From Trichobilharzia szidati (Eukaryota > Platyhelminthes > Trematoda > Strigeidida > Schistosomatidae): DNA of 64,000 nt. Positions within the stretch are counted from its first letter, which is position 1; every line of letters begins with the position of its first letter. This document shows positions 1 through 64,000 of this stretch, in pieces. Both the position numbers and the translations under genes were made by a program. The DNA is taken from the NCBI GenBank assembly GCA_944472155.2, contig OX235272.1:97470020-97534019 (forward strand), in the 5' to 3' direction. The notes below the pieces were generated by a model, which was not told where the DNA came from, searched no databases, and was given only the letters and a program-made list of their open reading frames with translations.

Positions 1-990
1 ACTATGCTAATATAGTAACTTTTCTCAGTAATTAAACGCCTTAACTGTTCTGCCATTGTTGGATCAAACAGTGGCAGAACAGTTACGGATTATTTGCTTA
101 AGGTAGAACTGTGCGCTGGTTTATCATCATGACTGGCACCAATTCAGCACCTTGTTCTTATTCTACGCATTATCAGAAGTAGCTTATCAGCCTTATTGCA
201 GCCCTTCTAGTCCAGGTTCTGCTCCTCCCAAGCTTACCATAATGCTGAATTAAATCTCACTAATTCCAACGTTCTACAGTCAGTAAGTTCTGGATCTTTT
301 CTTAAATAGACTCTTTAATTTCACAGTCTAGAACTCAGTTTTGGTTTTCAGCATGACTGACACTAATTCAACACCATGTTCTTTTTGTAGACATTTTCAG
401 GAGTAGATGAGAACCTACTGGTTTTGCTTATCAGCTTTATTTAAACCCTTCGAGCTTCAAGTTTTACTTTTATTATTTCTATTATATTTATGGTCCTGTT
501 GCTTCTTGTTCTCACTTTCATAACTACAAACACCAACTTATCTCTATGACTGCTGTATTCTTTGTTTTTCCCCTCACCATATCATGTAAAGAGAACATCA
601 TATTAAATATTTTTAATCATGCAAGGATTTGTATACCGCATCGACAATACTGTGTGAAACAAGCCCACGGCAATTTCCACTTGTATTATTATCATTACCT
701 TAGCTGCTATCATTATCATTAATTCCATTTTATATGCTGCATGTTTTTTATTTTTTTATATTAACCCTACTGTAAATGTAGAAAAATTTTCTGTGTGATT
801 AATTTTATTTATAATTGAGGAAATTAGATGCAATTTTGTGATTAATGCTGAAATTTCCATTCTGTATCACAAGTACTGTTTTTGGAATAAAGTAAATCAT
901 TATTATTATTATTAAATGACGTTCTAAAATATCACCAGTCGTTGAACCCTTCTTGTAGTTCCAGATTGTTTGCCTAGCCTTATTCTTCAA
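1..990. other. intergenic, no gene; hairpin and diverged direct repeat
   Basis: No coding region is supported here. Bases 43-60 and 67-84 are inverted copies (one mismatch in 18) around a 6-base loop and form a strong hairpin. A segment of about 110 bp is repeated directly in diverged form (about 117-215 and 341-450), each copy containing a variant of catgactg..cac..aattca.caccttgttct. A short ATT microsatellite lies at about 897-914. The short open frames in this stretch look random. Confidence 0.5.
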
Positions 991-1024
991 AAACGTACAG
1001 ATATCCTCTCACATATTTAATGAA

Positions 1025-1640
1025 TCTTTTTCCAGAAATGTTGTGCCAGCTGTTTGGAAGGACTTTAAAATTGTACCTGTACCTAAGTCGTCTAATGGAA
1101 CATGTTTTAAATTTTGACCTATTGCTATTACCTCCTCTTTTGTAAAAGCTATGGAAAAGTTACTCTTACTTAATCTTCAACCTTCACTTAAAGCCTTTAA
1201 CGAACCCAAATAATTCGCCTATAAACACAGTAGAAGTAATTTAGATGCAGCTGCAGTCTTGCATCACAACATTTTCTCCATTATAGTCGTCCAGTACCAA
1301 TTGTATTTTTGTTTGACGAACTTAATGTACATACGCATACGAAATGAAATATGTCAAGTGCGCGGACTAACTATTCCGGTGTCTTTTAATTCGAATCTAC
1401 ACTGTACTAAGATGAACAGCTCTCTATTAGTAGTCAGAAAATGCTTTTAAACTAAATCCTTCCAAATGTCAGATTGTTAATTTTAGTTTCCGATGTAAGA
1501 GAAAGTCAGATGAAGCTGTTAATTCCTATGACCGTTGCAAAATTGATGACAGTGATATAGAGCTCAAGTCTGACATTAAGTATCTCGGACTAATTCATCA
1601 AACAGCGTATTAGCCTTAAATGTATATCACACGCATGCAT
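1025..1640 (+). mobile_element. decayed non-LTR retrotransposon, RT fragment
   Basis: Frames broken by stops encode LINE reverse-transcriptase pieces. A PVPKSSNGT/PIAITSSFVKAMEKLL stretch at about 1075-1160 corresponds to the conserved fingers motif in which new chains are aligned. It is followed by FAYKHSRSNLDAAAVLHHN at about 1215-1275, which corresponds to the FAY/R..RST..A motif. After a deletion of the palm region, a C-terminal piece reads KCQIVNFSF and DIELKSDIKYLGL (about 1465-1605). Order and orientation are consistent with one 5'- and internally truncated copy. The family looks like a CR1/jockey-type LINE different from the intact element near 56-60 kb. It is not functional. Confidence 0.6.
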
Positions 1641-1654
1641 GAGCTAGGTATGCA

Positions 1655-1830
1655 AACCAAGGTAAACGCTGATATAAGTATAAAACTTGGGCACTGTGGT
1701 AGAGTATAACTCCATTATGGATAAGATTTTATTTTGATAAATCAGACAGTGTTGTACAGTTATATTAACTGATGACGTTTCGAGCACAAACGCTACCACG
1801 GTACACTCATTATTTAAAAAACTAACTCAT
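1655..1830 (-). mobile_element. PLE terminal repeat (pLTR) fragment, divergent subfamily
   Basis: The stretch starting gatataagtataaaacttgg is nearly identical to the outer ends of the PLE-derived elements at 45218, 55115 and 31894. It shares the gataagattttattttgata block and the ctgatgacgtttcgagcac block. After that block it diverges (a cgctaccacggtac loop instead of tattgctcat), so it represents another subfamily. On the minus strand the GAAACGTC|ATCAG segment matches the 3' half of a hammerhead ribozyme core. No coding portion is attached. Confidence 0.6.
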
Positions 1831-1849
1831 ATTTGAGAACTACGATTTG

Positions 1850-3600
1850 ACCGGCTTTACAACGTTTAATATATTTAGACACAATAGACATACACTGCTT
1901 ACTTCTATGACGCATTACCTAAAGCTACCCCCTTGCTACTACCGAAGTGAGCAACTCAACGTTATCTTTGAATTACAAAGTAAAAGCGGACATCCTGACA
2001 GCTTTCTGGGTAAAAAGATCGTCTCCTAGTCGAGAAAATAAACATATCCTAATCTCTTCACGAAAGCGTTTAGAGGTATTTATCCTATCGCCTCAAATGA
2101 CTCACCATTTGCTGTCATTTAAAAAGTAAAAACAAATTTATCGAAGGCAGTGTGCTTATGGTTTCTAGACATCATAATGCACCATGAGTAAAAAGCTTTA
2201 TTCATAGGGTTATAGCAATTAGATGCGCGATATAAATCCGAAACTCAACGACTACGATTCTCAATCACAAAACATTCTACTTTGCTACCTAATCGTCTCA
2301 ATAGATGCTTCGCCAAGAAAAAGAAGACCACTGGTTCAAAGGAAATTTATTTAAAGTTTTCTTATAAATCATGGGCAACCGTGTTTATAGCCACGGAGAA
2401 ATCACAAGCACCCGAAAAATAGGAATTTCATTATTTGAATTGAAACAAGCAATTTGTAACCAGCCAATTTTTTCACCCCGATTAATAATCAGTTTCTCAG
2501 ACGGTTGTGAATTCGAAACGTTATTCTTGCTAGTTAAATTCTTACCGAACACTCACCAGATCATCGTACGTAATCCGCTTTTCAAATCCTTTTGAAACAA
2601 ATAAAATGGTTGTTAACACCGCGTTTACTACAGGCAGTCCTAGTTCGTGCGTTTGGATCTAGTACACTAGGCATTAACAATCATTTAGGGATTTCCTATT
2701 GCTTCCCAATTTTGCTTCTAAAAGTACATACAAACACCACACATTCATACTTCACATGTGGCTCACCCTTGCTTGATTCTCTCACAATATACCTGATTTT
2801 TTAGCTGACAACAGACACCTTGTCGAAAAGCTCCAAAGCATTTTAAACTTCAAACCAGGTTCTAAATTCTCTGGGTTTAATTAGTTCTTCGAAAACTTCG
2901 CTAATATCAACCCTGATGGTGCTCTCTTCACCGGATTCATTCGTAGATTGTTGCATGCTGTAAACATGCACGTGAGAGACATTTTTTCCTGATTCCTACA
3001 TATTAAGTAACCAACTGAGCCAGCAGCAATAACGGCAACCAAAAATGAACTGGAAACAATGGCTTCTGCTTCCCAAACATGTTCGCTTGTATAATCCCCA
3101 AGATTTCTACACAGTACTAATTCATTAATAGCTGAAAAACAATTAAAACACTGAAACCATGCATGAATGCAACGTATGAAACAATTACAATGAAACGAAT
3201 GCACTGACCTGGCGGCAAAAACTTTCGAAACAAACGAAATAACTAATTTTAACAGAAACGGAAACAATAATGAAGTGAAACGCAACATTTGTGAACAATG
3301 TGCATCAAGATAAGTTGTGAATAACTGCTGTGTATACGAACAGCAACGGAACTGCAATCCAACATGGCCGACTAACATGGACGAAAATGACCTTTGAGCG
3401 TCTCACTCCATCAATGACCTTGTACATGGCGTTTAATTTCTGCCCCCTAAATCAAATCCTGACACTATTTTTTATTTGACTTCAGCGGAACGCGGTACGT
3501 TCAACGTTTGCGTTACATTTTAGTTTCATTCGCTATATATTTCTACTTTTGCTGTGAAACTCGCACGAGTTCCATAATTGTAACCAATAACTCATTCACT
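1850..3600. other. no recognisable gene or element
   Basis: Several open frames occur, the longest on the minus strand at 2881-3378 (165 codons). None shows a recognisable domain or a plausible codon pattern, and none has splice-flanked similarity to a known family. I see nothing supportable here. Confidence 0.4.
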
Positions 3601-3659
3601 AATTAGTTATGGTTAGTCATACAAAAAAGCCACGAACTCAGTCACCTGTCAACGTGATG

Positions 3660-6600
3660 ACTGATAGTACATATATGCTCGCGACAACGAGCAGCGCAAC
3701 TCCTACGAAGTAGGGAAGTGAGGTGCACAGCTTGCTAGTACGCCGCAAGCGTCAAGCTGCCGGTTCACTACCATCTACTGTGTCTGAAACTGAGGGCGAA
3801 AGTATGATGACAACCAGTAGTAGAATCGCCTCTAAAAAATCAGCACATGGTCCTCACATAAACCTCTTCACTCCACCTTATGTACGTGTCACAAAACTTC
3901 AGATACCAAGTCCAGCTCCTACACTCACTTCAGAAATAGAACGACCGGAGCTGTCTGTAGAAGAACTGAAGACTGAGATGCAGGACATAAGGTGTAGTAA
4001 AGTTATGAATGCAGGATTTTCAGAAAATTTCGCCAACTTATCTGAACTATCAACGCAGATTAGTGATATAAAATCACAGGTCTGTGAACTTGCACCTCCG
4101 AACATCTTGACTAGGACCATAAACCCTGGCGAACTTGACACAGAATAAGTAACTAAGATAGACACCTTGATAAACTTCATCACGACAGAGGTTGTCAAAA
4201 GACTTGATACTAAACTAAGTGTGATTGTCTATAATATACCAAATAATAAGGGGCTGAAAAAGGTTCAAAGCATCTTAGTTAGGGCGGCGAAAATGCCCAA
4301 CTCCCAAACAAAATGTCACAGACTGAAGAAGAGTCAGCAAGACCACCAACACACAACGTATCCTATTACACGACACAAGCTACAAACAAATAAAAGTTGT
4401 AGCAGATAAGACAGTGATTGAAAGGCGTGCTTACAATCACCTCAATAAACCTAATGGCAGGACACCGCAATCCACTAAAATAGATAAACACACTGCTAAC
4501 ACGGTAGAAATCATAGCCTTCCCCTCTTTAATCTCACAAAAGTAGCTCCACAGAAAACGAAACCAAACGAAAGACTTGTGAGCTATAGTCTTACTCCTAA
4601 AGTGACTTCTCCTCCCTCTACGGTGGATCTAGATATGTCCATGGACAGCCATAAGACGGAAATCATTCCCTCTTGTAAGCTGACAACATCTCCTAGTCAA
4701 AACGTGACAAAAGGAATGGAACTCGGTGACAAAACTCGCCGAAATACGCCACTTGTTGCGAAGAATCCCCAACATATTCAGACTGCCAAGAATAACTCAC
4801 GCTTACGGGTAAATAATATTCAGAAATATTCCAGCAACCAAATTAAAGACACAAATAAGGACATAGGGTCAAAGGATGATAACGACACAAGCTACTCGCA
4901 TACTGTGCCAAGTCACATTAGTAGCTGGTGTAGTGACGCTATCACGCAAAATAGTATAAGTGACAACACTCGGAGCTCAGCCACCAGCCACTCAGGGTCT
5001 ACAAAGTATAACCCGTAAACCAACTTTGGCAGATTGTACGGAACAAGTCTTCTGGGAAACAAACCACAGTGCAGCTATGCAAATAACGAAACCCACGTAA
5101 GGTCTCTTGGAATGTCCACACACAATGGGCAAATTAACAAGTCATGAGCATCACAAGGTACCAATGATTTTTTATCCAACACATCCCTGTCAGCGCTGAC
5201 CAAAGAGCTGGTGGGGATGTTAACCCTTCTGAACCCATATCACTAATGTCGCCTCCCTACCGGGAAGAAAACAGACATGGGCTAGTACACACGGAACTAC
5301 TAATCACAGCCAACGACTGTGCAGACATAGGCCAAATAAGAACTCCAACCCAAGTCTCCAACCTACCCAAGCCTAGATCTACGTCATCGTATAGTTTATC
5401 TAATAATCCAACCCATTACTCACTAAAAAAATGGATTGTAACTCGACAGACATAGGTGAACATGGTACCCAAACTAGTCGCAACACAGGGATGTCATGCC
5501 ACGTGGAAACAGTGGACGCCGATCCACACTTGAACCTTACTGACGAGCTTAAATACTTCAAACACTACTTCAAATCTCAACTCTATTTAATACTTATTAA
5601 TGCTAGATCTATACTAAACAAACTGCCGATGCTCAGGGCACACACGCTGGTATATGAACCCATAATAATTATTATCACTGAATCCTGGTAACACTCCAAT
5701 ATACCAGACGAAGAGATAAGCATCGATGGGTACATACACTTTCGCTGTGACAGGAAGAGTGGTAAGGGAGGAGGCTGCCTAATGTACTTACTGAACACAC
5801 TGTATTACAGCTAGAAAATAGAGAGTTCAATGACATGCACGACACCCCATGGGTCAACGCACACTTCAAAAGTGCTACACTACTAATAGGATGTATCTAT
5901 AGAGCACCTGGCACCTTTAGTGATTACGAGACACAACTTATAAATGTACTGGAGCAAGTACTCACCCTTCCATACAAGCATAAGATCATATGTGGAGACT
6001 TCAACCTACCCGAAATCAACTGGGATTTATTAAAAGGGCCAACTAAATACGACAAGCTCTTAGGGACACTGGATATTTTCGGCTCGAAACAAACTGTCAC
6101 CAACCCTACAAGAGGTGACAATGTACTAGACTTAATATTCTGTCACGATATATGTTCCCTCCCAATCTTAGTGGGTTCTAAGTTTTCAGGTAGTGACCAC
6201 AAAACAGTGATGTGTGCGCTGCCACTTCATATCATTCACAGACAATAAGGACATACAATTCGCACAAGAAGGCTCTTACGATCTGCGTAACCAAACTTGC
6301 ACAGTGACAATAAAAGCCTTTAAGTCAACACTCCGCGAAAACTTCTTCACAGTCATGTATTCTAAAATATGGAACAATCTGCCCCTAGAAGTCAGGAACT
6401 GCAATACGGTTATTAGTTTCAAACGCTCTCTGTACAGACTATTTCACTCTAGTGATCATATAAATAAACTATTTATTCCTAGAACGAATCAACTATTAGC
6501 CTACTACAGTACCTAAACATGCTTAAATACCTTTACTTCTCTAAAGACTGTAAATAAACTAGTAGAATAAATGCATAAAAAGACTTAGTAGAAATAAATA
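3660..6600 (+). mobile_element. CR1-like non-LTR retrotransposon, internally deleted and frameshifted
   Basis: An ORF1-like low-complexity region (3723-5018, several frames, Ser/Thr/Asn-rich) is followed by an AP-type endonuclease domain. The endonuclease reads ARSILNKLP and IITESW (about 5600-5690), GKGGGCLMY (about 5763-5790), YRAPGT (about 5900) and CGDFNLPEINWDL (about 5992-6030), and ends in SGSDHKTVM (about 6187-6213). Right after this motif (about 6235) the sequence jumps to the element's C-terminal conserved segment (YSKIWNNLPLEVRN, FKRSLYRLF; about 6358-6445), so the whole reverse transcriptase is missing. The tail has repeated AATAAA-like blocks (about 6545-6600). A TAA stop interrupts the endonuclease after ESW. 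Non-functional. Confidence 0.7.
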
Positions 6601-6609
6601 TTTGTTCAT

Positions 6610-7165
6610 CAAATTACAATGTACAACGAATACAAACATATATGTCCCACTCCACATACTTTTTCTCTGCCCTCTGGTACATTTCTGTTGTATTTCCCTT
6701 GTAGTACAAGTTGCATTGATCTACATTCCGACTGAAGCTGAGAAACAACTGAAGTCACTTACTCATATATCATCCCTCAAGGTTTGGCTAGTAATGGCTG
6801 AGCATCCTTGATGAAATCCACTGCCACCATAACAAGACGATGTAAATCATCTTATACAAGCACTGTCAATGATCTAAAATGGCTTACATATAGCTTTCTA
6901 CGTGTTAATCATCTTACTCGTACGGAACAACCATGCAGTGACAAATGGCGGGCTTTGGCTGACGTGGGTGCAGTAAAACAAATCTGCTTGACAATTACCA
7001 ATATTAATCTGCATTCAGTTGAATTCATATCTGGTATTACCTGCAATAAAAATGATGTCAAAATCATACAAATAAATCAATTATTTTAAATTAATATCCA
7101 ATTTGAACATAAAAGAAGAACAAGATACGATGCCGCACTCAACAAAGTTATTTGGAGGAACTGAC
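6610..7165. other. no recognisable gene
   Basis: AT-rich sequence with two short open frames (6602-6811 and 6808-7089) that show no recognisable motif. I see no repeat family here with confidence. Confidence 0.4.
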
Positions 7166-7173
7166 TTCAAGCT

Positions 7174-7424
7174 TTATTTTTTCCCCAAATATTTGTAATT
7201 TATTCAACACATACTTGGTTTTTTTGTTAATGCGAAGACAATATTTCTATATTTCTTTATGTGCTCCATTGAACGACTAGCTATCAGATTGTACTCACTA
7301 ACTTATGTTATAGAGGAGAGCAACCATGTAATTTCACCATAAATCAAATTCATGTAATGTAAATAATACTTATCCACGCCTGTACAACTGGTGTGTCCTA
7401 CATATATAGGAAATATATATATGC
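7174..7424 (-). mobile_element. 251-bp short dispersed element with 7-bp direct flanks
   Basis: This stretch is present again, inverted and about 95% identical by eye, at about 10390-10649. It is flanked on both sides by TCAAGCT (7167-7173 and 7425-7431), consistent with a target-site duplication. It has no coding capacity and ends in A/T-rich blocks resembling TTTATTTTTTCC at one end and GGAAATATATATATG at the other, which form only a weak terminal inverted repeat. It may be a MITE-like DNA element or a short retroposon. The second copy sits inside a gypsy integrase frame, which supports mobility. Confidence 0.6.
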
Positions 7425-7431
7425 TCAAGCT

Positions 7432-9050
7432 GAACGATATCATTCTAATGAATATGTTCATTCCTGTGAGGAAAGGGTTGATGACCTTGCTGCATTTTAA
7501 CTTAGGGAAACTGCCTAATATTCCAAATCTTTCTTAGCATGTTTTCACGAATATACTGCCTTTTAGCCCCAGCTGGTCTTATTCACTCTGGTTGGCCACT
7601 TCAAGGCGACTGATTGGTCGTTTTTTGAATTGGTGTCCTTTTGTAGTGAAGCCAAGTCTTGTATAAGAAACACTAATGAATGTGTTGCTTTCTTTTCCTA
7701 AAGAAAGACACTCGGGAGTCAACTACCTGGACCAGGTTATGCATTAATTACAAGGTTTGAACCTTAACGAAAACAATAAAGGCAGTAAGTCTGTGGTACT
7801 CCGTCCCCGCAGTTTAAAAATTTGACTCGTGTGGAGCAAACGTTCTCTGTGCAATACGTGTTCTGCTTTCGTCAACTGTTTTCCTGTTGCTAAGCTCATT
7901 ACACTTTAATTCAGTTCCAAATTATATGTCCTCGCGCATTTCCTGCACTGCCAAATGCAAATCGGGACGAATCCTACTGCACGCGTTTTGCATAAGGCAT
8001 CCTGTTAAACGAGTTGAGACATCAGTTGTTGCGCACCTCGATGCACTCCATATCAGAGGGCCTCAAGTTGGTTAGGCATTTCGGGAGTGTTGATCACATC
8101 CTTTCAACAACTGCTGGTGCTTCGTGTTATGTGTTGCTAGCCACCTGCCAGAGACCACCTGTTTCCGCCCTCCAAAAACGCCTCCCTAATACACCAGCAT
8201 TTGCACAGCTTCCAGCACCGTCTACAATACCTTCCGAATAAACGTTACTTCCAAAAGTCACTACGATTATCGACGGTTTGGTCGCAGAGTGTGGCTGTGA
8301 GACCGCAATAACCGAGGAATTTCACATGAGCAAGTCCCTTATGTATCCTCTTTTATTCAATGTCTGAAACCACCAATCATTTTCGTGGTGTCAACGAATG
8401 TGGTAGATGTGTCGTTTCCATTTGACACCTGGGTGTCATCCTCTGATGTCTTTATTGGATCTGTACAGCGACTGAGAGCAAGCCTCTAATCTGTCACCAT
8501 ATAGCTGGAACTAATCTCCGCGAATGGAACCTCAAGGTAGCTGACACCCTTAATCTACCCATTGTCATGGGGGGATTCAACTGTGCATCTAATATTTCCA
8601 ACGTTAAAAATTAAGTTTTACCGTATATTTCATTTTGAGATTTCTGTTAATTAAACCGTTTATGCCTCATTGCATTCTTGTACATTTCCTGTTTGAATTG
8701 ACATTTTGCAAATTGTGAACTGATTTTGGCTTCGACTATTTTTCTCTGTGAGTTCGGGCTCAAAAAAACCTCGTTTTTGAAGGCTTTTAAAATGTTTGTC
8801 TTATACACTTCGTTCATGAGAACAGTAATCTTGCAGCTCCTCAACATTCTCACACCAATATAATTCTGTTTAGAGCCATTTGTTTTATTTGGGATTTGGT
8901 CGGGTTTATTTGCAACAAATTTATTTTATTTTGGTCTGAGCGAAGAATGCAAGTCTGTATCCTTCAGCACTTCCAACACATGTTATAAGCTGGGAATTAT
9001 TGTTAGGTGTTGATATTTTAACCATACAGCCACTTGTGATTGACCTAGAG
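7432..9050. other. no clear gene; possible gag/protease debris of the adjacent gypsy element
   Basis: Short frames only (7887-8075, 8014-8241 and others). Since gypsy RT begins near 9340 on the same strand, the gag and protease region would be expected here. I could not identify a zinc knuckle or an intact DTG protease triad, so this is positional inference only. Confidence 0.3.
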
Positions 9051-9059
9051 CTCCTCCAG

Positions 9060-11440
9060 ATTGAATTTAATGTGCATGGCCTTTAAGTTAGACGATCTAC
9101 TAGCTGCAATAAGTGCACTTATGCTTGCGCATTACATTGGGTGACAACGCCACACAGAGACGCCAGTCTTCATCTCGATTAAACAGATTGCACTGGCAAT
9201 CCGGCTGTGATTCGAAAGTTATGGTGATTGTTTTGATGACGGCCGCTCTATGGGCCGCATTCGCGTTGTACAACATGAAATTGAAATTGGGGATATCCTG
9301 CCATTTATAGCATTTACTTGACGGTCCCTTTTCATTTTCAACAACAGCTGGATGAGATGATCGATGAAATGTTACAAAAAAGTGTGATAAAACCGTCTAC
9401 CTCACAATATACATCTCTTATCTTCCTTGTTAAAAAAATGGCTCAATCCATCTGTGCATGGATAATCGTCACTTAAACGCTAATTAGAAGACCGACTTTT
9501 CAACCAAAATAATTAGTCAAATTGTTGACTCGCAACTAGTAATACCATGGGAGGCCAATGACGTTTATGAACCTCTATTTTCGAAAGCGTGGCAGAGGCT
9601 AAGGGAAGCTGACTAATGCCTAGTCAAACAAGTGGAAGGACGCCCATCATTCAACAGATAAAGAAGGCCTTACAAATCATAAAAGGGCATAGTTTGTACT
9701 TAGTTACTAGTCCGATCCTCTTGAAATTACTCAATAACTCAATGCATCTGAGTGGCCATAGCACTCCATGTTGAAGTGATTCCACACTACTACTGAGAGA
9801 AACTCCGTCCCTCCACCTCACACAGATTTTACAGTAGACACACTGGATGGATTAGTGGTTCTCCACACTAGACTTGGCTTCCGGTTATTGGCAGGCAGAG
9901 ATTCGACTTGCCCAATAGTAAACGCACTCCTTGGCAAAGCACTAAATATTTACTGTGCGTCTCTCCAGGTGGCGGGTACAGACATAAAGCTCGTCTACTC
10001 AAGACAACAGCACGGGAGAATTAAACAACGTCTAAAGAATTACGAGACCTGTCAACATCCGCGTGTGCATCTGCGGAAGATAGGGTCTGCTTTGCCTATT
10101 AGACGATGTTCCCTACGTAGTGAAACGGAATTCAAACCCAGAAGTCAAAGTACAGGAGTTCATTATCCACGTACCTCAACTCATTTATGCTGGACGGTAT
10201 CCATCAGCGCTTCTGGTGGCCGCTGCTTCATCAAGATGTTGTAGAGTTCTGCCGAAACTGTGACGCCTGTGGCCAAAACAAGCGGCCCACACAGAAACTC
10301 AGAGCACATATTGTACCTATTTTGATCAAATCACCGAATCGGGGCATCGCATAGATACAGTGGGGCAACTTCCAACTCCAAAAAGAGATGTAGTATATTA
10401 TATTTATTCCTATCTATGTAGAACACACCAGTTGTACAGGCATGGATAAGTATTATTTACATTACATGAATTTGATTTATGGTGAAATTACATGGTTGCT
10501 CTCCTCTATAACATAAGTTAGTGAGTACAATCTGATAGCTAGTCGTTCAATGGAGCACATAAAGAAATATAGAAATACTGTCTTCGCATTAACAAAAAAA
10601 CCAAGTATGTGTTGAATAAATTACAAATATTTGGGAAAAAATAAAGCCGATATATCTTAGTAATGGTTGATTATTTTACATAATGGTGGTGCCCTTGAGA
10701 CAACAAGGTGCAATCACAATGGCTAGGGAATTTATTGACAATTGAACTACTCATTTTTGCACCGTACATTCACTGCGTTCTAACCAAGGTGCGACTTCTG
10801 ACAGTCAACTTGTCCTTTGGAAGGCACACAAGAGCGCCTTCAATCCATAAAGAAACCTCTCGGTGGGAAGTTCTAATCGCATAAAAAAAATATATCGCAA
10901 GCTCTTATCACTGGAATGTGAGAAGACGCTTGGGATGAACCAATACCCCAGTGCTTTCTTGCCTACCGCTTTTCCATCATTAATCTACTGAGTTTTCGCC
11001 CGCTTTACTTTTTTCGGTCATGAATTAGTCTCCTCTCCGAGGTTCAAGTTTCACCCTTACCCTTTGAAAACGTCGACCACACTGTTCATGTTCTAGAACT
11101 GCGCGACCGTTTGTCAATCGCCTATGAGCTGGCTCGCGCTCAAAAATAGTCGCCGAGCTATTACCAAAAGAATGTGTATGATCGTCTTGTTGGTGGTGCT
11201 GTGTGCTCTGTCGGTGACTATGTTTGGCTTCACTGTCCTCCTGGACTGGGCTCAAAATTCTACTCTGCTTGGCAACGGCCCTTGGAAAATATACGCACTT
11301 GCCTTCCAATCGCTCATTTCCTGGAAAACTCTTAGCAGTTAAATACCGATATTATTCCTGCCCACTCTAATCAACTAAAACTCCACCGCACCCTCCCTTC
11401 CAGCACCCTTCCACTCCTAAGCACGTGACCCATCTAAGTA
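9060..11440 (+). mobile_element. decayed Ty3/gypsy LTR retrotransposon (pol), interrupted by a short element
   Basis: Broken frames give pol motifs in canonical order. RT: DEMLQKSVIKPSTSQYTS (about 9355-9410), then SIHLCMDNRHLNA (about 9445-9480) and FSTLDLASGYWQAEI (about 9857-9905). Integrase zinc-binding region: GIHQRFWWPLLHQDVVEFC followed by RNCDACGQNKRPTQK (about 10197-10300). Integrase core beginning: DTVGQLPTPKRDV (about 10355-10390), which resumes after an inserted 260-bp element as YILVMVDYF-like sequence (about 10655-10675) and AREFIDN (about 10720-10740). Integrase C-terminal chromatin-side segment: YDRLVGGAV, GDYVWLHCPPGLGSKFYSAW (about 11177-11275). RNase H is largely lost. No LTRs were recognised. 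Non-functional. Confidence 0.75.
10390..10649 (+). mobile_element. second copy of the 251-bp short element, inserted in the gypsy integrase
   Basis: Inverted copy of 7174-7424, running from about tatttattcctatctatgtag to the gggaaaaaataaag end. It splits the integrase core frame. PTPKRDV ends just before it, and the sequence encoding YILVMVDYF-like residues resumes just after it, so removal of about 260 bp approximately restores the integrase reading. This marks it as an insertion that is younger than the gypsy copy. Confidence 0.6.
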
Positions 11441-14200
11441 TAAAAAATCGGCAGCTGTAAGGAACAGATACCACGACCAAATGACCTCGAACAGTCCAGT
11501 CAAACACTTCTAGGTAAAAAGTGGCATTTATGGTATAAAAAGCACGTTTGATGGATATGTGTAAAACAAAACTGCCTTATATAGGGTATATGTCTCAAAT
11601 ATGCTACAAAAAGGGGCCTCAGTTTTACACGGACATGATCATAGTACATAAACCAGAATCTATATGAATGCCGATTATAGAATTCACTATAACTGATGAA
11701 TGATTGAATTTACGACGAATGTAACCTTGTGATGATAGTTACATTGCTCGGCATTTCAAATAGGGTCTACCCATAATCATCATTATAAGTTTTATCTTAA
11801 CCATAATCTTTGTTCAAAGTTTCATTTCATCCTTAACCATTACCCTACCTCAATCCTACCCTAACCCTGAATCGGAGTGAAAGTTGCAGCCAAGATTATG
11901 AAAAGCATTCACTTGTAGTATTGAGCGATCTTAATGGTTGGTTCATTTGCCAGTGATATCTATTCTTGATTATTACCTAAGAATCTTAATCGTTGGGCTT
12001 GTTCAGCGTGATATTAGACATATTTCTGTGTGCGTCAAGGTGGGGGGATTTTATTCTCACTCAGCCTCAATCAAAGACGAATAGAAATGAGACATAACTG
12101 AAAAAAGTTTTAACTCTGGTGGATGGCATAAAAATTAATAATGAATGAAAGGTAATCTGATTAATATGCTTATATACCTACTCCTAGTTGAAGCTTCTTT
12201 CACAGGTACAAGTAGAGTAATTCCTTATAAAAAAATTCTAGAATCAAATGCCATTTAATGAACACTACTATTTGGCACAACACATTTTGAATATTCCAAC
12301 TGTTGTCATTGGGAAGAACCTACTGCAGTCTACCCAGAAAGACAACTAATCATATTATCTAGCTAAAAGTTGTGGCTTATTGATTAGAAACAATGTGAAG
12401 TTGAGAGCCTTGATCATTTAGAGACTGAGGGTGTTGACGTTCACGTGTAGTACGAAGTATACTAACGCAGGATCTAATAACCACAACTTCTATAGTATTC
12501 GTTCCGCGCAGACCAAAGGCAAAGCAAAACACAAGAATTGATCGTCCAAATTACGAAATATATTTCGGGACCAAATCGGAGTGCGAGATTATTGCTTAAC
12601 TAGTTATTGATCATCGACGAACGAACGAACATAACACGACAGAGTGCCAAATGGCGTGGATGCTTGACCGTCAGCCTTTAGCTAAATAGATTTTCAGTTG
12701 TAATCATACTCCCACTGAACTACACCCAGTAATAAATGTTATTCAGTGTTGTTATAGAACTGACTGAATTTATACCATCAACGAAAATTAATGTCAGTTT
12801 AAGTGGCATACCAAGTGCAGCCTATTTAGAAACATGTGATATGGCATATTAGTCGTTAATCTAGCTTTACATGTACTGAATTCGAATCCTTACGATTTTT
12901 TTGGAAATCAATTAACTGCGTATTTGATTAAGAATTCTGAAGAAGCTCAGGTTAAAAGGGTAGTAGGAAGAAGCTGAACATAGACACGCGTAAGTACTAG
13001 CGGCTCCTGACTCAACCCCAACCCTAATATATCTATAGCCAACTCGGCGAAGTCGAAGCACCATAGCCAAAGTCAAGGTCTTTCGAAAGCTGACCTTCAG
13101 GAACCAAATCAAATCATGCCAGCCTTTCGGGATTTGATGAGGATAGATACAGTATTTTACTTATTCTCTAGGTACCTTCTGGTGAAATCTATACCGTTAG
13201 GTAGGGTTATGGCTTTTAAGAATAAGGATACGAGTCTAGGGTTAAGCTTAGAATTAGGGTTAAATTTAGAATTGGGAGTGAGGATTAGAGTTAGAGTTAG
13301 GAGCAGGTTACAGAACAGTGCCGGAAATATCCATGGATTTCAAAGTACCATGAACAACGGTCACCTGGATGATGCATCTATCGCACATTCTATGATTTCT
13401 TTGCAGATCATCTGTGTAGTAACTGAGAGGCATTCTTACAAAACATACACGACAACTATAAAGTACAATGGTTTTAGTGCATTTTTCAACGATTATGTGA
13501 CTTTTTGTAAATGAATTCTGACTAGTTGTCCAAGTTCACTGTGATCTTAGCTATGATAGTTTAACTTTACCGCCAACTCTAATATCCCCTAATTATGTTA
13601 ATTTAACCGTAACCTGTCCCTAGCCGAAACATAACTATAGTCTTTCCTCAGCTACCTAAAACTAACTAGGTATCCTTTCTAATATTCTTATATTTCATCC
13701 AACAGTTTTTTCACATGGTTTCACTGCGTCGTTCTAACCTAGAATCGTAAACGTGACAGGACAAACTAAAGAATGGCGACCATGGAGTGAGAACGCACCG
13801 GTGACCTTGAACGCATACCATTCGTTGGGTTCAGGAACTTGCCATTGTTACAGCGCCAGTGTAAACTCTGTGGACGAAGTGAGGTGTAAATTCCATTCCG
13901 ATCTTGTTTTTAAGTACTCTTTGGATAATGAGGTGATAGCGCATCGCGGTTAAGGTTGAGAGTTAGAAGGTTAGGTTTAAGGTGAGGTTCATGGTCAAGA
14001 TTAAGGTGAGGGTGTTTTATTATCTGTATTTTTCTTGCAGATAAATAAATGGCAGGGAAGTGTGTTGTGGTTCATATATATGATAAATATGAAACTTGAA
14101 AACTGTAACCCTTCATTACAATAGGGAAGTATTAGTGAGTTAAATCAGGGTAGAAACGTCGTAAAGACGTTTCCCTTATGTTCTCCGGGTATAACATAAT
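11440..14200. other. no gene; degenerate TTAGGG-like tracts
   Basis: No coding region is supported. At about 13195-13310 and 13945-14015 there are runs of degenerate gggttag/ttagggtt/ttagagttag units, with a complementary ccctaaccct tract near 11850-11875. These resemble very decayed telomere-like or minisatellite DNA. The frame at 13116-13514 runs through one such tract and is unlikely to be a gene. Confidence 0.4.
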
Positions 14201-14204
14201 TTGT

Positions 14205-15000
14205 GTGTTTATGTTTGATGTCACATAAAATCGAAGACTTACAAGCGAAAACCGACAAACTGGTCGAAGAAGCAGCAAGGACAGGACTCCAGGTGAACAT
14301 ACACAAGACGGAAATTATGAAAATAACCAACCAACAACAACATCCAGCGCCAATCGCCATCAATGGGAGGGATTTGAAAGAGGTTACTTCATTCACTTAT
14401 CTAGGGAGCACTGTCTCAACTACAGGAGGAACAGACGAGGATGTCAAATCGAGAATCGGGAAGGCAAGAAACACATTCATCAACCTGAAACCAATCTGGA
14501 AATCTTCGTCACTCAGCCAGCATCAACAACAAAATTCGGATTTTCAATACAAACGTCAAGTCACTTCTTCTATACGGATCAGAAACTTAGCGGGTCACAA
14601 AGAATATCTCCAACAGGTTGCAGACCTTTATCGACAACTCTCTTCGCTCTATACTCAAGATCAGATGGCCGCCGGAAAGAATCACCAACAAGAAACAATG
14701 GGAACAAACTAAACAAGAACCAATGGCCCAACGAATATGTTGGAGAAAGTGGAGATGGATTGGACACTCGCTGAGGAGGCCGCTGAGTGACATCGCGCGT
14801 CAGGCCCTCGAGTGGAACCCGAAAGGGAAGCGGCGAGTGGGACGTCCAAGGGTGACATGGAGGAGATCGTGTGAAGAGGAGCTGAAACGGTATGGATTAA
14901 CATGGATGCAGGTGAAAAGTACAGCAGAAGACAGAAGCAAGTGGAGACGTGTTTTTGAAGCCCTATGTTCCACTAGGAACCCAAGGGAACATTAGTAATA
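14205..15000 (+). mobile_element. RTE-like LINE, 5'-truncated 3' end copy
   Basis: Nearly identical to 53985-54770. It starts abruptly inside the RT after the FADD box (LCLMSHKIEDLQAKTDK) and continues through FTYLGSTVSTTGG, NTFINLKPIWKSSSL and, after a frameshift at about 14505, the C-terminal part WRWIGHSLRRPLSDIARQAL, RPRVTWRRSCEEEL and WRRVFEALCSTRNPREH (14618-14995). The 3' end is a run of TAATAA units, typical of RTE-clade elements. 5' truncation is normal for LINE insertions. High identity to the 52-54 kb copy suggests recent activity of the family. Confidence 0.85.
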
Positions 15001-15950
15001 ATAACGTTCTCCGGGTAGTGAATGACTCTAACTGACATGCTGCTAAGTCATTCAGAAGACATAGTATTATGGACGAACTATTATTTGGGCATATTTATTC
15101 TGCAACTACTGTATCTTTGTATACGCATGACACTTCCACACTGACAAATTTTCGACCTTCCAATCAGTCCGTTATCCAAATAGTAATCAAAAACAAGATC
15201 CGGAGCGAATTTGCAACGCAAAAGGTGTCGAGCATCCATAATTACCTCTGGAAAAAACAGAGTTACCTGATTGGTTGCCCAAGGTCATTTGTTCGTTCGC
15301 TAGATAGTTTAGGTTTGGGCTGCTAAATTTTAGAGTTGCCGTCTAATCTATGATTTCTCCATCTCATTTGCTAAATCCTCAAAACGACTGCTTTCCATAC
15401 CATATTTTCAACTGAGACGCAAACATGATGTTGCGGATATGTTTTCAAATTCCAAAAGCTGTAGACGATTATGGCTAAACTGGGGATCTATGAATCAGGA
15501 ATAATAAGTTTTATTGTATGGAAACTTCAAAAACTTCCACTGATTTGATTTTGTGTAGTATATAAAATTTAGTCTCTGTATGCGATTTAACATTCCCGTA
15601 TACAAATAAGTGGTTGTACACTCATTCGCTTTAAACCGAAATATTTCCACTTAAAATAAACCCTCTTATTGCTGTAATATCCACCTGTCCATATATCCAG
15701 ATAGAATCGATTGGTCTACCTTAGCATTCAAAATAATCGTATCAATGCCTTAATTCTGGGTTGAATATCAAACTGATGCTATATGCTAGCTATGTCAATG
15801 ACAAGTTTGTAATTTATGTGAATGAATGAAACTGTTATTAAAATATTATCAAAATTAATAATTATTTTTAAGAGAACACACTTTAGAAACAAATCCTAAA
15901 TAATTTGACCAGTTCCCGCTAAACACTTTCTGCTGGCTACATTATTGCCA
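15000..15950. other. no recognisable gene
   Basis: AT-rich. The 85-codon frame at 15069-15326 has no recognised motif. Nothing supportable was seen. Confidence 0.4.
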
Positions 15951-15954
15951 ACTA

Positions 15955-16620
15955 GTTCTGACTTCCTCTTCACATGATCTTCTCCGTGTCATACTCGGAC
16001 ACACAGCTCGTAGCTTCCTGTTCAACTTCCAACTGAAAGCCTTCCTGGAATGTGTTATCACCCAGTGGTCTCCTCAACGTATGCTGAATCCATCTGCATA
16101 TTTTTTCTGGACAATAGGTTGCCAGTTGGTCCTGGCAGAGTTCCTTGTTGTTTGCCTATCATCTCCGACAAGCTATCTGATCTTCAGTATATATTCAAGA
16201 AAGGGATCAGCTGTTGGTGAGAATGTATAGTACCATGTTGGAATTGATTTTGGTGACAATCGCACCAGGTCCGCAAAGATAAAAAGCACTGACTGACTTG
16301 ATATTAGTGTTGGAAATTCGGATCTGTTTCCTTGTACTAAACGCTATAGTCCTTCAAAATGATTTCAGAGTATTAAAGACCTGTCTTGCTTTCCCGATAA
16401 GGTCATGATGTTGACATAACCATCTGTGCCATTTGTAGTTCAGACGATTCTGCCCAGCTATGTGGAAAAGAGATGATTTCCTTCACATTTTTCCTTTTTT
16501 GGTGATTGCTATTTGTTGCTTTTCGGTTAGGTATCTTCATCAGTTTTGTCTTTTCCTTGTTCACCAGAAGTTGTCCTGGAGGCCTCTTCTGTCAAGCATA
16601 TTGTACATGTATTAATATTC
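15955..16620 (-). mobile_element. old RTE-like LINE 3' fragment
   Basis: On the minus strand the sequence contains decayed versions of the RTE C-terminal landmarks. These are an equivalent of WRWIGHSLRRPL..I (about 16040-16100, gtggtctcctcaacgtatgctgaatccatctgca in plus orientation) and, upstream on that strand, remnants of the RLQTFIN/LRSIL region (about 16175-16280). All frames are disrupted. Much older than the 14.2-kb copy. Confidence 0.5.
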
Positions 16621-17650
16621 CCTATTTAGATCAAACATTGAAGAAATATAGACCGTAGTACACCTTTAATCTTAAGGTAACTTAGATTTCCCATTAGTTA
16701 GTCTTCAAGTTTTATTCACAATGAGGCAATCTATTGTCCGGTAACGAATTGATTGCATACTACTTACTATTGTTTACTACTTCAGGACTTCTCATTATTA
16801 TCACCTAGTTCCACGGAAAATATCACTAGCAATTTATGGGAGTTTTTAAATTCTCGTACTTTTTCCAGAAGTGATATGACATTTAAGGAATCAGTTAAAA
16901 GTACCGACTTGTGAACAAGTGAAGATATTGCTATGGTGATGTAAGTAGATAGTTTTTCCATCATTTTGTAGCACATTTATTTAGTCATAAATTACAACAT
17001 TTGTCTTTTGGACCTACTACTATCTTCTTTTTATTTTCTTAAAAGTGGTGAATGTTTTGATCAAAGTCATTCGACTGGAAGTCCTAAATCTACTTGTTAC
17101 ACTTGTCGGCAGTTATCAGTAAGGCACATCTGAAGCATTGAAGAAATGCCTTCTCTTGTATCGCTTGGCAACGAAATGCTTTTTCAATGACTGCCAACAA
17201 GCAATACAATCTCCTTTTGATTGACTGTCAATGACTGATACTGAGTACAGTTCATTGCATAGTCATATCTCTTATCATGAAGTCAACATTACAGACTCAT
17301 TTGGCATTAAAATTTGTGAGCTGCATATTATACGAAAAGGTGGAAATGAAAGAAATAATGTGTAACAATAACAAATTTGGAGTTAGTTCTGAAATTTTGT
17401 CTGATAAATTAGAACAGAATTACCCGCACCAGAAACTGGTACTAACTTAAAAATCTTCCAATAATTTATGAATCCATTAGAATAATATGTGCAAAAACTA
17501 GAAGAATTATTCTAGAGGGAACGTACACACTTTATATAAACCACAATACATCTATCGCCAGAGTTAGTTATTGGTCACAAATATTTTCACATATTTAGCA
17601 TTAGATACACATCTTAAGTTCATCGATTTCTGTCATATTCATTACGCCTT
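16620..17650. other. no recognisable gene; 3' side of the TMEM45-like gene
   Basis: Lies downstream (minus strand) of the TMEM45-like stop codon and would include its 3' untranslated region. I did not identify a convincing polyadenylation signal, and no other gene is visible. Confidence 0.4.
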
Positions 17651-18016
17651 TTACGAATCTCTCTGATCTTTGTTACTACTAATATCACTTCGATGATAAT
17701 TCCACATTTCAATCTCTTCAGAATCATTATCAGCTATGAAATTTTGTTGTGATTGTGTCTGTTGTTGAGAATTTCTCTCTCGATACTCTCTTCTGATTGT
17801 TGCTGTAGCTGCAGTTGATAAACGACTTTTCATTTTCTCCTCACCGATTAATCCAACTTTACTACGAATCATAACTATGATGACAATCACAATGATTGCA
17901 AAAAAGTTTGCTACCATATGGTAAGCGAATAAATTTGCAGCTGCGGGTAAACTCTCTGTAGCATTTTCATCCCATGTTGGCATCCATGAGAATTTGGGGT
18001 ACAAAATAGCACCTAC
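17651..18016 (-). CDS. TMEM45-family membrane protein, exon 3 (C-terminal, with stop)
   Basis: Third coding exon of the gene that starts at 40794. The acceptor reads ttgctattttag immediately before GTAGGTGCT, phase 0, so the frame runs on from WFWQ of exon 2 into VGAILYPKFSW, matching the family's WFWQ-I/V-G-x-V/I-L-x-P block. The exon carries one more hydrophobic segment (LFAYHMVANFFAIIVIVIIVM) and a hydrophilic Gln/Ser/Arg-rich tail of about 70 residues that is longer than in vertebrate TMEM45 proteins. The stop codon is at 17651-17653. 122 codons including stop. Confidence 0.85.
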   Translation of the reverse strand, partial: VGAILYPKFSWMPTWDENATESLPAAANLFAYHMVANFFAIIVIVIIVMIRSKVGLIGEEKMKSRLSTAATATIRREYRERNSQQQTQSQQNFIADNDSEEIEMWNYHRSDISSNKDQRDS

Positions 18017-18099
18017 CTAAAATAGCAATAATAATAGTAGTATATTATCATTAATGTTGCAGTTTTCATTAAAATTAGGTTCTTGAAATGGATAAAACA

Positions 18100-18475
18100 T
18101 CAAACCGTGGTCAAACTTGGAACAGATTAAATCTTTGCTAACTCAATCTTGAAATTTAATCTGTTGCTCGTTAGCGATTGGCTACAAAAAAGAAAGTTGC
18201 CTGCAGTAAATTCTAGTGAAAAGTCGTGACTAGTGAGACCCTCCCGGATAGAGTAAGGACAAAAGTTGGCTGATGAAATTAGATGCCTACCAGTCGCACT
18301 AAAATCACGAAGTGGTAGAAGTTAGAAAAAATCGACCATTGCGCGGAATTACAGTGACTAAATAGTTCACGAGCATGTCTTGTGACTGGAAGGTCAACGG
18401 AACGTACAACCAAATAGTCTCAAAAAAAACAAAAGAGCTATCCAGCACCTCCAGATTTCAGTGATTATGAATAAA
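18100..18475 (+). repeat. Sm-alpha-like SINE, decayed
   Basis: Shares the body of the family best preserved at 38155-38540: gcgattggctacaa..gttgcc, agtgaaaagtcgtgac, gtaaggacaaa, the tRNA-like part (gtgactaaatagttcacgagc..cttgtgactggaaggtc) and a decayed hammerhead remnant followed by gagctatccagcacctcc. It abuts the inverted PLE pair. Confidence 0.55.
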
Positions 18476-18477
18476 TT

Positions 18478-20160
18478 GTGTTCTCAGAGCTGGTTGATTC
18501 AATTGCGGAGCTTTCCTCACCCTTCTAGACCACATCTTCAGCGCCAGTTTCAGTATGAAATGAACTTATTTAAGTTCTCCATGAGTGATGTAATTGTATC
18601 TCCTGGCAACCACTGTCGTGACTGGTTGTTAATTTACGTCTCTATTGATCACTTTTATTGACTTGGAATTCAAACTTTCTTGTTGTGTGATTTACTTTTT
18701 ATTAGCTGGTAAATTTGGCCTATAATAATGTGTTTGTTAATTGCTAATTCACTTGAGTACCAGGCTTCTAGGAATTCCTTGGCACTTTTGTTGTTTCCTC
18801 TGTTTAAAATTTCGACATTATCCCAATCAAATTGGTTTCCATAATTATCTACATGCATTGATATGAAAGAATATATATCATGTCTTTTTACAGCTAATTT
18901 ATGTTCTTGTATTCTGATTTGAAGGGGACGCCCACTTTGACCGATGTAATATTTATTGCAGTTCATAAAATTTATTTTGTAAATGGTGTTAATCTTATCC
19001 CCTTTTACTGTTCGATCTTTCGGTCTGCACAATATCGGATGAAGTGATTGTGCTGGCTTGTGTGCTATATCTATTTCAAACGGTCTTAATATTCCAGCTG
19101 TTATTTCAGAGATATTTTTATATATGGTAGGATGAATTTTCTTGTAGTCTTTGATGATGGTTTCTTGTTGGTGTTATGACTAGAGTTTAAACACATTTTG
19201 ATAAAATTGTGAGGATATCCATTCTTTTTGAAGACGGTTAGTAGGTACTTTTCCTCCATTCTTTTCAACACCGGAATACTGCTACAGTGTGTTTGAACTC
19301 TTTCAAACAATGTCTGCACACAGTTTCTTTTGTGAGTAATCGGGTTATTACAAATGTTTGTGTTCTTTGTTGAAAAGAATGGAGGAAAAGTACCTACTAA
19401 CCGTCTTCAAAAAGAATGGATATCCTCACAATTTTATCAAAATGTGTTTAAACTCTAGTCATAACACCAACAAGAAACCATCATCAAAGACTACAAGAAA
19501 ATTCATCCTACCATATATGAAAATATCTCTGAAATAACAGCTGGAATATTAAGACCGTTTGAAATAGATATGGCACACAAGCCAGCACAATCACTTCACT
19601 CGATATTGTGCAAACCGAAAGATCCAACAGAAAAAGAAGATAAAATTAAAACCGTTTACATAATAAACTGTATGAGCTGTAACAGACATTGCATCGGTCA
19701 AAGTGGGCGTCCCCTTCAAATCAGAATACAAGAACATAAATTAGCTGTAAAAAGACATGATATATATTCTTTCATATCAATGCATGTAGATAATTATGGA
19801 AACCAATTTGATTGGGATAATGTCGAAATTTTAAACAGAGGAAACAACAAAAGTGCCAAGGAATTCCTAGAAGCCTGGTACTCAAGTGAATTAGCAATTA
19901 ACAAACACATTATTATAGGCCAAATTTACCAGCTAATAAAAAGTAAATCACACAACAAGAAAGTTTGAATTCCAAGTCAATAAAAGTGATCAATAGAGAC
20001 GTAAATTAACAACCAGTCACGACAGTGGTTGCCAGGAGATACAATTACATCACTCATGGAGAACTTAAATAAGTTCATTTCATACTGAAACTGGCGCTGA
20101 AGATGTGGTCTAGATGGGTGAGGAAAGCTCCACAATTGAACCAAACAGCTAAGAATACAC
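18478..20160. mobile_element. inverted pair of Penelope-like element 3' ends (GIY-YIG endonuclease)
   Basis: Two PLE 3' segments lie head to head. The minus-strand copy spans about 18478-19368 and the plus-strand copy 19369-20160. Arms of about 790 bp are close to identical (GTTGAAAAGAATGGAGG starts each arm at 19269 on the minus strand and 19369 on the plus strand). The 99-bp spacer is extra 5' sequence of the minus copy. Each copy encodes the PLE C-terminal GIY-YIG nuclease: IYKINFMNCNKYYIGQSGRP..EH on the minus copy (18670-19032) and VYIINCMSCNRHCIGQSG on the plus copy (19570-19968). Both end in KSHNKKV and a shared 3' untranslated region of about 190 bp. RT is absent. The layout fits a 5'-truncated insertion with inversion. 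Confidence 0.8.
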
Positions 20161-20164
20161 AATC

Positions 20165-21200
20165 AATTCTTTTTTGTGCACATGACCTCCAACTATTCTC
20201 TATTTTATCAGTGCTTCTCTGGCTGACATCAATCGGTTTTAAAAGTTGCATTTATTGAAATCCCTACAACTTTGTTCTTGAATATTTATTATTTTAGATG
20301 ATTTCGAAAATGACCAGTATCTTTTGGGGCATGCAATCTGAGCATGACTGCATATACTGTATTATTTATAGCAAGTGTGATCTTATTAAATTGGACACCT
20401 GGTAAGTTTTGGTTTAGGTTCATATTTTGTAAGATTAGTTTTGCGTTAGTTGAGGACTAGGGTTAGAGACTGAAGTTTACTTTTTCTTAACTTCTAGATG
20501 AAGTTAAATGGACATTCAAAGGGATCAAGATTAGAACTGCTCAGTGAATAATTTATTGGCTGAAGCAACGAATGACAGGAGTTCAAATGGTTGAAGCTGC
20601 ATGCTCCATAAGATTTTAGATATGGTGAGTTAAACAGTTCCAAAAATGACAGGGCTAAATTCAAAGTTCCAGTCGCTTATCAGCTGTGTAAAATAATCTA
20701 GGAGTGCATCCAAACGCTTCGAAAGTCTCCAACGGATGACTTTTAACACTCCCCTAACCTCATTTTCCTTCCTAATAGATTAATTTCATGTCTGTATTCG
20801 ATCATTCGTAACTTTAAAAAGTACTTTGGCTCCCTTCATACTACATTACTGATCAAAGAAGAGGGATCCTATATGGTGCTTAGTGTGTCCAAAATACATC
20901 ATTCAATGAAGATTTCCAGCTTTTATAAAGATTTTCTTTATAATTAACTAATGCTACTTCAAATCCCAAGAAAACCACTTGTGGCTCAGGTACTCGCCAG
21001 TGACGGTACAAGAAAATCTATAGTAAAAAAACGTAACATTTGCGTGTTCCTTGACTTTACTGACAAGATGTCTTAGCGACACTGTGAAGTAGAGAGACAT
21101 TGTTCAATAAACATACATCTTGGCAGCATCATTTCCACTACAGGCGGCGTATAATAGAATATCGAAATTATGATTGGAGTGGGAAAGCAAGACATGCCTT
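20165..21200. other. no gene (intron 2 of the TMEM45-like gene)
   Basis: Intronic sequence with a short gggttag-like tract near 20400-20470. No element was recognised with confidence. Confidence 0.4.
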
Positions 21201-21204
21201 CATT

Positions 21205-21285
21205 ATCGGTGGTACAGCGGTTAAGACTCTCGCCGACCATGAACATGTTCGGGGGTTCGATCCCCTACCGAGGCTCACCTGATAT
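21205..21285 (+). repeat. tRNA-like SINE head
   Basis: TCGGTGGTACAGCGGTTAAG gives a box A-like segment and a 5' acceptor strand. GGGGGTTCGATCCCC forms a box B/T-arm hairpin, and CTACCGA pairs with the start (TCGGTGG). The interior ACCATGAACATG is shared with the SINE heads at 34215-34300 and 34640-34710. I therefore read it as a SINE head rather than a functional tRNA gene, although a real tRNA cannot be excluded from sequence alone. Confidence 0.5.
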
Positions 21286-21389
21286 CAATGTTCGGCCTGC
21301 AAAATTTGGGCTACCGATGTTGCATGATAAAAATTCGAAACTTGTACCAAAAAGCTATAATCAAAAAAATAATCAGTGTGGGAATCTAC

Positions 21390-21875
21390 AGCTGTCGGCA
21401 CAAGGACAAAGATCTGAATTTTCAATACTAAAGTCAAGTCAACCAGTGCGTGATATCAAAAGCATCTTCAACTGATTTCTGTAGACTTCCATCGACAGCT
21501 ATCTTCACCGGCTCGATACTAAAGACCAGATGACTGATAGGAAATGATAATCAAGCAACAAAGAATTCAGGTAGTTAGCGGACAAGCCAAAAATCTATTG
21601 TCTACACAATAAATATCCAAATGGAAATGGAGATGGATTGGACATACGCTGAGTAGACCGCTGAGTAGCATCACACGCAATTCAAGCCCTCGAGTGAACC
21701 CCGAATAGGAAGAGATAGCTTGGACATCTGAGGGTAGCATGGAGGAGGTCAAGTGAGAAGGAAATGAAAGCCTTTGAGCAGTCGTGAAGCTAGCTAGAGA
21801 AAAACACAGACAACAGGGTGTAATGGAGACGTGCTGATAAAGTCCTTTGTTCCATTAGAAAATATTAATAATAAC
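21390..21875 (+). mobile_element. RTE-like LINE 3' fragment
   Basis: Decayed equivalents of the RTE C-terminal landmarks run in order: ctgaattttcaatact..gtcaagtc, cagctatcttcaccggctcgatactaaagaccagatg, atggagatggattggacatacgctgagtagaccgctgagtagcat (WRWIGHTLSRPLSS), then gtggagacgtgctgataaagtcctttgttccattag and an AATAATAA tail. Non-coding now. Confidence 0.65.
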
Positions 21876-21879
21876 AATA

Positions 21880-22650
21880 GTTAATACACAGCTAGATATC
21901 TAGCCGGCATCAAAGGTGATGCAAGCGGGCAGTATCCAATCAGGATTTTTGTTTTTATACTGAGATGACTTAGGTAAAAAAGTGATGTAACACATTCTCC
22001 TAAGGGTTAACTGGAATTTCTGAAATTTGTCCGTAAATAATGCCAGTCCCCCGTTGTTTCTGTTTAACAAAATTAAATACCTCTTAATTTGGAAACACAT
22101 TAAGTTGTATTATTGATTAAGAAATTTAAACTATGAATGAAAATATGTTGCTGCTCTATTTTGACTGAACTGGCGTACACGTATCTTCTAGCATTTCTTC
22201 GCGTTTACAATTGTGCCCTAACGTTGCGATTACTCGACATCCGCAACGTAATTCAAAAGGCACTTGCGAAGGAATACGATAGTGTATTATAGCAGCAATC
22301 AACAATTCAAAAATCGAGCGAGTGCAAAAGTATCAATTGTTAACATGCAAGATTTAGAGTAATAAATAAATGAAAGTACAATTACACAATGAAAGTATAG
22401 TACGATTATGAGTAATAAAACGGGTCACTACAAATATTTAGAAGAACAAAGTCTATTATGATAGAAGAGTATTCATGTGAAACAGCATAACATGAGCTTT
22501 ATAATTTAAATGTACGATCAATACCTCCTTCTCAATGTATGTAATTATTTAAGACTAAGTTTATGAACTACGTTTTAAACTTAGCCCTTTTCAATTAAAA
22601 AATTTAGTTTTCAAGAGTTAGCTTGTAGGGATTTGATTTGTTTTAAGTAT
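21880..22650. other. no gene (intron 2)
   Basis: AT-rich intronic sequence without a recognised element. Confidence 0.4.
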
Positions 22651-23110
22651 GGCAAAGGAGTAACAGACAGCAATGAACAGTTGATTTGTCCTAGTCTGAG
22701 ACACTTGAGTAGTACGCTGCCATGATCGCACAAAAAAGGATTCAACCTACGACCTCCAGATTACCGTTGACCGTTCAGGCTATGGGATAAAGTTCACTGG
22801 CTCATGAACTGTAAGTTCTGTCAATTCAAAATTTCTTTTAGAGCGACCGCCAGCTTAAGTCATCGGAGAGTATTTGTCCTCACATCCCACTTCTTGGAAC
22901 CCACTGATCACAACCTCTTACTAAGACTCCAGGCAACTTCGCCCTGTGGTCAGTCACAAGTGAGCATAAGATTAATTCCCAAGAGTTTTTTTGTAGAGAT
23001 TTGATTTGTTTCAAGTTTGATTACGGGTTGATATCAATTAAAGAACTATTGAGAGACAGAGAGGAGTCACAAATTAGGATAAAACAGCTGTTCAGTACTT
23101 CCTTGTTTTC
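22650..23110 (-). repeat. Sm-alpha-like SINE, decayed
   Basis: On the minus strand it carries the SINE body (gtgatcagtgggttccaag..gggatgtgaggacaaatactctccgatgac) and a decayed tRNA-like part with ggtcgtaggttgaatcc (box B-like). The hammerhead region is largely lost. A fragment of the 3' part (attaggataaaacagctgttcagtacttcc) follows on the plus strand at about 23070-23110. Confidence 0.55.
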
Positions 23111-23119
23111 AGTCTGTGA

Positions 23120-25250
23120 TCAAACTTTAAATAATTTAGCTTAGATAGTATAATAACACTAAAGGTGACTACTTAATTGATAAATCCTCATCGTTTCATT
23201 GCATGTCCAAATTCCTTTCCAGTAGAACGACTGACTGACTCTGTATAGAAATGTATTGAATTGTCATAAACTTCATATTCTCCTTTTTGAATCAAAGGCG
23301 AAGGAGGGGTGATACCTTCACGTAAAAGAGCTTCTAGAGATAAGATGTTCTAGATGGCAGGAACTACTAGTTAGATTATATCGTGTGGCTGCTCTGGTGT
23401 ACAATGAGGTATGAGAAAAAGTTACTGATGACACTCTCCAGTTACTTAGATTGAATTAGATGGGGCGGGACTCGAACCTAGGAGTTGCCACCTGAAAGGT
23501 CAGTACTTAAGCCAATGAGACGCACCTCCACACTTTACTGCTTAGCAAGATATAACACACACTACTGTTAAGCTGAAACGATAAACAAACACAATTGCTG
23601 GAGTACAGATAAGAAATTGGAAGTATTTTACCAAAAACGTCTTTATTTGTGAAAATAGATTTTTATTTTGTACACACTACAACTACAAATACTAGTCCAT
23701 ATCGAATCTGGACGGACTCAGCCGTTCTGGATGTAGTCTTATCATACGATATTACCCTCAGCTATTCATAAATTTAATTCAGGCAATCTAAGATAACTGA
23801 TGCCTTTCTACTGTTAATCTAATCAGTGTCAACTAACTATTATTTATCCTTAAATGAGAAATGTAGGGGAAACAATTATCCCGTAAAAAAATTTATACAC
23901 TAAGTTCAGAGCCAGACTTTACTCATGATGATACATGACAGGTAAAATATGAATTTCAAGGTGTAAATGGATGGAGCAAAACAAGAATTCTCAGGTCATA
24001 TCTGTTTGCATTCTTGGATAGTTATTAAGTTATTCAAATGATTATGAATAAACTAAAAATTTAGTTAATCTAGGTACATTCCATGCACCATTTGACGAAG
24101 ACATTAGTTGAAAGTGAAGTACTTAAGTCAAGGTATGTAATCATATAGTTTCATCTAATAAAATATTAGTAGTAGGTGGATGTTTAGCTACTGCGGGTGC
24201 CGACAAAGTTAAACTTTAGAAGCTCAACATTCTCCAGTGCACCAATATCCTTGAAACCGTCAACCAGCAAGGTAATGCAATTAGGTAGATAGTACTTTAT
24301 TCTTGAAAAAACCAATGAATGAAGTGTAATCATATTATGCAGGGTATGTGATTAGTTTTAGGTTACGCTAGGGAAAGATTAAGGTTAGGTTTAGGCTGGG
24401 GACATGTTGGGGTCAGGTTAATCTAATTAGGGAGGAACTAGAGTTGTTTAAGGATAGATTTGGCTTGAGTAAGGGATACATCAGGGTTGGAGTTGAGATA
24501 AAGGACTAAAGTCACTCGTATGTTGACATCTGTTTGGTGCCTAACATTGCCCAGATATCTGTTAGATTCATATGCATAAAACTCAATTACTTCCTGTAAA
24601 TCGGGAATGTGGCCATCATAGAAGTGAAATAAAGATGTCTTAATGCCCAGTTGTCCGCGAATTAATCAACAATGTCATCCTAACCATTTCAGTGTCCTTC
24701 ACTATCAGTTTATTTAAACAACAAAATCTTCGGTGAATACATTTGACGTTGATTGGCCAGTTTACCATCTTTTGAAACAACAGTAATTAATTAAAATATG
24801 AAGAAATTGTTGACAATATTCTTTTCTATTCATTGATCAATAACTGAATAGTTGGTATATGCTTGAGTTCACATATCACCTTAGTAACAGGTTACTATTG
24901 TTATGACTATTGTTGTCCTTTGTTTTCTTTATCATTCTGTTTATGTTAACTTTATTTCTGGATAAAGACAACTAGTTTATTTATTATGCATTTACTACTG
25001 ACTCATATATATATATATATGCTGCACAAAATCAATAAATCTAATTTATATTATGATTGAGACAACTAAACTAAGTATTGGCATTGGACGCTGAATAAAT
25101 TTATTTAAACATACATCATTTTCACTGCAGCTTATATGTGTAAAAGTTATCTAGATGTGCATAACGTTCACTTGTAATCTGATTATATCTATTTTTTCCA
25201 GAAAATGAACATAAAATAATTGAGTATATTACTTTCTAAGTGTTTGTTTG
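23120..25250. other. no gene (intron 2); tRNA-like fragment, TTAGG-like tract, AT microsatellite
   Basis: At about 23460-23530 a minus-strand tRNA-like fragment (ggactcgaacctagg box B, aagccaatgaga box A complement) is probably another SINE head. At about 24355-24490 there is a degenerate ggttagg/gggttgg tract. At about 25006-25020 there is a (TA)n run. No coding region is supported. Confidence 0.45.
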
Positions 25251-25259
25251 CAAGGACTT

Positions 25260-25600
25260 AATTGATTTTAAGTTGAATCATGGATAGACACTAGTTACAG
25301 GACTGTTGGAAACCAGGCCGTACTGGACAGCTGTTTTGTCCGTGTTCAGGGTTCTTCACAGTACGCACCCGCGTGCCCACCGAGAATCGAAACCACTACA
25401 GTTAGCTTATGAGGCGAACATGTCAACAGTTAGGTCAATGGGATGGAATCTATTAGCAATTCACGATATAAAGCCCCATCGCTAGCCAATGTCACCAGTG
25501 ATTATTTGTTCTAACACCCTACCTGGTGGACCCTCTGGTAACAACTTCTCACTTGGACTCCTGGTAAAGTCATCCTGTAGGCCGTCTGGAGGTGGTGCCA
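25260..25600 (-). repeat. Sm-alpha-like SINE with decayed hammerhead
   Basis: Minus strand: cgggtgcgtactgtgaagaaccc, then ggacaaaacagctgtccagtac. This has the stem I GTAC..GTAC and stem II layout of the hammerhead at 35792-35846, but with GTGA for the GATGA core and ACAAAAC for CGAAAC. It continues into the tRNA-like part and the agtgagaagttgttacc..-type body. It lies head to head with the next SINE. Confidence 0.55.
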
Positions 25601-25830
25601 TGAAATTGTGAAATGACAGAAGTTTACATTTGGGTTATGGAATCCCTTCCCAGTAGTTTGGTGTTCAGTGGGTTTACGTCGTAATCTAAAGGTCCTGAGT
25701 TCGAGACTTGGGGGTGGGTCTATGAGTGCGTACTGATGAAGAGCTTCAAAATAGGACGACATAGCTGTCGAATACTTCCTGGTTTTAAGTGGTTCTCTAA
25801 TTAATGTAAATCCGTAACCTAACTTGAATT
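25600..25830 (+). repeat. Sm-alpha-like SINE, 3' part with hammerhead remnant
   Basis: Plus strand: cccagtagtttggtgttcagtgg (box A-like), aaaggtcctgagttcgagac (box B), gtgcgtactgatgaagagcttc, aataggacgacatagctgtcgaatac and cttcctggttttaagtggttctctaa. The hammerhead core start CTGATGA is kept, but the CGAAAC strand has become CGACAT, so cleavage is not expected. Confidence 0.6.
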
Positions 25831-25839
25831 AAAGGCATG

Positions 25840-26430
25840 ACTTACGCGTCCCGAAGAATTTTTACTCATGAATACTTTATTGTGGTGATAGGTTGGCTGA
25901 TCGATAGATGGGTTAGGGTATTTTGGTATACCCATCTACGCCCGCTAATTCATATTTCTTCGTGGAAGTATTTATTCGCGGGGAGGAGCATCTGGAAAGA
26001 TGTCTATTATCCCATGTGGCGAAAGAGTGTTGTCATTGGTTATCATTTTCTCTTAAAGAAATCCCAAGAAGTCGGGTTAAATGTTGTTTAAGTTCAGTAA
26101 TAATATTAGTGTTAATAAAGACTATTTTGAATTATGAATAAGCAGAATAACAAGCGATTTTTAGGACATGCAAAACCATGTGCCTTTCTGCTAAAGAGTT
26201 ATTATTCCTGTCTAAGGGAAGAAAGAGTATTCAGTTTTCTTAATGACTTAATTTTTATTCACACTCTTTGTTCTTCCCCTGGTATATCTTACTTTTTCCT
26301 TCACTTTGCCACCTCTTTTGTAGTTAAAAATGAGTAAAGTCGAATTAGGCTGTTTTAAATTATTCTCGATTTTAACTGAGAGAGTATGACTACTAACCTG
26401 TATCCGTGCATAAGACAGAAGTTGATAGTT
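25840..26430. other. no gene (intron 2)
   Basis: Short frames at 25837-26091, 25923-26141 and 26134-26337 have no recognisable motif. Nothing supportable was seen. Confidence 0.4.
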
Positions 26431-26439
26431 TTCCGATAT

Positions 26440-26830
26440 GCTTTGAGGTTTTAAGTCCGATCACTAACTGACTTCATTTAGAGAACCATTAAAACCCAGA
26501 GAGTAATAGACAGCTGTTTGGTCCCTGTTTGGGACTATTAAGCAGTACACATCCGTGACCCAACCACCAAGAATCGAACCCAAGACCTTCAGACTGCTCA
26601 CTCAGCCACTGGGACAGGATCTAATGGCCCATAAATTCTAACTTCTATCATTTCGCGATCAAGGTGACTACCAACGATTATCATCAATCAGTATCTGACC
26701 TCAAGCGCAACTCAGTGGGTCCTACTGGAACATCAGGCGACTTCATTCTGTAATCAATTACCAGTAAGCGCTAGATTAATTTCCAAATGTGGGTTTCATT
26801 GGGAATTATACCCTTTTTAATACTAGTCCA
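26440..26830 (-). repeat. Sm-alpha-like SINE
   Basis: Minus strand: gggttcgattcttgg (box B), gtgtactgcttaatagtcccaaacagggaccaaacagctgtc and attactctctgggttttaatggttctc. This is the hammerhead layout with ACCAAAC in place of CGAAAC. The long body toward 26830 has the family sequence around gtaggacccactgagttgcgcttgaggtcagatactgattgatga. Confidence 0.55.
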
Positions 26831-27400
26831 GTCAGCATGTCAGTCAGCAAAGAAAAGGATACATATCAATCATACTGAATGAATAAATCTAACGAAATCA
26901 TAACCAGACTGAATATTTTGACTGGAAATATAAATTTTATTCAGAGCTTTTATCATATTTAAACTGTGCATTACAACAGCCTTCTAAAACCATCTACTTC
27001 TAGATGGTGTACTACAAATCTGTTCATCTGATAGTGCTGTTCTGCTTTATTATGTTTTTATCGCTTACCTACAAGAAAAGACGTCACCCTCACAACGCAA
27101 ACAAAAATTAATAGAAACAATAAACAAATTTAACCAGAAATGAACCTTAACTATCGAAATTTATCAAGCTATCGTAACCAATGAAGCCTTCTAATCCTAA
27201 TTATAGGGAGAAATCTGGTAATTTAGTGCATTGAAATATGTAATGCGATAATTTTGTGCGTTATATATAACTTTATTTTATTTAGATGTTAGTTTCAAAT
27301 GATAAAAGCTTTAATATTTAGATTATGGGATTTACAGAGATTTGTAATGATTAAATTTCAGTTGCTTTGGTGAGTCACAAAAATCATTTACAACAAACTG
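26830..27400. other. no gene (intron 2)
   Basis: AT-rich intronic sequence. Nothing recognised. Confidence 0.4.
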
Positions 27401-27404
27401 AGGA

Positions 27405-27690
27405 ATTTACTCAATGACTGCCTTCTCTGGTTCCATACTAAAGATCAGACAGCAGACCAGAAACAATGAGTAACAGGAAACTCTAGGAACGAACGAATCA
27501 AGAACCTATTGCTCAACAAATATGTCAAAGAAGACGGAAATGGATCGGACACACACTGAGGAGACCGTCGGGTGACATCGTGCACCAGGCTGTTGAGTTG
27601 AACCCGAATCGAAAATAACGAGCAGGACGTGGATCCGACAGTGACGTGGATGAGATTGGATTTCGTCACGAGCCAACGCTAGTAAGAGAG
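27405..27690 (+). mobile_element. RTE-like LINE 3' fragment
   Basis: Plus-strand decayed RTE end: ctctggttccatactaaagatcagacag, atcaagaacctattgctcaacaaatatgtcaaagaag, ggaaatggatcggacacacactgaggagaccg (WKWIGHTLRRPSGD) and gttgagttgaacccgaatcg. Matches the 54450-54610 portion of the better copy. Confidence 0.65.
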
Positions 27691-27694
27691 ATCA

Positions 27695-27900
27695 TTGAAA
27701 AGTAGGGTCACTGAAGTCCTGCCCGATTGACTGAGTAGTAAGCCAGCTTGTTCTCGTAACCTAAAGGTCCTGGGTTGATTTGTAGTGGAGTCATGGGTGC
27801 GCACTGATAAAGAGGTCCAATATAGCATGTAACAGCGGTACGATTCTGCTTAGGTTCCAATGATGTCTCTAACTGATGTTGGTTCGTAACGAAATCTAAC
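27695..27900 (+). repeat. Sm-alpha-like SINE 3' part, decayed
   Basis: Plus strand: ctgagtagtaagccagcttgttctcgtaacctaaaggtcctgggttgatt (tRNA-like), gggtgcgcactgataaagaggtcc and gttccaatgatgtctctaactgatgttgg. The hammerhead remnant is damaged. Confidence 0.5.
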
Positions 27901-28700
27901 ATTTGAAATTAGAAAGCTTTAAGCTTAAGCTTCATATTTTCTCGTTACAATAAGAGGGATGTAGCTTCATTTTTCAGCTTCAGTTTTTGAAGATAACATC
28001 TATTTTCTCATGATGCTGAACACTTGCGAACACAAAACTGTGCTAATTGTTGGTCAATAAACTAAGCGAGGCATAGGAGTGGGTCGACCAAGGATCAAAA
28101 GCGTACCACTCGTTTAGTTGGTGAGCATTCTACCATTGGACCACCACAGTACAGCTTGATATCTCACACTGACTTCGTTTTTCAGAAGGCTAACATACTC
28201 ATTATTGCTGTCATTATTAAGCATGACAGTGTATAATGATATATTCACTGAATATAAATTCGTATCTTACATCATGCTGTTTTGCTTGAGGTCTCAATCT
28301 CCATTTATAGTATCATACAAATCACACAGAGTCTTCTGAATAATTAATGTCTCCTAAAGGTAACTGTGTTGAATTCTCACATCGGAATGTGTAAATTGCA
28401 AATGATGGACTTGACCGCAATAATAGTGTAATTAAAAGTTTATAAATTAAATAAAAAGTATGATGAAGTGAATAAAAGTGCAGTGTATCAACAGTTTCCG
28501 GGGACCTGTGTTTTGTCTGACTACAGTTAGCTGCAAAGCAAGAAAAAATCAATTACCCTACTGTTTAGTGACCGGAAATTCTTCACTTCATGGGCAAACA
28601 TAGAGATTTGATTAGTTAAAGGTAGTTAAGAGTAAAAGCAGATAGATAAAGGAATCTCACACAAAAAAATAAACTACAAAAAAATTAAACTAATTACTTA
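27900..28700. other. no gene (intron 2); tRNA-like SINE fragment
   Basis: About 28078-28145 on the minus strand resembles the tRNA-like head of the RTE-associated SINE (gtggtggtccaatggtagaatgctcaccaactaaacg). The rest shows nothing recognisable. Confidence 0.4.
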
Positions 28701-28701
28701 C

Positions 28702-28930
28702 TTGCCAAAACCATGTCCCTTGCATGAGATAAGTCCAACTACGCATTAAACCATAGACAGGTTCACGAGGTGCCATTAATTCTGCCAATGATATTCCAAC
28801 AGCTAATACAATCATTCCAGCTAGAAGTAAGTGAAGGTAAATATCTAATGGACTTCTTCCATGTAAGTGAAACATGAACAAGAAGAATTCTCCCAGTAGT
28901 GCTATAATATTGAATAGGTATTCTGATTCC
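28702..28930 (-). CDS. TMEM45-family membrane protein, exon 2
   Basis: Middle coding exon. Acceptor tgttttag before GGAATCAG (first exon base 28930) and donor CAA|GTAAGT (last exon base 28702). The exon encodes ESEYLFNIIALLGEFFLFMF, then HLHGRSPLD, a hydrophobic helix and a RSWTYLMQGTWFWQ end. In the DUF716/TMEM45 family the equivalent segment has an H-x-H-x-R-x-PLD motif and a LQGTWFWQ motif, both visible here. Phase 2 in, phase 0 out, consistent with exons 1 and 3. A decayed copy of this exon lies at 62853-63100. Confidence 0.9.
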
Positions 28931-29415
28931 CTAAAACAATTAAGCAGAAATAGCATATCTGAAGAAAATAAGCTGTTCAATAAAATACTGAATATAAGTA
29001 CTCATTTGAACAGTTGGAGTTATGTCATGTTTCTAATCACGAGATTCAGATCTCATTGTTAAGTAGGTTATTTCAAAAAGCTATAAGTCAGCTTGACTTT
29101 TTACCGTTATTAGTGATGTCACGTTCAAATATTTTATTATTTATAGTTAAAAGAAATTAATTCCGTTCTGTGGTACGATCTTAGTCACCTCTGTCGTTTT
29201 AATATAATAATAGCTGTCTTTTGAATAAAATGTTTTCACAATCTACAGAATTCTCAACGCACTTCATTGCCTAATGTTTTCACTTTGTCCGAGATCTTCA
29301 AGTAAAATATTAGTAGACGGTGCCTCACGTGAAGCAGCGCTGCTCCATCTTAAGCGAAAGTCAGTGATATAATTTCGTCGTTTCCTTCGAGCAATGAACA
29401 ACTGGAGTTTGAGGA
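28931..29415. other. no gene (start of intron 1)
   Basis: Intron sequence adjoining exon 2. The short plus-strand frame at 28874-29062 overlaps the exon antisense and is a shadow. Confidence 0.45.
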
Positions 29416-29419
29416 CCAA

Positions 29420-29935
29420 TCAAAATGCATTATTATTATTGCCTTGGATTCCAAGTGGATCAGGGTGCTTCAACAGCACATCTCCATTTTGTCCTGTTCT
29501 CCACATTCTTCTTTAGCTGGCCCCACAAGTGCCCCATAAGCTTTCATTTCCTCCACATACAATCTCCTCCATGTTGCCCTCGGACCCACGGCCAACTCGT
29601 TATTTCCAATTTGGGTTCCACTCGAGTGATAGTCAGGCATGTGATGTCATCCAGCGGTCTCCTCAGTGTGTGTCCTATCCATCTCAACTTCGTCGGAATA
29701 TTTATTGAGCAATGGGTTCTTGATTGGTTCGTTCCTAGAGTTTCTTGTTACTAATTCTTTCTGATCTTCAGTATGGCGCCAGCGAAGGCAGGTGTTGATG
29801 AAAGTGTGGGGTCTGTAGGAAATTTTATTGATGACGCTTGAGCTAAGTCTCTGAGCCATGTAGAAGAACAAACTAACTTAACATTGGTGTTGAAAATCCG
29901 AATCTTGTTCTTCTTCTTGTTCCTACTAGGCAAGG
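29420..29935 (-). mobile_element. RTE-like LINE 3' fragment
   Basis: Minus strand, in order from 29935: cggattttcaacaccaatgttaagtt (RIFNTNVK), catggctcagagacttagc, gtcatcaataaaatttcctac..acacctgccttcgctggcgccatactgaagatcag, gaacgaaccaatcaagaacccattgctcaata, atggataggacacacactgaggagaccgctggatgacatcac and tggaacccaaattgg. A middle-aged 3' end of the RTE family, frames broken. Confidence 0.7.
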
Positions 29936-30025
29936 TTAGGAGAGCGTTGGCAAGGGATTCAACTCTGGGACATGTGTGGCGTGGTTGGCGAGTATTCTAC
30001 CACTAAACCACCGACGTACTGGTAG
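29936..30025 (-). repeat. RTE-associated tRNA SINE head
   Basis: Minus strand: cggtggtttagtggtagaatactcgccaacc (box A-like), cacacatgtcccagagttgaatccc (box B) and ttgccaacgctctcc. Same head as at 34215-34300. Confidence 0.55.
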
Positions 30026-30029
30026 CAGA

Positions 30030-31885
30030 GCGTCGTTAATTTACTAGGTGTGTGGTCCCAAAATGGGATCAGTTAAAATCATTTAATATAACTAATGTAC
30101 AACTTAGCACCAATGTACTAAGTATCTTAGAAGCCACAGTGAGTCGACGGTTAAAATCCAACTTATACATTCAGAAAGGGATAGTCGTCAACCTTTTCCA
30201 ACCATAATATGAACCCTTTAACTTTTTCTGTTCTGTTACTTCAATTGATTTTGACAATATACTCCTAGTTTTATTTTTTTGTCTTGACCTGACCATTTGA
30301 TCTCTATTAAACAGACTGTTATCTCAGTCACTTCTAATCCTTAACACGTAGAACTCTTACGTAAAATGTATTACTGATTTTCCTGTTTTTTCCACACACC
30401 TAACTAATGTCCAACTTCCGTCCTTGATTCTAGAATATTCTCGGAACTTTTCCAACTATACTAACAAGCGTACTGATACCTGAAGTTATTTCATCTGAAA
30501 TTTTAGTGTATTCAGTTGTAACATTAGTGGTCACCATCTTGTTATCCCGCTCAGCTTTGTTGTTCTTGATCAGTTGAAAAATTATTCCCACTATTTAAAA
30601 ATAATTTACAGTTTTTTCCACATAAGCATGAGTACTCCTTAAAGGTAGAGACAATAATTAAACTGAGTTCAGCAGCTTTATCTGTCTTTTTTTGAATGCT
30701 TACTATTGTCTTAATCTCAGGGTAGTAATCAGAAAATTCTCGTGATCTTCTAGTAATAATCAGTAGTGACATTCATGGTTCATGTTGATACCCATTCTTA
30801 TTATTCATCGACTGGATTTGTTTGCACCGATGTTCCTACCAAGAATGGAATCGCCTACCATCCGTTCAAGTCTCAACAGGAACGTTGAACGACCTAAATT
30901 CATTTGGTAGGACTCACATACTACATACTATAACTAGTCCTCATTAATTGTACGCTCACGGCATAATTACACTAGATGTGAAGGCATCTGTATAAAAGGC
31001 TCATATATGGAGAGAAACTATCCATTTTTAGTCTTGTATGCCAATGGGGGGGGGGGAGTGATGTTTACATTTAATTAAAGCTTTCTGCTTCCTTATTGAT
31101 TTAAAGATTTACTATGCTTATGTTTAGAGATAATTCGAAATATGGTTGTACTGCAATGTTATAGCTCAAGTATGCTTCTACAGATGAATCATTATTTTCA
31201 TATTCTTGTTATAAACTGTAGTAATTATTTTTATTGTTTAATGTGAAATATACCTTTGGAGCTTTTTCTGTTCTTCTGCCTCCTCTTAGTTATATTAAAT
31301 GAGTACAGACGTTCGTTTAAAATTGTTACTTAATCGTTACATACACGCACACTGACACTCATTACTTCATGTCATTTCGTTTAGTTGGTACAGCCTAATT
31401 AATCACACTTCGGAAACAATAAGTAGGTGAATAAAAGTCACTAAAAAAAGAAGAGAAAGAATGATTATTAATGCTTTCTTTGTATAGTAGCGATTGATTT
31501 AGTTGAAGGTTACTTCAGTAATGTGGACATTCAGGCATCAGTTAAAACTTGTGGCTGAGACAGTGTGATACAAGTATATCAAATGGAGAGTTCCAAATAA
31601 CACGCAATATGTACCTTGTACTCCAATGACAGCTAATTAACATCAATCACTTGACATCATATTGAATCTAAAGATAGAGTTGACTAGTCCATCCTAGAAA
31701 CACAGATATAATCAGCGATCGATTATTTAGGTCACTTGCAACCAACAACAGAAAACTGACTGACAGAAAAATTGATGCAAAGATCAGTGTAGATGTGCAT
31801 CTGTTTAGGTTACCACATTTCAGAAATCACTCAAACGTATATATATACTTTGTGGTGCCACGGTGGATGAATTAGTGAAGGGGCA
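30030..31885. other. no gene (intron 1); poly-G run
   Basis: No coding region or element was recognised. A run of ten G residues within a G-rich tract lies at about 31046-31056. Confidence 0.4.
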
Positions 31886-31893
31886 ATGAAAAT

Positions 31894-32213
31894 TCCATAA
31901 TGGGTAAATTTTTATTTTGATACAGTCTCACAGTGTTATACAGTAATATTTACTGATGACGTTTCGAGCACAATTTATTGCTCATAATCATATCAAGGTA
32001 ATCACACGACTTCCTAAATTCATTTATATTTGGAAATATAAATGAATTTAGGAAGTCGTGTGATTACCTTGATATGATTATGAGCAATAAATTGTGCTCG
32101 AAACGTCATCAGTAAATATTACTGTAAAACACTGTGAGACTGTATCAAAATAAAAATTTACCCTTTATGGAATTACATTCTACCACAGTGCCCAAGTTTT
32201 ATTCTTATATCAA
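31894..32213. mobile_element. PLE-derived palindrome: two pLTRs head to head, with 13-bp TSD
   Basis: A near-perfect palindrome, 31891-32174, with its centre between 32032 and 32033 (arms of about 141 bp, a few mismatches, no internal coding sequence). Each arm is a PLE terminal repeat carrying the ctgatgacgtttcgagcac block. The right side continues to 32213 with the family end (ctaccacagtgcccaag..ttatatcaa), while the left arm lacks these last 40 bp or so. GGGCAATGAAAAT occurs at 31881-31893 and again at 32214-32226, which I read as a target-site duplication defining the insertion. Located in intron 1 of the TMEM45-like gene. Confidence 0.8.
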
Positions 32214-32229
32214 GGGCAATGAAAATGTA

Positions 32230-33355
32230 GTGAAGATTATTGAAGGCATCCAAAATATCGATTGCAAACAATGAGTACATCTGAGCCATGTGAATAATTT
32301 CGAGGCATGTCACCAATGGTCTCAGACCATTGATTATCAGCTTTCTAAGCACCTTAGCCAAGTCACTTCCATACATGGCTCAGACCAATAGTTAATGAGT
32401 TCAAGGATTGAAGCCATTATTTGATTTGATCACCTCTTAATGCTTTCTGACCTGATCTTACTTCAACCAAAAGTGTTAGTTGACATAATCTATGGCTTCG
32501 TGTGCATAAAAAGCGTCCTGATCACATTAACTATTGAAAATTCGCAACTTTATTGACCGGGCTAAACTTTCTGCGTAACACTGTGTATTTACTGTTGTTA
32601 TTATTATGACTACTTGAACCAATACTAAAATAGGGGAAAACCGGTAATTTGTGTGTAGTATAAGCACCATTTTTGTGTGGTATCACAATAGCATGCTATG
32701 CATGGAAGATCGTACAAGTTGACAAATTATGCGACATCTGGGAATTTAGAAACTTATGATCCCCTCAAAATTCTGAGTACTGACAGTCATTTGGTGTTAC
32801 AGTTAAACATATTAAGATTGAGATATTTAGGCTAGTCTCTGTGAGCAGTAATGCAGCTTGCAGGTGTGTGTATTTAAAAATAAAATGAATCTACATCACT
32901 TAAAGCCGGCTTAGAACAGAGAAAATGATGTGGTCTGCTAAGATAGTCAACTAACAAATACTTCACAGATGTGTTTAAGCTATCTTGTACACCTTTCAAT
33001 AAGTTTGAAATAGCAAATTGATTAAACCTAAAGTGTATTCCTGAGTATCAGGCATTTTCCAAATGACATTTCAAAGTACACTAAACAATATTTCCTAATA
33101 TGGCTGGTAAAAATGCAAAGAGTCTTATCAGATCCATCTGTGTACATTAATCTAGAAGATATTGCCCCCAAGATGGAGGGTTATACTTAGTCATGTACCA
33201 CAGGTGGTAAGAAATCTTTCTTTTCATGCTGGTCATACAGTGATTGATTAGTTTGTTCATTTCTAGCATGAAGATAACCAGCCACTGTTTTTCTGTATAG
33301 TGGCCAAGAAGTAATCGTGAGGTTTGATGTCCTTGGACATCATTTCACATACGGT
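32230..33355. other. no gene (intron 1)
   Basis: Nothing recognised. The minus-strand frame 32173-32376 overlaps the palindrome end. Confidence 0.4.
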
Positions 33356-33360
33356 CGTAG

Positions 33361-33425
33361 ATATCGACTGATGAAGAATCCTATCGCGGAAACGAAACAG
33401 CTGTTTATTTTTCAGTGTTGATGAC
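33361..33425 (+). ncRNA. hammerhead-like motif, isolated
   Basis: CGACTGATGAAGAATCCTAT, then CGCGGAAACGAAACAGCTGTTTATTTTTCAGT. The CTGATGA strand, a stem II region, CGAAACAGCTGT and a loosely complementary stem I (actg/cagt) are in hammerhead order. GTT stands where GTC is normal for cleavage. No clear SINE body surrounds it, so it may be a decayed SINE end. Confidence 0.4.
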
Positions 33426-33607
33426 AGAAACTACTTAGAAATAATAGAAAGTATCAGAGCAAAAGTGTCTGTTATTCTCCAGTACTGTGTGCTTGTTTCT
33501 GTTTCATTTATCATTGTGTCAGTGCAGTGTGTTATATATTGATACCATATCGAAACGACTAACACTGTCTTCATTTCTCTCCATCTAATTCATGACAACC
33601 GTAATAA

Positions 33608-33796
33608 ATGAGCAGAAAACATCATCCAGAAGAAACATCACTATTACGTAACTTCCCTCAAAAATTAGAGGAATTGAACTCTTATAATGATTTAGGCACA
33701 ACGAACGTTATGTCTTTACTCAGAAACGAGGCGTCACTTAATAGGTGTGTGTGTGAAAATCCTAGCTTTATACTTCCAGAGCAAGACTTCTTGTAA
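33608..33796 (+). CDS. possible small ORF, unrecognised
   Basis: 62 codons from ATG, antisense within intron 1 of the TMEM45-like gene. The product is charged (MSRKHHPEETSLLRNF start) without signal peptide, helix or known motif. A run of GTGTGTGTG after AATAG at about 33740-33751 could act as a splice donor, but this is speculation. Listed only because it has an ATG and is not inside an identified repeat. Confidence 0.12.
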   Translation: MSRKHHPEETSLLRNFPQKLEELNSYNDLGTTNVMSLLRNEASLNRCVCENPSFILPEQDFL

Positions 33797-34074
33797 TTTT
33801 GAAACAAATTTTTGCTTCATTTTGGTGTCAGTTAATTGTAATCTGGTTTTGAATTTCAGTTACCTTTACAAAAACTTTGTAATGACTGTTGTCGTTGTAC
33901 ATTTTCATGATTGACATCCTCGTATTGTCTGGTTTAAGCTATCATGTCATTTTTAAATGTCGTTTACCTGTGTGCGTGTTTGTGAAAGCCAGGAAGATTA
34001 TGAAAGGCGTTCTGTCCGAGTCACAGAATACATCGTAGCTTAGGTTTCTTATTCCCCCAAAAACATACATTTTT

Positions 34075-34305
34075 TTTTCCTTCACGTTCCCCAGTGGAAC
34101 ATAGGGCTTCAAGTTAGTGGCTTGAAGTTTCTGTAGCAGTGTTTATTTTACAGGATGGGGTTGCTAGCCTCATGCCCAACCTTTCCTCTTCACCAGCATT
34201 ATATGTGGCTTAGCGAGGTAAAGGAGTGCGTCGGCCGGGGTTCGAAACCCGGACCATGTGCATGGTTGGCGAGCGTCCTAACCACTATGCCACCGACGCA
34301 CAAAA
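34075..34305 (-). repeat. tRNA-headed SINE with RTE-derived body and tail
   Basis: On the minus strand the unit opens with GTCGGTGGCATAGTGGTTAG (box A) and GGGTTTCGAACCCC (box B), ending in GGCCGACGC, a cloverleaf-like head. A body then follows with gaggaaaggttgggcatgag, gctagcaaccccatcctgtaaaa and aaacttcaagccac, and the tail ttgaagccctatgttccact. The tail matches the 3' end of the RTE LINE at 54735-54755. The body resembles the 5' untranslated region of the same RTE (52150-52225). Confidence 0.7.
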
Positions 34306-34509
34306 ACATACATTAGCAGATTTTATTTGGAATCAGGTGTCTGCTGACTACCGGTTTCCATTAGAAACAGTGTCAGAGGTCAAGGTTTTCTGTCTACAGA
34401 AGACAAAAACTGCATTATAGTATTGCGTTACAATTACATTACATACTTTTTGTGCGGATTTTTTCCAGTGAATGCTCATCAGCGAATAATTCGTATATTA
34501 TTATTTATT

Positions 34510-34715
34510 TTTTTCCTCTACGTAACTAGTACAACATCGGGATTCAAGATTGAGCTTTGAAGTTTCAGCAGCGGTGGGGTTTCTTTTTACAGGATGTGGT
34601 TGCTAACCCTACGCTCAACTCACCCTCTTTACTGGGCTTACAGCCGGTTAGGTGAACCCCGGACCACATACATGGTCAGCAAGTATACTACTGCTAAACC
34701 AGTGACGCTAATTAT
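34510..34715 (-). repeat. tRNA-headed RTE-associated SINE, second copy
   Basis: Minus strand: agcgtcactggtttagcagtagtatac (box A region), ccatgtatgtggtccggggttcacc (box B region), gtgagttgagcgtagggttagcaaccacatcctgtaaaaa, gctgctgaaacttcaaagctcaatcttgaa. More decayed than the copy at 34075. Confidence 0.6.
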
Positions 34716-34989
34716 TCGTATAGCCGAGAATGAATTAACACACAAGTCATCAGTTTTAAAGCAGAGATATTTGGTTTTTAGAAGAAAGTTTCATTGATGA
34801 TTACGGATAACTGGTTGACAGGAGCACACTTAGGGAAAGTTAATAGCGAAAGATCTTATTCCTTTAGCCAGCTGGTACTTCTAACTTTGTCTACCTCCTT
34901 AATCGAAAAAAGTATTAGGGTAAATCTGAGGAAATATGTGATAGCTATATCCAGGTACGCCCGATATTCGTTACTTGATACCATTTGCA

Positions 34990-35335
34990 ATTAATTAGGA
35001 ATAATATTCCAAATATCTAACATAAATACCTAGCAGTATGGTTTTTTTATCCTACCTTAATATTACTGTCATGTGTAAATATTTTCTTTATGTATTTCGA
35101 TGTGTCAGCATCAAGCGTACAGGTCACATGACATAAATGATTAGTCTTAAAATGAGTATAGACTCGGGTCACTGAGTAGATGAAAAGAAGTAGAATACTA
35201 TGCTCTTTTGAGATTATTTAACTGTGTGTGTGTGCTGTGACAACACTATCTGTAATAATACTCATTAAGGTTCCTGTACATGAATCTGATGACCAAAAGT
35301 TTACCACAAAAGTGAAGTATAACAGAAACTGATGC
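34990..35335. other. no gene (intron 1)
   Basis: AT-rich sequence. Nothing recognised. Confidence 0.4.
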
Positions 35336-35339
35336 AACC

Positions 35340-35580
35340 GATTACTCGTTTGTACTAGCTGTCAAGTGCGTCAGTGCTCGCCAGTGAGTCAGGTGGTCCA
35401 GGGCTAGATGCCTAGCCGACGCACTTCCAAACGTCGTTTAGCTGGTAATAACGCAGGCAAAGAGGGCAGGTTAGACATGACACTAACAACCCACCCTGTA
35501 AAAATAAAACCGCTGCTATCGAAACTTCAAAGCTCTAGCTTGAAGCCGTATGTTCCACTAGGAAAGCAAAAAGAATAAAG
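35340..35580 (+). repeat. tRNA-headed RTE-associated SINE, plus-strand copy
   Basis: The head is partly decayed (gtgctcgccagtgagtcaggtggtccagggctagatgcctagccgacgcac). The body aaagagggcaggtt..ctaacaacccaccctgtaaaaa..gctgctatcgaaacttcaa and the tail cttgaagccgtatgttccactagg end in an A-rich stretch with aataaag. The most readable copy for comparing body and tail with the RTE. Confidence 0.65.
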
Positions 35581-35689
35581 ATGAAAAGAACTAGCTGTCA
35601 AATGTTTGGAACAAGAATATTCAAGGAAATGTTTTGAGCACTGTTTATCAAGTTTGGAACCTCCTGCCAACTAAAATTACGTAACATTT

Positions 35690-35885
35690 ACAAGTTTGTT
35701 GGAATTCAAGTGTTGGTTTGTAGGGATTTGGTTGATTGGTTACAGGATTTCATCACGAGCTGACATCAGTTAGAGAACCATTGGAAAACCTGGGAGTACT
35801 GGACAGCTGTTTCGTCCTAGTTTAGGACTCTTCAGCAGTACGCACCCACCGCGATTCGAACCCAGGACCTTCTGGTTGGAATTGT
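35690..35885 (-). repeat. Sm-alpha-like SINE 3' part with well-kept hammerhead
   Basis: Minus strand: gaaggtcctgggttcgaatcgcgg (box B), the hammerhead at 35846-35792, then cccaggttttccaatggttctctaactgatgtcagctcgtgatgaaatcctgtaaccaatcaaccaaatccctacaaacc. The upstream tRNA box A part is missing, so the copy is truncated at 35885. Confidence 0.65.
35792..35846 (-). ncRNA. hammerhead ribozyme motif in SINE
   Basis: Best-preserved copy here. On the minus strand GTGCGTACTG, CTGAAGAGTCC, a TAAACTA loop, then GGACGAAACAGCTGTC and CAGTAC. The GTCC/GGAC stem II, the CGAAAC strand, the AGCT self-complementary stem III segment, the GTC cleavage triplet and the GTACTG/CAGTAC stem I pairing are all present. 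Deviations are CTGCTGA for CTGATGA and an AGA insertion before stem II that the family shares (38458 also has CTGATGAAGAGTCC). Schistosome SINEs of the Sm-alpha type are known to carry hammerheads. Activity of this copy is uncertain. Confidence 0.55.
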
Positions 35886-35889
35886 TCTG

Positions 35890-36835
35890 TACATAAACTT
35901 AATAATTTTGTTAGGCTGAAAGCAGCTGATGAGAAGTTGACGAAATAAATGATGATATCAACTTATTTTGCAAAACACTTTGTTCTTGTTTATTCAGATT
36001 CATAAAGGGGAATAAGTGTATAAATGTATTAAAATTCACTTTAGGCGTGAAGGTTCATCATAGGTAGAATGTTCTGAAGTAGGGTGAAATATTTACAGAC
36101 GTTTTGATAGAAGCGTCTTACAGGCTGGTTCTACTTTTTCACACAGCTTTCAGTAGTATTCTTTTCATCGCATTCAATACAGATCATTCATTTTTCAATA
36201 TACATTGGGCACCTTATACTTAATGAATTTAAAAATAATTCCAGTGATTACATTTTATACAAACATGAAATACTTCAAATTCATTAAGGCTGCCATTCAA
36301 AAAGTATTACTGAACATATTTCAAACGAGATAGTCAGTTACCTGCCAGCATTATGGCTAAACAGTAGTTTTTTAAAAAATATACATTATGGGATGTATCG
36401 ATCGTCAAATACAATAGTGTATTCGATAAAATAGTCTTTAAAATTCCTTACGGACTAAAACCCTGAATGTCTGTTTGCTGGTGATTAGATGATTTAGGTG
36501 TTCTGAAGTTGTGACCTGTGGCATTCACCATGTCTTGTGTTTACCGGACGCTTACCGATGGCACTAGTAAACTATAACACTTTATTGCGATTTGATAAAA
36601 GTAACATTTCTCAGGTTTATTGATTACTGCTCCGTGACTAAAATTGTCAACAGGCTTATCTCCTTACCTGGAAGTCATAGGTTCGGTCCTTGGTGTGGTC
36701 GTGGATGAACGTTGCCAGTCTAAGACGAACAAGCTGTTCCCAGATTCTTGGATTTCAATAATTTCTGAACTGTAATTGCTGACTAAGTGAACATAGTATA
36801 ACAAGATATAATGATCAACACTTTCCGAAACTTAT
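35890..36835. other. no gene (intron 1)
   Basis: AT-rich sequence with no recognised element. A tRNA-like stretch at about 36655-36700 (ccttacctggaagtcataggttcggtcc) may be a SINE fragment. Confidence 0.4.
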
Positions 36836-36839
36836 ACAT

Positions 36840-37085
36840 TTAAGGTTTATTTCATCACAAATAGACGTCAGAGGAGCATTGAAAACCAGGGAGTACTTAA
36901 GAGCTGTTTAATTTTAGTTGAAAATGTTTAATAAGTGCGCATCTATGATCTCATCAGGGACCGAGACGAAGACCTTGAGATTCAGAGACTTGTCCTCAGC
37001 TGTACAGACAGTGGGTTGAAATCTAATGACTCATGAATTCTAATTTCTCTATTCACTGGAGACAGTCATCACGATAAAATGAAAC
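36840..37085 (-). repeat. Sm-alpha-like SINE, decayed
   Basis: Minus strand: cggtccctgatgagatcatagatgcgc, a damaged hammerhead stretch, tcttaagtactccctggttttcaatgctcctctgacgtc and the tRNA-like part tgaggacaagtctctgaatctcaaggtcttcg. Confidence 0.5.
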
Positions 37086-37104
37086 CAGTGAGTGGTGACA
37101 GAGA

Positions 37105-37900
37105 GTTTCTCTTTGACTCCATTTTGGATAAGATTTTATTTTGATAAGTCACACAGTGTTGTACAGTATTATTAACTGATGACGTTTCGAGCACAAACTA
37201 TTGCTCATAATCAAATCAAGCTACTCACACAACATTTTTTCCTTCATTTATATACATGTGTGGAATCGATTAGATATTGGAATAAAATTCAATATGAGAT
37301 AATGTACATTCAGAAATAATAATAATAATACGAGCGTTATTGATCAGTTACAATTAGATGGGAAATAAAACGAGTGTTTCTATAGTCATAATAATTTACT
37401 TGTTAGAATGTTGTGATGTGTTTGAATTGAAATAGAATTTTAAGATTATTTATTATCCTCCCCTGATTTGACTGGTGGCAATAATATCTTCCATATTTCT
37501 GGTATTTGCATTGAGTCATTTCTGTTGCATGTGTTGGGTGTAGACTCAGTGAACAAGGATTCAGTAATCAACCTATCTCTCCACCTACCTAGATTACTTT
37601 TTAGAATTTTAACCCTATCCCACCCTATTGTGTGGTTGTTTGTTAATGCGTGAAGTGCAATTGCTGAGCTCTTTTCTATATTACTTTTCTTCTCGGGGTC
37701 AACCATTCTTCCCTCAGCTAAATTCTTATGTTCTGATAATCTGTCTACCCCCAACCCACTAGTCTGACCTAAGTAGTTGACTTCACTCACAGTCATTGCA
37801 AGGTATTTTGTAAATTGTATTATTTTGTCGAATTGGGTCCACCGGGTCTTTTAGCCTACAGAGATTGTCCCTACCTGAGTGAGTTTGTAGGTTTGAATGT
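37105..37900 (-). mobile_element. PLE fragment: GIY-YIG endonuclease end plus pLTR
   Basis: On the minus strand a truncated coding end (CGACAAAATAATACAATTTA, then KIPCNDCE) runs into a 1-nt frameshift and continues NYLGQTSGLGVDRLSEHKN to IWKILLPPVKSGEDNK (37796-37446). The pLTR follows down to about 37113. NYLGQTSG..DRLSEH is the GIY-YIG core of PLE endonucleases. Nearly identical to 45590-46050 and 55481-55900, including the frameshift. The outermost 35 bp or so of the pLTR are missing here. Confidence 0.8.
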
Positions 37901-37904
37901 CAAC

Positions 37905-38150
37905 CGGATGTACCTACATTCTCCAGTGAGTAATGGCGTTCCCACTGAGCCTCAAACCCAGCACACACCATTCCAAACGCGAAAGAGTTGTCCACTAGAC
38001 CAGTCAGACCATGAGAGCCACTTCTTATGCAGCGGGTTTCATTCCTGAATGGGACGAATGAGCATCATCGATTCCACAGCTAGTCACCATCCACCAAATT
38101 TCTCCAAGTTCAGATGATTTTATTTTAAAGTGTTGATGTCAGCTCATGAT
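37905..38150 (-). repeat. tRNA-like SINE fragment
   Basis: Minus strand: ctgactggtctagtggacaactctttcgcgtttggaatggtgtgtgctgggtttgaggctc contains box A- and box B-like segments, a head different from the other two SINE families in the window. Confidence 0.4.
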
Positions 38151-38154
38151 GAAA

Positions 38155-38540
38155 TCCTGTAACCAATCAAATCCCTACAAACAAACAATTGAAAATCAAT
38201 GAGATGCTCATTAGCGACTTGCCCTATTCAGGTGGGTAGTCACCTGGGGTTCTAGTGAGAAGTCGTGACCAGTAGGGTGCAGCAGGTCGGGCGTGAGGAC
38301 AAATACTCGCCGAAGACATTGGCTAGGGGTTGCGCTATGTCGTGAATTGGCAGAAGTTAGAATTCATGGACCATTGGATCGGGTCCCAGTGGCTTAATGG
38401 TATACGAGCTCGCCTTGTAACCAGAAGGTCCTGGGTTCAAATCCCGGTGAGTGCGTACTGATGAAGAGTCCCAAACCAGTACTCCCAGGTTTTCCAATGG
38501 TTCTCTAACTAATGTCAGCTCATGATTTTATTTTAGTTTC
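38155..38540 (+). repeat. Sm-alpha-like SINE, longest copy
   Basis: Body (agcgacttgccc, gtgagaagtcgtgaccagtagggtgcagcaggtcgggcgtgaggacaaatactcgccgaagacattggc), tRNA-like part cccagtggcttaatggtatacgagc (box A) and ggtcctgggttcaaatcccgg (box B), then gtgagtgcgtactgatgaagagtccc. The CTGATGA hammerhead strand is kept, but about 20 bp with the CGAAACAGCTGTC strand are deleted before cagtactcccagg. Ends in ggttctctaactaatgtcagctcatgat. Confidence 0.65.
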
Positions 38541-38879
38541 TACTCGATTAACGCTTTTCATTTTAAGTAGTTTTTTATTTAGAGTTCAGTATTGCAGGCT
38601 TATCTTTGTAAGTATTAAATTATATCATAACCATTGACCTTAAAGGTTAAATAATGTAGAAGAAACAGAAAAAAAGCTAAAATTCACATATTCTGAATCA
38701 ATATGTTGAAACAGAGACAGAAAACTATGAACTCTATGCTTACATTGATATTTCTTTGAATAATAAAGAAGCGTGAATAGGCAAAGTATGTTCAAGTGAA
38801 TGTCTGCGTATACTTCAATGATGCGTATGTACTCATAATCGCTAAATGAATGAGATTACAGATAATAGGAAATCCCAAG

Positions 38880-39470
38880 CCGTTTTGTCATTGTTGGGTA
38901 CTTTTCAGCGGCATACACCCTTGACTTTATCACCAAGGGTCGAACCAAAGATCTTCAGGTAAAGAGGTGAGCTGATTGGCCATTTAGCCATTCAGATAGG
39001 GTTCAGTAGGTCATGATCTCGAACTTCCACCACCGAACTTCACACCGAAATTGGTGAACCACAGTGGTCACGATTTCCCACTGGAACTTCAGGCAAATTC
39101 ACTCTGTTTTCAGTCACTGATGAACACTAGTAGGAAGTCGTGAAAAGTGGGGTAAACCAAGTTGGGATTGAGGACAGATATTGACTGATAACATTGGCTG
39201 GCGGTTGCACGATATTGCAAATAGGCAGAAGTTAGATATCATAGGTCATTGGATCCCATCTCAGTAGTCCGATGGTTTACAAGTTCATTTTGTAACTTGA
39301 AGGTCCTAGTTTCCATCTTTGGCGATAAGATCGTGGGTTCGCACTACTGAAGAGTATCAGACTTGGGTAAAACAGCTATCCAGAACTACCTGGTTTTCAA
39401 TATTCGTTAAATGAAGTCAATTTGTGATCAAAATTGAAGTCAATCAACTCCCCGGAAACCAATTCTTGAA
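38880..39470. repeat. two Sm-alpha-like SINEs head to head
   Basis: A minus-strand copy at about 38880-39125 (gtgtatgccgctgaaaagtaccc..aaaacggcttggg; box B complement at 38930) meets a plus-strand copy at about 39125-39470 (aggaagtcgtgaaaagtgg, ccagtagtccgatggtttacaagttc, gttcgcactactgaagagtatc, ggtaaaacagctatccagaactacctggttttc). Both hammerheads are damaged. Confidence 0.5.
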
Positions 39471-39479
39471 AATAAAATT

Positions 39480-39995
39480 TCAGCTATTTTAAGTGGTCAT
39501 CGGATGATAGCCGAAATTTATCAGTTGAGTAAGGTCTGAATACCTTGATGATAGTCTCTAACTATGATACAGAGTAATGCAAATCTAACTCTTTAGTAAA
39601 GAAAAATCTCACTAAGTTACTCTTAGCGCTTTTTAATGAGTATTGTGAGTTAAATTGTGCAATGCGACTATATTAGTCCTCATTTATTATCTACTTCAGG
39701 ATGTTACATCATTCGAAGAGTAATGAAAAATTCCTGTTTAATAGTTAGTGAAGGAATTTCCCTGTGAGTGATGGAAACATGAAAGCTTGAATTAGACTCT
39801 CAGTTTTTCTGAAAAGTTAAACCATAGCAAGAAAACTAAAATATTCATTTTACCTAAAGTTAAACTATAGCAGCCACCACCAATAACTCGACTGAAAAAC
39901 CTTCAAAATGGCCCTTAAGCAACCTGTCATATCATCCATTATGAATACCATGTGTATTTTGTATCATTTGTTTGCATTCCAGCTGAAACACAGGC
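39480..39995. other. no gene (intron 1)
   Basis: AT-rich sequence. Nothing recognised. Confidence 0.4.
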
Positions 39996-39999
39996 CTTA

Positions 40000-40190
40000 A
40001 TGCTTCAGGTTTTATAGTTTCAAAAGCGTTTGCGTTGTTTTACAGGGTGGATTTGCTAGCCTCACGTTCAATTTTTCCTCTTTGTCGAGCTTCCTACCGG
40101 TTAGGTAGGTTTAGAAGTGTTTCGACCGGGAACTGAGCCCGTTCCACGTATCAGTATTCGATCACTATGCTATCAATGCACCGCCATCGA
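40000..40190 (-). repeat. tRNA-headed RTE-associated SINE
   Basis: Minus strand: cggtgcattgatagcatagtgatcgaatactgatacgtggaacgggctcagttcccggtcg (head), aaagaggaaaaattgaacgtgaggctagcaaatccaccctgtaaaa and a shortened tail. Same family as 34075-34305. Confidence 0.55.
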
Positions 40191-40393
40191 CTTGACTTCT
40201 TTTTTTACTGTCGCAGTGTATAATATTTAGAAGTGATGCGTTTCTGTGCACTAATTTATTTGCTTCGTCTTGTTCACCTACACATGCTAACAGCAGTGAA
40301 ATTCGTAAAACAGTTGAATCAGTATTACAAGAAGGTGGGATAAATTTTCATCAAAAAATGACTGGTAAATACATTACCACTGAATTTACTTAC

Positions 40394-40794
40394 CTTGGAA
40401 TTTTCAAGATTCCATAGAACACAAACACTTCAATAAGACCACTTAATCCAAACAATGAAAACATGCTTGAATGTTGAATATTACCGATATGAACAAATAC
40501 CCAATCACTATTGAATCCAGTAATTACTTCACCTGTTATCCCACCAATACAACAAATAAACTTTGCAAGTGAATCAAGTGGTATCGACTTTTTACAACAA
40601 TCACGACGATCATTAGACTTTTGCCTGTTAAGTGGGTATGATATCCTGTTAGTGAATTCTGGCACAAATTCATTGCATTTATTTAATTCATACAGCTTTC
40701 TTCTATAGTATGTTTCTAAAATATGCCAAATTGACCATAGTCCATAGACGATAAAGAAACTGCCAGGCAATGCATGTCCACCAAATGTTCCCAT
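40394..40794 (-). CDS. TMEM45-family (DUF716) multi-pass membrane protein, exon 1 with start
   Basis: First coding exon of a three-exon minus-strand gene. The start ATG at 40794-40792 opens MGTFGGHALPGSFFIVYGLW, matching the near-invariant F-x-GHALPGSFF start of TMEM45A/B proteins. Further on, NIQHSSMFSLFGLSGLIEV matches the family's QHSTMY-x-FFA-x-SG block. The donor is CCAAG|GTAAGT (last exon base 40394), phase 2. Joined to 28930-28702 and 18016-17651 it gives 330 codons plus stop, as against about 275 residues in vertebrates. The extra length is a hydrophilic insert after the first helix (about residues 28-65) and the C-terminal tail. The predicted product is a polytopic membrane protein. 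The molecular role of the family is poorly known and I infer nothing further. Intron 1 is about 11.5 kb and intron 2 about 10.7 kb, both filled with repeats. Confidence 0.9.
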
Positions 40795-40799
40795 TTTCT

Positions 40800-41285
40800 T
40801 TCTTTGTGCTCTGTTATCAGTGTATATATTGTGTATATTTATTTTCGTCCTTTAAAAAAAATTTTTTTCTCAACTCATATCTACAGGTCATTTAAATTGA
40901 GTTAGGGTGTAGTCAGTTAGTTGTGAGGCGGAACAATAATATCAATAAAATGCAACCAATCAGACGCTAGCAACTGTTTACTTGATCAAATGAATTCAGA
41001 TATCATTGGATGATATGTTTATTGATAATATGACTACCTATTGGTTTAAATGAACAATTGATTAATATAGACGACACAACATGGCTATAGATAAATACAA
41101 GTAGTTAGTATTAGGCGGATTAGTCTAACCGTTACATAAGGTAGATATCATATGCTTGAATGTAAGGATCATGTTCATAGAATATAATAATAATAAAATT
41201 AATTTATGTCCTCATTTAAGGCACTTACCTTAGACAGCCACTGTAGAACGACTTAGTCTTAAGTAAAGCTTGCAGCGAGAAAAGT
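40800..41285. other. 5' flank of the TMEM45-like gene, no other gene
   Basis: Directly upstream of the start codon on the minus strand. It should contain the 5' untranslated region and promoter. The purine run AGAAAGAAA precedes the ATG. No specific regulatory motif can be claimed. Confidence 0.35.
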
Positions 41286-41289
41286 AAAC

Positions 41290-41820
41290 TAATTTACGAG
41301 TGTTGGTTTGCAGGGATTTGTTCAATTTCAAGATTGATCATGATTCCTGATGAGATCTTGGGTGCGTACTGCCAACGAATCCCAAACAATGAGGAAGCAG
41401 CTGTCCAGTACACCTCAGTGTTTCTCTCACTGAAGTTATTTCGTGATCAATCTTGAAATCGAACAAATTCCTGCAGACCAACAGTTGAAAGTTGTTTGTA
41501 GTGATAACGAGTGACTGACTACAGGATGAAGTTGCCTAACACTCTGGCGGGAAGCCGAGACCAGCGCTAGAATAAATACTGGCCGATGACAGGCTGGCGG
41601 TCGTGCTATATATCGCGAATTGACTGAGGTTACAATTTATGAGCCACTGGATTCCGTCCCAGTAGCCCAATGGTATACGACCTCGTCTTGTAACTTAAAC
41701 GCCCCGTGGTAGGGTCATGGATGTGACCACTAAAGAGTTTTGAACTAGAACGAAACAACTGTCCACTGCACTCCAGTTTTCACTGATTCATCGAATGCTG
41801 CTGGTTCCTCAAGAAATATT
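41290..41820. repeat. Sm-alpha-like SINE cluster with hammerhead remnants
   Basis: A first 3' part at about 41295-41480 (ggtgcgtactgccaacgaatcccaaacaatgaggaagcagctgtccagtac) is followed by a longer copy at 41480-41820 (agtgataacgagtgac, cccagtagcccaatggtatacgacctcg, gaccactaaagagttttgaactagaacgaaacaactgtccac). In the second, the CGAAACAACTGTC strand survives while CTGATGA has become CACTAAA. Confidence 0.55.
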
Positions 41821-41824
41821 CATT

Positions 41825-42815
41825 GGAATCAGACTTTATTTGTAAACAAGAATCGGGCAATATCTTATAGATTTCACCGCATTATACATAACAATTTATT
41901 AATATTACAAAGAAGCCATTAACGTGTAACATGTGTTTTTTATGCTATCAATAGGTAGAAATTCAGCTATACATTGAGATGTTTATACTGAAAACGAACA
42001 AGAATATTGATGAAATTGACTTCGTTTCAAGTAATTTGCTCAATTCAACATCTTGTTAGTTAATACGAACGCTATTAATTACATACGTATCACAAACTGT
42101 GTTTGTGAGCTTCAGTAACGTGAACATGATAAACCCAGTATGTTTCAAAGTAAAGACAAAGTTTTGTGATTACGCTGGAACATTTCTAAACTGTGTTAGA
42201 AATATGGAAATAGTAGGTTCTATTCAAATGACACAGAGAGACAAAACAGTATGTTTAGAGTCTAATTCCGATAAGATGACGGTCATATTTTGTTCAGTCA
42301 TGGAAATTATGACGTATTTTGTGGACAGCATATATATATATATATATTTCAAACAGCCATTTCCCTTTATTAGTTTGAATAAACAAAGAATGAACACATT
42401 TACAGGATAATACGAGCTCATTTTATTTTTTGGATTCTCTTCAACTGCGTACACCCTAAGTAAATCAATTATAAGTTACAAAAATTCTTTTTACAATGAC
42501 TTCAAGTTATAGATAGAAATTAAAGGTAACATAATTTTAAAGATGATGTTAGTAGACAACTATTTAGTTTTTTTAAAGTAACTATTTATATAGTAATTAG
42601 ACAAGAGGATGGTGTTCAGACTTTACTTGGAAACAAGGATCGACTAGAGACAAAATAAAAGATAGAATAATAGTGAATTTACACATATTATGGTGGAGAC
42701 TTCAGGGAATGGAAGTGAACGGTGAAGTAAAATTATAAGGTAGGCAAAGTAATCTGTAGATTTGGAAACTTCATCGTGAGTTCAACTCTGTAAGTGAAAA
42801 TCAAAATCAAAATTC
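41825..42815. other. no gene; short TA microsatellite
   Basis: Contains a (TA)n run at about 42330-42346. The frame 42099-42410 (103 codons) has several cysteines but no recognised domain. Not supported as a gene. Confidence 0.35.
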
Positions 42816-42859
42816 AGTGAAACGTTATGTAACAGGACAAAACAAAAAAGTACATGAAC

Positions 42860-43145
42860 AAAACAATTACAGTTACCAGGGTAGTGAGAGATCAGTCACA
42901 CTATATTTCTGTATGCATAGGTCGGGTCAAAGTCTTTTGATGACAGTGGCTTCTGAGAACCTAAGTAACCATGCTGTTCTTTGTATATTGATTATTTTGA
43001 AAGCCTGATTAATTTCCAATATTTGTCCCATGTCATAGTTCTCACACGGGTTCTTCCTGGGGCTCCCATGGTTTTCAGTACGTGTCGATGACAAGTCATG
43101 CCACTTGGGCATTCTTCGGGTCTTCTCTATGCCGATCTTGCACAC
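42860..43145 (-). mobile_element. PLE endonuclease C-terminal remnant
   Basis: Minus strand: AFKIINIQRTAWLLRFSEATVIKRL, stop, PDLCIQK and LSLPW. This corresponds to the INRQKNSIL.KFAEAI..NRLKPDLCVQKE..SLPW end of the PLE endonuclease at 54883-55090. Isolated and broken. Confidence 0.6.
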
Positions 43146-43149
43146 ATCT

Positions 43150-43785
43150 GGAGGGCAAAGTAAAACTTGGGATAGCTGGGAAGTTCACACTCAGCTGCGG
43201 TCAAATTATGGGTGAGCCCATCATTTTTTATGTTACTGCAACCAACGAAGAATCGTGCACCAGACTACCGCAACGTGTGTGTCCCTCCGTTCTAGCCGGC
43301 CAACCAAATAAATGATCTTGAGTGGCTTTGCAGAAATATTCCTGACACTACACTGTTCTTCTGACTTGATCTGAGGATGGAACACACATCGATTCCATAA
43401 GAGTATTATGGTGATATATAGGTCAGGAAGTGACATGGTATAGGATCATTTCAATTGTTTTATGCACAGAAGGTGGTTTGAACTAACCCTAAGAATCCCA
43501 GTGACAAGTGAGGTGATACTTCTAGTAGATCTAAGATGACACTTTTCTGTATAATTGTTTTGTCTAGGAAAAGCCGTCTTCTGTCAACTCTTCCGTCCAA
43601 ATAATGTCTTGGTTGTCTCAGGTCACTCGGTTGGTCGTTTGCTTGACTATCTATACTTTAGTTTAGTCAAGAACAGTTTTGGCATTACACAGGAGACGGT
43701 AGACTTTTGTTTAAACTCACTGGTGAAAAGGATATTGGATTCTGAATGTGAGATGAGCAGCATCTTGTAACACTGACGCTACTTT
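43150..43785. other. 5' flank of the AMFR-like gene, no other gene
   Basis: Frames at 43082-43315 and 43555-43770 show no known motif. The reading frame of the AMFR-like ORF is open upstream to 43752 (stop TGA at 43749-43751) but has no earlier ATG. Confidence 0.35.
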
Positions 43786-43790
43786 TTTAC

Positions 43791-44747
43791 ATGCAGGTGT
43801 GGAGTCTGGAGCGTATTCCACTACCGAACTTTTCGACATATGTTGTCTATACAACAGTGTCACTGTTGGGATCAGTTTTGCGTGTGTGCTATCAAATAAC
43901 CAAGAATGCAGATTCCAGTGCCTTTATTAATTCTACTACACCTAATTCTTCCACTAATGCTCTTAACAGCTGTCTTGAGGACAGCTGGTGCTTTTGGAGT
44001 GTCATAAACTTCGGGTACTGCTTATTGATATGCGTTGCAAGAGAGCTGCAAAATATGTTCTTCGGCCAACTCAGAAGTGCAGAAGATTCTCACATCAGAG
44101 AGAACTTCTCTAGTTTTATTTTCTATAAAGTGGTTTTTATTTATGGTATACTGCATGTAGAAGCGCTTCACGAACTTTTACTTTGGGCCACTTGGTTTTC
44201 CATTCTTGGTTTTTTACGTCTTCTCACTGGTCTAATCAGGGATCGTTCGCAATATATTCTCCGCTGTTCCGACTCTTCCTTCACATATCAGGCTAGAATC
44301 TTCCTGCTATGTTGTTTACTTTTACTTCTCAGTAATTTTTTAATGGTTGTGTCTATTATTGTGGGTGCGAAGCATTCACTTCACACGATGTTCTTCATGC
44401 TTGCCGAAGTATTTCAGTTAATGATAGTCACAGTACATGTAATCACATGGTATGTGGTTTACGTATACTGTGAACTTGCTTCTCGACCAAGTAATGGAGA
44501 TAAGTTATACCACCGATTTGTTATTCTGTACTTCACGGAGCTACTCTACGATTCAGTCGCTGACTTCGGTGATTTGTTACACAATCTGCACATGTTATTT
44601 TGGAATAAACTTCAAATTAATATGTCCAGTATAATAATCGCTCTACACCTTCAGCATTTGTATTATAAAATGTCAAAACGAATTGTGCATCACAGGCGCT
44701 ATAGGACTGTATTACGAGTTTTGGACTCAAGGATTATTCATTTGGAA
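43791..44747 (+). CDS. AMFR: AMFR/gp78-like ER ubiquitin ligase, N-terminal membrane domain exon (partial)
   Basis: 319 codons from the first in-frame ATG to a GTGAGT donor at 44748. The product opens with LERIPLPNFSTY, equivalent to LERFPWPSLRTY of AMFR. It has the FGQLRSAEDSHIRENFSSFI block, then FYKVVFIYGILHVEALHELLL, HSLHTMFFMLAEVFQLMIV and DLLHNLHMLFWNKLQINMSS, ending in HLQHLYYKMSKRIVHHRRYR and VLRVLDSR. These match the family from its start to just before the RING domain, in order and spacing. At least five to six hydrophobic segments are visible. AMFR ligases sit in the ER membrane and ubiquitinate substrates in ER-associated degradation. The zinc-binding RING, the CUE and the E2-binding segment are absent from this exon and were not found downstream. 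Confidence 0.85.
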
Positions 44748-44900
44748 GTGAGTGAACTGAACTCCTGTTCAGTTGAGATCGTTTTTATTTTTATTTTTCA
44801 CACTCGAGTTATTTGCTTAATTATCGGACTTCGATTAGTTTTGATTTGCATGGTAACAGATATATGTATATATATATATATATATTCTTTTTTCACCTAG
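44748..44900 (+). other. predicted intron of the AMFR-like gene
   Basis: Begins GTGAGTGAAC and ends in a T-rich tract with ttttttcacctag, with a (TA)n run before it. Phase 0. Reading straight through would add 50 residues ending at the TAG of the acceptor, with no similarity to AMFR. The frame stays open from 44901 to a stop at 45099-45101 (67 codons, VLREVLSQFPLKAETIQ included), but no RING cysteines occur there. That downstream exon is therefore doubtful, and another acceptor (tttatcacag, before 44975) is possible. Confidence 0.5.
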
Positions 44901-45217
44901 AATACTATTTTGGTGTATTTTGTTACATTCGATTTTTGCATAAAATTCTCATTTTACACGGTTCTACGTGAAGTTTTATCACAGTTTCCTTTGAAAGCCG
45001 AGACCATTCAGTTCACAATATGTGACCTACTTGGTATTATAAATGAGTTCAGTAATCAAACAAGATTCATAAAACAAGATATTACTGATTCAATGATATG
45101 ATTAGCTCTAAAACATTCACGTCATCCAGGAGTGCTTGCTAGTCTTATCGAAGTGATCGAGACACCAGACAGCCGTTTCGGTTCTGATTGTAAATATTAT
45201 TCATAGTATTACCAATT

Positions 45218-46372
45218 AGTGATATAAGTATAAAACTTGGGCACTGTGGTAAAGCATAACTCCATTATGGATAAGATTTTATTTTGATAAGTCACACAGT
45301 GTTGTACAGTATTATTAACTGATGACGTTTCGAGCACAAACTATTGCTCATAATCAAATCAAGCTACTCACACAACATTTTTTCCTTCATTTATATACAT
45401 GTGTGGAATCGATTAGATATTGGAATAAAATTCAATATGAGATAATGTACATTCAGAAATAATAATAATAATACGAGCGTTATTGATCAGTTACAATTAG
45501 ATGGGAAATAAAACGAGTGTTTCTATAGTCATAATAATTTACTTGTTAGAATGTTGTGATGTGTTTGAATTGAAATAGAATTTTAAGATTATTTATTATC
45601 CCTCCTCCTCACTCAGGTAGGGACAATCTCTGTAGGCTAAAAGACCCGGTGGACCCAATTCGACAAAATAATACAATTTACAAAATACCTTGCAATGACT
45701 GTGAGTGAAGTCAACTACTTAGGTCAGACTAGTGGGTTGGGGGTAGACAGATTATCAGAACATAAGAATTTAGCTGAGGGAAGAATGGTTGACCCCGAGA
45801 AGAAAAGTAATATAGAAAAGAGCTCAGCAATTGCACTTCACGCATTAACAAACAACCACACAATAGGGTGGGATAGGGTTAAAATTCTAAAAAGTAATCT
45901 AGGTAGGTGGAGAGATAGGTTGATTACTGAATCCTTGTTCACTGAGTCTACACCCAACACATGCAACAGAAATGACTCAATGCAAATACCAGAAATATGG
46001 AAGATATTATTGCCACCAGTCAAATCAGGGGAGGATAATAAATAATCTTAAAATTCTATTTCAATTCAAACACATCACAACATTCTAACAAGTAAATTAT
46101 TATGACTATAGAAACACTCGTTTTATTTCCCATCTAATTGTAATTGATCAATAACGCTCGTATTATTATTATTATTTCTGAATGTACATTATCTCATATT
46201 GAATTTTATTCCAATATCTAATCGATTCCACACATGTATATAAATGAAGGAAAAAAGTTGTGTGAGTAGCTTGATTTGATTATGAGCAATAGTTTGTGCT
46301 CGAAACGTCATCAGTTAATAATACTGTACAACACTGTGTGACTTATCAAAATAAAATTTTATCTCTAATGGA
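45218..46372 (+). mobile_element. PLE-derived element with inverted terminal pLTRs and TSD
   Basis: Left: inverted pLTR of about 380 bp (45218-45600) starting gatataagtataaaacttgg. Middle: plus-strand GIY-YIG endonuclease fragment (KIPCNDCE, frameshift, NYLGQTSG..DRLSEHK; 45695-46045). Right: second pLTR (46045-46372) in opposite orientation to the left one, shortened by about 45 bp at its outer end. Flanks GTATTACCAATT (45206-45217) and GTGTTACCAATT (46373-46384) form a 12-bp target duplication with one mismatch. The element cannot move by itself. It separates the AMFR-like exon from the EF-hand gene. Confidence 0.8.
46271..46320 (+). ncRNA. hammerhead-like motif in PLE pLTR
   Basis: TTGATTATGAGCAATAGTTT, then GTGCTCGAAACGTCATCAG. 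The GAGCA/TGCTC hairpin (stem II position), GAAAC, the self-complementary ACGT, the GTC|A cleavage-type site and the 3' ATCAG fit a minimal hammerhead with an almost loopless stem III. The 5' core strand is TTGATTATGAG in place of CTGATGAG, so this copy may be weak or dead. The same block occurs in all pLTR copies (1755-1800, 31950-31992, 32075-32120, 37175-37215, 45318-45352, 55210-55245). Hammerheads in PLE terminal repeats are established for several animals. Confidence 0.45.
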
Positions 46373-46384
46373 GTGTTACCAATT

Positions 46385-46960
46385 TGCCCAAGTAGATAGC
46401 CAGAAATCTGTTGATTTTAGCTGACTCTTCCCTCTGAGTTGAGTCAACTCTGTCACAGCACTGATTGTCCCTACCCTAGGCTAGTCGGATTGCCGTCCGA
46501 TGGTCAGGCGATTTCAGTCTAGCTAGCAGGCACTACAGGTTGATGTGAGTTGTACACAACTCCTCATGTCAATCACCCAGGAATAAATAGTGTTATGCAT
46601 TTTTTATTTGTGCCTTGACGGTTGTCAAAGAAAACGAGAAAGCTTATCTTTTTATTTATTTGTTGAAAATCAAAGTTTGTGTTTATTGATGTTGGAAAAT
46701 CACTTTTAATATAATCCATTACCGACTGTCAAATCTTGTCGAACTCCAAATATTCGGGATCTGTTATCCAGTTTTCAACATCTCTATCACTAATTGCCGA
46801 ATTCTATACTATTGAGTATTAAATAGGCTGAGAAATTCATTAAGCTCTTTTTATTATTTTGAATTAATCAATACTGCCTGAAAATTGGAATCACATGATT
46901 TAAACAAGGAAATTTCCCAGCTTATTCTCACTTATTATTTCTGTAGTTCACTTTGTTATT
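46385..46960. other. 5' flank of the EF-hand gene
   Basis: No other gene. A possible splice acceptor (ttatttctgtag) lies 20 bp before the start ATG at 46966, so a non-coding first exon upstream is possible. Confidence 0.35.
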
Positions 46961-46965
46961 ACATT

Positions 46966-47424
46966 ATGAACTATGATGACTTAACAACAAATGAGATTGA
47001 TTTAATCAAGAAAGCATTTTATCAGTTCGATTACCGTAAAACTGGTTTCATATCTCATGAAGAATATGCTGACGCACTACGTTGGTTGAAATTAATACCT
47101 TCTGAGGAAGAAATAGCAAAAATCTTACAGGAAATCGATCCAGAAAATCTAGGACGTATTAAAATTGACGCATTTGTGTGCGGTGCACTGAAATTCTGGT
47201 TCCCATCACCGCAAAATCTAGAGGCACATTTATGGGATGCATTTTCAGTATTCGATAAAGACCTGAAAGGTAGTATATCAAGTGATTTATTAAGGGAAAT
47301 TTTAACTATGAATGATACAGAACCGATACCAGAGAAGGAAGTGAACAAGATTATCAAATACTATGAAAATAAGTCTGATAAGACAATTACATACGGATCG
47401 ATAATCAATGACTGGATGAAGTGA
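46966..47424 (+). CDS. calmodulin/centrin-like EF-hand protein
   Basis: 152 residues in a single exon, starting MNYDDLTTNEIDLIKKAF. An upstream in-frame extension has no ATG. Four EF-hand units are visible in two pairs, the calmodulin/troponin C/centrin layout. Loop 1, DYRKTGFISHEE (about residues 22-33), is the most complete. Loop 2, DPENLGRIKIDA, and loop 3, DKDLKGSISSDL, keep D at position 1 and G at 6 but lack the final Glu. Loop 4, ENKSDKTITYGS, is poor. Calcium binding is therefore expected mainly at site 1, if at all. Length and helix pattern fit a small calcium sensor or a light-chain-like subunit. Which partner it binds cannot be told. AATAAA at about 47465 is a fitting polyadenylation signal. 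Confidence 0.8.
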   Translation: MNYDDLTTNEIDLIKKAFYQFDYRKTGFISHEEYADALRWLKLIPSEEEIAKILQEIDPENLGRIKIDAFVCGALKFWFPSPQNLEAHLWDAFSVFDKDLKGSISSDLLREILTMNDTEPIPEKEVNKIIKYYENKSDKTITYGSIINDWMK

Positions 47425-47462
47425 TATCTGAAAATTAAGGCGGATAATTAAAGGCTGAAATG

Positions 47463-47472
47463 ACAATAAAGG
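47463..47472 (+). promoter_or_regulatory. polyadenylation signal of the EF-hand gene
   Basis: gacAATAAAgg about 40 bp after the stop codon. A second AATAAA occurs at about 47576 (gtcaataaagactg). Confidence 0.5.
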
Positions 47473-47474
47473 AG

Positions 47475-48115
47475 TGAAAGAAGACCTTCCAAGGAGTCAG
47501 TCTCCCAAGAGTATCGTTTTATCTAATGATTTAGTTCCTTTGAAAAAAAACAGTATGTTTCAATTCTGGACAGTCAATAAAGACTGTAAAAAAGTTGTTG
47601 ATCCAAAGTTTTTTGTGAGCAGTAATAAACTGTGTGACTGCTGATTAACAGCATCACTTCTTTTTGCTCCTTCTGTGACTCATGTGAAGGGTTGTAATTT
47701 TGATTCTGTTTCTGTAGTCACCGATACTCTCATAAGATTATTGTGTTTTAATAAAAACTTCATTTGTAACCATATATAGTTATCAAGAGGAAACGACATT
47801 AGTGACTTGAATTGAATCAGAGGGCGGTCTTCAACTCGGTGAAGGGTTCATCTGAAGCTTAAAAGTGACTTCTGAACTGAATTTTTGTTGTGTAGGATGG
47901 ATAGACTATAGGATGTCACAATGCATTTAATAAAATAGGACAAAATAATGTATGACTGGTGAAATTTCACCTGAAAATTTCCGATAGCTTTACTTAGTTA
48001 ACCTTACCGTAAATAAACTATTAGAAAGAATATAATGTATTATTTTAGCCTTAACAGGCTTTCTGAGAAAATGTCACAGAAGTGAATAGACATAATCCTA
48101 AGGGAAGTTTATGTT
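47475..48115. other. no gene
   Basis: Downstream of the EF-hand gene. Nothing recognised. Confidence 0.4.
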
Positions 48116-48119
48116 GACT

Positions 48120-48310
48120 TCTACAGATAATAACAAATGAGACTAAATTGTCTAACTAGGCGAGCCTGCCCACCATTTACCTAGAGGGAGGAAGTCAAAG
48201 GGTTCTGGAGAGCTGCTTCTTCCTTGTTCGGGGGTCGAACCCCGGACGTTCAAGTCACGAAGCGAGTTGGCTGACAATTCAGCCAGTGGGACCAGTCACC
48301 AAACTGTCTG
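48120..48310 (-). repeat. tRNA-like SINE fragment (Sm-alpha-like)
   Basis: Minus strand: tcccactggctgaattgtcagccaactcgcttcgtgacttgaacgtccggggttcgacccc carries box A- and box B-like parts in the order and spacing of the Sm-alpha-like family, followed by a decayed hammerhead region (gaacaaggaagaagcagctctccagaaccc). Confidence 0.55.
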
Positions 48311-48314
48311 AATC

Positions 48315-49555
48315 AATTACATGTTGGAGAAATAATGCTGGGATTAATCTGCTGTAACCATTTGATAAGTAATACTTAAATTCCATGGATGGTGAACTTT
48401 GACCGGTAACAAACATTCTTATCTTCATTCAAGCAGATGTTCTGGTGTGAACACAGTGAAGCTGTCAACTATAACAACTTACCTTGCGTACAGAATTATG
48501 CTGAATAACTACAATGTTAATCTACTGACAGACTCACTGCACAAAGTATTTTATGAATAAATCTCTTCAAATGGTTTTTTCTGAATGTTTGTGGCAATGT
48601 GTCACCCTTGAAATGAAAATATAGGAACAGTTTTTTTCAGAAAACTTCGCGTCGTAGTCACAGAAACTCAGCTGATACGGACATGCATAAAAAATATGGA
48701 TTTGAAGACATTATGTTCGTCTCTTATGCATTTTCTGATATTACTAATAACTATAAGGAATTCTGCAAAAATTTATATTAATTTCAGTTTCTTGTATTTA
48801 CACAATCTTGTCTGTGTTCAGTTGTCTCTGATCATCGATAGATTATCTAGATATGAGAGATCTGTAAGTATGTTTCATAGTTTCAGTATTAGTAGTGCTT
48901 CAAATTTTTCAAGGTCGAAATCGCATGACGAATATTTGTATGGAATAATACAAAGTGTCTGTTAATAACCGGGGTCAGATATTTCAAGCAAGGGTAAAGT
49001 TTCAATGTTCCGATGGAGTGCTCAGGCACTTCTCAAGTATTAACCAACAGCTTGTATTCCTAAGATTATGTATAACTAGGAAACCAACACCATACTAAAT
49101 ATTTTGCAGTTGCTTATCTTACAGTATCCATTCAAGTTCACAAGACGGCTTTCATGGTTTGCCAAAGCTGTATATTAAATTGTAGAGTCAACTAAGGAAC
49201 TCTGTAGTAGCACAGTCTTCAGAGTTTCTGAGCAGTTTTCTTGTTACTAGGCTCTTACCAGCCAAAGAGAGGTGTTAACTGAAGCACAGACAAAATTCAA
49301 AGATTGGTTGACTTTTAATTTCAGGAATTAATATGAAGAGCCAGCAAGATAAGCGAACAGCTTTTATATAAAGATGCAGAGTAATTGCACAGTTTCTCAA
49401 TCACCATGAATAAAAGTTTCAGTACGTCTCTCAAGTCACTTGTTCTTGCATTATGTAAGAGGGTGGTATTCTACTTTCGAAATAATAGGATATAGTCACC
49501 AGTTAATCAGATCACTATCCAAGGAGAGATCAACACAGAGGTAACCAATGAAAGA
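48315..49555. other. no supported gene; one signal-like small ORF
   Basis: The frame 48696-48965 (89 codons from ATG) starts with a hydrophobic leader-like stretch (LCSSLMHFLILLITI) and is Ser-rich afterwards. It could be chance, and no family was recognised. Nothing else was seen. Confidence 0.25.
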
Positions 49556-49559
49556 TAGT

Positions 49560-50990
49560 ACAAGGAACCTAGCTGCCAAAGACGAGAAGCAGAGAAAACA
49601 GTGGGCTGATCACTTCAAATGACTCTTGAAGCGACAACCAGAAAAACCATCAAAAGTCACACAACTGCCAGTGGATACCAATCCTTCAACAAAAGCAGAA
49701 GTTTTGAATGCAATCAAGCTGCCAAAAGCTTGCCGGGAAGTATGCAGGACCTGAATGAATCCATCCAGAAGCAATGAACATGGATCCACAGACTTCATCA
49801 GATATCCTGGTGGCACCATTAAAAATATTTGGAAGGAAGGAAAGATACCTACTGATTGGAAGAAAGCCTACTATGTCAAACTACCAAAGGAGGGCAGATT
49901 AATCCTTTGAAAAAACTGGAGAGGATAGTGCTCCTCTCCACTCCAAGCAAAATTTTAACTCTCGTTATCCCGGAGAGACCAAACTATGCACTGGCTACAA
50001 AACTCCGCTTAAAACAAGCTGGATTCAGGAATAATGAATCATGAGTGGATTAAATCGCAATAGTACACATCACCATCAAACAGAGCACGGGGTAGCAGTC
50101 AACTTTTTATCTAAACATCATTGATTGTGGAGAAGTCTTTGACAGCGTTAATCGACAATAGATTTGAAAGCCGCTTCAACACTACTTGATGCCTGGAACC
50201 TGTAACAACCTCATTCAAAATCTGTATGGTTATGTCACATGCCAGGTGATTCACAACGGAAAGCCCAGCGAAGCATTTGAAGTGAAGACAGGAGTAAACC
50301 AGGGATGCCTACTATAGCTGATGATATTCCTAACTGTGGTGAACCGAATTACGCGACAGACTGTGGGAGCGAGAAGACAGGAATACGTTGGACCTGTAAG
50401 AAGGCTCCAGGAGATCTGGACTGTGTGTAATCTTACACAAACTTGAAGATATTTAGGCGGAAATCGACAAGTCGGAAGAAGAGTCAGTGAAAACAAAACT
50501 TCAGGCGAACATAGAAAAGTCTGCGGTGGTAAAAACTCCTGACCAACTCCAACAAGCATCGAACATTATCTAAGGCAGAAATTTGAAGGAAATCAGTTTT
50601 TTACTTATGTAGGCAGCATTTTTACGACCAAAGGCGGCATGGATGAAGATATCAAAGCCAGAATCGGTAAGGCAAAATAGACCCTCATCACTATGAAATC
50701 ATTTTGGAAATCTTCTTCACTGAGCATAAAGAACAGAATCCTGATTTTCAGCACCAGTGTTAAGTCAGTCAGTTCTTTTACATGGGTCAGATACTTAGAG
50801 GTCATGTCACGAAAGTCATTTCCAACAGCCAGATGCAGACTTTCGACACCAGCTCCCTTCACTACAAACGAACGTCTGGAGAAATTGATTCTTTGCAGCT
50901 AGTAAACCTGGGCAGTGGAGGAACCTATGAGCAGAGGGACGAAATAGAAATGATTATACACAGTATAATGTGTGTTCTTCCTGTCCGATT
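49560..50990 (+). mobile_element. old RTE-like LINE copy (RT and C-terminal part)
   Basis: Broken frames align in order with the 53.6-54.8 kb RTE. They are KQWADHFK (about 49595), NAIKLPKACR (about 49710), IWKEGKIPTDWKKAYYVKLPKEG (about 49825-49895), RPNYALATKLRLKQAGFR (49975-50030), YGYVTCQVIHNGKPSEAFEVKTGVNQGCLL (50225-50310), NQFFTYVGSIFTTKGGMDEDIKARIGKAK (50595-50675) and ILIFSTSVKSVSS (50740-50780). This copy retains RT segments deleted in the younger copy. It carries many stops and indels. Confidence 0.7.
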
Positions 50991-51489
50991 AGACTAGAAG
51001 TGGTATGAGCAATCGAGAAAGGTTCAGCGTATTCTAGACAGTGAGTAAATGACTGAGAATGCGTATATCTATTAGATACCAGAACCAATGTTAGAGCGTC
51101 AGGCAGTGTACAATGACAGTTCAAACAGCAGCTGGATATGTGTTAAAAGCGACAGGAATGTCAGACTGAATCTTTCGCACTGGAGGTCGTAACGTAACCC
51201 TCGCATTATTTGTTGAGCCTCACTTATAGCGAACAATCCTTGAGGTTGATTTTCCGTTAGAAATCTGACTGATGATTAACAGGAGGGAAAGGACTGTGAT
51301 TACAAAGTACTGATCAACCAGCATGCATTAGAATGTTGAGATGGTAGTGGTAGAGGTGTCGAAAGTACCGAATATAACAGTGCTAGTTTGAAAATACAGG
51401 TGTCCATTCACTAAAGATGCAGACCCTTATAGGTATAATGATAAGGCGCAGCATGAAATCCCAGTAACGGGTAGAAAATGACAACATTT

Positions 51490-52090
51490 ATGACTTGAAG
51501 AGTTTCATATTGCTAGCAGTAGAAGCTGACCGACAAGTTCAGATGTTAAAGGATGATATTAATGAAGAAGCTAACAGCCCACATTGCTTTCGCTTGCTCT
51601 TAGCGAGGAAAGCCAACACGAAGTACAAATTTTGTGATGATTTTCAAGAAGTAAACAGCGCAACAGAAGTGAGACTTTGTGAGGTGTCAAATGTAGCAGA
51701 AACCCTGGATAACCTGGAAACTGTAAATCTGTTTACAGTTCTAGGATATTTCCAAATATCAATAAAACAAGGCGACATCATTGTTGGGCAGAAACAATAT
51801 CAGTTTAAAAGCATGTCATTTGGATTGGTGCGTGCATTACCTGCTTACAGACGACTAGTGACGTTACTACCTAAAAATTTAAAGAACTTAAAAGTGTACG
51901 CCGATGATCTAGTCATACATAGACGGAAAGTGACAACATGGAACATGTAGAAGCGGCTAAACTCATTTAAAATTTTGGACTACGCATTAACAAGTTAAAA
52001 TCTCAGAGAACTGAAAGGAATGCTCTGCTGTTGGAACATTAAGTAGGAAATCATGGGATAAAACCTCGGCCTGATAAATTCTTGACAGTA
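51490..52090 (+). mobile_element. Ty3/gypsy RT fragment
   Basis: The frame 51495-51950 contains VQMLKDDINEEANSPH, ANTKYKFCDDFQEVNSATEV, DNLETVNLFTVLGYFQISIK, then YQFKSMSFGLVRALPAYRRL and VYADDLVIH. These are gypsy RT motifs including the catalytic YADD box. FGLRINKLKSQ and VGNHGIKPRPDKF follow in broken frames. The central stretch is shortened relative to intact gypsy RT, and flanking pol domains are missing. A different lineage from the 9-11 kb element. Confidence 0.75.
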
Positions 52091-52109
52091 AAGACCACTG
52101 CAAACCTAG

Positions 52110-54785
52110 CCTAGATTTCTAGGTCACTAGTTTTCTAGCCGGTCCCAAGCCCGGATAAAGAGGGAGGGTTGGGGCCTGGTGCTGGCAACTCCACCTCCAA
52201 AACTTAACCAAATTGCTACAGAAACTTCAACGCACAAATATATTAAAAATTCTAAGAATACAAACAATAACGTTATTTTTCGCTGGAATCGGGGATGTGA
52301 AATGACGCAGGCTGGTGAAAGCCTTCTAGAAGCCAGTCAGACAATGTGCCTCCTTTCGATGAAAGCAAAAATAAGGATGGGGACGTGGAGTGTTCGTACA
52401 ATGTTCGAAGCTGAAAAGGCTGCTCAGGTAGCCGCAGAAATGAGAAGGTATGGAATAGAAGTGTTGGGAATCTGCGAGAGTAGATGGAACGGATGTGGTA
52501 GGTGCCAACTATCAACTGGAGAAACAGTAATCTATTCCGGTCACCCAGAGGACGATCACGAGCACACCGAGGGAAAGGCCATCATGATGTCACCAACAGC
52601 AGCCAAAGCTCTCATACAGTGGGAACCAATCTCTTCCAGAATAATGACAGCCAGGTTCAACTCAAAAGGAAGGAAGGTTACAATCATTCAATGCTATGCG
52701 CCTACAAACGTCTCAGAACAAGAGAAGAAGGAGGATTTCTACAGACAACTACAAACAGTAGTGGACAACGTCCCAAATGGTGATATCAGAATTCTGACGG
52801 GTGATATGAATGCGAAGCGGAGAGGAGACAATACAGGAAGAGAACTCACCATGGGTCGTGAGGCTCTCGGTGAAATGAACGACAATGGTGAACTCTTCTC
52901 AGACTTCTGCGCCTTCAATGATTTGGTGATTGGTGGCAGTGTGTTCAAACACAAGGATATACACAAGGCAACATGGATTCCACCAGATAGACACACCAAA
53001 AACCATATAGACTTCATTTCAATCTCAAGGAAGTGGAGACGAAGCCTACTGGAAACAAGGTCGAGGAGAGGGGCAGGTGTGGGTTCAGACCACTATCTAA
53101 TACAAGGGACTTTCAAAGTGAAGCTGAAAGCCTCGAGGATACCCGGGGATAGGCCACAATGCAAGTTCAACACTCAAAAACTGAAGGACACAATCACACA
53201 GGACACTTTCACTGCAACTGTCAGAGCAAAGCAAGAAACACTACGTGACATCACGAAAGAATCATGTGTGCAAGACCATTGGAACTCTCTGAAGGTGATT
53301 TTCGACGAAACGTGTTCAACGGTTTTAGGAAGAAAGAAGAAACAAGACAAGGAATGGCTCTCAACGGACACTTGGAAGCTAATAGAGGAGAGGAGAATGG
53401 TGAAAGAGAAAATGATTCAATGCAAAGACGGACAAGCGAAAGAGACTCTGAGCACTGGACAAAGAAGTGAAGAAGAGTGCTAGGAAGGACGAAAGACAAT
53501 TCTACGACAATCTGGCCACTGAAGCTGAGAAAGCAGCAGGCAAAAGGGACCTGAGGACACTATATCAGATAACCAAGTCTCTATCCGGGAAGAGATCAAC
53601 ACAAGTGAAACCTATAAAAAAACAGCCAAGGGAACCCAATTACCAAGGAAGAAAGACAGATTAAACAATGGGCGGACCACTTCAAAGAACTCTTGAACCG
53701 AATGAAGTAATTTGGAAACTACTCAAGTACTACTGCGTTCCCCAAATATTCATCAACCTTATTCAACAGCTGTACGACAACGGCACATGCCAAGTGATCC
53801 ACAACGGAAAACTCAGCGAGGCGTTTGGAGTAAACACAGGAGTCTGACAAGGGTGCCTATTATCACCAATGATATTCCTAATTGTGGTGGACTTGATTAT
53901 GCGTCAGACAGTGGGAAACGAGAAGACAGGGATATCCTGGACCGACGTGAAGAACCTAGAAGACCTGGATTTCGCGGATGATTTATGTTTGATGTCACAC
54001 AAAATCGAAGACTTACAAGCGAAAACCGACAAACTAGTCGAAGAAGCAGCAAAGACAGGACTCCAGGTGAACATAGACAAGACGGAGGTTGTGAAAATAA
54101 CCAACCAACAACAGCAGCAACATCCAGCGCCAATCACCATCAATGGGAGGGATTTGAAAGAGGTTACTTCATTCACTTATCTAGGGAGCACTGTCTCAAC
54201 TACAGGAGGAACAGACGAGGATGTCAAATCGAGAATCGGGAAGGCGAGAAACACATTCATCAACCTGAAACCAATCTGGAAATCTTCGTCACTCAGCCAG
54301 CATCAACAACAAAATTCGGATTTTCAATACAAACGTCAAGTCACTTCTTCTATACGGATCAGAAACTTAGCGGGTCACAAAGAATATCTCCAACAGGTTG
54401 CAGACCTTTATCGACAACTGTCTTCGCTCTATACTCAAGATCAGATGGCCGAAAAGAATCACCAACAAGAAACTATGAGAACAAACAAAACAAGAACCAA
54501 TCACCCAACAAATATGTTGGAGAAAGTGGAGATGGATTGGACACTCGCTGAGGAGGCCGCTGGGTGAAATTACGCGTCAGGCCCTCGAGTGGAACCCGAG
54601 AGGGAAGCGGCGAGTGGGACGTCCAAGGGTGACATGGAGGAGATCGTGTGAAGAGGAGTTGAAACAGTATGGATTAACATGGATGCAGGTGAAAAGTACA
54701 GCAGAAGACAGAAGCAAGTGGAGACGTGTTTTTGAAGCCCTATGTTCCACTAGGTATCCAAGGGAACAATAATGATAATAATATT
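52110..54785 (+). mobile_element. RTE-like LINE, near full span, RT partly deleted
   Basis: 5' untranslated region from about 52110 (ctagccggtcccaagcccgg..). An AP-endonuclease frame (52179-53483) reads MGTWSVRTMF, CESRWNG, RILTGDMNAKRRG and GVGSDHYLI, all catalytic neighbourhoods present. After a frameshift at about 53470 it reads ERQFYDNLATEAEKAAGKRD and KQWADHFKELLNR. A deletion at about 53700 then removes the first RT motifs, and the frame resumes FINLIQQLYDNGTCQVIHNG, FGVNTGV(stop)QGCLLSPMIF and LDFADDLCLM (FADD box). The C-terminal region as at 14.2 kb ends in CSTRYPREQ and an AATAATAATA tail. Non-functional, but young by its identity to 14205-15000. Confidence 0.85.
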
Positions 54786-54839
54786 TTTATAGTATTAAAC
54801 AATATTCCGAACAGTAGTGATCATACGCAATAGAAAGTT

Positions 54840-55114
54840 TTGACTTCACTTAATCAGATGAGTGAGAAGTGAAAATATCCAGTTACCAGGGCAAAGAAGG
54901 AATTATAACTGCTTCTTTCTGGACACATAAATCGGGTTTCAGGCGGTTGGTGGAGATGGCTTCAGCGAACTTGTAGAGAATTGAATTTTTTTGCCTGTTG
55001 ATTATATTGGACGATCTTGCGACGTCCACCCCATGACTCGTGTCAAGGAGATGACTGGCGATGGCACTGTTTAAAGCATTTGTTCCCTTTAGACATAAGC
55101 GCTTTGGTACATTG
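54840..55114 (-). mobile_element. PLE endonuclease C-terminal fragment split by the next PLE
   Basis: Minus strand from 55110: NVPKRLCLKGTNALNSAIAS, HLLDTSHGVDVARS, NIINRQKNSILYKFAEAIST and NRLKPDLCVQKE, ending in SLPW. This is the tail of a PLE GIY-YIG domain of the same kind as 42860-43145. The pLTR end (..cttatatc) of the PLE at 55115 abuts it directly, so that PLE inserted into an older PLE. Confidence 0.65.
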
Positions 55115-56130
55115 ATATAAGTATAAAACTTGGGCACTGTGGTAGAGCATAACTCCATTATGGATAAGATTTTATTTTGATAAGTCACACAGTATTGTAC
55201 AGTAATATTAACTGATGACGTTTCGAGCACAAACTATTGCTCATAATCAAATCAAGCTACTCACACAACTTTTTTCCTTCATTTATATACATGTGTGGAA
55301 TCGATTAGATATTGGAATAAAATTCAATATGAGATAATGTACATTCAGAAATAATAATAATAATACGAGCGTTATTGATCAATTACAATTAGATGGGAAA
55401 TAAAACGAGTGTTTCTATAGTCATAATAATTTACTTGTTAGAATGTTGTGATGTGTTTGAATTGAAATAGAATTTTAAGATTATTTATTATCCTCCCCTG
55501 ATTTGACTGGTGGCAATAATATCTTCCATATTTCTGGTATTTGCATTGAGTCATTTCTGTTGCATGTGTTGGGTGTAGACTCAGTGAACAAGGATTCAGT
55601 AATCAACCTATCTCTCCACCTACCTAGATTACTTTTTAGAATTTTAACCCTATCCCACCCTATTGTGTGGTTGTTTGTTAATGCGTGAAGTGCAATTGCT
55701 GAGCTCTTTTCTATATTACTTTTCTTCTCGGGGTCAACCATTCTTCCCTCAGCTAAATTCTTATGTTCTGATAATCTGTCTACCCCCAACCCACTAGTCT
55801 GACCTAAGTAGTTGACTTCACTCACAGTCATTGCAAGGTATTTTGTAAATTATATTATTTTGTCGAATTGGGTCCACCGGGTCTTTTAGCCTACAGAGCT
55901 TGTCCCTACCTGAGTGAGTTTGTAGGTTTGAATGCCACCCTAATTCCTGCTTTATTAAGAGTCCTACGTAGTGTCTCAGATGTCCCCTCCTTATATGGTG
56001 TAACAGTGGATGACTTATATTCTCTCTTATTTATGTTATCAACAAAGTGCGGCTGTTTGAAAAAGGGAGTGCTTTTTTCGCGTATTTTCACGTATTTGAC
56101 AAATTGCTGTTTTTGTTGTGTTATTCACTT
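55115..56130 (-). mobile_element. PLE, 3' part: linker, GIY-YIG endonuclease, pLTR
   Basis: Minus strand. Linker SSTVTPYKEGTSETLRRTLN, then GIRVAFKPTNSLR, then after a frameshift RDKLCRLKDPVDPIRQNNII, YKIPCNDCE, a second frameshift, and NYLGQTSGLGVDRLSEHK to the stop at 55481. The pLTR runs from 55480 to 55115. Together with 60180-62090 it makes one PLE whose RT-endonuclease junction has been opened by the CR1-like insertion. The order RT, linker, GIY-YIG, pLTR is the established PLE layout. Confidence 0.8.
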
Positions 56131-56239
56131 CGAGAACATTTAAAAAACTTTAACTTGACTTTTGTCTGTTAAGTTTTTATTTTAAACATTTATATAGTCT
56201 CTATTGGGTAAATTGTCTTGGCAGTTCCATTAGTTCATT

Positions 56240-57331
56240 ATGTCAAAAGTACCACATAAATGTAATAGGGTGGAGTGTTACTTTTTGGTAGATGATGGAA
56301 TACAGTGTAATAACTGTAAAATGTGGTATCATAAGATGTGTACTGGATTACGTACAGCTGCATACAAACGTTGTATTGCTCCAACATCCAACTGGATGTG
56401 CAGAATGTGCTGCTCCCCAAAGATGACTTTGATAAGGGAGGCTCACGAACTACTGTCTAAGGCTATGGAACTTCCTGATGATAGCGTGGCTAGTAATAGT
56501 GACACAAACTGCCCGTCTGAAGATGACGCTGCAAGTGCCATCATGAATGTTACCACACCGGCGATTACTATCCCAGTTACCCCGGAAGTAAAACCTACTA
56601 GGCGTTCGAAGCGTCTTAGTAAGCGAAAGGGTAACAGAACGGAAGCTGCAAACAGCATCTCAGCACCAGAGAACACTGTAAGCGAAGTTCACCATGAAGT
56701 TGGTGCAGACACTGATCTCGATTGTACCATCAAAAACTGCAGCAGCCCTGAGAAGCAACTGCAGGCAGATGATCAGTGGGTAACGAAAATAAGCAATCGA
56801 AAGAAACATAGTAATACTGATGGTAAGCAAACGTCAGTAGTGGTGAGAAAAGACGTAGCCACTGCTAAACACGATAAGCTCTCCTTAGACTCTAACATAA
56901 TTGTTGGAAATTTAGAAGAGTCCAAAGAATCTGATCCCGTAAAAAGGCACGATCACGACCTTGAATTAGTGAGTAGTATTATAAGGAAGATGCTTCCAGC
57001 GAATTTACCTGGAGTATCGATTAAAAAGCTGATTAGAATAGGCAAAAGAGATGATGAATGTTCTAGTCAGCGTAGATTGCTTAAAGTAGTCTTAGGTTCC
57101 CCTGATGAACGGAATCATCTACTGGCTAATGTACACAACCTTTCCGGGTCAGGAATTTCAGTCAGACCTGATTTATCTCTTGAAGACAGACTAAAACGAA
57201 AAGAAGTTTTGTCCCAGCTAGAAACAAGACGTAAAAATGGTGAGACTAACCTTAAACTGGTGGGTTTTCAAATAGTCAGGTCTTGGAAACGTATGCTTCC
57301 AAGACCTGTGTGGATAAGCCGGACCACATAG
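56240..57331 (+). CDS. CR1-like ORF1 protein with PHD-type zinc finger
   Basis: 363 residues. N-terminal zinc finger (about residues 8-58) with CNNCKMWYHKMC and WMCRMC, the Cys4-His-Cys3 spacing of a PHD finger. A central acidic and Ser/Thr-rich linker contains a basic cluster (RRSKRLSKRKG, about residues 115-125) that could serve nuclear entry or nucleic-acid binding. A C-terminal region (about 215-340) reads NIIVGNLEESKESD, IRKMLPANLPGV, LIRIGKRDD and LLKVVLGSPDERNHLL, similar in layout to the RNA-binding/chaperone segments of LINE ORF1 proteins. PHD fingers are known in CR1 ORF1. The stop at 57329-57331 lies 49 bases inside the ORF2 frame. A -1 frameshift at 57262-57268 would instead join it to ORF2. 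Confidence 0.85.
   Translation: MSKVPHKCNRVECYFLVDDGIQCNNCKMWYHKMCTGLRTAAYKRCIAPTSNWMCRMCCSPKMTLIREAHELLSKAMELPDDSVASNSDTNCPSEDDAASAIMNVTTPAITIPVTPEVKPTRRSKRLSKRKGNRTEAANSISAPENTVSEVHHEVGADTDLDCTIKNCSSPEKQLQADDQWVTKISNRKKHSNTDGKQTSVVVRKDVATAKHDKLSLDSNIIVGNLEESKESDPVKRHDHDLELVSSIIRKMLPANLPGVSIKKLIRIGKRDDECSSQRRLLKVVLGSPDERNHLLANVHNLSGSGISVRPDLSLEDRLKRKEVLSQLETRRKNGETNLKLVGFQIVRSWKRMLPRPVWISRTT
57262..57307 (+). promoter_or_regulatory. candidate -1 ribosomal frameshift signal joining ORF1 and ORF2
   Basis: GGGTTTT at 57262-57268 is read in ORF1 as G GGT TTT, the canonical X XXY YYZ slippery arrangement. It is followed by nine bases (57269-57277) and a perfect 11-bp inverted repeat, AGGTCTTGGAA (57278-57288) and TTCCAAGACCT (57297-57307), around an 8-base loop. 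A one-base backward slip puts ribosomes into the ORF2 frame, which is open from 57256 (stop TAA at 57253-57255). ORF2 has no AUG before its endonuclease domain. Confidence 0.7.
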
Positions 57332-60123
57332 GAAGCCTGAAGGTAGTGTACACTAATATACGCAGTATCGGGAACAAATTTCACGAGCTAGGTGTATTAG
57401 TGGAAGACCTTAGCCCAAGTATTGTGGCCATTACTGAAACATGGCTGATTTCTGGATTAGATGACACACCTGAGCTATGCGGATTTAGTTGCTTGCGCAG
57501 CGACAGGGTTAAGGGTCGTAGAGGTGGCGGGGTTGCTCTGTACATCAACAACTCTCTACATGTTCGTTCCGTGAAATCTGAAGCGCATGACAGTGGGACA
57601 AGTGAGGTAATTAGCTGTGAAGTAAGCTTTGCAACTGGCACTTTACTCATTGGTGTTCTGTATAGAAGTCCCTTTTGTCAGTGTGATGACTTTATTTTAG
57701 ATCACCTCAAACAATGGAGTAAACACAGTAGCTGTCTTATTCTAGGTGACTTTAATGCACCTCATATAGACTGGATAGCTGGCACATCTCCAGGATCCAC
57801 AAATAAGTTTGACAGCCGGTTACTCTTGACTACCATGGAAAATGCCCTGACACAACATGTCTTAGGTAGTACAAGATTCGGTTCTACCCAAGGATCTTCC
57901 TTGCTGGACTTAGTGCTTACTCATGACAACGACGACGTGGATGGTCTAGTTATTCATCCACCTCTAGCAAACAGTGATCATGGAGTGTTAGATTTTAACT
58001 TAAGGGTTGGCAATTTAGTCAGTTTTCAACCCAAATCCCGACCTAGTGTTTGGCATGCTGACATAGTCTCTATAAAGGAGCGTGCTTCAACTACCGACTG
58101 GTCAGTCAATATTGTCTCATCCATTGAAGATGAATGGGATAGATTTAAGAATACACTTGAGAGGGTTACCACTGATTTCATTCCCTGGAGGGTTCCTAAA
58201 AGACCAACAAACCGGCCACCATGGATAAATAGACAAGCTATAACACTCCTAAGACGGAGGAAAAGGTTCTGGAATCTCTTTGTTTCTACTGGGCTACAGC
58301 AGTTCCGGCTGAAATACTGTGAAACCAGAAACCAGTGTAAAACTTTGATTCACCAGTCAAGGATAGCTTACGAAACCCAGTTAGTTAAAAGTTCACCAGG
58401 CTGCCCAAAAAGACTCTTCTCATATATCAAGAGAAGAACACGTAAGAGTGATGCTATCCCACCTCTTATGCTTAAAGATGACCAGACAAACATGGCTGAG
58501 GATAACTTGACTAAGGCTGAGGCTTTGTCCAAGCACTTTAGTCAAGTATTCTCTGATAATATTGATACCAGCTTTGTAACTTTTCCAGAAGGTAACTTGA
58601 AAATGGCACCCTTATACATTGGAAAGGATACTGTCCTAAAGTACCTTCTAAGGCTCAATCCTGGTAAGTCCAGTGGCCCTGATGAACTCCACCCACGTAT
58701 TTTAACAGCATTGGCTGAAAACATAGCCGAGCCTTTGTCGGTAATCTTCAATATGTCTCTGGACCAGTCTAAATGTCCAAGAGACTGGAAAGATGCCATC
58801 ACTAGTCCGGTCTTCAAAACCGGATCTAGAAACTTAGTTCAGAACTATCGTCCTGTTAGTTTGACCAGTATTGTTGTTAAACTACTAGAAAGAATAATTC
58901 GTGATGCTATCATTCAGTTTATTGAAGGGAACAAACTTTTCGCTGTGGAACAGCATAGTTTTAGAGCAGGTCATTCTTGCTTGACCAACCTTCTTTTGGC
59001 CAGAGAAAGTTGGGCAAGCTCAGCTGATGCTAATATACCGGTGGATGCCATATTCATCGACCTTAGCAAGGCGTTTGACAGGGTTTCTCATTCAGGTCTT
59101 CTAGTTAAGTTAAGTAGTATGGGAATCAATAAAGTGGTTGCCGACTGGATTCAAGACTTTCTAAAGGACAGAAGACAAAGAGTACGAGTTAACGGGGTTT
59201 TATCAACATGGGAATCGGTTAAGAGTGGCGTTCCTCAGGGTACAATTCTAGGCCCACTTCTTTTCCTGATTTATGTTAATGAGATTCCATCGGTAGTTAG
59301 GTCATCCTGCTTACTGTTTGCTGACGACATCAAGATATGGAGGGCTTTACACGATGACAGTGATCAACTTGCTTTGCAGGAAGACTTAAACTTGTTAAGT
59401 GATTGGTGTAAGCACTGGGCCTTGGAGATTAACTTAAGCAAGAGTGTAGTTATGCATGTATCTCATAGTCACGTGCACAATTACTCAATGAATGGCATTA
59501 CTCTCCCAGTGGTCACTGAGTACAAGGACTTGGGAGTGGTTGTGCAGCATGACTTGAAAACAGCAACAAACTGTAGAGCTGCAGCCACTAAGGGTTTTCG
59601 AATATTATGGGCCATACGCAAAGCTTTTGCGAATTTTGACGCTGAAATATTTCGTATATTATATCCGACTTATATCAGACCTCATTTGGAATATGGGATC
59701 CAGGCAGCGAGCCCGTGTTTCAAATACGAAATAGACTTATTAGAAAGGGTGCAAAGAGTAGGAACTAAGCTAATAAAAGGTTTCTCAACCCTCTCATATG
59801 AAGAGAGGTTAAGTCGACTGGGTTTATTTCCACTGTCATACAGACGACTTAGGGGTGACCTAATACTAGCATACCGTATCCTAAGAAATGATTTTGGAGC
59901 AAATTTATCTAATTTATTTCTTCCTTCTAGCAACAACCAATTGCGAGGACATCACCTCAAGGTTCAAAAACCACGGTCGAATCGTCTGCGTTTGGAGATC
60001 CGTTTTTCGCATCGGATTGTGAACCATTGGAACTCCCTACCGGAACACGTCGTATCAGCGCCATCCGTTGATTCATTCAAGGCGAGATTGGACCTCCTGT
60101 GTGTAACAAATCGAAAGGATTAA
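57283..60123 (+). CDS. CR1-like ORF2: AP endonuclease and reverse transcriptase
   Basis: 946 codons counted from a TTG; the frame is open from 57256. Endonuclease motifs: YTNIRSI, ITETWL, RRGGGVALY, LGDFNAPHIDW and SDHGVLDF (within residues about 20-245). RT motifs: NPGKSSGPDELHPRIL, YRPVSLTSIVVKLLERI, QHSFRAGHSCLTNLL, AIFIDLSKAFDRVSHSG, SGVPQGTILGPLLFLIY, the catalytic LFADD (FADD at about residues 679-682) and YKDLGVVVQ. A C-terminal segment HRIVNHWNSLPEHVVSAPSV is shared by many CR1 elements. The enzyme nicks target DNA and copies element RNA there. No AUG occurs before the endonuclease, so translation probably depends on ORF1, by frameshift or reinitiation. Confidence 0.9.
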   Translation: METYASKTCVDKPDHIGSLKVVYTNIRSIGNKFHELGVLVEDLSPSIVAITETWLISGLDDTPELCGFSCLRSDRVKGRRGGGVALYINNSLHVRSVKSEAHDSGTSEVISCEVSFATGTLLIGVLYRSPFCQCDDFILDHLKQWSKHSSCLILGDFNAPHIDWIAGTSPGSTNKFDSRLLLTTMENALTQHVLGSTRFGSTQGSSLLDLVLTHDNDDVDGLVIHPPLANSDHGVLDFNLRVGNLVSFQPKSRPSVWHADIVSIKERASTTDWSVNIVSSIEDEWDRFKNTLERVTTDFIPWRVPKRPTNRPPWINRQAITLLRRRKRFWNLFVSTGLQQFRLKYCETRNQCKTLIHQSRIAYETQLVKSSPGCPKRLFSYIKRRTRKSDAIPPLMLKDDQTNMAEDNLTKAEALSKHFSQVFSDNIDTSFVTFPEGNLKMAPLYIGKDTVLKYLLRLNPGKSSGPDELHPRILTALAENIAEPLSVIFNMSLDQSKCPRDWKDAITSPVFKTGSRNLVQNYRPVSLTSIVVKLLERIIRDAIIQFIEGNKLFAVEQHSFRAGHSCLTNLLLARESWASSADANIPVDAIFIDLSKAFDRVSHSGLLVKLSSMGINKVVADWIQDFLKDRRQRVRVNGVLSTWESVKSGVPQGTILGPLLFLIYVNEIPSVVRSSCLLFADDIKIWRALHDDSDQLALQEDLNLLSDWCKHWALEINLSKSVVMHVSHSHVHNYSMNGITLPVVTEYKDLGVVVQHDLKTATNCRAAATKGFRILWAIRKAFANFDAEIFRILYPTYIRPHLEYGIQAASPCFKYEIDLLERVQRVGTKLIKGFSTLSYEERLSRLGLFPLSYRRLRGDLILAYRILRNDFGANLSNLFLPSSNNQLRGHHLKVQKPRSNRLRLEIRFSHRIVNHWNSLPEHVVSAPSVDSFKARLDLLCVTNRKD

Positions 60124-60179
60124 CACAGGCATATAGCCTACTATCCTAAATAAATTGTAAACTGTAAACTGTATTACTA

Positions 60180-62090
60180 GTTCCACAACTATTTTTATTT
60201 TGTTTTTGGCCTTTAGTGATCATCCTAATGAGTTTTATAGGATAGTTATTCAACACCAACGCTTCTTCTATCTGTTTCATTTCATCGTTTAGGCCTTTCT
60301 TTGTGCTATTGCTCGGTTTGTCAGATACTTAACTAAGCCTGCCTTCACAGACAACGGATGAGATGAATTAAAGTCTAAATATCTGTTAGAATGCGTTGGC
60401 TTTTTATGAACTCTAGTGTGCAGTTTACCTTCTTCTGTTCAATTGATTTTACAATCTAACATAGCTAATTCTCCTTGTTCATTTTCTGATTCAAATGTAA
60501 ATTGTATTCCCTTCACTAGTGAGTTTATATGCGTCAAGAAGCTAGAGATATGTTGTTTCTAACACTGTGAAAGTGTCATCCACATATGTCCACCATATTT
60601 TTGGAGTAGGATTAAATGTATTTAGAGCAATATTTTCCCAGCTGTCCATAAAGATGTCTGCTACGATAGGGGATATTGGTGATCCTATAGCTACACCACC
60701 TGTTTGTTTATATATTTTACCCTTGAATTTAAAGACAGTAGATGTGAGGCATAACTGATTTCATAAAATATTTTTCTCGATGAGCAGCTTTGTCCTATTG
60801 GAGTGAGAGCTGGCTGCTAGCCAAATTGGTCGATGGTAATATTGGTCGTGAGAAAAATATGAACAAAGTCTCATTCAACAACCAACCACAGCAGACTTTG
60901 CGTAGGCGGATACAGTTAGCATATAAGATGATCTGACATTCAAGAAACAGCCACAAAGAGATGAAAGATTAATTTTCAGTGAGAAACAAACAATCAGAAG
61001 ACTGTGTTTTTCTGCTAACAATAATCTATAATAATGTACATGAAAAGCTATAAATATGTGTAATAAAAGGTCCGGTTGCCTGGCCCTTTTCTTCTGTTGT
61101 TACACTATGACTAAGTTCGGGATCAGAAGTTAGTTCTTTTTTAACTGCTTATAAGTCCATATTTATTGGTATGTTAGTGTACAGACTAGTTATATCAAAA
61201 CTGATCATTTTTTCTTTATTCTATAATTGTATGTTATTTAGTTTCTTCTTCATTTCATATGAATTAGTTAGCCTAGAGTTTGAATGATTTCTAATGGGGC
61301 ATAGTATTAGAGCTAAGTGTTTTGATAATTCATACGTCGGCGTATTTCTGAAATCTACTATTGGTCTTATGGGGTAACCTGGTTTATGTATTTTTATAGT
61401 ACCATATATTATATATCTATAGTACCATATACAAGCGTTATTAGTTTTAGGCATTAAATTAAACCATTTAGACTCACCCAGTGACAGCTTCATAATACGT
61501 ATTAAATCTGCTGTAGATTTCTTAATCTTATTCATTACTGTATTTACAGGCATCTTAGTTTCCTCATATGGACCCGTTTCAATGTGTTCAGTGACTTTAT
61601 ATTATATATATTATATTATCAGATTTGTCCAAAACTACTGTAGAGTTTCCTTTATCAGCTTTTGTGATAATGATGTTTCTATCATTTTTAAAATTGATTA
61701 GAGCTAATCTTTCGGTTTTTGCTAAGTTTGAATGTGCTTTCTTTTGTTTCTTAAGAGTTGATTCACATTGAGTTCGAACCTCTTCTGCTGTTGTCTTATC
61801 TATTGAACTTAATGCTACTTCTATGTTAGGGATGACATCTTCTGGTTTTATTTTGCTAACCGTTGCATTGAAATTTAACCCTTTTTTCAAGCTCTTTTAT
61901 TTCACAAGAGCTTAATTCTCTTGAAAAGAGGTTGATTGCCCACTTTGTTTTGTCCTTGGAAGATGAAATATGGTTGTCAACTTCTTCGTTCATTGTGCTG
62001 TCCTTTTCTTCTTCGAAGTTTGCATTCGTCTTCATCCGTAACAATTGTTTTATTAATACCTTTGTTATCACTGACCTCTAATTTTATTTG
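60180..62090 (-). mobile_element. PLE, 5' part: N-terminal region and reverse transcriptase, decayed
   Basis: Minus strand. N-terminal region WAINLFSRELSSCEIKELEK (62071-61856 frame) and LNFNATVSKIKPEDVIPNIE, then INFKNDRNIIITKADKGNST (61890-61597), the PLE nucleotide-binding neighbourhood. RT: GTIKIHKPGYPIRPIVDFRN (61553-61221), GVAIGSPISPIVADIFMDSW and IWWTYVDDTF (about 60710-60580; YVDD is the catalytic box), then FLTHINSLVKGIQFTFESEN, KLHTRVHKKPTHSNRYLDFN and SSHPLSVKAG (about 60550-60330). Several frameshifts and stops. Its continuation toward the endonuclease lies at 56130-55115 beyond the CR1-like insertion. Confidence 0.8.
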
Positions 62091-62099
62091 AATATCACT

Positions 62100-62850
62100 T
62101 CACATAATTGAGCAGCCATCTCTACTTTCGTCTAATCTCATCTTAAAATTCCAGAACTTTCTTCTCAGTACAATAAATAACAGCTCTACTCTGATCGTGA
62201 CTGGTTCTCCTAAATCTTCTATATCCAGTCGGTCATTTTACATATAAAATAATTAATTACTACTCACTGTATACGTTTATTGAACATTTTCTGTGTCTTC
62301 TCAATATGCAGTGTGAAACACTTTCTTAGGTTCAACTCACTCAGCAGTCATAGAATGTCAAAATCTTATTAGGTGACTATGAATCCCAAGGGATTCAGAC
62401 ACCACAGTTACTCGTTTTTGTAATTGCTTGAACCGCGTCGATATTTGGATAAATCACACCAGTATCTCATTAAACTCTGACAGACAATAACCTGATGATA
62501 ATGTGTAATAAAATGTAGAAAAATGTATATAACCTCCATTCACAAGGTTGTGCGACATTGCGGCTAACAAGTGAATAATATAGGCACATTCATGTGTTAC
62601 TTGAATGTCATTTTTCACATAACTGACTATTATTACTGCTATCAATAATTTAATTATTAATAGAGTAGGGAATTTTTTACTTTTTCTCTGTGAGACATAA
62701 AGGGAATTCTAAGGAAACGAATATTCGTAGCTAATATTATCCTCCAATCAATATTCTGTTGGTGTTACTCCTTTGAGATTTGCATACCCAGAAATGAAAA
62801 TGATAGTGATTGGCGTAAATTTTTTGTCTAGACTTTCTTATAAACGAAAT
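62100..62850. other. no gene recognised; possible PLE 5' end
   Basis: Probably contains the 5' end of the PLE (to about 62250), whose boundary I could not fix. The rest is AT-rich without motifs. Confidence 0.35.
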
Positions 62851-62852
62851 GC

Positions 62853-63100
62853 TTAGACTGACAGTTGTGTTCTCATTGAGATACTATATTCATGTAAGAA
62901 ATAAAGGCGCATTATGCCATAAATAAGTTGATGAGGAGCTACTGGTTCGCAGAGTAGTAGTATAACAACTAATGCAGTTACTCCAGCTAGAAGGAAGTGA
63001 GTATAAACATCCAATGGACTCCTTCCATGCAAAAATACAGGAATAAGAAGAATTCTCTGGTTAGTGCCATTACGGTGAAGAGGTATTCTGACTGACTTAA
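62853..63100 (-). pseudogene. decayed copy of the TMEM45-like exon 2
   Basis: On the minus strand one frame gives SEYLFTVMALTREFFLFLYF. A frameshift then leads to LHGRSPLDVYTHFLLAGVTA and a helix-like stretch ending LIYGIMR. This aligns along its whole length with 28930-28702 (SEYLFNIIALLGEFFLFMF, LHGRSPLDIYLHLLLAGM, VYGLMR). The segment corresponding to GTWFWQ and the GTAAGT donor is lost (stop and donor changes near 62870-62890). Flanking intron similarity is short. Because it has an exon-like extent it may come from a segmental duplicate of the gene rather than a processed copy. Confidence 0.8.
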
Positions 63101-63109
63101 AAGAGAGGG

Positions 63110-64000
63110 AAAGCTGCACAGGAATGATTAAATCAGTAGTGATGTCTGTCTGGACAAATATTTTAAAAAATAAATTTCAAATCCACCTGACTGACATCTA
63201 TGTTCAGAATGAGTAGTTGTGAATCATTTACATTGGTGATGACAGTTTGAGAGATGGAATGAGATTATGTAGGTGTCAGATACGCTTTTAGCTTTTTTAA
63301 AGGCGGATTTACCATTTGTCTTTTGCAAGTACCTCATGATGTGGCATTAAAAACGTTAAATGGCAAAATTCGGATCAATGACTGATGTGGGTGACGATAT
63401 TTCTTTCAATTCTGTCTACTCAATAGCTTGAATAATGAGAACATTAGCAGGAACATAATGTAAATTCCTTTATTTTTCTGATTCACCTTAACTGCTTCCT
63501 GCAGAATATAGAATATGTGTATATATATATGATGTATTCACGGAAGATTTGAGTTAATTTGCTGGCTGGGGGATAAATGAAGCTAAATGAGTGTCACGCT
63601 TGACCACAGATTGGTATCAGTCAGGGAACCCCAGGTTGTAACCAGATGAGAAGAATCCTCGAAATAATAAAAGATGAGCTCATATTATCCTGGTACAAAT
63701 ATATCGTAAGTTTGAGGTGGACTTGCAACTGGTAATGGGATTGTAGCTCCGATCTAACAGGTCCAGCCGTTTTGGCCACTTAGTCTTTCACCTAAAAAAA
63801 TCAAGACAGGTAGTCCATTTGTTACATTTAAATAAGGCATTGAGAAGACTAATATTGCGAGATGGTATCATTTCGTAGTTTCTTTACGATGGCTTTACAC
63901 TTAGCATAGCGCATATGTGAATATATCAGTTCACCTGTTGCTGTGGAGCCAGGAACATTGGTCGTTCAGCATGTATCCCGTCCTAAAGAGTTCAAGAACA
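63110..64000. other. no gene recognised
   Basis: No convincing exon 1 or exon 3 partner for the pseudo-exon. A (TA)n run lies near 63512-63530. A weak SINE-like stretch (ggtatcagtcagggaaccccaggttg) lies near 63610-63640. Confidence 0.35.

Follow-up and report, generated by a model that had tools for sequence, protein, structure and literature searches.

How the second open reading frame (ORF2) of two-ORF LINEs is translated has been settled for few elements. Where the ORFs of LINEs overlap, as in mosquito T1/Q and in R1, there has been older speculation about frameshifts. In the excerpts of the SART1 and L1 reports considered here, the second ORF depends on the first, as in the element described below, through reinitiation in SART1 and through a coupling in L1 that is left unexplained and for which reinitiation has been proposed (PMC2881922, PMC5972666). 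In those elements a UAAUG stop-start or reinitiation gives a separate ORF2 protein, whereas the present element would give a fusion. HeT-A gag is said to require frameshifting (PMC5009743), and for ORF2 of Paramecium LINEs either +1 frameshifting or reinitiation was suggested from consensus sequences (PMC5405496); HeT-A is without a reverse transcriptase (RT) of its own, unlike our LINE, and the excerpts of these two sources do not report a -1 heptamer and hairpin joining ORF1 to ORF2. Among CsRn1-like elements of flukes and insects, which are LTR elements (Ty3/gypsy), the consulted part of the source describes gag and pol overlapping by -1 frameshifting in some members and fused in others, the -1 overlaps being in AgCR elements and a single fused ORF in the fluke element PwRn1 (PMC2582038). 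CR1 LINEs with a PHD-type ORF1 have, as here, a PHD-like ORF1 followed by an endonuclease-RT ORF2; that source, in the part consulted, covers ORF1 types and not ORF2 translation (PMC4120745).

Programmed -1 ribosomal frameshifting (PRF) is known chiefly from viruses. In retroviruses and plant umbravirus-like RNAs, an X XXY YYZ heptamer lies in a -1 overlap and is followed by a 5-9-nt spacer and a stem, as in our locus. HIV-like spacer and stem lengths also resemble those found here. GGGUUUU itself is listed as the slippery site of several umbra-like viruses, including CY1/CYVaV, in the excerpts consulted (PMC13098196, PMC8218546); our signal differs in belonging to a non-LTR retrotransposon and not to a viral genome, and in having a simple hairpin, whereas CY1 is described as using long-distance structures (PMC10602861). 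Among the open-access papers listed, none reports such a signal for CR1 elements in its title or abstract opening.

We analysed a 64,000-nt stretch of DNA, hereafter the window, from Trichobilharzia szidati, which carries a LINE that we take to belong to the CR1 clade, following the first-pass annotation and the domain layout. Judged from sequence comparison, the overlap of its two ORFs is a working -1 PRF signal that gives an ORF1-ORF2 fusion, with a probability of roughly 0.85 (Table 1).

Table 1. Features of the LINE and of its ORF1/ORF2 junction, in window coordinates
Feature	Position	Strand	Remarks
ORF1, 0 frame, 363 aa + TAG, PHD-finger-like N-terminus	56240..57331	+	Frame 56234-57331, Met at 56240
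ORF2, stop to stop, 955 aa, endonuclease and RT, -1 frame	57256..60123	+	
ORF1/ORF2 overlap, 76 nt	57256..57331	+	
Slippery heptamer G GGT TTT (GTG GGT TTT in ORF1 phase)	57262..57268	+	Kept in families A, B1, B2 and E
Spacer, 8 nt	57269..57276	+	
Stem of 12 bp, 5' arm	57277..57288	+	
Loop, 8 nt	57289..57296	+	
Stem of 12 bp, 3' arm	57297..57308	+	
GTG in the ORF2 frame, candidate start in a rival reading	57310..57312	+	ATG at this place in two Schistosoma relatives
ORF1 stop TAG	57329..57331	+	60 nt 3' of the heptamer
Short tandem repeat of TGTAAAC by the likely 3' end of the LINE	60156..60173	+	Found by eye; end putative

ORF1 matches PF00628 (PHD finger) with an E value of 0.00086, a weak match below Pfam's own cut-off, and its UniRef relatives carry PHD-type names. 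ORF2 of the window, like that of the related family B2, has Pfam matches for an endonuclease and then an RT; we take the matched endonuclease families to be of the APE type. Direct reading of the coordinates bore out what the first-pass annotation had claimed of the junction: ORF2 lies in the -1 frame and opens at the start of the overlap, it has no AUG ahead of its endonuclease (of its 955 residues, the earliest in-frame Met is number 194, within the endonuclease and past its motifs YTN at 32 and ETW at 61), GGGTTTT is in phase with ORF1, and a fusion would join 343 and 951 residues. Within 57150-57344 the only ATGs are at 57237, in the third frame, and at 57293, in the ORF1 frame. The hairpin, announced as an 11-bp stem after a 9-nt spacer, stood with its 8-nt loop but had to be redrawn, since C57277 pairs with G57308 as well, which makes the stem 12 bp and the spacer 8 nt.

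According to our reading, ribosomes on ORF1 would arrive at G GGT TTT and be held back by the hairpin that lies 8 nt further 3'; some would slip back one base and go on in ORF2, yielding a fusion of PHD-ORF1 with endonuclease-RT, about 1,294 residues long, beside a surplus of free ORF1 protein, in the manner of Gag and Gag-Pol. We infer the slippage itself, its efficiency and the use of the fusion in retrotransposition; the fusion through a -1 frameshift that the annotation proposed is supported by the conservation described below.

We scanned the window for perfect stems of at least 10 bp, with a loop of 3-12 nt, starting 5-10 nt after any slippery heptamer. Of the 258 heptamers on the forward and 257 on the reverse strand, only the GGGTTTT of the junction was followed by such a stem. 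Folding of the 70 nt that start at this heptamer gives -24.7 kcal/mol (z -3.4), a value equalled by none of 200 shuffles. When the stem was relaxed to at least 8 bp with G-U allowed, at the same distance, 1 of 11 heptamers passed in the A piece, 1 of 8 in B1 and 2 of 4 in D, only junction heptamers among them, and 0 of 9 in the B2 piece L091. A possible pseudoknot between the hairpin loop and 57359-57365 was spotted by eye; further hairpins 3' of the stem vary among families and were left out of the counts.

We searched the 1.11-Gb genome of T. szidati for copies of the element (family A). The 76-nt overlap gave 40 scored matches of 393 candidates, the window among them, and we read the remaining 39 at 4 kb; because they were picked by similarity of the overlap, their identity there is no evidence. 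Together with four copies fetched as mutants, 43 copies were read, of which 12 have both ORFs open (ORF1 at least 330 aa, ORF2 at least 950 aa). All 12 carry GGGTTTT and the GTG of Table 1, at 96.4-99.4% identity to the window. For a fairer sample, we hand-picked pieces from matches to two ORF1 proteins, 18 with P0007 (from Schistosoma rodhaini) and 20 with P0004, the latter biased to odd or less similar matches. GGGTTTT was present in 34 of these 38 pieces, the others having GGATTTT (2), GAGTTTT (1) and GTGTTTT (1). Full reads of three of these four heptamer mutants showed a broken ORF2 each time (526, 154 and 406 aa). With G-U allowed, all 12 stem pairs are intact in 16/18 and 14/20 pieces of the two samples. 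Young A copies that lack the heptamer or the stem and keep both ORFs, which the annotation had named as evidence against itself, were not seen, a weak result in a sample chosen by its overlap. ORF1 is 371 aa long in 17 of the 39 other A copies and in 10 of the 12 with both ORFs open; the window ORF1 (56240-57331) has lost about 8 residues by an in-frame deletion, compared with P0001, P0002 and the 371-aa copies. Position 57326, in the overlap, is polymorphic (A/G/T); the change affects the residues of both frames and may distinguish subgroups.

Family B, found through the T. regenti protein P0008, comprises B1 and B2, and its ORF1 is 35-37% identical to that of the window. The heptamer is GGGTTTT in the same phase in 39 of 41 pieces (B1 19/20, B2 20/21), with one GGGTTTA and one GGGTTTC. 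Both ORFs are open in L088 and L089 (B1) and in L091 (B2), where the earliest ORF2 Met is residue 206, 206 and 70, respectively; the ORF2 frame of L088 ends earlier, at 943 aa, and ORF2 is broken in L090 (B2). The hairpin starts 8 nt past the heptamer in A, B1 and B2 alike. In B1 it has 10 bp, all of them intact in 14 of 20 pieces with G-U allowed, and in B2 it has 7+2+3 bp separated by two 1x1 mismatches. Our stem-length measure undercounts this interrupted stem, and folding energy was used in its place: z is -1.84, 172 of 4,000 recodings being as low, and alternative folds compete once the flanks change. In L068 (B2) and in L138 (family D, below), a deletion at the junction puts ORF1 and ORF2 in one frame, making natural fusions; each was met once among the pieces read.

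The check that the first-pass annotation had proposed, for compensatory changes in the stem across relatives, was positive for two pairs: from A to B1 the outer C-G becomes G-C and an inner U-A becomes C-G, the latter combining a Trp-to-Arg replacement with a silent substitution in a Pro codon. In an alignment of ten hand-chosen haplotypes, 88.3% of stem cells are paired, and covariation is 0.124 versus 0.034 in shuffles, none of 500 of which reached 0.124; six slid alignments all scored worse. The number of pairs changed on both sides (2) and of extra pair types did not exceed the shuffles (230/500 and 260/500), and each of the two double changes may be a single event. One A row and all seven B rows fail to pair at columns 26-37. 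The codons of conserved residues are also kept more often in the overlap than elsewhere, in 10/14 versus 212/586 cases between A and B1 (p=0.0088) and in 9/14 versus 222/600 between A and B2 (p=0.038); the B1-B2 comparison is not significant (p=0.77).

Families D and E were reached by more distant ORF2 queries, D with P0026 (Dicrocoelium) and E with P0020. D gave 50 scored matches, 48 of them without stops. Its ORFs overlap by 49 nt, again in the -1 frame, with A AAA AAC in phase, a 7-nt spacer, a 10-bp stem that includes one G-U, and an ATC loop; the earliest ORF2 Met is residue 94, beyond YSN (48) and ETW (77). AAAAAAC is found in 19 of the 20 fetched pieces, and the stem is intact in 18 of 19, L148 having G-C for the G-U. 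In the exception, L137, the 3' half of the junction survives, while other sequence replaces the end of ORF1, the heptamer and the 5' arm; the ORF2 frame of this copy is open for 1,043 aa without the heptamer. The D fold has a z of -4.41, matched by none of 3,000 recodings. Family E gave 49 scored matches, 33 without stops, and GGGTTTT is present in all six junctions read (L141-L146), the -1 frame opening at the first base of the heptamer (TAA GGG TTT). The earliest Met is residue 47 in five of them and 134 in one, YTN (31) preceding it, and no local hairpin beyond chance was found in E (z 0.1 to 0.7). ORF1 identity among A, B1 and E is only 33-37%; the heptamer, its phase and the overlap are nonetheless kept. 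The residue ahead of the GF encoded by the heptamer is Val in A (GTG in 36 of the 38 pieces, GCG in two), Leu in B1 and B2 (TTG) and Lys in E (AAG): the codon ends in G although the residue differs, which rebuilds GGGTTTT in A, B and E.

Outside Trichobilharzia DNA, we compared proteins. The tail of ORF1 follows the pattern GF..V.S.K..LPRP, and, of eleven relatives, the nine that retain a C-terminus all have GF with the conserved tail; four of these nine are not Schistosoma by name or source. Two-frame back-translation of Schistosoma ORF1/ORF2 pairs showed that each pair can be encoded by one DNA in the -1 frame, with 7/7 codons agreeing for P0004/P0012 and 11/11 for P0007/P0014, compared with a best of 4 among 360 control pairs and a best +1-frame run of 5 among the tested pairs. 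As far as back-translation allows, a -1 overlap is thus common to two Schistosoma relatives, in which an AUG is present just 3' of the position of the hairpin: P0012 and P0014, available as proteins only, have their annotated Met at GTATGG, where A has GTG. The T. regenti protein P0013 begins at an internal Met that corresponds to window residue 194, as expected if no AUG lies upstream. IMG/VR and GTDB contigs gave no relatives of the element, and a query with the fused protein gave six matches, three bird-named and none fluke-named.

Whatever the mechanism, ORF2 must be entered between the -1-frame stop ahead of the heptamer and the endonuclease motifs. A start at the earliest in-frame AUG would cost every family its YTN or YSN motif and, save for the usual form of E, its ETW as well. 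The -1 frame opens 6 nt ahead of the heptamer in A, 18 nt in B1 and B2, 0 nt in E and 9 nt in D, which leaves scant other room for entry. An AUG or a single frame common to a family at the junction, which would speak against the annotation, was found in none of A, B1, B2, D and E. The window has a -1 overlap, an in-phase X XXY YYZ, a stem after a 5-9-nt spacer and conservation beyond what the protein demands; the spacer and structure recur in B1, B2 (interrupted) and D, and not in E. Coupled termination and reinitiation, in which ribosomes that finish ORF1 would be held by the hairpin and restart upstream at the GUG, as in SART1, is an improbable account of the element. The GTG is present in 17 of 18 A copies, and the AUG at the homologous place in two Schistosoma ORF1/ORF2 pairs keeps reinitiation a rival for those relatives, although databases favour M-initial proteins, so that these AUGs may be an effect of annotation. 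Against it, the homologous triplets are CTT in B1 and GTT in B2, which are not near-cognate starts; the sole A copy of the sample with an ATG there (L134) has a broken ORF2 (186 aa); and the window has neither a UAAUG nor an ORF2-frame ATG near the ORF1 stop. An AUG is also present in L010 and L084, where ORF2 is broken, and in the partly read L078. Reinitiation leaves unexplained why the heptamer is rebuilt after differing residues and why the -1 frame is open from the heptamer onward.

Initiation near the beginning of the endonuclease, at a non-AUG codon or through an IRES, with the overlap coding only for the C-terminus of ORF1, is less probable still. Near-cognates (CTG, GTG, ACG, AAG) do occur in the ORF2 frame of A, B1 and B2, the families scored, but only AAG (57316-57318 in A) is at a place common to all three. 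AAG is among the weakest start codons, and such initiation predicts neither heptamer, spacer and stem nor the separate signal of D. Transcriptional slippage on four T is likewise unlikely. That the conserved tail peptide yields heptamer and stem by coincidence, without a role, is the least probable, though GF and LPRP are conserved in protein relatives. We recoded the junctions synonymously, and a slippery heptamer, whether or not a stem followed, arose in roughly 9-14% of cases (A, B, D and E tests). In a set of 200,000 A recodings, which left the ORF1 peptide unchanged and sampled codons at the frequencies of the element itself, 19,214 had a slippery heptamer and 227 a stem of at least 11 bp, with 24 having both; a stem of at least 12 bp arose in 10 of 30,000. 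Of 30,000 B1 recodings, 37 had a stem of at least 10 bp and 1 this stem with the heptamer; for D, 4,229 of 30,000 had a slippery heptamer, 17 a stem of at least 10 bp (G-U allowed) and 2 both. Together with its uniqueness in the 64 kb, this sets the combination of heptamer, spacer and hairpin beyond chance, as the annotation had argued. Family E, which has the heptamer without the stem, gives no support against coincidence; if coincidence held, ORF2 would still require an entry route. With no common AUG, a weak AAG and a canonical in-phase heptamer in all families, -1 frameshifting is the best reading.

Beyond this element, we consider it likely that -1 frameshifting is the standard route of ORF2 expression in blood-fluke CR1-like LINEs, giving a Gag-Pol-like fusion, and, as part of the same reading, that the signal emerged, or was exchanged for another, on more than one occasion, as GGGUUUU in A, B and E versus AAAAAAC in D suggests. 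If so, several abundant families with a canonical -1 signal would produce their RT joined to ORF1 in a fixed ratio, which would bear on LINE particle assembly and cis-preference; such a signal would also explain gene models such as P0013, which start at an internal Met and miss most of the endonuclease.

Other features of the window were observed in passing. At 31939-32126 lies a palindrome whose perfect arms of 92 bp enclose a 4-nt loop and which by eye runs on past a mismatch; part of it (TGATGACGTTTCGAGCACAA) is found again at 55213. Two reverse-strand ORFs, at 55481-55849 and 61221-61601, resemble by eye two parts of a Penelope-like element, and Pfam gave no match for either; this resemblance suggests that the LINE inserted into such an element. 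A second endonuclease-RT element, of another kind and with broken frames, lies at 52131-54567 on the forward strand, with a weak endonuclease match and an RVT_1 match. On the same strand, a fragment at 5581-6149 codes for a relative of the ORF2 endonuclease at 34-36% identity.
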